Source of the DNA: a virus | Direction: 5' to 3' (one strand) | IMG/VR virus record: IMGVR_UViG_3300017739_000040 | Location: 1 to 35,314 of that record | Length of the DNA stretch: 35,314 nucleotides | The notes under the pieces: model-generated | Database searches by the model: none | Seen by the model: the letters and a program-made list of their open reading frames with translations, nothing else | What the model was told of the DNA's origin: nothing | Program-made: the position numbers and the translations under genes | Shown here: in pieces, positions 1 through 35,314 of the stretch | How the letters are laid out: the number at the start of each line of letters is the position of its first letter | Numbering within the stretch: the stretch's first letter is position 1

Positions 1-201
1 AGGGACAATTGCGTCCTTTACGATATACACATTGTCGCCATCATTGTTTTCTAACTGAACATCCACAGTGATTGTAGATGTCAGGATGTTAGCCACGTTC
101 AGGCCGATGATGGTTGTTTCTGTGGAAGCTGGGCAGGTGTAGATTGTGGCAGCACTCGTACCCACCGCTGTGTCTGTGACTGTCTTAAACGAGTTTGCCA
201 T
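1..201 (-). CDS. Virion structural protein, partial (C-terminus beyond window)
   Basis: The reading frame starts at the ATG at 201 and stays open to the left edge for 67 codons, so only the N-terminus is visible. It begins MANSFKTVTDTAVGTSAATI and continues into a beta-rich stretch (TTIIGLNVAN, ITVDVQLENND). This pattern is typical of small phage tail or decoration beta-sandwich proteins. It follows the preceding tail-fibre gene by 4 bases, so it belongs to the same late operon. The exact role is unknown. Confidence 0.7.
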   Translation of the reverse strand, partial: MANSFKTVTDTAVGTSAATIYTCPASTETTIIGLNVANILTSTITVDVQLENNDGDNVYIVKDAIVP

Positions 202-205
202 GTCT

Positions 206-790
206 TTATCCTAACGCAATTGCAAAAGCCAGCGCTTGCGGATCTTGTTCTGTAAAGTTTACAGCAGTGCCGCTGGCATCATTATATATCATCTTCTCTG
301 CTGGCATAGTACAGAACACTGTTCTCGTTCCAGCGCTCCAGTTGATCTTACCATCGCCGAATGTAAGCGCGGTATCATCCGCGAGTGTAACAGCCGTATT
401 CAGTACGATGGCGCTTTGAGTAGTTACAGTAGCTACTGTGACCACTCCACTGATGCCCGTGCCTCTAACACGCATGCCAACAGCAATAGTCCCGCTGTTG
501 CCGTCTAGCGTCACATTCGCAGAAGCCGTCACAGCACCGTTAACGTCTGCCGTAGCTGTTGTGCCGGTGCTTTCCAAAATAGTGTCTCTGGAGAGCGTTG
601 TGCCTGACGCCGTGTATGTCCCAATACCAACCTCAAAGTCCGTGCCGTCTGTGCATGAATAGTAGGTGGTGTTGCCATTACCTATTTCAGCAAACGAATC
701 AAATCCAGCAAAGGCACCAGCAAGAGTTAACGTGCCAGTGCCTGTCGTGGTTGTCGTTTCTTTTACACGGTCCTTGATTACTAGGGCCAT
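206..790 (-). CDS. Tail-fibre-like structural protein with one inserted repeat module
   Basis: 194 residues. The frame of the protein (LSRDTILEST early, then NWSAGTRTVFCTMPAEK late) matches a small tail-fibre type common in marine phages, in which a short loop normally joins these two parts. Here about 70 residues (roughly 77-146) are inserted into that loop, and they resemble two copies in the neighbouring upstream gene. The start codon overlaps the upstream stop as TAATG, so translation is probably coupled. Little charge, rich in Thr/Gly/Val, no membrane segment. Probably a virion surface or host-contact component; that role is inference. Confidence 0.7.
   Translation of the reverse strand: MALVIKDRVKETTTTTGTGTLTLAGAFAGFDSFAEIGNGNTTYYSCTDGTDFEVGIGTYTASGTTLSRDTILESTGTTATADVNGAVTASANVTLDGNSGTIAVGMRVRGTGISGVVTVATVTTQSAIVLNTAVTLADDTALTFGDGKINWSAGTRTVFCTMPAEKMIYNDASGTAVNFTEQDPQALAFAIALG
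353..562 (-). repeat. Inserted beta-rich module, copy C
   Basis: Encodes residues about 77-146 of the 194-residue tail protein. Key stretches are ATADVNGA, LDGNSGTIAVGM, GTGISG, VATVT and ALTF. It shares these with copies at 1294-1503 and 892-1116, although the DNA has drifted substantially. Confidence 0.75.
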
Positions 791-1854
791 TACTTCAACT
801 CAATGCTTAGATTACCCGCGTTGATACGGAAGATATCGCCAGCCGCCACAGACTTACTTGCGTCAAGTGCGCCAACGAACAAAAGGTTAGAGCCATCGAA
901 GGTCAGTACAGCATCGTCCGTAAGCGACACTGCGGTATCCAACGCAATGCTAGTCTGGCTTGTGACTGTTGCTACACGAACCACGCCGCTCGTTGCACCA
1001 GTGATGCCTGCACCTGTAACGATGTCGCCAACAGCGACTGTACCTACGTTGCCGTCCAGAGTAACAGCCGTTGAGGATGACGTTGCACCGTTCACATTTG
1101 CTGTGGCAATGTCTGCGTCTGCGACAAAGGCATGCGTTACTGTATAGCTGGCGGCAGTTCCCGCTGCGGCAGGAAACTCGATGTTGTTATCGTTAATCAC
1201 GCGCTGTGCGTCAGAGATAACAGTGTCGCCTGCTGTATGGGCATAGTCAGTTGTGCTTGAGTTACCGCGACCACCACCTGTCAGGGTGTTTGTGCCATCA
1301 AAGTTAAGCGCCACATCATTAGCCACAGTAATTGCAGTGTCCAGCACAAGGGTGTTTTGGTTTGTAACTGTCGCCACACGAACTGTGCCACTAATGCCTG
1401 TGCCTGTCACAACCATGCCAACTGCGATTGTTCCAGAGTTACCATCAACAACCAATGCAGTGGATGATGATAGTGCGCCGTTTACATCAGCAGTGGCGGT
1501 GCTGCCCTTGCCTGTGTATGAGATCAACTCATCATCAATCTGAATTGTGCCAGATGTAGGAAATGCTTCCGCATCTACCAGATGAATTTCTGTAGCTGCC
1601 TGCGCTAAGTTCACCCCAAGAGTGGTGGTTGACTGCTTCCAGTTAGCGGCTGTTACTTGTTTACGAGTGTAGTTGGCATCGTCTGTGTCAACCTGAACTT
1701 CGGTCAAGTTGCCTTTTTCAGCGGCGCTAACTGCTGTTGCCAGCCCAACGTAAATGCTGTTGCCGGGCGAAGCAAAAGAAAGAGAGTCGTTCTTGAATAT
1801 GTAATCCAGAACCCTTCTTTCTAGGTAGGTGGTTGCTGCGTTTGATGTTGCCAT
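790..1854 (-). CDS. Tail-fibre-like structural protein with two inserted repeat modules
   Basis: 354 residues. The N-terminus (TYLERRVLDYIF, then GNSIYVGLATAVS and NYTRKQVTAANW) looks like a phage tail protein of the type found next to adaptor proteins. A middle part reads IQIDDELISYTGKG, then a 70-residue module, then NTLTGGGRGNSSTTDYAHTAGD. Without the module this would be the usual continuous ISYTG-NTLTG-RG tail-fibre motif. A second module occupies residues about 247-321. No signal peptide or membrane segment. It overlaps the next gene by one base (TAATG). Probably virion surface exposed; host binding is an inference from family context. Confidence 0.75.
   Translation of the reverse strand: MATSNAATTYLERRVLDYIFKNDSLSFASPGNSIYVGLATAVSAAEKGNLTEVQVDTDDANYTRKQVTAANWKQSTTTLGVNLAQAATEIHLVDAEAFPTSGTIQIDDELISYTGKGSTATADVNGALSSSTALVVDGNSGTIAVGMVVTGTGISGTVRVATVTNQNTLVLDTAITVANDVALNFDGTNTLTGGGRGNSSTTDYAHTAGDTVISDAQRVINDNNIEFPAAAGTAASYTVTHAFVADADIATANVNGATSSSTAVTLDGNVGTVAVGDIVTGAGITGATSGVVRVATVTSQTSIALDTAVSLTDDAVLTFDGSNLLFVGALDASKSVAAGDIFRINAGNLSIELK
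892..1116 (-). repeat. Inserted beta-rich module, copy B
   Basis: Residues about 247-321 of the 354-residue tail protein. Contains TANVNGA, LDGNVGTVAVGD, GAGITG, VVRVATVT and VLTFDGSN. About five residues longer than the other two copies because of an added ATSG-type loop. Confidence 0.75.
1294..1503 (-). repeat. Inserted beta-rich module, copy A
   Basis: Residues about 118-187 of the 354-residue tail protein. Contains TADVNGA, VDGNSGTIAVGM, GTGISG, VRVATVT and ALNFDGTN. It splits an otherwise standard tail-fibre motif (ISYTGKG before, NTLTGGGRG after). Confidence 0.75.
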
Positions 1855-1870
1855 CGTTCTTTACTCCTAG

Positions 1871-2518
1871 TTAAGTGCGTGGCCTATCAGGTAGACCTCT
1901 CCTGTAGGCATCGCTATTCTCTCTAGCTTCAGCCAAATCCTTCAACCGTTGTATTTCCTGCGCGAACCGCTGCTCATAAAGCTGCATCATATCCGCTTCG
2001 CCTTTCATGTAAGTATACGCTTCTACCAGAGAACCGTAAAGTAACACGTTTGGCGCGTTATCACTAAGCCAGCTTTTCTCGGTATCAAGGCCAGCAGTGA
2101 TGCTTGCAGGACGGTAATAATAATGTAATTCAACATCATAGGCTAAGTTTGGTGTGGGAGCTAAAATAAAGTTGTCCACATCAAATACACCATAATACTT
2201 TGGCGTCTCGTTACTTCCCACAGTGTTATAATACTCTTGCAGATAATTCACGTCCTTAAATAACAAGAACTCTTTATAATTTGTAGTTGTTATTTGCAGT
2301 GAAAAAGGAGCTAAGTAATCAAGCGGCACGTTTAGATATGGGTCTCCCACCGTAAGCGTTGACACAGCATTTTTGCGAAATAGCTCTAAATCAACAAGCG
2401 TAAATATTCTATCTTCACAGCTACGGATAAACACAGGCAAGTTGTTCACGAAAGATGTTTCCGTGTTTTCTGTAAAATCTTGAATAGCTGTTTTTAGTTC
2501 GCCGTATGTAAAACTCAT
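1871..2518 (-). CDS. Tail adaptor / connector-type structural protein
   Basis: 215 residues, starting MSFTYGELKTAIQDFTEN. Its C-terminal half contains WLSDNAPNVLLYGSLVEAY, then a helical stretch with MKGEADMMQLYEQRF. I associate this pattern with podovirus proteins that form the neck or tail tube on the portal. It lies between the conserved 169-residue protein and the tail-fibre genes, which fits a head-to-tail joining role. The assignment to a specific position (gp4-, gp10- or gp11-like) cannot be made from sequence alone. Confidence 0.65.
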   Translation of the reverse strand: MSFTYGELKTAIQDFTENTETSFVNNLPVFIRSCEDRIFTLVDLELFRKNAVSTLTVGDPYLNVPLDYLAPFSLQITTTNYKEFLLFKDVNYLQEYYNTVGSNETPKYYGVFDVDNFILAPTPNLAYDVELHYYYRPASITAGLDTEKSWLSDNAPNVLLYGSLVEAYTYMKGEADMMQLYEQRFAQEIQRLKDLAEARENSDAYRRGLPDRPRT

Positions 2519-3025
2519 TTAAGCCACCAATGTAACAGGCCCGGATGTCGCCAAACCTCCGCCACCTCGTTTATTGCCTTCTGATGCTGCGCCAGAATTA
2601 GCGGTAAAAGTGTATCTGTTTTCATCCAAAACTGTTATGGAGTAACCCGCAGCGGCCTGGATTACAGACGAAAGAAATCCGTCAAAAGGTGTGACATTTC
2701 TGAATCTTACTATATCACTTGTAGAGCGCCCATGAGACGGTTCGTTTACAGTTATTACAGAACTGCCTAACGCGCCAGTAAGAAACGCATTTAATGGCAG
2801 CAAATGCTCAACCTCTGGAGCGTCCCGAGTGTCTGGCCTTGGATCGCGCAAAGATTCTGCATCAGGAGAGTGTCTAATAGGCTCTAATTGCGGGTGTTTT
2901 GCCTCCCATTCGTCATAACCCACTAACAACCCATTCCACTCTTTTCGCATATCACGAAGCCTGTAACGAAATCCAGAGCGGTCAGATATGCCATAAGCAT
3001 CTTTACCAGCGGCAAACCTAGCCAT
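2519..3025 (-). CDS. Conserved virion protein of unknown function
   Basis: 168 residues from the ATG at 3025, which overlaps the upstream stop as TGATG. A GTG three bases further out is possible but less likely. The N-terminus (MARFAAGKDAYGISDRSGF, then MRKEWNGLLVG and KHPQLEP) is a pattern I recognise from marine podovirus structural clusters, where it is always small and next to the adaptor proteins. The second half is beta-rich and ends in a glycine run. No catalytic motif is visible. Confidence 0.7.
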   Translation of the reverse strand: MARFAAGKDAYGISDRSGFRYRLRDMRKEWNGLLVGYDEWEAKHPQLEPIRHSPDAESLRDPRPDTRDAPEVEHLLPLNAFLTGALGSSVITVNEPSHGRSTSDIVRFRNVTPFDGFLSSVIQAAAGYSITVLDENRYTFTANSGAASEGNKRGGGGLATSGPVTLVA

Positions 3026-3693
3026 CACACAACCCTGTAAAATTGCAAATTAGGTGTAACATTGAATGATGCTCTGTCTCTGTCTTCAGCTTGAGCGCGA
3101 TCAAACTCTTCATCGTATATAGCTTTTAACATTTGTATTCTATCAGGAGCTTTTTTTATCGCAATGTAATAAGCCAGCCCAGCCGCTAAACAGGGGTAAA
3201 ACCTGAACGGCAAATCAACAGTGTTCACATAATCGTCAGCATCATCCATCCGCGTCAAAACATCGTAGACAATCACATCTGTGCTGTTCTCTGGCACAGG
3301 CCAAAGCTTCATTGTTGGATTGATCTGGCGATCAATAAAATATTGAGTTGAGCGAGATTGCGTTGTTTTTGACGGAATAGATATGTGCTGATCACGGCTT
3401 ATTCTATCTAATGTGTAATCAGTGTTGCTTCTACGGATAACAGCAGAAAGAACATCAATCACATCAGTTCCCAAATTGTAACTAGATGTGCCTTGAGTGA
3501 CTGTTAAGGTGCGCTGTTCAATAGTCCACTGATTTAACCCACGGTTTGCCCAATCAGCAAACATTAAATTCAATGAGCGCCTAGCTGTCTTTAAGTCATA
3601 ACCAGTTCTAACCTCTAAGCCGCAACGCTCAAATGCTTCTTCAATGTAATCAGATACATCAAGTTCAAAGTTAAAAGAGCCTGAAACAGCCAT
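3025..3693 (-). CDS. Head-to-tail adaptor (P22 gp4-like / tail tubular type)
   Basis: 222 residues. The N-terminal region FELDVSDYIEEAFERCGLE and the motif LNLMFADWANRGLNQWTIEQ are typical of podovirus proteins that sit under the portal. The middle is beta-rich, and a C-terminal helical part contains FRFYPCLAAGLAYYIAIKKA. The gene is the first of the adaptor-like set downstream of the basic virion proteins. It probably joins the portal ring to the tail; this is family inference. Confidence 0.65.
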   Translation of the reverse strand: MAVSGSFNFELDVSDYIEEAFERCGLEVRTGYDLKTARRSLNLMFADWANRGLNQWTIEQRTLTVTQGTSSYNLGTDVIDVLSAVIRRSNTDYTLDRISRDQHISIPSKTTQSRSTQYFIDRQINPTMKLWPVPENSTDVIVYDVLTRMDDADDYVNTVDLPFRFYPCLAAGLAYYIAIKKAPDRIQMLKAIYDEEFDRAQAEDRDRASFNVTPNLQFYRVV

Positions 3694-3969
3694 TTATTTT
3701 TTCCTTCTTAGCGACTTAACGCGCCTTGGCTTGCCCGCTGGCTGACCAATACGCTTCTTTTGCGATATTCTACTACGCTTTTCTGCCGCTGTCATCTCTC
3801 CGGCAGTTTTAGGGGTCTTAGAAGACACACGCTTGCTGGGGCGACAATATGGAGTACCCCGTTTTTCACCCTTGCGACGCCCACACGCTTTCCCCGTGCG
3901 GACATCTTTCCAGTCCTCTTTGAACCAACGCTTGAGAGCTGCGCCCTTTTTAGTTTTTCGTACTGCCAT
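3694..3969 (-). CDS. Small basic virion-associated protein, DUF5872-like
   Basis: 91 residues, more than a third Lys/Arg. The pattern RWFKEDWKDVRTGKACGR, then YCRPSKRVSSKTPKT, then MTAAEKRSR matches the small basic family I recall as DUF5872, found in cyanophages and some algal viruses. The two cysteines (ACGR, PYCRP) are part of the family pattern. A DNA-binding or virion-DNA condensing role is plausible from charge but unproven. It ends one base before the adaptor gene. Confidence 0.65.
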   Translation of the reverse strand: MAVRKTKKGAALKRWFKEDWKDVRTGKACGRRKGEKRGTPYCRPSKRVSSKTPKTAGEMTAAEKRSRISQKKRIGQPAGKPRRVKSLRRKK

Positions 3970-3981
3970 GCGCTTTCCAAC

Positions 3982-4461
3982 TTACATAACCACAGTGAAC
4001 AATAAAACAAAGCTTCCAAATGCCATCAGAACAACTGCGCCAACTAGCAGAATTTGCTTCATCATTTCTTCAAATTCTTTGGCCTCTTTTATTTTTTGCC
4101 GCCTTGCTTCGGCTTCTGCCTCTTTCGCCGCTTGTATTCTTTTGGCTCTTTCTGCAAGAATGCCAGCCCAAGTTCCATGACCAAATCTCATGTCAACCAT
4201 TGTGGCTACTTCTTGCAGTTTTTCTGCCGCAATTTTGGCGTCAATAACTTCTTTAGCAACAGTGTCTACACCAAACTGATTACCTAAGCCGCCCCCAGCC
4301 TTTTTGTTTCTTGCTTGTTGAACTTCCTTTTCGCCGCGAAAAAGGTCATCAATTTGTCCTGCTATAGATCCTATATCTTTTGCTGTATTTATATTATTTT
4401 TTATAAATTCAACAGATTTTTGAACAAGAGCTATCCCCGTAAGAACTTCAGCTACTACCAT
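3982..4461 (-). CDS. Unknown membrane-anchored coiled-coil protein
   Basis: 159 residues. The N-terminal half is helical with RFGHGTWAGILAERAKR. A charged helix rich in Ala/Glu/Lys follows (about residues 105-133), then a C-terminal hydrophobic segment, ILLVGAVVLMAFGSFVLLF. I know similar proteins only as hypothetical proteins in marine podovirus structural clusters. A virion-internal or membrane-interacting protein used at infection is possible. The start overlaps the preceding stop as TAATG. Confidence 0.6.
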   Translation of the reverse strand: MVVAEVLTGIALVQKSVEFIKNNINTAKDIGSIAGQIDDLFRGEKEVQQARNKKAGGGLGNQFGVDTVAKEVIDAKIAAEKLQEVATMVDMRFGHGTWAGILAERAKRIQAAKEAEAEARRQKIKEAKEFEEMMKQILLVGAVVLMAFGSFVLLFTVVM

Positions 4462-4688
4462 TACCGCTTTTTAGTAGCCCTGCCCTTGCTGCCTCCTTTC
4501 TTGCTTTTTGATTTTGTTCCCCAGTTTTTGGCTCCCACTTTACGACATTTAGCAATAGCACCTGATGCGTAGGCGCTTGGAAAAACCCTGTAACGAGCTT
4601 TAACTTTTTTATAACATGCGTCTTTTGGCACTTTACTACTCCTTGATTTTGAAACTTGACGGCTTATCTGACCACGCGAGATCGCCAT
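4461..4688 (-). CDS. Small basic cysteine-containing virion protein
   Basis: 75 residues from the ATG at 4688. This start is preferred over one 11 codons upstream because GGAG lies about 7 bases before it. The conserved core is ACYKKVKARYRVFPSAYASG followed by AKCRKVGAKNWG, a motif that recurs in small marine phage proteins. The C-terminus is a Lys/Ser tail. It overlaps the 3' end of the upstream small membrane protein gene by 53 bases in another frame. Confidence 0.65.
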   Translation of the reverse strand: MAISRGQISRQVSKSRSSKVPKDACYKKVKARYRVFPSAYASGAIAKCRKVGAKNWGTKSKSKKGGSKGRATKKR

Positions 4689-4845
4689 GTTTTTTCTCCA
4701 AGAAATCATCCCACAAAACACTTAGCATCTTGTGGTTCTCACTGACCTTTTGATTTATTATAGCTGTGTCTGTTTTTAGATCGACAATTGACATTGAAAT
4801 CCACGCTACAAAACCCAGTATAGCTGTGACAAATATATTTAGCAT
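4636..4845 (-). CDS. Small membrane protein with coiled coil
   Basis: 69 residues from the ATG at 4845, placed just after GGAGGT; an in-frame GTG two codons upstream is the alternative. One N-terminal hydrophobic segment (IFVTAILGFVAWISMSIV) is followed by a polar helical region with ENHKMLSVLWDDFLEKK. The same layout is common in short phage membrane proteins beside structural genes. It overlaps the 97-residue gene by 7 bases and the next gene by 53 bases. Confidence 0.55.
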   Translation of the reverse strand: MLNIFVTAILGFVAWISMSIVDLKTDTAIINQKVSENHKMLSVLWDDFLEKKHGDLAWSDKPSSFKIKE

Positions 4846-5132
4846 TTCCACCTCCGTCTGGCCTGCCTTAGACGGCTATTTGGATCTTTTGCTGCCTTTG
4901 GAAACTTTTTCATTTGACCTGCTGAGCGAGCGCAAAATGACTTACGGCGCTTTGCATCTTTGCTGCCCTTTTTTACTTTTCCTGTAACAGCAGTTTTAAG
5001 CTTGCTTCCGGGGTTCTTGCGGCGATATGCGGCAACTCCCTTGGCTGTCATTCCAGCGCCTGACTTGGTTTTGCGATAATTACCACCTTTACCAGTGGTT
5101 TTTCGTATCGGCTTTTCTTTTTTACGAGCCAT
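4839..5132 (-). CDS. Small basic virion-associated protein
   Basis: 97 residues, strongly Lys/Arg-rich. It contains TKSGAGMTAKGVAAYRRKNP, then GSKDAKRRKSFCARSAGQM and a C-terminal SRLRQARRRWKC. This pattern is shared by small basic proteins in cyanophages and other marine phages. Together with the 91- and 75-residue neighbours it forms a set of three very basic proteins. Packaging with or condensing DNA is plausible from charge only. Confidence 0.65.
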   Translation of the reverse strand: MARKKEKPIRKTTGKGGNYRKTKSGAGMTAKGVAAYRRKNPGSKLKTAVTGKVKKGSKDAKRRKSFCARSAGQMKKFPKAAKDPNSRLRQARRRWKC

Positions 5133-5134
5133 GA

Positions 5135-5422
5135 TTAACCTTGCTGATAAAAAATAGTTAATGAAGTGTTTGCTGGCAGAGCCGCATGAACTCCTGTTTC
5201 ATATAAGATTCCGTCACCGGGAAAAACTACATCAAACGTACCAGCAACACTTTCATCAACTTCTATTAAAACATTGCCACTTGCGGCATTGTTATCATAT
5301 ATAATTATATTTCCAGACGCACCAGTTTTATGAGTAACGACTAAACCCATCAACCGGCCTCGACCTGACAAGAGGCTTGCAGAAGCGTGGATATGCTTTG
5401 ATTTTACCTCGTTACCAGCCAT
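5135..5422 (-). CDS. Small beta-rich virion protein, paralogue of next gene upstream
   Basis: 95 residues of alternating hydrophobic/polar strand pattern. It aligns by eye with the 93-residue product of 5424-5705: both begin MAG, have RGRL or RSRI followed by a hydrophobic strand, then ASGNVL / ASGETL, then PGDGILYETG / PDDGILATDG, then an SLTIF / NILTIF ending. The two are tandem duplicates. Probably a decoration or fibre subunit. Confidence 0.6.
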   Translation of the reverse strand: MAGNEVKSKHIHASASLLSGRGRLMGLVVTHKTGASGNIIIYDNNAASGNVLIEVDESVAGTFDVVFPGDGILYETGVHAALPANTSLTIFYQQG

Positions 5423-5423
5423 T

Positions 5424-5705
5424 TTATGACAGAAATATAGTTAATATATTGCTTGAGCCAGTGAACGCAGAAATATACGCGCCATCTGTAGCAAGAATTC
5501 CATCATCAGGAATGTTCAAATGATGCAATCCAGCGCCAAAACTTTGCTGAAGCAATGTTTCACCAGAGGCGCTACCATTTTTTATGGTAAACGCACCTGC
5601 TGCTGCGGCATATATAATAACCTGACGTATGCGAGAACGAGCGGGGCCTACAACCGCCGCACTGGCTCCTTGAGCATGATTAAAGGCTTTTACTGGACCT
5701 GCCAT
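5424..5705 (-). CDS. Small beta-rich virion protein, paralogue of 5135-5422
   Basis: 93 residues. Shares with its downstream neighbour the order RSRIRQVIIYAA, KNGSASGETLLQQ, IPDDGILATDG and a final NILTIFLS. No cysteine and no membrane segment. Tandem duplicates of this size in phage structural clusters are usually decoration or fibre proteins; the specific role is unknown. Confidence 0.6.
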   Translation of the reverse strand: MAGPVKAFNHAQGASAAVVGPARSRIRQVIIYAAAAGAFTIKNGSASGETLLQQSFGAGLHHLNIPDDGILATDGAYISAFTGSSNILTIFLS

Positions 5706-5717
5706 GTTAGCCTCCTA

Positions 5718-5927
5718 TTAAGATAGTGCAGCGCCTACAGCGGTAACCCAAGCAGAGCCTGTGCTGATAACTAAGCAATACTCGTTATCGCCAGCGCCGT
5801 TGTCATTAACAATGTAAACTGTACCCTCGTTAGCGGCAGCAGCGGTTGGTAAATCAGCAGTTGCTACAACGGGGTAGATAAAAGCCGCGTCAGACTTGAC
5901 GGGACCTGAGAAAGTTGAACGAGCCAT
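5718..5927 (-). CDS. Small structural protein (decoration or fibre type)
   Basis: 69 residues beginning MARSTFSGPVKSD, with TADLPTAAAANEGTVYIVND and an ending rich in Ala/Val. The pattern ARSTFSGPV recurs in small marine phage virion proteins that I cannot name. It is the first gene after the terminator that closes the head operon. No clear promoter is visible in the 67 bases between terminator and gene. Confidence 0.5.
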   Translation of the reverse strand: MARSTFSGPVKSDAAFIYPVVATADLPTAAAANEGTVYIVNDNGAGDNEYCLVISTGSAWVTAVGAALS

Positions 5928-5994
5928 TTAGATCTCCTGTCGTGGCTAGTGTCAGCCGCACCATGCGACTGTCAGGGATAAAAACACTATACAA

Positions 5995-6023
5995 CAAAAA
6001 AGGGCGGCATGAAAGCCGCCCTT
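5995..6023 (-). terminator. Intrinsic terminator after the coat protein gene
   Basis: A perfect 9-bp stem (6000-6008 with 6015-6023, GC-rich) has a 6-base loop and, on the minus strand, is followed by a run of T. It lies 17 bases beyond the coat protein stop codon. It would strongly reduce read-through from head into tail genes, a common way to make coat protein the most abundant product. Confidence 0.9.
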
Positions 6024-6040
6024 TAGTACAATTATTCGCT

Positions 6041-6949
6041 TTATGCGCCCGGTGAACCGAACACAGCGCGTGGGTCGCTATAGCCGAAGCTGTAACGCTC
6101 ACGAGCCTTAAAGCGCATGTTGCCTGAATCAAAGTCAGCTTCCATGTTGGTCGCCAAAGGCGCACGCTCAAAGTGCTTGAAGCCATTTGGAGCGTCTGTC
6201 TTGATGAAGAACGCATCTGGGTCTGTCAGGAAGTGGTTAACAGTGTAACCCTCTGGCAGCATGCCCATGTTGCGAATTGCGTTCACATCGTTGTCGGCTG
6301 TGCCAACGCGGAGTGTGGACTCAAGCAGACGATCAGCAACAAACTGAAGCTGTGGTGGAATGATCAACTTCATGCCACGCAGGGCAATGATCAAGTTCCG
6401 CTCATCAACGAATGTTGAGATGTCAATCAAGGCATTCTCAAGCGATGTTTCGTTAAGGTCAGCAGCAGTTGATGGCTCATTGCGGAAAGTACCGCCACCA
6501 GCAAGTGGGTGATCAGCTGCACAAAGCTCTTTACCATCGCCACCAGCAAACGAGCTGTTAAAGGCGTTGTTCAGAGTTGCAGCAGCTTTTACCTGCTTGG
6601 TGTGTGCCATTGAACGTGCGAGTGCGCGGGTGTACCGTGCGCCCAGACGATCATACAGGTTGTCTTCCATTGCTTCCTCAGTCAACGCAAACGCAAGAGT
6701 GATTGTCTCATGCGAATAACGTGCTGTGTAAGCTTCTGAAGCGTTGTCAAAGTTAACAGCAGCGCCCTCTGCTTTAGTTTGGGCGTTACCAAAACCGACC
6801 AACATTACCTCTTCTTCAAATGCACGATCTGAAGATTCTGTTTCGTAGATCTCTGCATGCTCCGCATCGTAACGGTCATACTCCATACCAAACAGGGCGT
6901 TGAGGCCGGGTTCTAGCTCTTTCGCTAGTTGTGCGCGAGAAATAGCCAT
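6041..6949 (-). CDS. Major capsid protein (HK97-fold, Mu gpT-like)
   Basis: 302 residues. The protein contains EIYETESSDRAFEEEV near the N-terminus, then ETITLAFALTEEAMEDNLYD, ADHPLAGGGTFRN and IIPPQLQFVADRLLES, the order seen in Mu-type major head subunits. It sits last in the head operon, after scaffold and co-chaperonin and before a strong terminator, as expected for a coat protein. Residues 5-21 (RAQLAKELEPGLNALFG) recur exactly in the early winged-helix protein at 34072-34422. GAGG or GGAGG lies before the ATG. Confidence 0.9.
   Translation of the reverse strand: MAISRAQLAKELEPGLNALFGMEYDRYDAEHAEIYETESSDRAFEEEVMLVGFGNAQTKAEGAAVNFDNASEAYTARYSHETITLAFALTEEAMEDNLYDRLGARYTRALARSMAHTKQVKAAATLNNAFNSSFAGGDGKELCAADHPLAGGGTFRNEPSTAADLNETSLENALIDISTFVDERNLIIALRGMKLIIPPQLQFVADRLLESTLRVGTADNDVNAIRNMGMLPEGYTVNHFLTDPDAFFIKTDAPNGFKHFERAPLATNMEADFDSGNMRFKARERYSFGYSDPRAVFGSPGA
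6869..6937 (-). repeat. Coat protein N-terminal peptide shared with early regulator
   Basis: Encodes coat protein residues 5-27. The first 17 residues are identical to residues 23-39 of the 116-residue protein at 34072-34422, and the next six (MEYDRY versus AEYEKY) are conservative. Of the 17 identical codons 13 differ, all synonymously. Confidence 0.9.
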
Positions 6950-6961
6950 TATTCAGCCTCC

Positions 6962-7546
6962 TTATGCCAAGCCAGCAGTACCACCTGAGTACAGGTGATT
7001 GTTGATGATGACAATGACATTGGTGTTGGCAGAAGCTACATCGCTGTTCTCAGGGTCAGTGGAAATGTCCATGGCCTTGAGAGGTAAGCCAGCGGTAGTC
7101 GCGCCAGTTGTGACATCAAGCTCAGTTCCAGAAATTCCTGAATCACTGTTACCTGAATTTGTGTCTACAATGTCAAAGTTTCCGAATAGGTCGGCGACGG
7201 GGAATGTGTCATCGGCCTGTATCTCAAACTTGGCATGCGGGGCGTCAATAACAAACGCTTCAATGTCTGAAGCGGCAATCGAACCCGGGTAGTGGTTTGA
7301 GAAAGTTTCCTTACCAGTGGTAGGGTCAGTATAACGGCACCCGTTGAACACACCCAAAACTGGATCTGTTTCGCCAGCAGCTTTACGACCAATTGTACCA
7401 GCGGTGAGAACTTCTACAAGATCACCTTGGAAAATTGCAGTCGAATAGCTAGAAGCAATACGATACTTGTTTTGCATATGAGCAAGAGCGGAGCCGCCGC
7501 CTGCGCTATGAAGGCGCAAGCCAAAAGATGCGTCTTTATTCGCCAT
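6962..7546 (-). CDS. Probable head decoration / structural protein
   Basis: 194 residues starting MANKDASFGLRLHSAGGG. The body is beta-rich, with GDLVEVLTAGTIGRKAAG and GVFNGCRYTDPTTGKETFSNHYPG. Proteins of this form sit immediately before the coat protein in many marine phages. The position suggests a capsid-stabilising or decoration protein; no direct evidence. RBS AGGAG lies just upstream, and 12 bases separate it from the coat gene. Confidence 0.65.
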   Translation of the reverse strand: MANKDASFGLRLHSAGGGSALAHMQNKYRIASSYSTAIFQGDLVEVLTAGTIGRKAAGETDPVLGVFNGCRYTDPTTGKETFSNHYPGSIAASDIEAFVIDAPHAKFEIQADDTFPVADLFGNFDIVDTNSGNSDSGISGTELDVTTGATTAGLPLKAMDISTDPENSDVASANTNVIVIINNHLYSGGTAGLA

Positions 7547-7557
7547 CTCTTATTCTC

Positions 7558-8022
7558 CTAATTGTCAGCTACCCCTTTGGGTCCACCAAAGGACACAGAG
7601 GAGCTACGTTGCGGTTTAAGCTTTGGCATAGAGGCGTTTGATTCTCTCATCCAGTCTCTATCCACAGCTTCCATTTGATTGTTTGTAACATTCTGATAAT
7701 GAGAGTTACGTTGATCCGCGATTTCTTCTGGCATTCTGGCTAGAACCAGACCACCAACACCAATCACGCCAGCGTTCTTTCCCTCATCAATGACGGGGGC
7801 ATCAAAGTCAGGGTAGTCTTCTGCCCTAACAAGTTCCCAACCTTCACGGCGGCGCTTATGCACGTTGTTGCGGTCATCATATTCCATGACTGACTCACGA
7901 ATCCAACGATGCTTATAACCAACAGGTGCTTCTGGAGCCTCAAGGGTTGAAGCTGGACGCCAATCTGCTACTCTCGCTTGATTTTCACGGGTTTGCGAAT
8001 CCCGGCTTGCACGATCAGACAT
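7558..8022 (-). CDS. Unknown head-operon protein
   Basis: 154 residues, charged and with little secondary-structure bias. It contains GYKHRWIRESVMEYDDRNNVHKRRREGWE and later a polar region ending PQRSSSVSFGGPKGVADN. The KHRW...W pattern is frequent in phage proteins between scaffold and coat. No enzymatic motif. The start overlaps the scaffold stop by one base (TAATG). It may be a capsid assembly accessory; the function is unknown. Confidence 0.55.
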   Translation of the reverse strand: MSDRASRDSQTRENQARVADWRPASTLEAPEAPVGYKHRWIRESVMEYDDRNNVHKRRREGWELVRAEDYPDFDAPVIDEGKNAGVIGVGGLVLARMPEEIADQRNSHYQNVTNNQMEAVDRDWMRESNASMPKLKPQRSSSVSFGGPKGVADN

Positions 8023-8957
8023 TACGCTTCCTTCCTTTCCAGTTTAGCGACCTCTTGAGCATACCGTTCCAGAGGAATTTTCATTTTCTTGGCAAAAGCC
8101 ACTTGACCCGGCGTTAATTCCACCGTCTTTTTCCGCCCACTTTTGGTAGCTGACCGTCCGCTGGACGCAGGAGTAACGGCTTGGGCGTTTTGCCGCTTCC
8201 CCTGAAACTTGTGCGGAAACTCTTGACGCATACGCTTGTCAATTTCCGCATAATATTCATCTGTTGTTGGGTCAAAACCTTCACCAGCAACAAGTTGCTC
8301 GTGGATGGCTTGTGCGCCACGGGTCATAACAATATCGCCGTTGTTGCCAAACCAAGGGTTTTTTCCCATCCAATTTACAAGCTTTTGATCGTACTCAGGC
8401 TGCCGTTGCGGTTGCTGAACCTGCTGTGGCTGCGGTTGCTCTGCTTCAACCGACTCAGAGCGAGCCTTCTGAATGCGTAACCGCTCCTCTTCGATGGCAA
8501 GCTTTGCAATAACCTTTTGAGCCTCTGCAACTTTACCCATGTCGCCAGCATCGTATGCTTCCTGCAACATGCGTTGAGCCGCTTGACCTTGGCTTTCAAT
8601 TCTTGACCCATACTCACTGATGTAGCCTTTATCCAGATCGGAGAGCTTTTTCTTCATCTCCTCGTTCTGTTGCTGCACCTGTTGAGCATAGGCGTAAGCA
8701 GCCTCGGCTTCCTCGATGGCCTGCTTACGCTTTGCTGTTAACTGATTAATGCGCTTTTGAACATTGTCACTATAGTTTTCTAGCTCATCTTCGTCAGCGC
8801 TGTTTTCAGAATCACGAACAATTGTTCGGTTTTCTTCTTTTTCGGAAGATGCGGAAAGGTCTTCAGGCGATGCAACATTGTTGTCATCGTCAAAATCAAA
8901 AGACACAGTTTCCTGCTGATCTTCTGCCATTGCTTCTTGATTTTCGTTCATGCTCAT
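8022..8957 (-). CDS. Capsid scaffolding-like protein
   Basis: 311 residues from the ATG at 8957, chosen because GGGAGA lies just before it; a second ATG at 8951 is equally possible. The N-terminal 70 residues are very acidic. A long coiled coil follows (QKRINQLTAKRKQ through KLAIEEERLRIQK), then a Gln/Pro-rich linker and a basic C-terminus with GRKKTVELTPGQVAFAKK. An acidic start, coiled-coil middle and basic tail before the coat gene is the usual make-up of phage scaffolding proteins. The basic end would bind coat protein. Confidence 0.7.
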   Translation of the reverse strand: MSMNENQEAMAEDQQETVSFDFDDDNNVASPEDLSASSEKEENRTIVRDSENSADEDELENYSDNVQKRINQLTAKRKQAIEEAEAAYAYAQQVQQQNEEMKKKLSDLDKGYISEYGSRIESQGQAAQRMLQEAYDAGDMGKVAEAQKVIAKLAIEEERLRIQKARSESVEAEQPQPQQVQQPQRQPEYDQKLVNWMGKNPWFGNNGDIVMTRGAQAIHEQLVAGEGFDPTTDEYYAEIDKRMRQEFPHKFQGKRQNAQAVTPASSGRSATKSGRKKTVELTPGQVAFAKKMKIPLERYAQEVAKLERKEA

Positions 8958-8967
8958 GTCTCCCACA

Positions 8968-9447
8968 CTATACATATGAAATATCTGCTGGGTCAAGTAT
9001 TGTTGCTATAATATTGTCGTCATTGATAAGTCTTACCTCTAAACCATCAACTTTGAACCTATTACCTGCGTATCTTCCCATTAACACCCATGATTTCTCA
9101 TGGCACCACGCTCCTGAAGGAAACTTGTTAGCATCCATATATGCGTCAGGGCCGACTTTAACTACATAAGCGGCAACAGTTGCAAAGCTCTCACGCTCAC
9201 GAACTGAATCAGGAATAATGATTCCTCCAGCCGACTTCTGTTTCATGTAATAAGGAATAACAAGCAAGCGATAACCAACAGGTTGCGGCAATCGCTCAAT
9301 AGCAGAAAGATCCATCTGTGATGGGTCTTCGGTGTTTTTTTGATTTGAGTCTTCGGGTTGATTAAAACCTTTTTTGATAGCCGCTGGTACTTCGCTGACT
9401 TCAGGTTTCTTAGCCATCCTCTCAGGGACGAATAGTTTTTTAGCCAT
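8968..9447 (-). CDS. GroES-like co-chaperonin
   Basis: 159 residues. After a variable N-terminus of about 55 residues, the protein has the Cpn10 pattern: LPQPVGYRLLVIPYYMK, KSAGGIIIPDSVRERE (mobile-loop region), then AAYVVKVGPDAY and VLMGRYAGNRFKVDG, ending DDNIIATILD. Cellular GroES is about 95 residues, so this one has an added N-terminal arm. It stands directly before the scaffold gene, as expected if it serves coat folding like T4 gp31. Partnering with host GroEL is inferred. Confidence 0.85.
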   Translation of the reverse strand: MAKKLFVPERMAKKPEVSEVPAAIKKGFNQPEDSNQKNTEDPSQMDLSAIERLPQPVGYRLLVIPYYMKQKSAGGIIIPDSVRERESFATVAAYVVKVGPDAYMDANKFPSGAWCHEKSWVLMGRYAGNRFKVDGLEVRLINDDNIIATILDPADISYV

Positions 9448-9637
9448 TCTCTAGCTCTACGCCTTTCATCGCGGATTTGATCAAATCTTCAGAGTAGGTC
9501 ATTCCGCGTATCTGCCCCACTATGAACCGATAGTCGTCCATGCCGCCTATCGAACCATCCGCCAAACGCTGCGTTAAATCAGCCTTATGTTGGCGTATGT
9601 CCTTCAAAAGATACTCAGCTAATTGTAGTCCATCCAT
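9440..9637 (-). CDS. Small helical protein, unknown
   Basis: 65 residues (MDGLQLAEYLLKDIRQHKAD, then RLADGSIGGMDDYRFIVGQIRG). Predicted helical, no cysteine, no membrane segment. Similar short proteins occur between holin-like genes and head genes in marine podoviruses, but I cannot give a function. It overlaps the co-chaperonin gene by 8 bases and the holin-like gene by one base. Confidence 0.6.
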   Translation of the reverse strand: MDGLQLAEYLLKDIRQHKADLTQRLADGSIGGMDDYRFIVGQIRGMTYSEDLIKSAMKGVELENG

Positions 9638-10032
9638 TACTTTGTCAAGCCCTTAACTTTTTCTACAGTCCTAAGACCGCCTAAACCAAGCATTCCCAAC
9701 AAGACAGTCATTAAGCTGTCCATGTCAAATGCAGGCAACCGTGGCGCTTCCATGCCAGCGTATGCAAAACCAAATATAATCATAGGCGCTAATACAAAGT
9801 GCCATATCATGGCAAACGCCAAACCCCAGCCGAGAAAAGGACGCCAGCCTGCCACAAATATGCTTCTGTGCTGAGCCTCGGCCTTATTGATTTCGATTTG
9901 CCCCATGTTGGCTTCGTGCATCTGTTTTTCCGCCATAGTGGCGATTTCATGAGCCAACTTGTTCTTTTGGTCTTTGTCTTCAATAAACTTGTCTAGTATC
10001 CCAGTGACTGGGCCAATCAGAGCCTGTATCAT
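9637..10032 (-). CDS. Holin-like membrane protein (GTA_holin_3TM type)
   Basis: 131 residues. An amphipathic N-terminal helix is followed by AEAQHRSIFVAGWRPFLGWG, then a hydrophobic segment (LAFAMIWHFVLAPMIIFGFAY) and a third near MTVLLGMLGLGG. The RSIFVAGWRPFLGW motif is typical of the 3-TM holins first described for gene transfer agents (PF11351). It would form the membrane lesion for lysis. It is tightly packed with neighbours on both sides. No endolysin was identified nearby. Confidence 0.75.
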   Translation of the reverse strand: MIQALIGPVTGILDKFIEDKDQKNKLAHEIATMAEKQMHEANMGQIEINKAEAQHRSIFVAGWRPFLGWGLAFAMIWHFVLAPMIIFGFAYAGMEAPRLPAFDMDSLMTVLLGMLGLGGLRTVEKVKGLTK

Positions 10033-10334
10033 TGTTTATTTTCCAACAGCAGTTTAAGCCTAGCTATTTCTAATTCTAACTCATGCACCCTTCTCACTGT
10101 ATCCTGCACAGTTTTTGGCGGCTGAAAGTTATCAATCCAATCATCGTTCTCTTCAACCTCCTGCATAGTCAGTTCAAGATTATGTTCCAAAAAACTAATA
10201 CGCTCAGTTAGCCCAAAGTACGCCCAAGTAGCAATGCTTGCGGCAGCTATCATCGATATGAGATTACGCAAAGGTATTGTAATCTCGGTGCCGTCATTCA
10301 TTCTGGCAGCTACTTCTCTTTCAACCTTTGTCAT
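10029..10334 (-). CDS. Membrane-anchored coiled-coil protein
   Basis: 101 residues from the ATG at 10334; GTG starts further upstream are possible and no strong RBS decides. One membrane segment (NLISMIAAASIATWAYFGL) at residues about 24-42 is followed by a long coiled coil (ERISFLEHNLELTMQEVEEN and RRVHELELEIARLKLLLENK). It overlaps the holin gene by 4 bases. The layout and position suggest a lysis accessory such as an i-spanin-like protein, but no o-spanin lipobox is seen beside it. Confidence 0.55.
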   Translation of the reverse strand: MTKVEREVAARMNDGTEITIPLRNLISMIAAASIATWAYFGLTERISFLEHNLELTMQEVEENDDWIDNFQPPKTVQDTVRRVHELELEIARLKLLLENKQ

Positions 10335-10425
10335 CACATACACAAATCTTCGTACTTGGTTGTATGCTGACGATGCTGTGACACATCAACAGAACAATTC
10401 ACCCACAAACTTTTTAGCCATTTTA

Positions 10426-10629
10426 TCATAACTGTGTCCCTTTTAACGGTACGCAACGAAATTTTCGGGGCATAATGCGGCCCTCATGTATTGTTGCTAT
10501 GTCATTGCCCATCTTATAAGCCCGTTTCGTACATCTTTCCATACTTTCATATGGGCCTCTTGTGTCGTGATACTCCCAACAATCTGTTGGAAAAGCAACA
10601 CTACAAGCTAAAACAATAACCTTAAACAT
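10426..10629 (-). CDS. Small cysteine-containing protein, possibly secreted
   Basis: 67 residues from the ATG at 10629, which overlaps the previous stop (TAATG); this is preferred over a longer start 10 codons upstream. MFKVIVLACSVAFPTDC could be a weak signal sequence. EYHDTRGPYESMERCTKRAY and the ending KFRCVPLKGTQL recur in short marine phage proteins. Function unknown. It lies in the lysis-like cluster. Confidence 0.55.
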   Translation of the reverse strand: MFKVIVLACSVAFPTDCWEYHDTRGPYESMERCTKRAYKMGNDIATIHEGRIMPRKFRCVPLKGTQL

Positions 10630-10802
10630 TATTTTTGTCGTGCTTGTACACAAACACACTCATTAGGGTCATCATTGTCAAATCCATGCAACGTACTGGC
10701 AACATGACACTTAGAAATAGTTTCATGTTGCGACCTTGTTTCAATCAAAATATCAGTTGGTGAATTTACAAAGAAACACACCATTACCCACACTGTTTTC
10801 AT
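10629..10802 (-). CDS. Small protein of 57 residues, unknown
   Basis: Starts at an ATG at 10802 that overlaps the upstream stop (ATGA), with AAGGA before it, and ends in TAATG shared with the next gene. Both overlaps argue strongly that it is translated. The product begins MKTVWVMVCFFVNS and ends NECVCVQARQK. It has a short hydrophobic N-terminus and four cysteines. No family recognised. Confidence 0.6.
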   Translation of the reverse strand: MKTVWVMVCFFVNSPTDILIETRSQHETISKCHVASTLHGFDNDDPNECVCVQARQK

Positions 10803-11017
10803 TTTTCCTTCGCAAGGGCTGGCTTATGCTCATGCCCCATCCATATACCAAAAACACCTGTCATAACGCCCATCACGACAGAAACGAAAGCACTCTGACT
10901 CGCTGTAGGATCTGGCAATTCCATAAACCACTCAGCGCACCGCCACGACATGGCTGTACTCATCAGCATCATAAATCTTGGTAATATTTTCCACTCAAGG
11001 AACTTATCAACCGTCAC
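10799..11017 (-). CDS. Small membrane protein, holin-like
   Basis: 72 residues. MTVDKFLEWKILPRFMMLMS is followed by a Trp-containing segment and a clear membrane helix, FVSVVMGVMTGVFGIWMGHE. I recall similar proteins in marine phages near lysis genes. It could be a second holin or antiholin next to the 3-TM holin-like gene. The call rests on hydrophobicity and neighbourhood only. Confidence 0.5.
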   Translation of the reverse strand: MTVDKFLEWKILPRFMMLMSTAMSWRCAEWFMELPDPTASQSAFVSVVMGVMTGVFGIWMGHEHKPALAKEK

Positions 11018-11056
11018 TTACCAAGATCCCTTTCAATGATTTTGTCCAACCAATCC

Positions 11057-11272
11057 TCAACGTATTTTAAAAGGCTTGTTACGCATGACAGCGCCCATGC
11101 CACGGGCAACAAGGCCACCCTTAGACATTTTGAACCCATATTGACCAGTTTTGTGATCATAAGTGTATCCTTTCTTTCCTGCTTTAATAGCTTCTTTCAA
11201 AGCCTCTAGCTGCTCATCTTCAAGGCCAGCAAGAACGTCTTTTAGAGGCGGTGTATCTTTTTTCCCACTCAT
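11057..11272 (-). CDS. Small protein with GGxV and RGMG...KIR C-terminal motif
   Basis: 71 residues from the ATG at 11272, which overlaps the upstream stop as TGATG. The N-terminal half is an acidic helix (LAGLEDEQLEALKEAIKAGK). The C-terminus, MSKGGLVARGMGAVMRNKPF plus KIR, closely parallels the end of the 181-residue product of 15461-16006 (GGEVRGMGRAYQGKPRGCKI then R). Function unknown; the shared tail suggests a common binding partner. Confidence 0.6.
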   Translation of the reverse strand: MSGKKDTPPLKDVLAGLEDEQLEALKEAIKAGKKGYTYDHKTGQYGFKMSKGGLVARGMGAVMRNKPFKIR

Positions 11273-11520
11273 CAAAACACTCCTTGGAACCTTTGCGGCC
11301 TAGCAATAGGCGAAAACGACTTAATTACGCCGCCTTCAGCCTTTTTTCGCGGCTTTCTTTTTTTTGAAGACGCTTTTTTTTTCAACGGGCTTTTTTTCTT
11401 GGACTTCTTGGCTGACGACAGGGCTATCGCTAAAGCTTGTCTCTGCGGGTACCCTTCTGATCTCAGCTTCGATATGTTTTGGCTTATCGTTGACTGGCTG
11501 GTTCCTTTTTTCAATGGCAT
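11272..11520 (-). CDS. Small basic phage protein, nested in another frame with 11336-11587
   Basis: 82 residues. The start [20 protein letters not shown] and [19 protein letters not shown] match a short protein type common beside portal genes of marine phages. A Lys-rich centre is followed by AEGGVIKSF, another example of the GG-x-V/I motif. The first 185 bases are also read in a second frame by the adjacent small gene. Three long A runs lie in the doubly coded part. Confidence 0.65.
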
Positions 11521-11587
11521 TTCTACGCTCCACCTTTTTGGCCTTTTCGACTTCAGCCACTTTTCTGTTTATTGAACTGGCGCTCAT
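11336..11587 (-). CDS. Overlapping small basic protein
   Basis: 83 residues. The start codon overlaps the portal stop (ATGA), a typical coupled start. Helical N-terminus ([20 protein letters not shown]) and a Lys-rich C-terminus. From 11336 to 11520 the same DNA encodes the 82-residue protein in another frame. I recognise the 82-residue protein as a family member but not this one. It could be real, or the upstream half of a frameshift pair. Confidence 0.45.
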
Positions 11588-14022
11588 TGCATTTTACTCC
11601 GTAAGTTTGCCGCAGCGATATCACGCTGGGTCTGAATGCGCTCTTCAGCTACACGAACCTTCTCTTGGTTTGCTTCCTCGCTGAGATCAATGCGCTGTTG
11701 ATTGACAAGAACATCGTTGCGCTCTTTTTCGCGCTCCAATTGTTGCTTTTCTTCAAACTGCCGCGCACGTTCCTGTATTTCTGCGCCGCGTAAGGAAAGC
11801 TCCTGCTGCCTGATTGCTACCAACGGATCAGTTGTATCAGCAGGAGCAACTGCTTGTGCATATTGTTCAGTAAGCTCACCAGCCAGCTCTGCGGCTCGGT
11901 TTTCAATCTCCATCTGAACTTGTTGCATCATCTGTGGATTTTGTTGCGCCATCATCTGCGCCTCTGGAGCCATTTGCTCCATAACCTCTTGCTGTGCCTG
12001 CATTTCAGCCATCATTCCAATATGTTCTGAAATATGACCTTGCAGTGTCATAACAATATTAGCGTTTGCCTGTGCGACTGGCGTAGAAAGCATCGCCAAA
12101 TGAGCCTCAATATGCGCCTGATGGTTCTGTTGCGGAAACGCTTGCAGTCTTTGGTTACGCAAAGCCTCTTGATTTTCCTTCGCAGGGTTCATCGGCTGTG
12201 GCTCTGGCGGAGCAGGCAGGATCGTGTCAATGTTAGTAACGCCAAGCGCCTCATACATCTTGCGATATGCTGAATACAAACCTTTCGGGCCGCCATGAAT
12301 CTCTGGATTGGACTGAACAAGCTGCAACTGTGTCTGTGCCAAAGCAATTCGCTGTGACATAGAAAAGATGTTGGGATCAGATACAGGTAGAACGTCAATT
12401 CTTTCGTCAAAATCCATCTGCTTTATCTCAGGCGGTGCGCCCGGTACAGCATATGGGTATGCAGGAGCCATGAATCTGGCGAACACGTTAGCAAGAAGCT
12501 TAAATTCCTGCTTTTGTGAGTAATGTAAGCGCTTATGAATAGCGCTCATCACTTTTGTGCCGCGCTCCATAATCGCCATTGTAGTGCCTACAGGCGTCTC
12601 TCCGCCCATCTCACCTACCTTCATGTCCGCCATAGACGCAAAGCGGCGTCCCGCGTCCACAAGCGACCCTAAAAGGCTATACAGAGTCGCTGAAGGCTCT
12701 TTAAACGGCAGTGTCATAATTGACTGACGAATATCCATGCCAGCTGCATCAATATCGCGGAACTCACCGGGCTGTAGTGGCTCATCTTCGTCACGAATAC
12801 GAGCGCCACGCGCCTTAAATCCAGCAGGAAGGTTAGACAGCGTACCAGCATCAATTAACTGACGCATAATGCTGGTAGATGCCTGTGACAACCCACCAAT
12901 CATGTGCGTCAAACCAAAGCCGTAGAAGCCAAGCCCAGGTAAAAACTTGTAATGCACAAAATATGCTTTGCGGCGCATCAGAAGGTCTTGCTCATCATAG
13001 TTGCGACGCACAGACAAGATCTCGCCTGTGGACTCCATGATGGTCACAACATATGGTAGTTTCAGGCCACTCGGCTCACCCTCGGTGTCCATATCTTCAA
13101 AGCCCGGAATGTCCAGAGAAGTGTGAACTTCGTACAGAGTCACTTCCTCAGAACCAGAGCCAGACAATTGTACGCCTTGCGCCTTGTCAATTGATTCCTG
13201 AACTTCACTGTAGTCTTCTGCATCATAACCAGAAGGAAGATCTGTGCTTTTATAAAAGCCAGCAAGCTGAAGCTTTAAAACTTCGTTTTTGTCCATGCGG
13301 ATTACATGAGTAATACGCGGTGATGTTAAAAGATCAGTCGCGCTGTACGGCACAACTAAGTCTTCTGCATGCACAAACTTACTAACTGCGCGTTGCAACA
13401 AAGGATCAAAGTAAATCTTTTTAAAGGTTGAACCAATGATCGGTAAATAAAACAGCATCTGATCCGTTTCTGGATCATACTCTTCCATTTCGTAGGTGAT
13501 CATGTAATTCATGTAGTCTTTTACGCGCTGTGCCTGCTGTGATGTTTCAGGCGTATCAGCGCCAACTACCTGTGTGCGAACAGGGCCGCCAGCAGGAAGC
13601 ATTTCACGATAAGCCTGCGCTTGGAACTGTGTAACAGACTCAGCAAGCAGTGGATGCACAACGCCAGACGCGCCTTCAAACGGCTGACTGCGCTCCTCAT
13701 AGTTCATGCCTAGAAGATCAATGCCGCGCTTGTATGTGTCTTCCCAATCTTGGCGTGACGACATGTCATCTTCAATCTCTCCCACAAGATCAGATGAAAT
13801 TACAGAAAGATCAGAGTCATCAATAAATTCTGCAAGGTTAGCGTCAAATGGCACATCCTGTGCCATCATCGTCTCTTCTGCCATCAACTCACCAACGATG
13901 GCTGAACCGTCTTCCATCTCAGCAATGCCGGGCTGTGCAGGAAAATCAACTACATCAATTTCTGCTTGTTCCTGCGGTGTCATAGCGTCTCCGCCTGCAC
14001 CTATTCCTTTTTCAACAGCCAT
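11584..14022 (-). CDS. Portal protein (P22-type, large)
   Basis: 812 residues. An acidic N-terminus is followed by DDMSSRQDWEDTYKRGIDLL, EGASGVVHPLLAESVTQF and PAGGPVRTQVVG, then VKDYMNYMITYEMEEYDPET and IGSTFKKIYFDPL, the order seen in P22-like portal proteins. The C-terminal 200 residues are Gln/Glu-rich and coiled-coil (about 640-812), fitting a barrel extension. It forms the dodecameric DNA gate on the procapsid. It lies between the 303-residue protein and the small GGxV proteins, downstream of terminase. Confidence 0.88.
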   Translation of the reverse strand: MAVEKGIGAGGDAMTPQEQAEIDVVDFPAQPGIAEMEDGSAIVGELMAEETMMAQDVPFDANLAEFIDDSDLSVISSDLVGEIEDDMSSRQDWEDTYKRGIDLLGMNYEERSQPFEGASGVVHPLLAESVTQFQAQAYREMLPAGGPVRTQVVGADTPETSQQAQRVKDYMNYMITYEMEEYDPETDQMLFYLPIIGSTFKKIYFDPLLQRAVSKFVHAEDLVVPYSATDLLTSPRITHVIRMDKNEVLKLQLAGFYKSTDLPSGYDAEDYSEVQESIDKAQGVQLSGSGSEEVTLYEVHTSLDIPGFEDMDTEGEPSGLKLPYVVTIMESTGEILSVRRNYDEQDLLMRRKAYFVHYKFLPGLGFYGFGLTHMIGGLSQASTSIMRQLIDAGTLSNLPAGFKARGARIRDEDEPLQPGEFRDIDAAGMDIRQSIMTLPFKEPSATLYSLLGSLVDAGRRFASMADMKVGEMGGETPVGTTMAIMERGTKVMSAIHKRLHYSQKQEFKLLANVFARFMAPAYPYAVPGAPPEIKQMDFDERIDVLPVSDPNIFSMSQRIALAQTQLQLVQSNPEIHGGPKGLYSAYRKMYEALGVTNIDTILPAPPEPQPMNPAKENQEALRNQRLQAFPQQNHQAHIEAHLAMLSTPVAQANANIVMTLQGHISEHIGMMAEMQAQQEVMEQMAPEAQMMAQQNPQMMQQVQMEIENRAAELAGELTEQYAQAVAPADTTDPLVAIRQQELSLRGAEIQERARQFEEKQQLEREKERNDVLVNQQRIDLSEEANQEKVRVAEERIQTQRDIAAANLRSKMQ

Positions 14023-14024
14023 CT

Positions 14025-14936
14025 TTAATCCTTTCCGCCTTCAATAACAGTAAGCGCTGGCTTCTGCGGCGTTGGTTGCGGTATGCCCATGCCACTAATT
14101 TCGTTCTGCATCCGCGTAGCGTCTTCAATGTTAACTGTACGCATTGGATTGTTAACATTTCTGGCTTTAGCCAGTTCAGTTTCTAATGCGGCCTTGTTTG
14201 CCGCTGCTTTCTCACGGCGGTTTAATTCTCTTTTTACACCAAAATCATAGTCATCATCAAGGCGAGCAAATATTTTGTCCTGTATCGGGCGGTCAATAAC
14301 AACATTAAAATCATCCTGAGTCATCTTAACAGCATCAGCTATAGATTCCCCACGGTTTTTGCCAGCACCTCTTGCCAATGCAAAGTTGTTACTAAACACA
14401 TCACCAAATTCATCAGCAGTAATAGCTATGTCATCAACAGACTGAATGGACAGCGTTTCGTCGAGATCCATATATGCGTCTTTCAAGGCATCATCAATCG
14501 CTTCAAGCTCCAGATCCTCATCAAGCTTCTGCTTAGCGACTGGAGACTTGACCTTATCTTTCTGTGCTTCAATAACAAGAGCCTTGTTTGATTTGCCACG
14601 CGGCCTTGGAGCGATTGTTGGCGCTAACGTAGATGCGGCGATTCCAAGGCCGTAAACATCTCTTTTGAGCCTGTCAGCCATGCCCTCGCCCATGCCAAGA
14701 CCCTGCGCCAGTTTACCTGCGCCTGACGCAACGCCGCGTAAAACCGTATCACCAACACGGCCTATAAGATCAATTGCATCAACAGGAGCGCTTACAATAG
14801 CACGATTAACAGCGCCTAGAGTTTCACTACCCATAGGGTCTGTAAACATGCTGGTATTGTTAGCAAGATCCTTGAACATCTGGCTGCTCATGGTCGGAGC
14901 TTTAAAAGCTCCCATAATCCCTTGATCGTCAGCCAT
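14025..14936 (-). CDS. Unknown protein between terminase and portal (possible internal virion protein)
   Basis: 303 residues. The N-terminal 100 residues are Ala/Gly-rich and moderately hydrophobic (GRVGDTVLRGVASGAGKLAQ). A highly charged middle (QKLDEDLELEAIDDALKDAY) and a basic helical part near residue 240 follow. No known domain recognised. The Ala/Gly-rich beginning resembles ejected internal virion proteins, but that is weak. It begins 18 bases after an unusual structured gap. Confidence 0.5.
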   Translation of the reverse strand: MADDQGIMGAFKAPTMSSQMFKDLANNTSMFTDPMGSETLGAVNRAIVSAPVDAIDLIGRVGDTVLRGVASGAGKLAQGLGMGEGMADRLKRDVYGLGIAASTLAPTIAPRPRGKSNKALVIEAQKDKVKSPVAKQKLDEDLELEAIDDALKDAYMDLDETLSIQSVDDIAITADEFGDVFSNNFALARGAGKNRGESIADAVKMTQDDFNVVIDRPIQDKIFARLDDDYDFGVKRELNRREKAAANKAALETELAKARNVNNPMRTVNIEDATRMQNEISGMGIPQPTPQKPALTVIEGGKD

Positions 14937-14953
14937 CTAATAACCCCTTGGGT

Positions 14954-15042
14954 GAAGCTGGGCGCGGCGCATCAGTGCCAGTGTGGGAAGCATGCACGGT
15001 GCGATACGGTAGAAGGGCAGACCGTAACCAGCGCCCAGCTTC
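14954..15042 (-). ncRNA. Structured RNA candidate between genes
   Basis: A perfect 12-bp inverted repeat (14954-14965 with 15031-15042) encloses 65 bases. Inside is a further perfect 6-bp stem (15005-15010 with 15021-15026) and a possible 4-bp stem (14975-14978 with 14994-14997), giving a branched fold. It fills most of the 117-base gap before the 303-residue gene. No T run follows on the minus strand, so it is not an ordinary terminator. It might be a leader element, an mRNA processing site or a packaging RNA. Confidence 0.5.
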
Positions 15043-15053
15043 TCTTTCTAACA

Positions 15054-15461
15054 TTACAGGATGTCCCTCTGGTTCCCATCGTCATCAGGATTCATCTCTG
15101 AATCCATGCCATCAATGACAGGAACGCCAAGATCCCACAAGTTACATACGTTTTCTTTGTCACAGGCAAAATTCAACTCAGAGCAGTAACCCATGCCCTC
15201 GTTGTAACCAATGCCTGCAACCATGCAAGAAATCATCTTGGATCGAATGTCAAAATACTCACAAGTACCACAGCGGGCATTTTTATTTTCCCACGTCTCT
15301 GTCGACGGACCGTAAGCGTAGTTTTCCATAGCCGATTGACGATTGGCATCGTTCACCTTCGCATCTTCTGTTGCAACAGGACAGGCAAATTCCATCTCAG
15401 GCTCAAAGCCGTTGTCTGGAATCAGATCATCTACATTGATTTCGATCTTGATTGTTTTCAT
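15054..15461 (-). CDS. Cysteine-cluster protein, probably metal-binding
   Basis: 135 residues from the ATG at 15461, which overlaps the upstream stop as TAATG. After an acidic N-terminus it has a cysteine array: RCGTCEYFD, ISCMVAG, MGYCSELNFACDKENVCNLW. The spacing C-x2-C-x12-C-x13-C-x6-C-x5-C suggests zinc or an iron-sulfur cluster, reminiscent of small phage proteins near terminase genes. Function unknown. Strongly acidic ends. Confidence 0.6.
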   Translation of the reverse strand: MKTIKIEINVDDLIPDNGFEPEMEFACPVATEDAKVNDANRQSAMENYAYGPSTETWENKNARCGTCEYFDIRSKMISCMVAGIGYNEGMGYCSELNFACDKENVCNLWDLGVPVIDGMDSEMNPDDDGNQRDIL

Positions 15462-16006
15462 TAACGTATCTTGCAACCTCTCGGTTTTCCTTGATATGCA
15501 CGACCCATGCCGCGAACCTCGCCACCGCCCTCGTATTTACGAGCCGCAGCAGGGTCCATCTTCATCTGGACATCTTCAGGCAACTTGGAGAAACCCTTGT
15601 ATTGCTTTGGCACCGAACCGCCTTCTTCCATCATTATTATGCCATCACGAATAAATTTTTTATCTTTCATTTTTTTCTTTTGTTCAGGAGTAGGCATAAG
15701 GTTTTTAGGTCTTGACGGCTTTAAAGTTTTGCCTGACTTTTCAAGCTCACGCATGGCATCCATAAGGGATGACGTGATCTCCGTAGTTGTTCTTCCTACA
15801 GCCTCACCACCGCTTTCCATGTTCGCGGCGGCTGCTTTACGCATGTACTCTTTGTCATCGCCAGCACCGCGTGTGGCACCAGTTTTTTTGTTTGTCGAAG
15901 TCTTTGGCTTCGGTTTTGGCAAAACCGTTGGAGTAGCTGAGCCACCTTTTTCCATCTTTTTAACAGAACCGCCGTATTTCATTTTTTTTGATACGCAATG
16001 TGCCAT
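15461..16006 (-). CDS. Unknown protein with repeated GGxV motifs
   Basis: 181 residues from the ATG at 16006, preferred over an upstream ATG because of AAAGGA before it and a TAATG overlap with the 55-residue gene. It contains KYGGSVKKMEKGGS, MEEGGSVPK and a C-terminal EGGGEVRGMGRAYQGKPRGC, and the rest is Lys/Pro-rich and probably disordered. The same GG-x-V element recurs in neighbouring products. A role in late assembly is possible from position only. Confidence 0.6.
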   Translation of the reverse strand: MAHCVSKKMKYGGSVKKMEKGGSATPTVLPKPKPKTSTNKKTGATRGAGDDKEYMRKAAAANMESGGEAVGRTTTEITSSLMDAMRELEKSGKTLKPSRPKNLMPTPEQKKKMKDKKFIRDGIIMMEEGGSVPKQYKGFSKLPEDVQMKMDPAAARKYEGGGEVRGMGRAYQGKPRGCKIR

Positions 16007-16173
16007 TACTTTGTTCCTTTCACATGACCGCCGCACATATAGCCCATGGCCTTGCGTGGGGACACCATAATGCCGCCTTTGTTTTTCTTAATAGGACGCT
16101 TTAACTGTTCGATGTAACGCTCTAATTCTTCAACAGACATAGTGCGAATGTCAGCTTTTTTCGTTTTACCCAT
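16006..16173 (-). CDS. Small protein of 55 residues with GG motifs
   Basis: Runs from an ATG at 16173 to a stop at 16006, with TAATG overlaps at both ends, so it is almost certainly translated. Product: MGKTKKADIRTMSVEELERY, then a basic middle with KKNKGGIMVSPRKAMG and a C-terminal MCGGHVKGTK. It belongs with the adjacent GGxV proteins. Function unknown. Confidence 0.7.
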   Translation of the reverse strand: MGKTKKADIRTMSVEELERYIEQLKRPIKKNKGGIMVSPRKAMGYMCGGHVKGTK

Positions 16174-16409
16174 TAGCTGACTCCTTTGAATGATCCGCCA
16201 CGTCCGGGCATTACACAGCCACCGCCGCTCATCTTTTTAACAGCGCCGCCATATTTGTATTTTCCAGCCTTCATGTCACGCATAACACCAAAAGGGTCAC
16301 TTTCTCTTTGTGAGTCAATCTTACTTTCAAACACATCTCTACGAGCATCACTCAACGAGTCAAGAAACTCATCAAGCTCATCTTGTGCTATTGTTTTAAC
16401 TTTACCCAT
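16173..16409 (-). CDS. Small protein with GGxV motif downstream of terminase
   Basis: 78 residues. An acidic helical N-terminal half (QDELDEFLDSLSDARRDVFE) is joined to a Gly/Lys C-terminus: KYKYGGAVKKMSGGGCVMPG, then RGGSFKGVS. YGGAVKKM nearly repeats the YGGSVKKM of the 181-residue protein. The start overlaps the terminase stop (TAATG). Function unknown. Confidence 0.65.
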   Translation of the reverse strand: MGKVKTIAQDELDEFLDSLSDARRDVFESKIDSQRESDPFGVMRDMKAGKYKYGGAVKKMSGGGCVMPGRGGSFKGVS

Positions 16410-17893
16410 TAGTAATACTCTCTCTTGCGCCTGTAGTTATAAAAATCCTCATCTTCCTCGTCTGAACGAGTGCGAATAAAACTGCCTTGTCTAAACCTTA
16501 GTATAGCCTGAGTCATGCTATCCGCCAAGTCATCATGTTCCCCATTCGGAAATGCGGCACATTCCTCTATGACCTCTTCAGCCCAGCGCGATTCAGGAGC
16601 ATACACCATACCAGATTCAAAGACTGGCGCACAGGCATTCATGCGGGAAAATTTATCCGCGCCTCTGCCCGGCGTAAAGCCGCTCACAGGTATTCCCATT
16701 TTTCGTAAATCTTGTGTGAGCGGCGTCCCAGACGCCTTCTGTTCAATCAGAACTAGGTCAGGCTCAAATTCTTCGTACAGTCGCAATGCCGCGTCTTTAA
16801 GCTCTGGAAACTCCCATCGACCTTTTTCAGCGTCCAACAATATGATCGCTGCCTCATCACTTTCGTTAGGATGAAACACACCCCACGTTGTAATAGCGCT
16901 AAAGTCAGCCCTTTCGCTTTTCGTGAAGGCCGTATCATAGGACTGGATGATGTATGAGCAGGCAGGTGGCTCATCAGAATCCCAAACATTCCACCACTCC
17001 CTCTTGATAATAGCGCCTTCTTCGGCTGTCGGATTTTGTAAATACTGTGCGTTCCATTTTGCTACCGGAATAGACGCCTTAACGCCTTCTAGCTCTTCCC
17101 TGCTCCAAAACTCTGGCCACAACACGTTGTCGGTATCGGGAAAGATCGCAGGAAACTCCACCACTTCCCACTTGTCCGCCCCGCCCTCGGCCTGCTTCTG
17201 CAACACTTTCGCCGTCAGATCGCGGATACTCCACCGCGTCATCACAATTATTATTGAGCCTCCCGGCTGCAAACGCTGTCTTGGACCTGATGTGTACCAT
17301 TCGTAGATGTTATCCAGCGCGGTTGGTGACAACGCATCCTGTTCAGATACAGGATCGTCAATAATACACAGGTTCGCACCACGACCAGCCAGCGCACCGC
17401 CTACACCAACAGCGTAATACTCACCACCCTTGTCAGTTGACCAACGACCAGATGCCTTCGCATCACGCGCCAACTGAATCTCAGGAAACACATCTCGGTA
17501 TATCTCACTGTCCAAAAGGTTTTTGACCTTGCGACCAAAACCAACAGCAAGCTCCGCCGTGTGCGTTGCCTGAATAATCTTTGTCTCGGGCTTCTGCCCC
17601 ATAACCCACGCAGGAAACAGATAAGATGCAAACTCGGACTTGGTGTGTCGAGGTGGCATGTTAACGATCAGACGCTTTAACTCACCTCGGGCAACTCTTT
17701 CCAGTTTCTCCGCAAAAATCCTATGATGAGATCCAGCAATAAAAGAAGGCCATACATGCTTAACAAACTTTAGGAAGTTGTCTTGATACTCCTCCCTATC
17801 GTGTAGCTCCTTGTATTTATCAAGGTGTTTCGCCAGAGCCTCTAACTCAGCATCGGTTAGAAACTCCGTGTTAATGTCAAAAGCGGTGTCCAT
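16409..17893 (-). CDS. terL: Terminase large subunit
   Basis: 494 residues from the ATG at 17893; a GTG two codons upstream is the alternative. ATPase part: a Walker A-type motif NMPPRHTKSE (about residues 78-87) and Walker B NLCIIDDP (about 174-181), with the conserved RLIVNMPP lead-in. Nuclease part: SYDTAFTKSERADFSAITTW, LVLIEQKASGTPL and a C-terminal HDDLADSMTQA carrying acidic residues. It drives DNA into procapsids and cuts concatemers. The small subunit gene is unusually distant (23507-24034). Confidence 0.93.
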   Translation of the reverse strand: MDTAFDINTEFLTDAELEALAKHLDKYKELHDREEYQDNFLKFVKHVWPSFIAGSHHRIFAEKLERVARGELKRLIVNMPPRHTKSEFASYLFPAWVMGQKPETKIIQATHTAELAVGFGRKVKNLLDSEIYRDVFPEIQLARDAKASGRWSTDKGGEYYAVGVGGALAGRGANLCIIDDPVSEQDALSPTALDNIYEWYTSGPRQRLQPGGSIIIVMTRWSIRDLTAKVLQKQAEGGADKWEVVEFPAIFPDTDNVLWPEFWSREELEGVKASIPVAKWNAQYLQNPTAEEGAIIKREWWNVWDSDEPPACSYIIQSYDTAFTKSERADFSAITTWGVFHPNESDEAAIILLDAEKGRWEFPELKDAALRLYEEFEPDLVLIEQKASGTPLTQDLRKMGIPVSGFTPGRGADKFSRMNACAPVFESGMVYAPESRWAEEVIEECAAFPNGEHDDLADSMTQAILRFRQGSFIRTRSDEEDEDFYNYRRKREYY

Positions 17894-17900
17894 GCCCACA

Positions 17901-19286
17901 CTACGCCGCTGTCAGCGCCTCCAAAAACCTGCCAGCCGCCTGATCCAATACCTGACCGCCATCTGCAAAGAATTGCGTACCTACAGGAAAGCCAGAAGTT
18001 AAATACGCATATGGGTTAATAGCTCCAGTAGGAACTGCCCCGTAGCCTACAGGCATTGGTAAATTGGTAGGCGTGTAAGCTCTATCGCTAGGAACCAGTG
18101 GGGAAGGCAAAGATGGCGGAGCCACATACGAGCTTCCCATGCCGCCCATAACATTGGTAACAGGAGACTGTGGAACAGCGGTTGCAGCAATCGTCTGGTT
18201 AACAATTTCAGAAGCTCCATCGCCCCCCATATCTGACCCATCGCCAATACCAGCGCCCTTGCCAAAGCCTGTATAAGTGCTTATAGGCATATCAAAAATA
18301 CTACTCAAGAAACCTAATGTGCCAAGTGGAGTAGTCTCCTCAGTGTATCCAGTGAAACGACCTAAATCGTCTGTTTCAATGCTAAAACCTTTTTGTCCTT
18401 TATCTTGCATCCTAGAAATTATATTTCTTTCAACAAAGTTTCTCTCATCTTCTGGAATGCCAAAAACAGATACTTCTGAATCATACTCACTGCTTTGCTT
18501 GCCAGCAGTTACAGGGTCGTCAGTTTCGGCATCTGATGTAGTGGTATCTCCAGCATGACTATCATATTGACCTTGTTGTGTAGAGGCTGGACTACGATTA
18601 GCGTTGTCAGAAATCATGTCATTGACAGCATCAATGGCGGCTTGCTCTGCGGCAGCACGAGCGTCATCCGCTTCCATACTGCCGTAATCAGATGTATAGC
18701 CGCTGTCAAAATCACTGCCCATATCGCCGGGGCCGCTCATGCTACCACCAGAATCAGCAGGTCCCGCACTGTCTTGACCACCATGTTCAGCATCAGGATA
18801 AGAAGGAATACCCATAGGACCAGCTTCGCCTGAACCGCCAAGAGCTTTCAAAATACCAGCTTCTTTCGGCGTAATGTAGGCCAGCATGTGGTCCTGACCA
18901 CGGATATCCACACGGCGTGGCGGGACGGCACCGCCGTCTTCCATACCAACTGGAGGCTGTGCCTGCATGTACTGTGGTGAAAAAATATCTACATTACGCG
19001 CAGGCCCCATGGGCTGTTGCATAGGCGGACGCATGGGCTGTGCCATCTGCATAGGCATAATAGGCGCAGGGGCAGGTCTAGCCATGGGCGGCATAGGTGC
19101 CGCAGGAAAGGGCGTTTGTGACGCAGGGTACATAGGTGGCACACCAGTCATTCCAGCAGGACGTGTGTTTTGACGCATGAAATTGCGAAACCGCTGTCGC
19201 TGGTTCGGATTTGTGCGAATGTCTAGTTGCGGCGGTTGCCCAGGAGCAGCCTGTGGTGGTGCCATTGGCCCCATAAAGTTAGCCAT
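17901..19286 (-). CDS. Pro/Met/Gly-rich structural protein of unknown function
   Basis: 461 residues. The first 120 residues are Pro/Met-rich and probably disordered. Next comes GMEDGGAVPPRRVDIRGQDH, then MLAYITPKEAGILKALGGSG and SYPDAEHGGQDSAG, a pattern I know from marine phage proteins beside terminase. The last part contains FADGGQVLDQAAGRFLEAL, another GG-x-V. The long low-complexity stretches suggest a virion or assembly protein. No enzymatic motif. Confidence 0.6.
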   Translation of the reverse strand: MANFMGPMAPPQAAPGQPPQLDIRTNPNQRQRFRNFMRQNTRPAGMTGVPPMYPASQTPFPAAPMPPMARPAPAPIMPMQMAQPMRPPMQQPMGPARNVDIFSPQYMQAQPPVGMEDGGAVPPRRVDIRGQDHMLAYITPKEAGILKALGGSGEAGPMGIPSYPDAEHGGQDSAGPADSGGSMSGPGDMGSDFDSGYTSDYGSMEADDARAAAEQAAIDAVNDMISDNANRSPASTQQGQYDSHAGDTTTSDAETDDPVTAGKQSSEYDSEVSVFGIPEDERNFVERNIISRMQDKGQKGFSIETDDLGRFTGYTEETTPLGTLGFLSSIFDMPISTYTGFGKGAGIGDGSDMGGDGASEIVNQTIAATAVPQSPVTNVMGGMGSSYVAPPSLPSPLVPSDRAYTPTNLPMPVGYGAVPTGAINPYAYLTSGFPVGTQFFADGGQVLDQAAGRFLEALTAA

Positions 19287-19325
19287 GAATTTACCCTTTT
19301 GTAATTACATAGGGCCAATGATAAG

Positions 19326-19721
19326 TTATTTATCAAATTTTGACAACAACAAGTCCAGTTCCTTAGAGCTTTGTTGTAAAATTTTTTTCACATGTGTGTT
19401 TTCTTGCAACTCAGAAGCCTTGTCCGCCGCATCCGCAAGAAGCTCTATTCTGGTAAGATCAAAATTTGTTAGGGTACCTTGAACTTTTTGCACAGGCTCG
19501 GGCTTCACTTCATCATCGCAATCTCTCCTCGCAACGTATCGAACCGCATACTCAACGCTTTTTGGTATCGGCTTTTCGTTGCGCTCGTAATAACAGTACA
19601 TACGATGGCTCAGGCCAAGCATGCTGGCAAAAGCCGCTTGGCTCTTTTGCATGCTTACGCGCTCACGCTCAAGATCGTAACCTTCCCACATGCTGTAGTA
19701 GGAATTTGATTTTTTAGGCAT
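19326..19721 (-). CDS. XRE-family (Cro/CI-type) DNA-binding protein
   Basis: 131 residues from the ATG at 19721, chosen because GGAGGAGG lies three bases before it. A helix-turn-helix occupies about residues 20-60 (VSMQKSQAAFASMLGLSHRM, then YCYYERNEKPIPKSVEYAVR). The C-terminal half is a charged helix ending KELDLLLSKFDK, probably for dimerisation. It is the second gene after a promoter carrying the GCAAT-N-ATTGC palindrome and could control that palindrome, including its own promoter. This pairing is inference. Confidence 0.75.
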   Translation of the reverse strand: MPKKSNSYYSMWEGYDLERERVSMQKSQAAFASMLGLSHRMYCYYERNEKPIPKSVEYAVRYVARRDCDDEVKPEPVQKVQGTLTNFDLTRIELLADAADKASELQENTHVKKILQQSSKELDLLLSKFDK

Positions 19722-19956
19722 GAACCTCCTCCAGCATTCCATGACGTATCATATCTTGTGTAAAATTTTTTAGCGTGTCGTATCTGACGGGCTTACCGCT
19801 CCAATCACAAGCAAGAGCCGCAGCGGTTTTCATCCAAGCATCCTCATCACGGTCAGGGTACCTGTGAACATCACGCCATGCCTCAATAAACGCCTCTGGT
19901 GTGTTTGCGGTGAAACCAACAGGCTCCCCGCCGATGTGTAGTAAGTAATTAGCCAT
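19714..19956 (-). CDS. Small protein of unknown function, first gene of late operon
   Basis: 80 residues, Trp-rich (EAWRDVHRYPDRDEDAWMKT, ALACDWSGKPV). AAAAGGAGG lies 6 bases before the ATG, one of the strongest ribosome sites in the window. It overlaps the XRE gene by 8 bases. No family recognised. Its place at the head of the late operon suggests a regulatory or host-takeover role, which is speculative. Confidence 0.6.
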   Translation of the reverse strand: MANYLLHIGGEPVGFTANTPEAFIEAWRDVHRYPDRDEDAWMKTAAALACDWSGKPVRYDTLKNFTQDMIRHGMLEEVHA

Positions 19957-19983
19957 CTTTGCCTCCTTTTAAAGATATAGATA

Positions 19984-20012
19984 TATGTAGGGCAATGATT
20001 GCGATAAATCAA
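19984..20012 (-). promoter_or_regulatory. Late-operon promoter Pa with internal operator palindrome
   Basis: On the minus strand: -35 TTGATT (20007-20012), 17-base spacer, -10 TACATA (19984-19989). The spacer holds a perfect inverted repeat GCAAT-C-ATTGC (19992-20002). It would drive 19956 leftwards through the head genes to the terminator at 6.0 kb. Confidence 0.7.
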
Positions 20013-20058
20013 GTAAAAAAATATATGCAATTTTTTTGATGATTGTTTGTGGGGAATA

Positions 20059-20073
20059 GGGCGCGAAGCGCCC
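20059..20073 (-). other. Tight GC hairpin upstream of the late promoter
   Basis: A perfect 6-bp inverted repeat, GGGCGC with GCGCCC, separated by three bases. Just upstream on the minus strand is TTGACACCA, identical to the -35 region of the promoter at 23154-23183. This looks like a second promoter copy whose operator has been replaced by the hairpin. A C7/T7 run lies directly before it. Confidence 0.4.
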
Positions 20074-20171
20074 GCTGGTGTCAACTAAAAAAAGGGGGGG
20101 TGCCATACCCGCCCGCATCCCGAACAAATTTAGACGACGCTGCCTAGGGTACCTGTGAAAACTAGGCAAAG

Positions 20172-20195
20172 AAAAACCCGCGACTAGCGCGGGTT
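20172..20195 (-). terminator. Intrinsic terminator after the amidoligase gene
   Basis: An 8-bp GC-rich stem (20175-20182 with 20188-20195), loop of 5, followed on the minus strand by TTTTT. It lies 21 bases beyond the stop codon. An upstream perfect 10-bp palindrome, GCGATCAGTT-C-AACTGATCGC (20213-20233), overlaps the stop codon and may stabilise the transcript end. Confidence 0.85.
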
Positions 20196-20216
20196 GATCG
20201 GGTTGGGTTGGTGCGA

Positions 20217-21380
20217 TCAGTTCAACTGATCGCGCCGTGTGTTGAAGTATTCAAATAACTGATCATCTAATCCCGCCCATATAGATGAAACGCCACGCTG
20301 ATTTTCTGGTAACAAACCGCCATTGTCGCGCCGTTGTATGGTTATTGATTGCGGTATTATGTAACCATTCAAATCGTGTTCGCCATTGCTATCACCATAG
20401 CTATGACCATATGCCTGTTGATTGTTGCACACTACAGTTTGTTCGCCATGATCACGGCGCATTTCAGATACACGCGCTCTAATTGTTTGCGCTGTCCATC
20501 CGGTTGCATTCATTAGATCGCGTGTAGTCGCGCCGTTGTCGCGTCTCATTAGTGACCACATAACCGCAATGCGCGAACCGTTGCGATATGGTAATGCTGG
20601 CGTTTCAACTGTCGTTGGCGTGTTAGCGTTATAGTCAACACGATAGCGGTCAGAATGGCGAAACATGGCATCTATTAATAATGACCAAGCTTTAAGCTTA
20701 TCAACTGACAGTGTGGCTTGATGCTGGCGAAATTCAATTGTGCCACGCGCCCATGTTTGCATGTTTACCGCCACAAACTTGCCACCCAATAGCGACGCCA
20801 TATCACTTGCAGATTGTGCGGACATAAACTGATCATGTTGCCTACCATCTGGCGCGATATGGGCGATGCTATTGCAATAGCGGTTGTGGCGACGTGATTG
20901 TGGCAAGATTGAATTGACCGCGTTTTGATGTTCCGCATAACGCACCGCAACATCTTTTGCTAAAACCAATGGCATAACGTCACAACAATTGATATCGGCG
21001 GGCATGAAAAACTCGCCACGATCACGCATAAGTTGTTTTGATTGCCGCCAATAGTCGGCCGTTGTCATATCTTTGATGGCGCGGTTGCCAATGTGGATAT
21101 GACCACCAAGGTCACGCCGTGATACGGTGCCGCCATTGCGCTCAATAAATGTGAATAATTCGCCAAGGTCATAATCGGCACCGCCATATAAACCCATTGG
21201 CATTGGTGGTGTTATTATCTCGCAATCAACAACTGGTGTACCATCTGGCACAACTTTCACCCAATCAAAACCGGCATCATTTAATATGCGCCGCCATGTT
21301 GCATATGAACCACCACCGGCAATTTCAAGCTCATAACCCACTGTCAAAAATGTATCGTCTAAAATGTAAGGCGTTGTCAT
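20217..21380 (-). CDS. Amidoligase (COOH-NH2 ligase) with C-terminal winged helix
   Basis: 387 residues. The amidoligase part covers about 1-245: GYELEIAGGG (15-24), CEIITPP (53-59), SRRDLGGHIHIG (87-98) and GTIEFRQHQATLS (213-225). These match the Amidoligase_2 family, relatives of glutamine synthetase that form amide bonds using ATP. Residues about 269-318 (RIAVMWSLMRRDNGATTRDL, NATGWTAQTIRARVSEM) look like a winged helix-turn-helix, an unusual addition. Related operons pair such ligases with gamma-glutamylcyclotransferase-like proteins, as here. The substrate is unknown. Own promoter region and terminator. Confidence 0.8.
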   Translation of the reverse strand: MTTPYILDDTFLTVGYELEIAGGGSYATWRRILNDAGFDWVKVVPDGTPVVDCEIITPPMPMGLYGGADYDLGELFTFIERNGGTVSRRDLGGHIHIGNRAIKDMTTADYWRQSKQLMRDRGEFFMPADINCCDVMPLVLAKDVAVRYAEHQNAVNSILPQSRRHNRYCNSIAHIAPDGRQHDQFMSAQSASDMASLLGGKFVAVNMQTWARGTIEFRQHQATLSVDKLKAWSLLIDAMFRHSDRYRVDYNANTPTTVETPALPYRNGSRIAVMWSLMRRDNGATTRDLMNATGWTAQTIRARVSEMRRDHGEQTVVCNNQQAYGHSYGDSNGEHDLNGYIIPQSITIQRRDNGGLLPENQRGVSSIWAGLDDQLFEYFNTRRDQLN

Positions 21381-21416
21381 TGTTTTGTTCCTATTGTTTT
21401 GTTGTCGTTGTCATAA

Positions 21417-21444
21417 AGTATATACCTATGGGCAACCATTGCAA
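21417..21444 (-). promoter_or_regulatory. Weak promoter candidate Pb with operator-like GCAATGGTTGC
   Basis: The operator-like 11-mer lies at 21432-21442 on the minus strand, about 50 bases before the amidoligase start. A possible -10 is TATACT (21417-21422), with TTGCAA (21439-21444) as -35 at 16 bases. The geometry differs from the other four copies, so this may be a diverged or differently used site. Confidence 0.4.
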
Positions 21445-21453
21445 TACATAAAA

Positions 21454-21467
21454 CGCACAATTGTGCG
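21454..21467. promoter_or_regulatory. Perfect 14-bp palindrome CGCACAATTGTGCG
   Basis: Seen directly in the amidoligase upstream region. It shares the ACAATTGT core with the palindrome at 21572-21585 but has different arms. Candidate operator. Confidence 0.45.
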
Positions 21468-21571
21468 GTTTATTTCATTTAATAGACGATTTACCGGCAG
21501 CGATTATTGTGCAGCATCGCGTTTTTTTTGGCAGAAATCCGGCAAAATCCCGGGGCCTGCCGAGGGTTTTA

Positions 21572-21585
21572 CGAACAATTGTTCG
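21572..21585. promoter_or_regulatory. Perfect 14-bp palindrome CGAACAATTGTTCG
   Basis: Followed on the plus strand by GGG. Near copies CGAACAATTGTACGGG occur at 22654 and 23250, each in the same position of a linker between terminator and promoter. The GAAC-N4-GTTC form resembles the LexA/SOS box of Gram-positive bacteria. Confidence 0.5.
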
Positions 21586-21701
21586 GGTTGTGGCCCGGCG
21601 CTGCTGCAAAAACCCGAACCCGAACCCCGACCCGGTGCAGCCCGGAACCCGAAAACCCCGAACAATTCCCGAATCACCCGAGTGCTGCCCGAACCCCGGG
21701 C

Positions 21702-21735
21702 AAAAAAAATGGGCCGCAGCACCCGGCTGCAGCCC
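21702..21735 (-). terminator. Intrinsic terminator after the GGCT-like gene
   Basis: A 10-bp stem with one G-U wobble (21711-21720 with 21726-21735), 5-base loop, then a run of eight T on the minus strand. It lies 28 bases past the stop codon. Confidence 0.85.
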
Positions 21736-21762
21736 GATTCACCCGAACAATTCAGCCCGAGT

Positions 21763-22164
21763 CTATGCCCACTCCTCTTCCTCCTCCCAGTCACGGGCAT
21801 AGTACAGTTCAGTTGCATCAAGCCCGAAGTCCCGATACCCCTGTTGGATAACCCCGAGGTAGAAGTCCGATGGTTTAGCGTACCCGTTTGAGTTCATCAG
21901 GTACGTCATCATCCCGCAGATCTTTTCTTTCCTGTACAGCCGAGGCCAGCCTTCGTAATGATCTAGCGCCTTTTCACATTCGGGCGTGATCTCCCAGATA
22001 CCCGCAGGCACCATTTCGTCACGAGGTGCAGGTTCGATATCGGCTACGCCCCGAAAGACCAGCCGCCAACTCGGTAGGTAGATAGCCCCGAGCGGTTTGG
22101 CTCGGGGGCATCTTGAAGCCATTTGGCTTTTGTTCAGGTTTGACCCATATGCAAGGTACAACAT
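21763..22164 (-). CDS. Gamma-glutamylcyclotransferase-like (GGCT/AIG2) protein
   Basis: 133 residues. The substrate-loop motif YGSNLNKSQM is at residues 6-15 and the likely catalytic Glu is in DHYEGWPRLYRK (E71), as in the GGCT/AIG2 superfamily. A late acidic tail reads DWEEEEEWA. Family members cleave or cyclise gamma-glutamyl or similar amide-linked groups. In this phage it is encoded immediately before the amidoligase operon, which suggests opposite or successive steps on the same conjugate. The start overlaps the upstream stop (TAATG). Confidence 0.82.
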   Translation of the reverse strand: MLYLAYGSNLNKSQMASRCPRAKPLGAIYLPSWRLVFRGVADIEPAPRDEMVPAGIWEITPECEKALDHYEGWPRLYRKEKICGMMTYLMNSNGYAKPSDFYLGVIQQGYRDFGLDATELYYARDWEEEEEWA

Positions 22165-22520
22165 TACGCCGCTTCCTCACGCAAGAAGTCTTCAATAAGG
22201 TCAAGCGCATCAGCTACCAGCGCCTTATTGAGTTGCTCCAGCTTACGCTTTGGGATCGTCTCTGTGATGATCTGCTGTGCATAACGGTAAGAACAATTTG
22301 CATCCGTCGCCGTATACTTGCAGAACTCTTGAATAACAAACATCCGCATCTTGCGTTCGTTGTCGTGATTGGTCTTCAGAAACGCTACGTTGTCTTGGTA
22401 GTGTTCGTAGCCTAGATAAGAGCCGTCCAACCAGCAACGGAACAACCGCCGCGTTACATGGTTCACATTGAGCAGGTCGCCCGCTAAGTCTCTTTTGATT
22501 CTATCTGCTTTTTCAGCCAT
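22164..22520 (-). CDS. Unknown helical protein, partner of GGCT-like gene
   Basis: 118 residues, mostly charged helices (MAEKADRIKRDLAGDLLNVN, then KRKLEQLNKALVADALDLIE). A strong GGAGGG ribosome site and the shared promoter Pc precede it. No known domain. Two cysteines (FRCWL, FCKYT) and a third (NCSYRY) are spread out. It is co-transcribed and translationally coupled with the GGCT-like gene, so it may work with it. Confidence 0.6.
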   Translation of the reverse strand: MAEKADRIKRDLAGDLLNVNHVTRRLFRCWLDGSYLGYEHYQDNVAFLKTNHDNERKMRMFVIQEFCKYTATDANCSYRYAQQIITETIPKRKLEQLNKALVADALDLIEDFLREEAA

Positions 22521-22549
22521 GATAGCCCTCCTTCGTTAAGCATGTATTA

Positions 22550-22578
22550 TATATAAGCAATCATTGCACAACAGTCAA
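22550..22578 (-). promoter_or_regulatory. Promoter Pc with internal operator palindrome
   Basis: -35 TTGACT (22573-22578), 17-base spacer, -10 TATATA (22550-22555). The spacer contains a perfect palindrome, GCAAT-G-ATTGC (22557-22567). Downstream comes the conserved leader ATGCTTAACGAAGGAG, whose end is the ribosome site of the 118-residue gene. Confidence 0.8.
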
Positions 22579-22653
22579 CCATAAAAATGGGAAAAAATAA
22601 AAAAAACTTTGAACCCTCTCGGAACTCCAGGCGCAGCAGAAACACGAACAATT

Positions 22654-22669
22654 GTACGGGAAGACTCCC
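22654..22669. promoter_or_regulatory. Linker motif CGAACAATTGTACGGG
   Basis: Same 16-mer as at 23250-23265 and one base different from the 21572 palindrome. It lies between the terminator and promoter Pc in the 214-base gap 22521-22734. Confidence 0.5.
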
Positions 22670-22682
22670 AGGCGCTACGGGC

Positions 22683-22709
22683 AAAAAAAATCCCCGGACT
22701 CAGCCGGGG
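22683..22709 (-). terminator. Intrinsic terminator after the small membrane protein gene
   Basis: A 6-bp all-GC stem (22692-22697 with 22704-22709), loop of 6, followed on the minus strand by ATTTTTTTT. It lies 26 bases past the stop codon. Confidence 0.87.
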
Positions 22710-22734
22710 CAGTTGGAACAAATTGTTCTGGTTA

Positions 22735-22962
22735 CTAGCTGCGAGCCAGTGCGACCCCGAGTCCCATGGTCAGGGCAAAGATCGTAATGATTCCCGAATG
22801 AATGTAGAAGGCCACTGTGTCGATTGGTTCTACGGCTGTCATCATGCAGACCCCGACAAACCCAACCCCGATTAACGCACTTCCTAACTTGCTCATTCTC
22901 CTTCTCCTCAAAGCACTTCCTAATCTACGCATGTTCTCTCTCCTGTTCGATACCCATTTCAT
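22735..22962 (-). CDS. Small two-helix membrane protein with three in-frame starts, holin-like
   Basis: 75 residues from the ATG at 22962, which overlaps the upstream stop (TAATG). Two further in-frame ATGs lie at 22932 and 22896, each preceded by its own purine-rich ribosome site. The shorter forms are 65 and 53 residues. The N-terminal extension is very basic (MRRLGSALRRRR before MSKLGSALIG), and LGSAL occurs twice from a small local duplication. Two hydrophobic segments follow (ALIGVGFVGVCMMTAV and IITIFALTMGLGVAL). Dual-start basic extensions are known from lambda-type holin/antiholin pairs, so that is a possible role. Confidence 0.55.
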   Translation of the reverse strand: MKWVSNRRENMRRLGSALRRRRMSKLGSALIGVGFVGVCMMTAVEPIDTVAFYIHSGIITIFALTMGLGVALARS

Positions 22963-23126
22963 TATACTGCCTGCCCTTCAATGTAGTTCCACGCACTTTC
23001 ATACGCATGATCCCAGTTTAAAACCTCACCAATCTCAACCCAGTAATCAGCTAGGCTTCTTGCCTCGTGATCGAAGCAAGGTCTGTGATCCATTGGCAAT
23101 TCGCCAGAAAAAAATAGAGGGTTCAT
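22962..23126 (-). CDS. Small acidic protein of unknown function
   Basis: 54 residues from the ATG at 23126, preferred because AAGGAG stands five bases before it and the promoter's leader ends there. The product begins MNPLFFSGELPMDHRPCFDH and ends AYESAWNYIEGQAV. No known domain. First gene of the operon driven by Pd and translationally coupled to the small membrane protein. Confidence 0.6.
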   Translation of the reverse strand: MNPLFFSGELPMDHRPCFDHEARSLADYWVEIGEVLNWDHAYESAWNYIEGQAV

Positions 23127-23153
23127 TTCGTTCTCCTTCGTTAAGCACACTTA

Positions 23154-23183
23154 TATATAAGCAACTATTGCAGATGGTGTCAA
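23154..23183 (-). promoter_or_regulatory. Promoter Pd with internal operator
   Basis: -35 TTGACA (23178-23183), 18-base spacer (17 if TTATAT is taken as -10), -10 TATATA (23154-23159). The spacer holds GCAATAGTTGC (23161-23171), one mismatch from a perfect palindrome. Leader GTGCTTAACGAAGGAG follows. Confidence 0.82.
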
Positions 23184-23249
23184 CAAGAAAAAGAACTATT
23201 TGATACTTTTTTTCACGAGCTGTGCTGCAGCATGCTGCGCTACGGGATA

Positions 23250-23265
23250 CGAACAATTGTACGGG
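23250..23265. promoter_or_regulatory. Linker motif CGAACAATTGTACGGG
   Basis: Identical to the motif at 22654-22669. It is followed on the plus strand by TTGCGCTGCAAAAAA leading into the terminator, closely similar to the layout near 21572. Confidence 0.5.
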
Positions 23266-23274
23266 TTGCGCTGC

Positions 23275-23309
23275 AAAAAAGACCCGGCAACTCAGGCGGC
23301 TGCCGGGTC
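23275..23309 (-). terminator. Intrinsic terminator downstream of terminase small subunit
   Basis: A perfect 9-bp stem (23281-23289 with 23301-23309), 11-base loop, then six T on the minus strand. It closes the operon coming from the replication side. Confidence 0.87.
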
Positions 23310-23506
23310 AGTCTAAGGGAGGAGCTTTAATGATGGCCCGAGTCGCAGCCCGATGTCAAGCCCGACACCCCGAAAACCCCGAAGCCCGAAGGCCGAGCAG
23401 CTCGGAAAGCCCGACTCCGGGCCATCCCGAACCCGAACAATTCCCGAAAACGCCAGGTGTCGCCGTCCCCTCCCCCCGCGCGGGGAGTTTACGAACAATT
23501 AACCAG

Positions 23507-24034
23507 TTATTGGTTATCTTCATCTATATCTTGTGGCTCATGTTCAATGATCTCTACATCTGGTGTTACGTTCACCATGCGTGACTCGGCTAACCTCTTG
23601 AACTCGTCCAACTTCTTAGCGATATCCTCCTTGGATGCGGCTGTAATATCCTCCTTCACAACGTGCTGCTTGTTGATAAGTAGCCCCGATGCCTTCAAAC
23701 GTAGCTCTTCAGCACGAATAGCCTCACTGAACTTACCCATCTCCCAAGCCTGATCCCGAAGCCTTTTTAAATCCCGAACAGACTTGTCAACACTTACCCC
23801 GAACTTAGCTTGTGCCTCTAGTCGCATCTCTTGTAGGCGTTCCGCTACCACTGGGTTACGCAACAGCCTCACGGCTGACACCGAGGCGTTCTTGTATCCA
23901 GCCTGTCGTGCAGCTTCTGTCTGCGTCATATCTTTGTGCAGATAGTTGTTCAGGAAGTCCTGTTGTTGCGGCTTGAGTTTCTTTAGCCCTGCCATACGCA
24001 TTTCTTTTGGCAGATCTTCACCGACCTTTGGCAT
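23507..24034 (-). CDS. terS: Terminase small subunit
   Basis: 175 residues. The N-terminal DNA-binding part reads LKPQQQDFLNNYLHKDMTQT, EAARQAGYKNASVSA and RLLRNPVVAERL, the Terminase_2 pattern (helix-turn-helix in which AGY is typical). A helical oligomerisation region and an acidic C-terminus (EIIEHEPQDIDEDNQ) follow. It recognises the packaging start and feeds DNA to the large subunit. Unusually, it is 5.6 kb away from terL. The start directly abuts the upstream zinc-finger gene. Confidence 0.85.
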   Translation of the reverse strand: MPKVGEDLPKEMRMAGLKKLKPQQQDFLNNYLHKDMTQTEAARQAGYKNASVSAVRLLRNPVVAERLQEMRLEAQAKFGVSVDKSVRDLKRLRDQAWEMGKFSEAIRAEELRLKASGLLINKQHVVKEDITAASKEDIAKKLDEFKRLAESRMVNVTPDVEIIEHEPQDIDEDNQ

Positions 24035-24346
24035 TTAAAACTCCATTTCTGAGTACCCAATTAGGTGGTACACGTTGCTATGTTCGTCATCTGGGTAGTA
24101 CAGCGTTCCGCGTTTGGTTTCACAGATACCAGACTCTTGAATTAAATTGTTCGCTTTTTTAGCGTTACGCTGCTCTGCTAATGCTTCATCATATTTATTT
24201 ACCATTTCCCGTTGCCTCCTTTTTTGATCAACCCAAGACGAAGTTACTGCACACGGAAAACATATCGGCCTGTCGTTTAGCTCCATGATGTGTTCTGCAC
24301 CAAAATACTCTTTGCAGAAAGCGCATCGTCTCATTCCTTGTTTCAT
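24035..24346 (-). CDS. Small zinc-finger protein, unknown
   Basis: 103 residues. A treble-clef-like arrangement: RCAFCKEYF, then RPICFPCAV (C-x2-C ... C-x2-C) within the first 35 residues, then a basic helix (DQKRRQREMVNKYDEALAEQ) and ETKRGTLYYPDDE. This suggests nucleic acid or protein binding. It sits just downstream of the CTTGTAAG repeat region and abuts terS. A second ATG four codons in has a poorly placed ribosome site. Confidence 0.6.
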   Translation of the reverse strand: MKQGMRRCAFCKEYFGAEHIMELNDRPICFPCAVTSSWVDQKRRQREMVNKYDEALAEQRNAKKANNLIQESGICETKRGTLYYPDDEHSNVYHLIGYSEMEF

Positions 24347-24370
24347 GCTGCCCTCGCTGACGCTTACATA

Positions 24371-24401
24371 ATATGGGTAGGTTAGTTACACCTACCCATA
24401 T
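24371..24401. other. Perfect 11-bp inverted repeat with AT tract
   Basis: ATATGGGTAGG (24371-24381) pairs with CCTACCCATAT (24391-24401) around a 9-base loop, directly followed by a TA repeat (about 24398-24412). It lies 25 bases before the zinc-finger gene start. No T run, so it is more likely an operator or replication hairpin than a terminator. Confidence 0.5.
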
Positions 24402-24426
24402 ATATATATATAGAACCTTGTGTAAC

Positions 24427-24583
24427 CTTGTAAGTTTGATTGTTTTCAGTCACTTACAAGCAACTCCTAACTTGGTTTATGAAAAAAACACGACTTGTAA
24501 GTAAACCGATTACGTCAATGATTACAGCAACTTATTACTTACAAGTGATTTACTTACAAATTTGTAACCTTGTAACTTGTAAG
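24427..24583. repeat. Cluster of CTTGTAAG repeats, candidate origin or operator array
   Basis: Exact copies, in either orientation, lie at 24427-24434, 24453-24460 (inverted), 24494-24501, 24538-24545 (inverted) and 24576-24583, with a one-mismatch inverted copy at 24553-24560. Several extend to CTTGTAAGTAA. The surroundings are very AT-rich. Together with the adjacent hairpin and TA tract this resembles iterons plus an unwinding region, but binding sites for a repressor would look similar. The 264-base gap 24347-24610 holds nothing else. Confidence 0.55.
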
Positions 24584-24610
24584 TAAATATTAACCAAAAA
24601 CTGGTTAACA

Positions 24611-24781
24611 TCACCGTTTGAACATATACTTTTTTAGCCGCTCTTTATGTATTTGCTGACCTATTGACGCCACATCACTACGAACATTTTTTGTCTTAAC
24701 CCTGCCTAATCTGTCTAACTCTTGTTTAACTTCAGGCACTCGTAGCGCCTCTGCTATTTGTTCTCTTGTTGGTACTTGCAT
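24611..24781 (-). CDS. Small basic protein of 56 residues, unknown
   Basis: ATG at 24781 with AAGGAGGG at ideal distance, stop at 24611. Product: MQVPTREQIAEALRVPEVKQ, then a basic helical part ending ERLKKYMFKR. It overlaps the upstream 107-residue gene by 28 bases. TREQIAEALRVPEV looks like a short helix-turn-helix start. It lies immediately beside the CTTGTAAG cluster, so DNA binding there is conceivable. Confidence 0.6.
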   Translation of the reverse strand: MQVPTREQIAEALRVPEVKQELDRLGRVKTKNVRSDVASIGQQIHKERLKKYMFKR

Positions 24782-25077
24782 TCGTCCCTCCTTGCTTCAA
24801 CACGAACAATTTTACTGGTACCGGGGCGCTGGTGTAAATCAACCACCCAATGGCAACTCATATCGGCTGTGTAGAGCCTCGTGTAATAATCACCGTTGGG
24901 CAATATCATCAGCTTTTGATCCGATACCACATAGTTATAACGCTCGCTGCACTGACATCCGAGCGCCATTTCGGTCAGATTTTCGACCTTTTCCTTAATC
25001 CTATCCAGAGCGACTTCCTCATCCATGAGCATACGCAACTCTTTCAAAGCCCAATACATTCTATTTGCTTCAGCCAT
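24754..25077 (-). CDS. Unknown protein
   Basis: 107 residues. Helical N-terminal half (YWALKELRMLMDEEVALDRI), then GCQCSERYNYVV and a beta-rich part with CHWVVDLHQRPG. CQC plus later cysteines could bind a metal, but no clear motif. GGAGG before the start. Function unknown. Confidence 0.55.
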   Translation of the reverse strand: MAEANRMYWALKELRMLMDEEVALDRIKEKVENLTEMALGCQCSERYNYVVSDQKLMILPNGDYYTRLYTADMSCHWVVDLHQRPGTSKIVRVEARRDECKYQQENK

Positions 25078-25089
25078 AACGGCCTCCTT

Positions 25090-25545
25090 TCATGCCTCCC
25101 ATCTAAACTTTAATTGTTCGTATATCGACTGGTGTTCCCGTTTTCTGCTGGAACTACCCCACGGATTAGACCGCGTTGATACTTCACCCATTATTTTCCA
25201 ACCTGCTCCGCGTAAAGAAGAACCCGACTCAGATTGCAATGTATACGTCACCATGCGCTTTCCGCCCATTTGTTGCCAGACTCGCCAGCACCTCCCGTAC
25301 AAAAACGAACAAGTGTTCTTCGGCGCTGCGTCCAACACACAAACCCGTAACACTTCAGCCGTGAACCCATCATCCAGCATACGGGCAACTGGCCTTCCAA
25401 CCATGGCAACCCCGACAAGATCATCGTCATACACAGCACCGAGCGCAAACCGATACCCGATTTTCACGGGTTTGTTATGCCTGTGGTGTTGATCAACGAA
25501 ATTGTTCGCATCCTTGATCGTTATGGGAAACAACTCCAACTTCAT
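25090..25545 (-). CDS. XF1762-family protein (GNAT-like)
   Basis: 151 residues. HHRHNKPVKIGYRFALGAVY near the N-terminus, GVAMVGRPVARMLDDG, EVLRVCVLDAAPKNTCSFLY and TYTLQSESGSSLRGAGWK match a phage and plasmid family known as XF1762, distantly like GNAT acyltransferases. Substrate unknown. It overlaps the HNH gene by 4 bases, so the two are probably coupled. The family often travels with DNA-modification or nuclease genes. Confidence 0.7.
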   Translation of the reverse strand: MKLELFPITIKDANNFVDQHHRHNKPVKIGYRFALGAVYDDDLVGVAMVGRPVARMLDDGFTAEVLRVCVLDAAPKNTCSFLYGRCWRVWQQMGGKRMVTYTLQSESGSSLRGAGWKIMGEVSTRSNPWGSSSRKREHQSIYEQLKFRWEA

Positions 25546-26363
25546 CCGATAAACCTGTTTGACTTCTTTAGGTTAAACTCACGGGTGACAATTTGTAAAT
25601 TATGGTGAACGTGCAGCCCAGACCCTTCGCGTCCGTTTCGATCATTAAAATGCAACGGGAATATGTGATCAACGTGCCATGTATTCTTTCCATCACGTTT
25701 ATTTAATCTGTAAGCATCACTATACACTGCATTGATTTTAAAATGATTAGCCCATTTAGGCGTTGCGCGTTCTTCGCGCTTCTTACCTTCGTATCTCTTT
25801 TTTGACACACGAATAGCTTCACGCCGAATATTGTCCAGATTATACTTATACGCCATGTCATATGAATTTGTTCGGGTTGTCAGCACAAACAGCCGGGCAT
25901 TTGCATCTGCGGCTGGCTCATCACGCTTCAAGTGGTGCATTAGGTCATAGCACTCAGGCTGCACTCGCAACTTCACCTTAAACACATTTCTGTACAACTG
26001 CTTCTGATCTGTTCGCACAAATAACATCTCGCAACTGATGTCATGCGTGTTACCGTACAATGAACTACCGTGCTTATCCGTATCTTTGACCAGCATCTTG
26101 TAGAACACATCAGGCTCATCTCGCCCCACCTTGGATGCCTCGACCAAGCCCCCCACTACTGGGATATACTCGTGATTAATGTGTTTATTTATCTTTGAAC
26201 CTTCTTTGTGGTGCGTCTTATAATTTGCATAATAATCATCACGCGCAATCACATATTCTTCTGGCAGTTTATCCACTGCATCCCTGCGTTCAACAAACCA
26301 TTCAACAATACGCTCATGCCCCTTAATATTTGGGGCGATTGTAATACCTGCTTTCCTACCCAT
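25542..26363 (-). CDS. HNH endonuclease
   Basis: 273 residues. The C-terminal domain has WHVDHIFPLHFNDRNGREGS, then HVHHNLQIVTREFNLKKSNR, with the DH and N/H metal-binding residues of HNH nucleases. The N-terminal 200 residues (FVERRDAVDKLPEEYVIARD and others) are charged and lack a known domain. It overlaps the methyltransferase gene by 8 bases. Could be a packaging, homing or restriction nuclease; the target is unknown. Confidence 0.8.
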   Translation of the reverse strand: MGRKAGITIAPNIKGHERIVEWFVERRDAVDKLPEEYVIARDDYYANYKTHHKEGSKINKHINHEYIPVVGGLVEASKVGRDEPDVFYKMLVKDTDKHGSSLYGNTHDISCEMLFVRTDQKQLYRNVFKVKLRVQPECYDLMHHLKRDEPAADANARLFVLTTRTNSYDMAYKYNLDNIRREAIRVSKKRYEGKKREERATPKWANHFKINAVYSDAYRLNKRDGKNTWHVDHIFPLHFNDRNGREGSGLHVHHNLQIVTREFNLKKSNRFIG

Positions 26364-27492
26364 CTCTCATGCCCTTCAACAAATGACAGATAACATCCAC
26401 TGTCCAACCATTGCCCAGCATCTTGTAGCGTTGCGTGTTGCTCACATGCGCTGTGTAGCCATCAGGAACTGTCTGCAATCTTTCGCACTCAGTAACTGTT
26501 AGCTTACGCCACATCAGCCGCATATCATCGCTGTACGCATCCTCGTAACGGCCTTCCGGCAATGGCGACAACAACGTGTCCTTTTCCACTGTAGATAGAC
26601 AACGTGACTTGTCCACCTGATGCACTTCTAAGCACTGCGTGATCGGAACGTCCTTGTCGTTATCTTTACGGACACCATCTTTTATACGGCGACCAACGAT
26701 AGACGCTGGGTTTAGAAGAACTTTAGGCTCTAGGTTCCCACCACTAGCCGCGCACAAACTTGGTGCCTTGCCATCGGGATGATACACCCTACGGTTGTAA
26801 CCGTGACCCTTCAAATCAGCTTCGCCAGCCAGCACCAAACCAGAACAATTTTGATCTGACTCTATATCGAACACCAACTGGCGTCGGCGCTTTTCAAAAT
26901 ATGACTTCAGATTACCGCCCTTAAAATAATTCGCGTCAATGCAATGTGACTTCTCGCGGTCAACGAATCCATCTTCCAAAATATCTTTCAGAACAATTCT
27001 TCGGTTTTCTGGCAACGACCTGACGGGAATATTTGTCCAGTACAGCCGATCCCTATTCTGTGCAGATACCAAATTGCTGTTAATCCGAACTGGCTTAACC
27101 CCAAGATGCTCAGAGATGATATCTTGAAACTCCTGCTTCATGTTTACGTTTTCCAGTAGGAACCACTTTGGCTTTGACTCCTTCAATACCCGAACAAATT
27201 CAAAAAACAATTTGCTGCGCGGGTCATCAAAATTAAGCCGTTTGCCAGCCCACGAAAATCCTTGGCACGGACTGCCCCCGATCAATAGATCAATCGGCTC
27301 GCCCTCAAACAACTCAGGCCAAATCACATCTCTTACATCACCGATATGCACTGTGTCTGGATAATTAGCCTTTGCCACCTTCATGGCATACTTGTCCACC
27401 TCTGATGCCCAATAGTTAGAAACAGCAAAGCCGCACCGCTCAAGAGCGATGCGACCGCAAGACATGCCATCAAATAGACTTATGACATTCAT
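26356..27492 (-). CDS. C5-cytosine DNA methyltransferase
   Basis: 378 residues. Conserved motifs in order: FDGMSCGR (motif I, residues 7-14), GGSPCQGFSW with the catalytic Cys (motif IV, about 73-81), LLENV (VI, about 112-116), QNRDRLYWTN (VIII, about 145-154), and a C-terminal MLGNGWTVDV (X). A variable target-recognition region lies between. It would methylate phage DNA at cytosine, probably against host restriction. The neighbouring HNH gene raises the possibility of a linked nuclease. Recognition sequence cannot be read from the protein. Confidence 0.9.
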   Translation of the reverse strand: MNVISLFDGMSCGRIALERCGFAVSNYWASEVDKYAMKVAKANYPDTVHIGDVRDVIWPELFEGEPIDLLIGGSPCQGFSWAGKRLNFDDPRSKLFFEFVRVLKESKPKWFLLENVNMKQEFQDIISEHLGVKPVRINSNLVSAQNRDRLYWTNIPVRSLPENRRIVLKDILEDGFVDREKSHCIDANYFKGGNLKSYFEKRRRQLVFDIESDQNCSGLVLAGEADLKGHGYNRRVYHPDGKAPSLCAASGGNLEPKVLLNPASIVGRRIKDGVRKDNDKDVPITQCLEVHQVDKSRCLSTVEKDTLLSPLPEGRYEDAYSDDMRLMWRKLTVTECERLQTVPDGYTAHVSNTQRYKMLGNGWTVDVICHLLKGMRDG

Positions 27493-27689
27493 TTGTTGTC
27501 ATCCCCGATAAATAGAAACCCTGCGTCATTACCTTCTGGGTCACAACTAACCTCTACTGTTAGCAAACCATGAATAGGGTGATTTACTTTAAATGTTGGA
27601 AAGCCGTCTTTACTCATTTCAAAGTGAGTAATTTTTCCACCACGCAACTGACCGTAATATTTTTCCATATAATTAGAAGTTTGGCTCAT
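27489..27689 (-). CDS. Small unknown protein
   Basis: 66 residues from the ATG at 27689 after AAGGAG. Contains GGKITHFEMSKDGFPTFKVN and VEVSCDPEGNDAGFLFIGDD. Beta-rich and acidic. It overlaps the methyltransferase start by 4 bases and the upstream gene by 17. Function unknown. Confidence 0.6.
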   Translation of the reverse strand: MSQTSNYMEKYYGQLRGGKITHFEMSKDGFPTFKVNHPIHGLLTVEVSCDPEGNDAGFLFIGDDNK

Positions 27690-27855
27690 AGACAACTCCT
27701 TCCATAAACTTGGTGTTGAGAATTTTGAACCGTTCCTTCAAATGTGAAGTGTCGCGGCCTTCCCACTCAGCATCATTAATCTCTGATGCCAACCTCATCA
27801 TTTGATCCTGTACGGACATCAGGCGATCATCTTGTTGACTAACATCATCTAACAT
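27673..27855 (-). CDS. Small helical protein, unknown
   Basis: 60 residues, acidic and probably helical (MLDDVSQQDDRLMSVQDQMM, HLKERFKILNTKF). The start overlaps the previous stop by one base (TAATG). No family recognised. Confidence 0.55.
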   Translation of the reverse strand: MLDDVSQQDDRLMSVQDQMMRLASEINDAEWEGRDTSHLKERFKILNTKFMEGVVYEPNF

Positions 27856-28133
27856 TACCCGCGCTCCTCTACATCAAAGTTAAACAGAGAATTTACAGAG
27901 TTAGCCCTGTCAATCAGCTTGTGCATATCACCGACCCACACATACTCAGAACCTTCAAACTGCATTGTTTCACCAACGCTAGACGCGATTTCCTTCAAGT
28001 CTTTTACAGCTTGGATCATGTCTGGTGATAAGTGACCAATCATTTTGTCACGCGCTTTTGAAGCCTTTTCGCGCTCTTTTCTGTGATGCTCGATTAGCTC
28101 TTCGTGCGTCATTTCTTTTGTATCTTTAGACAT
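27855..28133 (-). CDS. Unknown protein, first gene of Pe operon
   Basis: 92 residues from the ATG at 28133 after GAGGT. Charged helix first (TKEMTHEELIEHHRKEREKA), then SPDMIQAVKDLKEIASSVGE and GSEYVWVGDMHKLIDRANSV. The longer frame begins at ATGCTTAAC, which lies only about 11 bases past the -10 of promoter Pe, so the internal start is better supported. Function unknown. Confidence 0.6.
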   Translation of the reverse strand: MSKDTKEMTHEELIEHHRKEREKASKARDKMIGHLSPDMIQAVKDLKEIASSVGETMQFEGSEYVWVGDMHKLIDRANSVNSLFNFDVEERG

Positions 28134-28165
28134 TTTTACCTCGTTTGTTGTTAAGCATTTATTCG

Positions 28166-28194
28166 TATATAGCAACTATTGCTATGTTAGTCAA
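28166..28194 (-). promoter_or_regulatory. Promoter Pe with internal operator
   Basis: -35 TTGACT (28189-28194), 17-base spacer, -10 TATATA (28166-28171). The spacer begins and ends around GCAATAGTTGC (28172-28182). The leader ATGCTTAAC follows, as in Pc and Pd. It drives the small-gene and methyltransferase group. Confidence 0.82.
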
Positions 28195-28402
28195 CATCTG
28201 TTGATCTAAAAATATGTGTTTCTTTTTTATCTACTGTTCCGTGCTTGTCCCAATCTGTAATAACGCTCTCACCAAAGGCGTCATCTGGCAGATCTTGTGT
28301 CGCCTTTATCCACGCCTCTCTGTTGCGTTGCCTGTCCTTTCTATCGTGATATTCCAGACTTACCTTGACTCGATTATCAATGTGAACAAACTTGCTGCCC
28401 AT
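28187..28402 (-). CDS. Small unknown protein
   Basis: 71 residues from the ATG at 28402, preferred because GGAG lies nine bases before it; an ATG seven codons upstream is the alternative. Contains VHIDNRVKVSLEYHDRKDRQ and DLPDDAFGESVITDWDKHGT. No family recognised. It overlaps the -35 of promoter Pe by 8 bases at its 3' end. Confidence 0.5.
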   Translation of the reverse strand: MGSKFVHIDNRVKVSLEYHDRKDRQRNREAWIKATQDLPDDAFGESVITDWDKHGTVDKKETHIFRSTDVD

Positions 28403-28438
28403 GCTTTTTTTTCTCCACTGCACATGCTAATTTAATAC

Positions 28439-28444
28439 TATAAT
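28439..28444 (+). promoter_or_regulatory. Possible -10 (TATAAT) for the lone plus-strand gene
   Basis: A perfect TATAAT lies 57 bases before the ATG at 28501 on the plus strand. No good -35 is seen at the right distance. Tentative. Confidence 0.3.
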
Positions 28445-28500
28445 TATCGTAAATGATAGGGCGTGATAGTCGCCTTGTAAATAAAAAATTAGGGCAAACC

Positions 28501-28764
28501 ATGAAAAGAAAAGAGATACTTGACACAGCCAAGAGCTATGTCACGAAAGACCGAGCTTCCCAGCACGGGGATATGGAGAACAATTTTAAGACCATTGCCA
28601 TGTACTGGTCAGTACATCTTGGCACCTCAGTCACTGCGGTTGACGTTGCTGTTATGATGGCATTACTTAAAATTGCTCGTATTCGGTCAAACGAAAGTCA
28701 CGCCGACAACTGGATTGACGGCTGTGGCTATCTTGCTTGTGGTGGTGAGCTTACAACTGATTAG
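28501..28764 (+). CDS. DUF6378-like protein, only plus-strand gene
   Basis: 87 residues from the ATG at 28501 (TAGGG upstream). ILDTAKSYVTKDRASQHGDM, NFKTIAMYWSVHL, AVDVAVMMALLKIARI and ADNWIDGCGYLACGGEL match a phage family I recall as DUF6378. Its function is unknown. The stop codon overlaps the convergent stop of the minus-strand zinc-finger gene. Its orientation opposes every other gene in the window. Confidence 0.8.
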   Translation: MKRKEILDTAKSYVTKDRASQHGDMENNFKTIAMYWSVHLGTSVTAVDVAVMMALLKIARIRSNESHADNWIDGCGYLACGGELTTD

Positions 28765-28964
28765 CGTTTATGTGCAAAGCACTGCCATGTAACGCCGTGA
28801 TCACTGCTATGCCAGGCCTGCTGCGACCCACAATACGAACAAGTGTGCGTAATGTGACGAGTCTTTGACTCAGGCTTTGATTCCTGTTTCTTTGATAGCT
28901 CATCCAGTATTTTTTTCTTGAATGGAGTCGCGTATTCTCCGAACAAATCCCCGATGTCAGACAT
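28761..28964 (-). CDS. Small zinc-finger protein
   Basis: 67 residues from the ATG at 28964, which overlaps the primase 3' end. A helical N-terminus (MSDIGDLFGEYATPFKKKIL) is followed by a zinc-binding pattern HTCSYCGSQQAWHSSDH ... WQCFAH. Probably accessory to the primase-helicase, but that is inference from position. Confidence 0.6.
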   Translation of the reverse strand: MSDIGDLFGEYATPFKKKILDELSKKQESKPESKTRHITHTCSYCGSQQAWHSSDHGVTWQCFAHKR

Positions 28965-31125
28965 TATCCCGACCTGTAACTGGTTCGTATTCACCTCGTG
29001 ACATAAGACCCCGAACATCACCCAACCAAATCTTGCCGCCCGTTGCCGTCAACTGGAACTTGTCAATACGACCAGAGCGATGGAGATCCCGAACATAGTT
29101 TTCCAGCACAGATTTACTCAAGCCTTGTAATATCTCTGGTGCATCAGCATCCTCTACACGCTTGGACACGGCGTTATTGCCACTCATATGTGTAAGCGCA
29201 ATGCCACTATCTTCGCACTGAACAATCCATTCATACATTGCGTCCAGCTTAATCTCACGAGCAGAGCCTGAATCCAGAGCTTCGATTTGTTCGGTTTTAT
29301 CAACCAGCAGCCCAGTCATAGGATCGCGTACAAAATGCCGAACATTTCTACTGGCTGGCCCGTTTGACTTCACAACAGCGCCGTCAAAACATGTATTTCG
29401 CTGATACGGAACTCCGAGCCGTTCACATGTTTTTTGACCTCGGGCAGTATCAACCTGCCACAATGCAAACGCCGACCTCACGCCATCAACAAGCGCACTT
29501 GTACCCCGAATAAGATTACGAGCCTGTTCTGGTGTTTTGATCACTGCGTCATCCTTAACCTTGGTCATATGATGGCACATCAGCACCGATGCGCCTGTCT
29601 CTGTAGCGATTTTAGCCAACAGACCAGTCAATGCAGCACCTGCCGCCGGATCAGCATTTACGTCAGCATGTACAAAAGACGCCAACGGATCAAACACGAT
29701 CAACTTCAGATCACTTAGCTGCAAGATTTGTTCGTAAATTTTTTCAAACTCTTGGCTTGTGCTAAATTCACCATTTACTTCTGACAAGATAGGAAACACA
29801 CCGCCAACATTTGGCAGCGGTACAATCTTCAGATCATATGCGTAATTCATACGCTCCATCATAGGATCAAGTCTGTCGATCCTGCGGTGCATCTCAGATT
29901 CATCATCTTCTGCTGTGAAGATAACCACGTTACCGAACTCACGAACCAGCCCACCAAAAGCATTTGTCATGGGCTTGCCAGAGGCAATTTTCATGCCCAT
30001 GTCCAATGTCATCATGCCCTTACCAGCATCACCTGCGGCAGAGAAGATGATCGGCACACCCAACGGAAACGTGCCATCAATCAAAAACTTTTGAATTGGT
30101 GCATCACCCTCAAACCTTGCGGCAGAGAATGTATCATCAAGCAGGTTGATAGCGATCTTAGTAGCTTTCGCCTTGGTGCTTACGAACTCCTCAATGTCAA
30201 ACCCTTCAGAGATTGCATCAGAAGCATCCCAACCGTCAGGCTTGCCCATTGGTGGCGTCAACATGGTTGTAGATCTCACGCCTGCGGCTAACGCTAAATC
30301 CTGAATCAGATCAGCCAGCTTTTTGCCTGCTGTGTCATTGTCAGGCCATAAGATCAACTCTTTACCTTGCAGTGGAGAGAAATCATATTGTGTAGCTGTT
30401 CGCTTTGTCAGCGCACCTGCACCACCAATTGTACATGTAGCACTATAGCCTGCTGCGTTCAGCGCATCAGCGCACTTCTCACCCTCAACCCAAATCACAC
30501 GGCGCGATGCCAGCACATTTGGGATATTGTACAGAGGCCGCACATCAGGAAACTTGGAGTATGGTGAGCCTTCAATGAATGGCCTGAACTCTTTTTTTGG
30601 CTTGCCGTTTGTATTTAACAATGGATTGCCAGCCGCATCCTTTACATTGTAGCGGCGCACTGATACCAGAACTTCACCGTCTGCATTGGTGTATACATAT
30701 TCGGCATCATATGGCGAGTTAGCGTTAAACTGTTGTTTAAATGGGTTCTCGACTGGCCCATTATTGTGAACAACTTGCGGCGCTGTGTGATCCAGATATG
30801 TCCCGAACATATCTTTGATCTCGCCGAGCTTCATGCCACGCGCTTCCATCAGGATCTTTACGATACCCCCAATCCCGACACCGCCATTGAAATCCTGCCC
30901 CTTCATAAAATGTGGGGAATGCGGATCAATGTTTATTTTTAACGATTGCCCAGGATCACCTAATAACGACCCAAGATAGAACGTATTGCCATGAACCCGA
31001 CCAGCAGGAAACGTATCGCGTAAGATACGAATTTGTTCGCTTTTCGGAACTCGGCGAGAAATCTCATCTACTAAATTATTTGCAGAAATACTAGATGTAG
31101 TATTGCCAAACCTAACCACACTCAT
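28957..31125 (-). CDS. Primase-helicase: TOPRIM plus RepA-type ATPase
   Basis: 722 residues. Primase-like N-terminal part with HFMKGQDFNGGVGIGGIVKI. TOPRIM centre: RRVIWVEGEKCADALNAAGY (about 210-230) and ELILWPDNDTAGKKLADLIQ (about 255-275). RepA-like ATPase: IIFSAAGDAGKGMMTLDMGM (Walker A, about 355-375), LIVFDPLASFVHAD (Walker B) and SVLMCHHMTK (sensor-like). A C-terminal winged-helix-like stretch (LQGLSKSVLENYVRDLHRSG). It would unwind DNA and lay primers. No DNA polymerase is seen in the window. Confidence 0.85.
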   Translation of the reverse strand: MSVVRFGNTTSSISANNLVDEISRRVPKSEQIRILRDTFPAGRVHGNTFYLGSLLGDPGQSLKINIDPHSPHFMKGQDFNGGVGIGGIVKILMEARGMKLGEIKDMFGTYLDHTAPQVVHNNGPVENPFKQQFNANSPYDAEYVYTNADGEVLVSVRRYNVKDAAGNPLLNTNGKPKKEFRPFIEGSPYSKFPDVRPLYNIPNVLASRRVIWVEGEKCADALNAAGYSATCTIGGAGALTKRTATQYDFSPLQGKELILWPDNDTAGKKLADLIQDLALAAGVRSTTMLTPPMGKPDGWDASDAISEGFDIEEFVSTKAKATKIAINLLDDTFSAARFEGDAPIQKFLIDGTFPLGVPIIFSAAGDAGKGMMTLDMGMKIASGKPMTNAFGGLVREFGNVVIFTAEDDESEMHRRIDRLDPMMERMNYAYDLKIVPLPNVGGVFPILSEVNGEFSTSQEFEKIYEQILQLSDLKLIVFDPLASFVHADVNADPAAGAALTGLLAKIATETGASVLMCHHMTKVKDDAVIKTPEQARNLIRGTSALVDGVRSAFALWQVDTARGQKTCERLGVPYQRNTCFDGAVVKSNGPASRNVRHFVRDPMTGLLVDKTEQIEALDSGSAREIKLDAMYEWIVQCEDSGIALTHMSGNNAVSKRVEDADAPEILQGLSKSVLENYVRDLHRSGRIDKFQLTATGGKIWLGDVRGLMSRGEYEPVTGRDNV

Positions 31126-31160
31126 TATATTGTACCTCGTTAAGCATTGTTTTACCTCGT

Positions 31161-31202
31161 GGGAGGCAGGTCATTTCCGAACACCTGTCTCCCATTTTTT
31201 TT
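31161..31202 (+). terminator. Intrinsic terminator facing the plus strand
   Basis: An 11-bp stem with one G-T wobble (31161-31171 with 31083-type partner bases 31183-31193), loop of 11, followed on the plus strand by ATTTTTTTT (31194-31202). On the minus strand, the direction of all local genes, no T run follows. It would stop antisense transcription, or act on the sense strand only as an mRNA-end hairpin. Confidence 0.6.
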
Positions 31203-31995
31203 ATTCAGACCAGCAAGTATCCCGAAACTCGCAGAACTTGCAACCATAATAATCGTTATTCTGCGCCACACGCGGCAACATCTCATTTGCACGGGTAGCC
31301 TTAATAATATTTACAGCCTTATCGCTAGTAGACTGTGCAAGCTCCGCATTGAACGGAATCAGCTCAATATATATTTCGCTTGTATTCTTGTTCATAACTG
31401 TAAAGCAACAAGGATGCTCTGACAGATCCATATACGCCTGATACAAAGCAACCTGCGCTGCGTATACAGGGTTAGCAATAGCCACGCCTTTACGAACAAA
31501 TTCGTTAAATTTCTTGTCCGATGCTGATTTGCACTCCCACAGCATAGGGTATCCAATCGGCAACGGCCCTCCAACTATAACGCCGTCAATATGTCCGCGA
31601 ACTTCGCCGTCAGCCGTATCAAAACCAAATTGTTCGCCTTTCAGCTCGGTACGCAAATCAAACCCCGCGTCACGAAACATGATGATCATAAGATCTTCGA
31701 TGCTATGACCAAGAGCAAATGTTCGTAATGTTTTTGCTGGGAATCCCCGACCTTCATCGACCTCCTGCGCCATATATCTATATTGAAGTTTACGAGCGCA
31801 TGGGTCGCCAAGAGAAGATGCTCCAAGATACCTGCGGCGCGGAGCCTTGAACTCTTTGTCTTTTATACCCCGATCAAGCTCTTTAATTATATTTTCGGCG
31901 TCTTCAGAATGGGATGTCCTTTTCGCTTTCAATGCAGAATCTGCCGCCTCCATATCGGAGGTAAACTTCTGTAAGGTATTCATTAGAGTAGACAT
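31201..31995 (-). CDS. Cas4-like PD-(D/E)XK nuclease with cysteine cluster
   Basis: 264 residues. Nuclease core: VRGHIDGVI and MLWECKSASDKKFNEF (D and ExK), then AAQVALYQAYMDLS. Cysteines at SLGDPCARKLQY (about 66) and in the C-terminal CKFCEFRDTCW make the four-Cys iron-sulfur staple of Cas4/AddB-type exonucleases. It probably degrades DNA ends for recombination with the neighbouring helicase and ssDNA-binding candidate. It overlaps the upstream gene by 92 bases; later internal ATGs (MNTLQ) are possible starts. Confidence 0.82.
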   Translation of the reverse strand: MSTLMNTLQKFTSDMEAADSALKAKRTSHSEDAENIIKELDRGIKDKEFKAPRRRYLGASSLGDPCARKLQYRYMAQEVDEGRGFPAKTLRTFALGHSIEDLMIIMFRDAGFDLRTELKGEQFGFDTADGEVRGHIDGVIVGGPLPIGYPMLWECKSASDKKFNEFVRKGVAIANPVYAAQVALYQAYMDLSEHPCCFTVMNKNTSEIYIELIPFNAELAQSTSDKAVNIIKATRANEMLPRVAQNNDYYGCKFCEFRDTCWSE

Positions 31996-32152
31996 CTTCT
32001 AGCCCTTCTATTGCTTGAATTACCACAGCGATTGCTACGATTTCATCTTCAGATAAATCACAAAGCTGCTTGTCCCAACCAATATTGGTGAACAGCTTTC
32101 CAATTGTTTTTAGTGGAGAGTGATGGTGCCTTCGGCGGTTGCTATGCCCCAT
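31904..32152 (-). CDS. Small unknown protein
   Basis: 82 residues: MGHSNRRRHHHSPLKTIGKL, then LCDLSEDEIVAIAVVIQAIE and YLRYGGGRFCIESEKDIPF. A basic, His-rich start and helical rest. It overlaps genes on both sides (43 and 92 bases), a heavy overlap, so part of the annotated length may be untranslated. No family recognised. Confidence 0.5.
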   Translation of the reverse strand: MGHSNRRRHHHSPLKTIGKLFTNIGWDKQLCDLSEDEIVAIAVVIQAIEGLEDVYSNEYLTEVYLRYGGGRFCIESEKDIPF

Positions 32153-32400
32153 GTTTCTTCGTCCCCTTCCATACGGCTAAAGCCTATGATGTACATAATG
32201 CTGTCGCCAAAATATATTTCTGCTTCCCCGTCCACAAGCATATTATCATAACGCTCTATATAATCAGTAATAGCGTCCATAACACATTCGTGTACCTCTT
32301 CTCCGTCATTAGGGTCTTTTACTTGCACAAAACAAGATATGTCAATTTCGGTATCATCAATCAGATTCAGCTTCACTTGCAAGTTGCCTCTGTTCATCAT
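32110..32400 (-). CDS. Small acidic protein, unknown
   Basis: 96 residues, acidic (ERYDNMLVDGEAEIYFGDSI, GFSRMEGDEETWGIATAEG). Beta-rich appearance. Begins inside the helicase 3' end (44-base overlap). No family recognised. Confidence 0.5.
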   Translation of the reverse strand: MMNRGNLQVKLNLIDDTEIDISCFVQVKDPNDGEEVHECVMDAITDYIERYDNMLVDGEAEIYFGDSIMYIIGFSRMEGDEETWGIATAEGTITLH

Positions 32401-34075
32401 TTATGGCTTTCTGAGCTACGTCATTGACATATGCGTCAATAAATCTTTTGTTCCAAATATAATTAAGCATACACGCCGCTTTATATTTAGTCCACGAGAA
32501 GTCAAAAGCGCCTACATGCACTCCGTGCTTATTTAACTGAGCGCGTTGTTTTTCGCTTACACGATCATTAAGCCAACGCTTACTTTTCTTAGCGCTATCG
32601 CTATTTTCATTCACCCTCATAAAGTCATCAGCCGCTGCCATCACTTGTCTTGTGCTTCCGATGCTGATTATCCTAACTCTACCATCATTCTTTTTAACCA
32701 AGGCAACAGAAGCGCATGTTGTCTCTGCCACCAAAGAAAACCCATTGAACCCAGATGATGACCAACAAGATCCTGTGCCAAACAAATCAATCCAACGGAA
32801 TGGTGACCGCTCCATAAGATCCACTTCAGTAAGCTCAAAGGACTCAAGATCCTCTAGCGGCATCTTCTCGCCATCTTGCGCTTCATAGCCGCAGATAGGG
32901 CATTCTTTTGCAGATAAAGGAATTGAGCTACCGCACCCGGCGCAATCTTTTTTGGGCTGATCACCGTTTAACTCACCGCCATCAAGATTGACTAGATCAT
33001 CCAAAGATCCATGAGTAAGAACCGATGTGCCAAAGTCCATGACAACACAGTTATCTTTAATGACATCAGGGAACTCTTCCTGATCAATCGTGCGTAAGCC
33101 TCGACCAATCATTTGCACCATTGTAGCTTTATACGAACATGGGCGAGTCAGCATGACACACGACACAGGCGGGGCATCAAACCCCTCTGTAAGCACAGCA
33201 ACATTGACTACAACTTCTATATCTCCATGAGCCAATTCATGTAAGATCTCTTCACGTTCATGGCTTGGAGTGTCCCCAGTTACAGTAGCGGCCTTTACAT
33301 TGGCATCAAGGAACTCTTCACATAAATCTGTTGCATGTTTAATTGTTGAGCAGAACACAATTGTTTTTCTATCGGGCGCTCTTTCCGCCCACTCTTCCAC
33401 AACTCTTTTGTTGATAGCGCGGCGGTTCATAATTCGCTCGACCGCTTCCATATCAAAGTCTGCAACAGTTTTGCGAACACTCCGCAACTCATCCTGCACA
33501 CCTACATCAATCACATATGTTTTGGGCGGAACCAGAAACCCTTCATTGATTAGAGTAGAGATTTCAATCTGGTGGCTACAATTGTTAAATACGTCCCGCA
33601 AGCCCTTCTTATCACCACGGTTAGGGGTAGCGGTAAAACCAACTACTTGCACCCCCTCATTGGCCTCTTTTGCGGCCTTAATGATACGTTGATATGTATC
33701 GGCAATAGTATGATGCGCTTCATCGACAACAATCATGTCAACGTGCGGCATTTGCGCTAGATTCTTCTCACGAGATAGAGTCTGCACCATTGCGAATACA
33801 GCGTTGCCTGACCAATCCTTTTGTGAAGCATTGTAAAAACTGCTAGTAAGATTTGGATTGACCTTATGAAATTTACTGGAATTTTGTGAAACTAATTCAT
33901 CACGATGCTGAAGAATTAGAACATTATCATTTTTCTTATATCGCTTGCCCACAAGTGCGGACAGCATAATAGTCTTGCCAGCCCCAGTAGGAGCCACGAC
34001 AAGCGTGTTGCCATGTTTGTCTAAAGCGTCAGAGGCGGCATTAATAGCCGCCTCTTGGTATCCGCGCAAAATCAC
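32357..34075 (-). CDS. SF2 DEAD/DEAH-box helicase with zinc ribbon
   Basis: 572 residues. GYQEAAINAA (Q-like motif), Walker A APTGAGKT (28-35), DEAH (118-121), GFTATPNR (motif III region), then the second domain with NVAVLTEGFDAPPVSCVMLT and QMIGRGLRT (motif VI). A zinc ribbon CAGCGSSIPLSAKECPICG lies near residues 375-395. Relatives (UvsW/RAD25-like) act in recombination and replication restart. It overlaps the winged-helix gene by 4 bases and lies in the same operon as the Cas4-like nuclease. Confidence 0.88.
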   Translation of the reverse strand: MILRGYQEAAINAASDALDKHGNTLVVAPTGAGKTIMLSALVGKRYKKNDNVLILQHRDELVSQNSSKFHKVNPNLTSSFYNASQKDWSGNAVFAMVQTLSREKNLAQMPHVDMIVVDEAHHTIADTYQRIIKAAKEANEGVQVVGFTATPNRGDKKGLRDVFNNCSHQIEISTLINEGFLVPPKTYVIDVGVQDELRSVRKTVADFDMEAVERIMNRRAINKRVVEEWAERAPDRKTIVFCSTIKHATDLCEEFLDANVKAATVTGDTPSHEREEILHELAHGDIEVVVNVAVLTEGFDAPPVSCVMLTRPCSYKATMVQMIGRGLRTIDQEEFPDVIKDNCVVMDFGTSVLTHGSLDDLVNLDGGELNGDQPKKDCAGCGSSIPLSAKECPICGYEAQDGEKMPLEDLESFELTEVDLMERSPFRWIDLFGTGSCWSSSGFNGFSLVAETTCASVALVKKNDGRVRIISIGSTRQVMAAADDFMRVNENSDSAKKSKRWLNDRVSEKQRAQLNKHGVHVGAFDFSWTKYKAACMLNYIWNKRFIDAYVNDVAQKAINDEQRQLASEAESD

Positions 34076-34422
34076 GATGGATTCCGATACTTATACGCAG
34101 AGATTTTTTTGTCGTACTTTTTTGTAATCAAAAAACCAGCCTTACGCAATTGACTCATTTCGTGAGCAACAGTGCCTTTAGTTTTGCCCAAACGCTTCTG
34201 AAGCTGGCTCAGAGTGTAAGGTCTGCCACTTTCCATGATAGCGCGTAACGGATCGCAATAACGTGGGTGCTTACGTTTTTTGTTTGAATATTTTTCATAT
34301 TCAGCACCGAACAGAGCATTCAAACCCGGCTCCAATTCTTTAGCTAATTGCGCTCTAGTGTAGCCTTTTTGTTTTTTTGGTTCTTGCAAACCAAAGATTG
34401 ATTTAAAAATTCTTCCTAACAT
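34072..34422 (-). CDS. Winged-helix protein carrying the coat protein N-terminal peptide
   Basis: 116 residues in three parts: a basic amphipathic start (MLGRIFKSIFGLQEPKKQKG), the peptide RAQLAKELEPGLNALFG at residues 23-39 followed by AEYEKY, and a winged helix-turn-helix (about 55-113) reading PLRAIMESGRPYTLSQLQKR, GTVAHEMSQLRKAGFL and ITKKYDKK. The central peptide is the same as residues 5-21 of the major capsid protein. The gene is early and upstream of the helicase. It probably binds DNA and contacts whatever recognises the coat peptide; both statements are inference. Confidence 0.75.
   Translation of the reverse strand: MLGRIFKSIFGLQEPKKQKGYTRAQLAKELEPGLNALFGAEYEKYSNKKRKHPRYCDPLRAIMESGRPYTLSQLQKRLGKTKGTVAHEMSQLRKAGFLITKKYDKKISAYKYRNPS
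34288..34356 (-). repeat. Early copy of the coat protein peptide
   Basis: Codes for residues 23-45 of the winged-helix protein. Compared with 6887-6937 of the coat gene, 16 of 51 bases differ over the identical 17 residues, all silent. Confidence 0.9.
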
Positions 34423-34431
34423 TGCGACCTC

Positions 34432-35061
34432 CTATTTAGCCCAAGACGGCGTCACAGTAGCCGAAGCATTGTGTACCGTTGGTTGTTGCGGTGCGGCGGC
34501 AACTGGTGCCTGTGCCATAGGCGCAGCGGCTGGCGTTGTCATTGTTTGACCACCGATAAAGCCTTTGGAGTCTGCTGTAAGAACATACTTAATCTTGTTC
34601 TTATCGGCATACCCATTAGTGCCTTTCTCAACTCCAATGGAAAAACATACGCTCATTCCATTGAGATCACTAACCCCATTCAAGCTACGCGCCTGTTGTG
34701 CTTGCGGAGATTCGTCTTTGGACGATAGGTTAAACGCACTATCAACCATGCTCTTCAACATGCGAAGACCAATCTCTTTGGCAACAGGAATGCCACGTTC
34801 TGACAGCTTGTCGCCGTCAACAAAAACATTATGCCAGATCTTACGCTTGTCAAAAGAACCACCAACGATGGTCATTTCAACAGGTAGCCATTTTGCGCTT
34901 GTTGATTGTGACGACTTAAAATACTGCCCCGCACCGAACTCAGGCAGCTCAACATCACCACCAGTAAGTTTAACAATGCCACGAACAACCGTGCCATCTG
35001 GGATCAGTTCCAGCGGAGTGTTATCGTATTCTGCTGGTGCTACGTTATTTAGGTTAAGCAT
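34432..35061 (-). CDS. DUF669-like protein, candidate ssDNA-binding protein
   Basis: 209 residues from the ATG at 35061, chosen because AAGGAG precedes it and the longer frame would overlap the previous gene heavily. Contains NNVAPAEYDNTPLELIPDGT, VRGIVKLTGGDVELPEFGAG, then WLPVEMTIVGGSFDKRKIWH and ISIGVEKGTNG-like late parts. The pattern resembles DUF669 proteins, which appear next to recombination genes in phages. The last 40 residues are Ala/Pro/Gln-rich, like the tails of single-strand binding proteins. The ssDNA role is inference. Confidence 0.6.
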   Translation of the reverse strand: MLNLNNVAPAEYDNTPLELIPDGTVVRGIVKLTGGDVELPEFGAGQYFKSSQSTSAKWLPVEMTIVGGSFDKRKIWHNVFVDGDKLSERGIPVAKEIGLRMLKSMVDSAFNLSSKDESPQAQQARSLNGVSDLNGMSVCFSIGVEKGTNGYADKNKIKYVLTADSKGFIGGQTMTTPAAAPMAQAPVAAAPQQPTVHNASATVTPSWAK

Positions 35062-35314
35062 TTGTTTCTTCTCCTTCTGCAATAACCACTTCACTAGGAT
35101 TGACAAACGCCATTGGTCTGTCAGCTTGCGCCGTACCTGCGGACATTTTTTCCAAAAGTTTTCCGAGATGCGGCTCTTCAATCATATCCAACCGACCACT
35201 ACGATCCTTGGCTGGATAATTCCATTTGTTTAGAGTCTGGCAAACGAAGGCGCGGAACTGTTGTCCTTCTTCGCTTGTCATTGTTGTCATTGTGATCACT
35301 TCATCAACAATGCC
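35054..35314 (-). CDS. Unknown protein, probably partial at right edge
   Basis: The frame is open to the right edge. Possible starts inside the window are GTG 35299 and ATG 35290 or 35281 (MTTMTSEEGQQF), none with a clear ribosome site, so the true start may be outside. Visible: FRAFVCQTLNKWNYPAKDRS, IEEPHLGKLLEKMSAG. It overlaps the DUF669-like gene by 8 bases. I do not recognise the family. Confidence 0.5.
   Translation of the reverse strand, partial: GIVDEVITMTTMTSEEGQQFRAFVCQTLNKWNYPAKDRSGRLDMIEEPHLGKLLEKMSAGTAQADRPMAFVNPSEVVIAEGEETNA

Follow-up and report, generated by a model that had tools for sequence, protein, structure and literature searches.

A predicted amidoligase bearing a winged helix and its GGCT-like neighbour in marine phages

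The virus record studied here (the window, that is, the whole stretch of 35,314 bases) encodes on its minus strand a ligase of the Amidoligase_2 family that bears a winged helix of the DUF3489 type and, upstream of it, a protein resembling gamma-glutamyl cyclotransferases (GGCT). The two genes constitute a real, conserved and probably enzymatic pair. In the explanation that we prefer, to which we give a probability of about one half, the two proteins are the maker and the trimmer of one gamma-glutamyl-type amide, and the winged helix is a recognition or regulatory module. The amidoligase/GGCT pairing itself is already known from LUZ24/RIO-1-type cassettes. As far as our searches show, the clade of winged-helix ligases is new and corresponds to a widespread, apparently undescribed branch of the family; no description of the fused form was found in the literature searched.

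Gene organization and linkage of the pair

The features of the window that are relevant to the pair are the following.

20217..21380, minus strand: Amidoligase_2 ligase with winged helix, 387 aa (Pfam, PHROGs, AlphaFold2 model)
20607..21359, minus strand: glutamine-synthetase-like catalytic core of the ligase, about residues 8-258 (conservation, fold comparison)
20421..20597, minus strand: DUF3489-type winged helix of the ligase, residues 262-320, with helices 270-278, 286-293 and 297-311 and strand 317-319 (PF11994, models)
20223..20264, minus strand: C-terminal helix of the ligase, residues 373-386, common to unfused sister ligases (AlphaFold2 model, motif)
20175..20195, minus strand: terminator-like hairpin after the ligase (prediction)
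21711..21735, minus strand: terminator-like hairpin after GGCT (prediction)
21763..22164, minus strand: predicted GGCT/AIG2-like gamma-glutamyl cyclotransferase, 133 aa, with YGSN loop and E71 (Pfam, PHROGs, alignments)
22164..22520, minus strand: 118-aa protein with no assigned function, the stop of which overlaps the GGCT start (family counts)
19992..20002, minus strand: operator GCAAYNATTGC upstream of the next gene, 80 aa (motif scan)
21432..21442, minus strand: GCAAYNATTGC operator of the ligase gene, 51 nt ahead of its ATG, overlapping a promoter-like site at 21444-21417 (motif scan)
22557..22567, minus strand: operator of the unit formed by the 118-aa gene and GGCT, lying within the TTGACT-TATATA spacer (motif scan)
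23161..23171, minus strand: operator GCAAYNATTGC upstream of 22962-23150 (motif scan)
28172..28182, minus strand: operator GCAAYNATTGC near the start of 27855-28175 (motif scan)

Both reading frames of the first-pass annotation, 20217-21380 (387 aa) and 21763-22164 (133 aa), were recovered on the minus strand. Along this strand are successively found a promoter with its operator, the 118-aa gene, GGCT, a hairpin, a second promoter with an operator, the ligase gene and another hairpin. Because each gene is followed by a predicted terminator and a promoter-like site of its own precedes the ligase, ligase and GGCT are separate transcription units and not one operon. The pair had been described as standing under a common operator family. 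As regards the operators this description holds, since GCAAYNATTGC is located upstream of both units, the copy at 22557..22567 being 36 nt upstream of the 118-aa gene that precedes GGCT; it does not extend to a single operon. In the whole window, the motif gives 7 strand-matches at 5 places for 0.30 expected, and none of 100 shuffles reached 7. Four of the five operators sit in a 17-18-nt spacer (as read by eye) between a hexamer of the TTGAC- or TTGAT-type and TATATA or TACATA. The ligase operator overlaps the promoter-like TTGCAA-16-TATACT, although overall the promoter scan returned 1 site, fewer than in shuffles (4.8).

The 133-aa protein matches GGACT/AIG2 of Pfam (PF06094, 26.6 bits for a cut-off of 22.8) and the gamma-glutamyl cyclotransferases of PHROGs (E 1.6e-24). 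In an alignment of nine sequences, Y6, G7, E71 and G72 are invariant and the YGSN loop is kept. The protein also aligns with human GGCT, E71, the Glu of its LDxYEG motif, falling at a position at which entry 3cry has Q, unlike the other human entries. The Glu at this position is presumably the catalytic residue. The GGCT-like character initially proposed for this neighbour is thus borne out by both profile collections, by the loop and by the alignment of E71.

The gene-neighbourhood survey called for by the first-pass annotation was carried out, and the partnership with GGCT held. An alignment-based scan of IMG/VR, from which the best 80 of 220 ligase relatives were kept, gave together with a first scan 79 distinct contigs, 7 repeat loci from the same contigs being dropped from the ligase-locus counts. 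In this set (best 80 of 220 plus first scan), GGCT was found in 64 of the 79 contigs, always on the same strand as the ligase and upstream of it, at a distance of 217 to 5,317 nt. The 15 other contigs of the set keep 1 to 5,217 nt of upstream sequence, so that GGCT may simply have been cut off. A scan with GGCT only gave 80 loci, 56 of which contain the ligase when counted with an iterated HMM that includes hits from the counted loci themselves, and 54 when counted with an HMM made only from the 50-row ligase alignment described below. When the flank on both sides is taken into account, the ligase is present in 42/55 loci having more than 1.5 kb, in 28/29 having more than 3 kb and in 19/19 having more than 4.5 kb. 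Control loci (n=80), fetched by a marine-phage peptide deformylase, contained 0 ligase, 0 GGCT and 0 winged helix, the sequence compared being 458 kb for the controls and 641 kb for the GGCT loci. GGCT is also found near Amidoligase_2 in loci L013 and L015, whereas a Porphyromonas phage locus (L014) has Amidoligase_2 without an annotated GGCT nearby. The ligase-GGCT linkage is real, though not universal in the Amidoligase_2 family. Its presence in all 19 well-covered loci suggests that the two proteins serve one process, even without a shared operon.

The family of the 118-aa protein is represented in 9/79 ligase loci (best 80 of 220 relatives plus first scan), 21/78 GGCT loci and 0/80 control loci. 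A Mom-like gene of the window (25090-25545) was rejected as a part of the module, being present in 5/40 records (the window, L003-L005 and L006) that are close relatives only. The terminases closest to that of the window (55-63% identity) belong to the Pelagibacter phages HTVC027P and HTVC023P and to phages 023Pt_psg01 and DSL-LC04. No amidoligase is annotated between TerS and TerL in HTVC027P, 023Pt_psg01 and DSL-LC04, and none was detected in the four proteins of these phages that were scanned.

Domains and predicted structure of the ligase

The ligase matches Amidoligase_2 (PF12224) with 41.2 bits (cut-off 22, E 2e-10) and the amidoligases of PHROGs (E 2e-8), and its residues 266-317 match DUF3489 (PF11994) with 36.6 bits (cut-off 29.5, E 5e-9). 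Among 50 relatives at 38-95% identity, 49 match Amidoligase_2 and 49 match DUF3489 (E <= 0.01). Hence, these domain matches are not due to chance. The AlphaFold2 model of the ligase (mean pLDDT 87.1, pTM 0.73) was built on an alignment of 50 full-length rows, which were picked from the window together with the 79 distinct contigs. Structure prediction, one of the checks suggested at first, gave a glutamine-synthetase-like (GS-like) fold and a winged-helix fold.

With VIA-align, the core of the model is comparable to glutamine synthetases over about 206 residues (best Z 11.9, rmsd 3.2-3.5 A). The top rows of Foldseek are bifunctional glutathione synthetase (3ln7), YbdK (1r8g) and glutamine synthetases, none of them at E <= 0.001, and the best named matches among the viral models of BFVD are phage amidoligases. 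A sequence search of the PDB returned no relative with a solved structure. The ligase core has the fold of the GS-fold gamma-glutamyl ligases (GS, YbdK/GCS2, GmaS) but displays no detectable sequence match to them in the PDB. On most GS chains the alignments with the ligase begin only around residue 109-150 and thus leave the N-terminal domain of GS unmatched.

Several residues of the core are conserved in nearly all of the 50 relatives: E17 (49), E19 (49), H94 (50), H96 (47), K201 (50), E216 (50) and R218 (50). Residues E17, E19, H94, H96, E216 and R218 fit what we take to be the acidic/His/Arg active-site pattern of Amidoligase_2, and the pattern noticed in the first-pass annotation is therefore conserved, in 47-50 of the 50 relatives. 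In two phage Amidoligase_2 proteins, gp40 of Bacillus phage 031MP004 and that of Heliusvirales PV036456, the core is likewise GS-like and displays the E-x-E, H-x-H and EFR motifs. With 288 and 315 aa, these two proteins have Amidoligase_2 as their only Pfam match, unlike the window ligase. The literature searched contained no assayed Amidoligase_2 enzyme, nor one with an assigned reaction.

A winged helix had been proposed at residues 269-318, and the DUF3489 match at 266-317, above cut-off, agrees with this proposal. When the C-terminal 130 residues are modelled alone (pLDDT 75.6), the nearest solved folds are winged helices (NiaR, NolR, BirA, MarR) with Z 6.4-7.3, a range in which a common arrangement can suffice. 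The models contain three helices and a wing; beyond the first strand of the wing, residues 322-334 have a pLDDT below 50. The net charge of the domain is +4 in the window, with a mean of +1.3 per about 59 residues across the family, and R301, E306 and R308 of the recognition helix are invariant across 50 relatives. Because the mean charge is near neutral and the recognition helix is unusually invariant, DNA binding is not implied by the presence of the domain. The invariant residues are as compatible with a fixed interface as with a contact to DNA.

The winged helix folds as such in the models but is not the plain C-terminal tail that had been supposed. The ligase ends with a helix having the motif GhD-x5-aromatic-x3-R-x3-L. 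This motif, written post hoc from the tails, is found in 42/50 rows of the alignment, 14/28 further fused rows and 9/12 unfused sisters, and in 1/12 other unfused rows and 0/1016 other ORFs. An HMM built on this helix proved too weak, with 1/24 unfused ligases above 5 bits. Since the motif is common to fused ligases and to their unfused sisters, the winged helix fills an internal slot, located before the conserved C-terminal helix. The distance from the EFR motif to this helix is 115-142 residues in the unfused sisters, compared with 146-162 in the fused ligases.

DUF3489 also occurs in stand-alone genes. Five proteobacterial plasmid records were matched, of which three are annotated as such and one lies beside DUF2924. 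These plasmid proteins have the same domain as the ligase but are encoded by separate small genes, with no ligase. DUF3489 is listed among the families linked to a SCOP superfamily (PMC4520260). In 50,697 phage records, the winged helix found no match at E <= 0.1; DUF3489-like phage proteins do occur in PHROGs and BFVD.

The clade of fused ligases

When 75 catalytic domains are placed on a tree, the winged-helix ligases group in a single clade (SH-aLRT 100), and the state changes once. Within this clade, 48 rows carry the domain, 1 truncated row is of unknown state and no row is known to be without it. The tree results from a short search, on a sampling that began from the window's own genes; it took 24 of the 50 rows of the alignment, leaving out 5 repeat loci as well as short or truncated ORFs. 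The ligase ancestor of this large marine-phage clade gained the winged helix once and kept it.

Among the loci fetched with GGCT, the winged helix is present in 29 of the 54 ligase ORFs of at least 250 aa. Unfused ligases are mostly located directly upstream of GGCT. Fused ligases are found downstream of GGCT or on the other strand, some of them a few kb away. In bacterial genomes, the window ligase used as a single-sequence query found no match. A search of bacterial MAGs with the 50-row alignment gave 12 ligase loci, with a winged helix in 0/12 and GGCT in 0/12.

Possible functions of the pair

In the maker and trimmer explanation that we prefer, the phage would encode a two-enzyme module dedicated to one amide bond, probably of the gamma-glutamyl type. 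The GS-fold ligase would activate a carboxylate with ATP and join it to an amine, and the GGCT-type protein would trim or reverse the amide bond, releasing 5-oxoproline. The ancestral ligase of the marine-phage clade would have gained the DUF3489 winged helix between the core and the C-terminal helix. There, the winged helix would most likely hold the enzyme on a macromolecule (a nucleic acid or a bound protein) or sense the ligase's own promoter, in a BirA-like manner. Catalysis, gamma-glutamyl chemistry and the opposite action of the two proteins are what we infer; the target of the ligase and the partner bound by the winged helix are guesses. Several other explanations may be envisaged.

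By analogy with known phages, it is possible that the pair represents a minimal peptidoglycan-modification cassette. The two enzymes would modify peptide links in the wall of the host cell, for instance to block superinfection, as has been proposed for phiEco32, RIO-1, PSA-HP1 and LUZ24, and the winged helix would do no more than recruit or stabilise. As in the window, Amidoligase_2 and GGCT are both held by the cassette of LUZ24, UFV-P2, RIO-1, PSA-HP1 and phiEco32. The cassettes of UFV-P2 (PMC3890496) and PSA-HP1 (PMC5498523) contain both families and further enzymes, the authors proposing a cell-wall role for PSA-HP1 among others, and cell-wall modification or superinfection exclusion has been put forward more than once (PMC5498523, PMC11945000, PMC10580990, PMC11318856). 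The cassettes of LUZ24 and UFV-P2 also hold a COOH-NH2 ligase, a class II amidotransferase and an ATP-grasp enzyme. Three of the papers proposing a cell-wall role (PMC11945000, PMC10580990, PMC11318856), or their reference lists, lean on Iyer et al. 2009. A Hydrolase_2 cell-wall hydrolase (one representative tested), in a cluster found in 13/80 GGCT loci, also argues for such a role. However, COOH-NH2 ligase was found in 0/24 module records including the window, and class II glutamine amidotransferase in 0/40 and 0/27 records, the records being often fragments and the LUZ24 positive control being detected in both cases. A full LUZ24-type cassette is thus rejected as regards these two enzymes. 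With the ATP-grasp profile PF08443, 0/25 records matched, but the annotated RimK gene of LUZ24 itself escaped this profile as well. Moreover, in BLASTP the LUZ24 amidoligase has no significant match to the window ligase (E 0.11), the GGCT proteins matching at E 0.001, and one would not expect an enzyme of the cell wall to carry a domain of the DNA-binding type.

A regulatory role of the ligase itself, of the trigger enzyme kind, appears doubtful. As BirA does for the biotin operon, the winged helix would bind the ligase operator and repress the ligase gene at low substrate; in ligase-repressors of the BirA type, a reaction intermediate serves as the co-repressor. BirA associates an amide-forming ligase and a winged helix on one chain, as do the predicted domains of the window ligase, and BirA winged helices match the isolated C-terminal model at Z 6.5-7.0, on a par with NiaR, NolR and MarR. 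Unlike in the window ligase, the winged helix of BirA is N-terminal (residues 2-65 of the chain), and the catalytic fold of BirA is not GS-like. The ligase gene has its own operator and terminator, and the uncoupling of fused ligases from GGCT, next to which the unfused ones mostly stand, would fit a regulatory change. Nevertheless, the operator is common to other promoters, and relatives of an HTH_3 protein of the window (19326-19742) are found in 55/79 ligase loci (best 80 of 220 relatives plus first scan). As these operators are used by other genes too and this protein is so frequent, their usual repressor may be the HTH_3 protein rather than the ligase. Comparison of upstream palindromes with the recognition helices of the ligase and of the HTH_3 protein gave no pointer to either as the reader. 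The low net charge of the winged helix also stands against repression by the ligase.

It is unlikely that the pair is devoted to free small molecules, the ligase making a gamma-glutamyl amine (a glutathione-like compound or a gamma-glutamylated polyamine) that GGCT would recycle during infection. GGCTs act on free gamma-glutamyl compounds, and YbdK and bifunctional glutathione synthetase are among the best-ranked solved folds in Foldseek, both of which favour such a metabolism. But the scan of window proteins brought up no recognisable precursor or export gene, and the winged helix would be left without a role.

It also seems improbable that the winged helix is a mere structural or oligomerisation element, the sisters carrying another stretch of similar length in the slot. 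The slot architecture, with its conserved C-terminal helix, and a recognition helix that is invariant rather than diversified would agree with such an element. Against it, no row of the clade is known without the domain (48 with, 1 truncated), and in the 50 relatives the winged helix is conserved as the core or more, with a mean column entropy of 1.07 bits versus 1.53 bits. This retention, together with a conservation at least equal to that of the core, suggests that the winged helix is more than filling.

Very unlikely, finally, is a DNA-directed amide writer and eraser, in which the winged helix would put the ligase on phage or host DNA, a gamma-glutamyl group would be attached to an amine of either the DNA or a protein bound to it, and GGCT would remove this group as 5-oxoproline.

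Were the DNA-directed mechanism true, it would amount to reversible glutamylation by a system that carries its own targeting domain and is widespread in marine phages. The winged helix fixed in this clade provides a handle on a family that occurs across phages: finding its binding partner may reveal the target of the ligase.

Neighbours of the ligase and GGCT genes

These families were located near the pair in the window, or in the 80 loci fetched by GGCT alone (GGCT loci):

window 23507-24034 and GGCT loci L095-L172: putative terminase small subunit-like family, so named from its own sequence
window 22164-22520: 118-aa protein, overlapping the GGCT gene
L102:5193-5630 and related: cell-wall hydrolase (Hydrolase_2)
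L114:1138-2316(-): PAPS-reductase-like protein (PF01507)

The putative terminase family is found in the flanks of 53 of the 80 GGCT loci, and the ligase/GGCT pair likewise lies near a terminase in two loci of Heliusvirales (L012 and L013). The family of the 118-aa protein, which had no match in a Pfam scan, was present in 21 of 78 GGCT loci as against none of the 80 control loci fetched by marine-phage peptide deformylase. The clusters that include the hydrolase and the PAPS-reductase-like protein are held by 13/80 and 8/80 GGCT loci, respectively.

Palindromes and repeats

One family of promoters in the window carries the palindrome GCAAYNATTGC within or adjoining the -35/-10 spacer:

window 19992, 21432, 22557, 23161 and 28172: GCAAYNATTGC promoter family
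window 19326-19742: HTH_3 protein, candidate regulator of this family

Furthermore, CCCGAACAATT / AATTGTTCGGG are repeated in the intergenic stretches 21540-21760, 22640-22790 and 23248-23500 of the window. In many relatives, recurring palindromes, either GAACAATTGTTC or GCACAATTGTGC, are located upstream of the ligase at a distance of about 80-250 nt. These repeats and palindromes possibly constitute a second family of operators or of terminators.

Mom-like gene and methyltransferase

Two further genes of the window lie near each other:

window 25090-25545: Mom-like protein for DNA modification, matching phrog_1384 at E 1e-36
window 26356-27492: DNA methyltransferase

Together, they probably form an anti-restriction set, separate from the ligase module.

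Follow-up and report, generated by a model that had tools for sequence, protein, structure and literature searches.

A peptide of 17 residues (RAQLAKELEPGLNALFG) that lies in the N-terminal arm (N-arm) of the major capsid protein occurs again, unchanged, in a small winged-helix protein encoded by the same genome, and across viral contigs it is found in about 80 non-coat genes (that of the window counted) of about 19 architectures. The window is the whole stretch of DNA that was analysed, a virus record of 35,314 bases; the non-coat proteins that bear the peptide are called carriers here, and the peptide within them the tag. The explanation we favour, whose chances we put at about evenly balanced, is that the peptide is the docking helix of the coat N-arm and has been reused as a portable tag for docking in head assembly.

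Two copies of one peptide in the window

Comparison of the translations bears out the preliminary description of this DNA, which had reported that all 17 residues are identical and that 13 of the 17 codons differ between the copies, by 16 nucleotides, all of them silent. It had also called the next six residues conservative, which holds for most of them: MEYDRY of the coat and AEYEKY of the carrier share three identical residues and two conservative exchanges, but the M/A pair is not conservative. In a blast-type comparison the second place of the peptide in the window genome has E = 1.7e-9, and a DNA pattern for the peptide has 0 matches in 100 shuffles; the identity is therefore not due to chance. 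A recent DNA copy of the 5′ end of the coat gene is ruled out by the 16 silent differences. Because the coat N-terminal peptide is near-invariant across hundreds of coats and its codons are very different, the silent differences point to long separate maintenance or to transfer. Judged from the codons, transfer could be from another coat lineage, and divergence inside the window genome is not necessarily implied.

The carrier of the window reads MLGRIFKSIFGLQEPKKQKGYTRAQLAKELEPGLNALFGAEYEKYSNKK... in translation and sits in the DNA-replication block, with the phrog_2300 gene on one side and the helicase, whose start it overlaps, on the other; because of this position it is called a probable early protein. 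Its winged-helix domain scores 24.3 bits against Pfam HTH_5 (cut-off 22), is predicted by AF2 at pLDDT >90, and matches MarR/ArsR-type winged-helix folds in the PDB with probability near 1 and E no better than 0.014. The protein thus resembles ArsR/MarR-type regulators in its winged-helix domain, by Pfam and by predicted fold, but differs from them in its amphipathic leader and inserted coat tag, and has no sensor domain. The tag and its flanks (residues 23–45) form one helix in the AF2 prediction.

The coat protein has the N-terminus MAISRAQLAKELEPGLNALFGMEYDRY. Its AF2 model has a helix at residues 5–20, but with a mean pLDDT of only 52, and no solved structure of the window coat was found by sequence profile; because the model is poor, the role of the N-arm here rests on homology of position. 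Isolates keep the head-gene order portal, GroES, scaffold gene, two genes, coat, and the GroES-like gene lies directly before the scaffold gene in the window and in every isolate checked (L389–L395).

Table 1. Positions of features in the window, and types of carrier in other contigs
Feature	Location	Strand	Basis or remark
Major capsid protein, Phage_capsid_4 / phrog_371	6041..6949	-	Pfam and PHROG
Coat N-arm peptide, residues 5–21 (RAQLAKELEPGLNALFG)	6887..6937	-	Alignment; source and twin of the tag
Scaffold protein, phrog_28737	8022..8996	-	Position and coiled-coil composition
Scaffold C-terminal motif ELTPGQVAFAKKMKIPLERYAQEV...	8025..8120	-	Well conserved; serves as tag in carriers of other phages
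GroES-like co-chaperonin, head module	8968..9447	-	Pfam Cpn10, 1.6e-10
Palindrome CGAACAATTGTTCG, sites	8815–8828, 21454–21467, 21572–21585, 22645–22658, 23250–23263		
Downstream DEAD-type helicase	32357..34075	-	Pfam and PHROG
Tagged winged-helix carrier, 116 aa	34072..34422	-	Translation; GTGA overlap with next gene
Winged-helix domain, residues 52–116	34075..34269	-	Pfam, AF2 and PDB matches
Coat-like extension AEYEKY, six residues (coat: MEYDRY)	34288..34305	-	Alignment
Tag, residues 23–39, RAQLAKELEPGLNALFG	34306..34356	-	Identical to coat residues 5–21
N-terminal amphipathic leader MLGRIFKSIFG	34390..34422	-	Alignment; kept in tagged and untagged relatives
Upstream replication-block gene, phrog_2300, SSB-like tail PSWAK	34432..35181	-	PHROG; putative role
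Another winged-helix protein	L345		Same layout as the window carrier
Excisionase-like HTH proteins	L129, L346 and others		C-terminal membrane helix
HTH-like proteins	L230 and others		Two repeats and a membrane helix
Small HTH-like proteins	L124, L246, L256, L327, L358		Tag at or near the C-terminus
HTH-like region, tag, then DUF3310	L242, L348		
HTH-like region, tag, then DUF6378	L135, L243		
Basic-tailed carrier family	L231–L262		
Carriers with no recognised domain	L121, L143, L312, L326		

Carriers and their relation to the coat

The peptide has the pattern R..L.KEL.PGLN.LFG, and the collection scans that recovered it were built to skip the start of the coat. The viruses concerned are a widespread, mostly aquatic group that infects bacteria. 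Outside the tag most, though perhaps not all, of the carrier architectures (families F1–F19 of the family table of this analysis) appear from their sequences to be unrelated; DUF3310 and DUF6378 each occur twice among them. The tag may be N-terminal, in a linker or C-terminal, often next to a helix-turn-helix (HTH) domain, and it is internal or C-terminal in most carriers, being N-terminal only in F17 and in the doubtful F19. HTH domains were assigned by curated Pfam cut-offs in three carriers (window, F8, F16), by weaker Pfam or PHROG matches in four (F2, F7, F15, F18) and by eye in the remainder. With the tag set aside, the median net charge per 100 residues is +6.2 in carriers and −3.2 in the genes of the window (p = 6e-7). 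From this charge, and from the HTH matches in several carriers, the cargo is basic and probably DNA-associated in type.

Two further loci were observed in these contigs. A 335-residue protein at L326:4426-5580 starts with the coat tag (MITRKQLLKELLPGLNKLFGLKYRR) and is encoded on the strand opposite the coat operon. At L453:9743-10945 there are three adjoining coiled-coil paralogues with differing C-terminal ends, the middle one ending in the coat N-arm tag. The acidic protein of L320 (57 aa) may be a broken coat and is a doubtful carrier, and the oxygenases of L313, L318 and L321, together with L314, L335, L344 and L349, match the relaxed pattern in what looks like chance. Bacterial origin, or mimicry of a host protein, was rejected, as 84,980 genomes gave 0 strict matches and chance matches only.

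Selection on the peptide in both proteins, which the preliminary description had proposed, finds support in the substitution pattern of the carriers. In family F3 the tag has dS 0.47 and dN 0.01 (dN/dS near 0.02). Among distinct carrier tags, position 1 is R in 23 of 26 and position 13 is N in 25 of 26, and these two positions had been left free in the relaxed scan. By this measure the carrier copies are under purifying selection.

The history of the winged-helix family can be followed across contigs. In the viral contigs L001, L081, L082, L090 and L093 the tag is followed by the coat-like extension; in L083 and L084 what follows the tag is different and shorter; and L085–L087 and L099–L111 have the same leader and winged helix with no tag, these untagged contigs being fragments that do not include a coat gene. 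Comparison of the tags of the window and L083 shows six silent changes over 17 codons and 0 residue changes, whereas the residues right after the tag are replaced. Because SAHQGK takes the place of AEYEKY in L083 and L084, the extension is under a different constraint than the tag. The tag of L090 matches that of the window at 50 of 51 nucleotides, and its last 51 codons match those of the untagged L101 at 148 of 153. On these identities L090 is a recombinant that retained the tag; to judge from the family as a whole, the tag is gained, lost and moved as a unit by recombination and is intact wherever it is present. The preliminary description had held that winged-helix relatives lacking the peptide would make a functional link unlikely. 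Such relatives do exist, so the tag is an accessory of this one family; the wider link between coat and carriers is not weakened, because the tag recurs elsewhere.

One coat and exactly one carrier are encoded on each of ten linked contigs (G001, G024–G028, G030, G044–G046), as in the window; G046 is probably complete, since it is terminally redundant. In the ten contigs the carrier copy and that of its own coat are 10–18 nucleotides apart and only 0–4 residues apart, and coat and carrier lie on opposite strands in 8 of the 11 linked pairs. Covariation of the two copies, which had been put forward earlier as a check, tends towards a positive outcome. All 8 coats that have E at position 9 of the peptide are accompanied by E-type carriers, and all 3 coats of the L type by non-E carriers. 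Counted by carrier family these make 6 independent pairs (p about 0.07), so that the covariation is suggestive only. No carrier was found in 24 coat-bearing contigs, which have the coat copy only, or in four isolates that have the coat peptide (HTVC023P, HTVC027P, DSL-LC04 and 023Pt_psg01); the function of the carrier must therefore be dispensable, which counts against docking.

It is conceivable, if extremely unlikely, that the tags are functionless pieces of head genes recombined into small early genes. The recombinant and the tag-less winged-helix relatives are of the kind that such mosaicism would leave. Neutrality would not account for the same 17 residues in about 19 architectures, for the low dN/dS of F3, or for carrier copies that differ from their own coat at many nucleotides but few residues, and the codon evidence strongly disfavours it.

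Other head-assembly peptides borne as tags

The N-arm is not the only part of the head that is borne in this way. Profiles made from consecutive segments of the head proteins were run against all open frames collected, with three further finds, of which two are arrays of paralogues. In array A (L312, L323, L324, L342) three adjoining paralogues have one N-terminal domain and three different C-terminal tags: the scaffold C-terminus (E 5e-10), coat residues ~97–130 (E 2.5e-6 to 9e-4) and the coat N-arm. The array is located at L342:337-3619 and L324:3166-6322; a fourth member has the tail LITAASxTxDALAILA, and one form has a glycine-rich tail. The fourth paralogue with the tail DGVALNSVSHP gave no significant match to coat residues ~138–148 (HMM E 9–35).

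Array B (G012) consists of paralogues whose shared domain differs from that of array A and whose tags are N-terminal: the scaffold C-terminal motif (1e-8), the coat helix (7e-8) and, as a weak match (E 0.015), the coat C-terminal stretch RYTFGWSDPR. The same contig also bears an N-arm carrier elsewhere. At L453:3397-5007 four paralogues of array B share a C-terminal LxxLWxxRFGxxWV domain, the fourth having the N-terminal tag MATYAINAATTATTPY... A single protein of L353 combines an HTH-like region, a scaffold segment of phrog_28737 (8.7e-12), which is the family of the window scaffold itself, the coat tag and DUF3310. In 47 records no scaffold or coat-helix tags were found beyond arrays A and B and, for the scaffold piece, L353.

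The use of several assembly peptides as tags argues more strongly than any other evidence that the tag has its partner in the head-assembly machinery, and not in some unrelated hub. A shared docking site, one of the meanings that had been offered earlier, gains support from the ~19 architectures and from the coat-helix and scaffold segments on paralogues and in the fusion, so far as sequence can speak to it. The coat-helix and coat C-terminal tags are, however, parts of the HK97 core fold with no obvious scaffold-binding surface, which argues against docking.

The peptide might instead be a ligand for a third partner needed by coat and carriers alike, a phage or host hub such as the phage GroES-like protein with GroEL. 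The window and all isolates checked do have a GroES-like gene in their head module, which would suit this explanation. We nevertheless consider it quite unlikely: a chaperonin ligand would not account for tags taken from the scaffold or from other parts of the coat, and the motif was not found in bacterial proteins, and hence is not a copied host ligand.

The arrays might also be read as a broad set of inhibitors, since they put several head pieces on one domain. Tagged proteins would then act as dominant-negative fragments, either slowing head assembly of the phage itself or poisoning that of co-infecting relatives or satellites. This is very unlikely in our estimation, as the carrier and a matching coat occur in the same genome in the ten linked contigs and in the window, which would amount to self-poisoning, and one arm of 17 residues predominates as the single tag.

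The main rival to docking, although an unlikely one, is that the tag serves as a sensor of assembly state. Free coat or scaffold would compete for the tag on a DNA-binding regulator, or bind through it, and transcription, early or late, or replication would in this way respond to the levels of head proteins. Consistent with such feedback, at least seven carriers have HTH-type matches, of varying strength, and carriers lie in replication blocks, mostly on the strand opposite the coat. Several carriers, in contrast, have no DNA-binding domain, and F2 and F8 have C-terminal membrane helices. Palindromic operator-like sites in the window would also fit a regulator, though not necessarily the carrier.

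The palindrome CGAACAATTGTTCG occurs in the window at 13 sites with ≤3 mismatches, against 1.9 expected, with exact copies at 21572 and, within the scaffold gene, at 8815; its form suggests an operator to which a dimeric regulator would bind. Between positions 21400 and 23700 there are repeat-rich stretches of CCCGAA type in the gaps between short genes, and repeats of 15–22 nt at spacings of about 605 and 1,100 bases.

Proposed docking at the procapsid, and known systems

If the tag is a docking helix, a plausible course of events can be outlined. The coat arm would meet the C-terminal domain of the scaffold, as in P22, and a carrier with the same arm would attach, at the procapsid, to the scaffold or else to the coat lattice. 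Most commonly, a small DNA-binding carrier would be incorporated into the procapsid and would then accompany the genome, first in the virion and later into the next cell, like the internal proteins of T4; in the window the cargo would be the winged-helix protein.

In P22 the C-terminal helix-turn-helix of the scaffold is anchored on the coat N-terminal arm (PMC9965877). The likeness lies in the use of a coat N-terminal helix as the scaffold docking site (PMC9965877), docking here being proposed by analogy; the C-terminus of the scaffold is also well conserved here, and serves in its own right as a tag. The P22 N-arm has been described on the coat alone, whereas here it is spread across many early proteins. 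In T4, internal proteins of diverse kinds are brought into the core of the scaffold by a conserved capsid-targeting sequence, and for one of them injection in order to protect the DNA has been described (PMC3012670). The internal proteins IPI, IPII and IPIII resemble the carriers in that one short peptide is found on diverse basic, DNA-associated, phage-encoded cargo (PMC3012670). The T4 targeting sequence is not described as a copy of the coat N-arm (PMC3012670), unlike the present tag, which does copy it. It is also an N-terminal leader that the prohead protease cleaves off, whereas the tag here is mostly internal or C-terminal. The capsid-hijacking proteins of satellites, such as P4 Sid and SaPI CpmB, are small and act through coat or scaffold surfaces. 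The present carriers instead share a genome with the coat, which they would mimic and not, like those proteins, use to redirect capsid size.

A wider and tentative proposal, possible but doubtful, is that these phages use a peptide code. Early DNA-binding proteins would bear copies of the coat N-arm, a coat helix or the scaffold C-terminus for use in head assembly, so that early proteins bound to DNA and the growing procapsid recognise each other and genome, gene control and head building are coupled; in some phages sets of paralogues would each present a different assembly peptide. No description of the motif or of such a tag system was found in the literature searched, the coverage of which was incomplete. 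The spread of a coat N-arm over many early proteins is apparently undescribed, as far as we have found, and the mechanism would add a variant to the known ways of capsid targeting.

The phages concerned are very abundant and poorly studied, and include pelagiphage isolates. If the tag docks carriers on the procapsid, sequence alone names hidden candidates for virion-packaged or assembly-linked proteins, the action of small early proteins of unknown function becomes directly testable, and a ready handle of 17 residues is at hand for loading cargo into these heads. If its role is instead regulatory, the tag would connect head assembly directly to the control of early genes.
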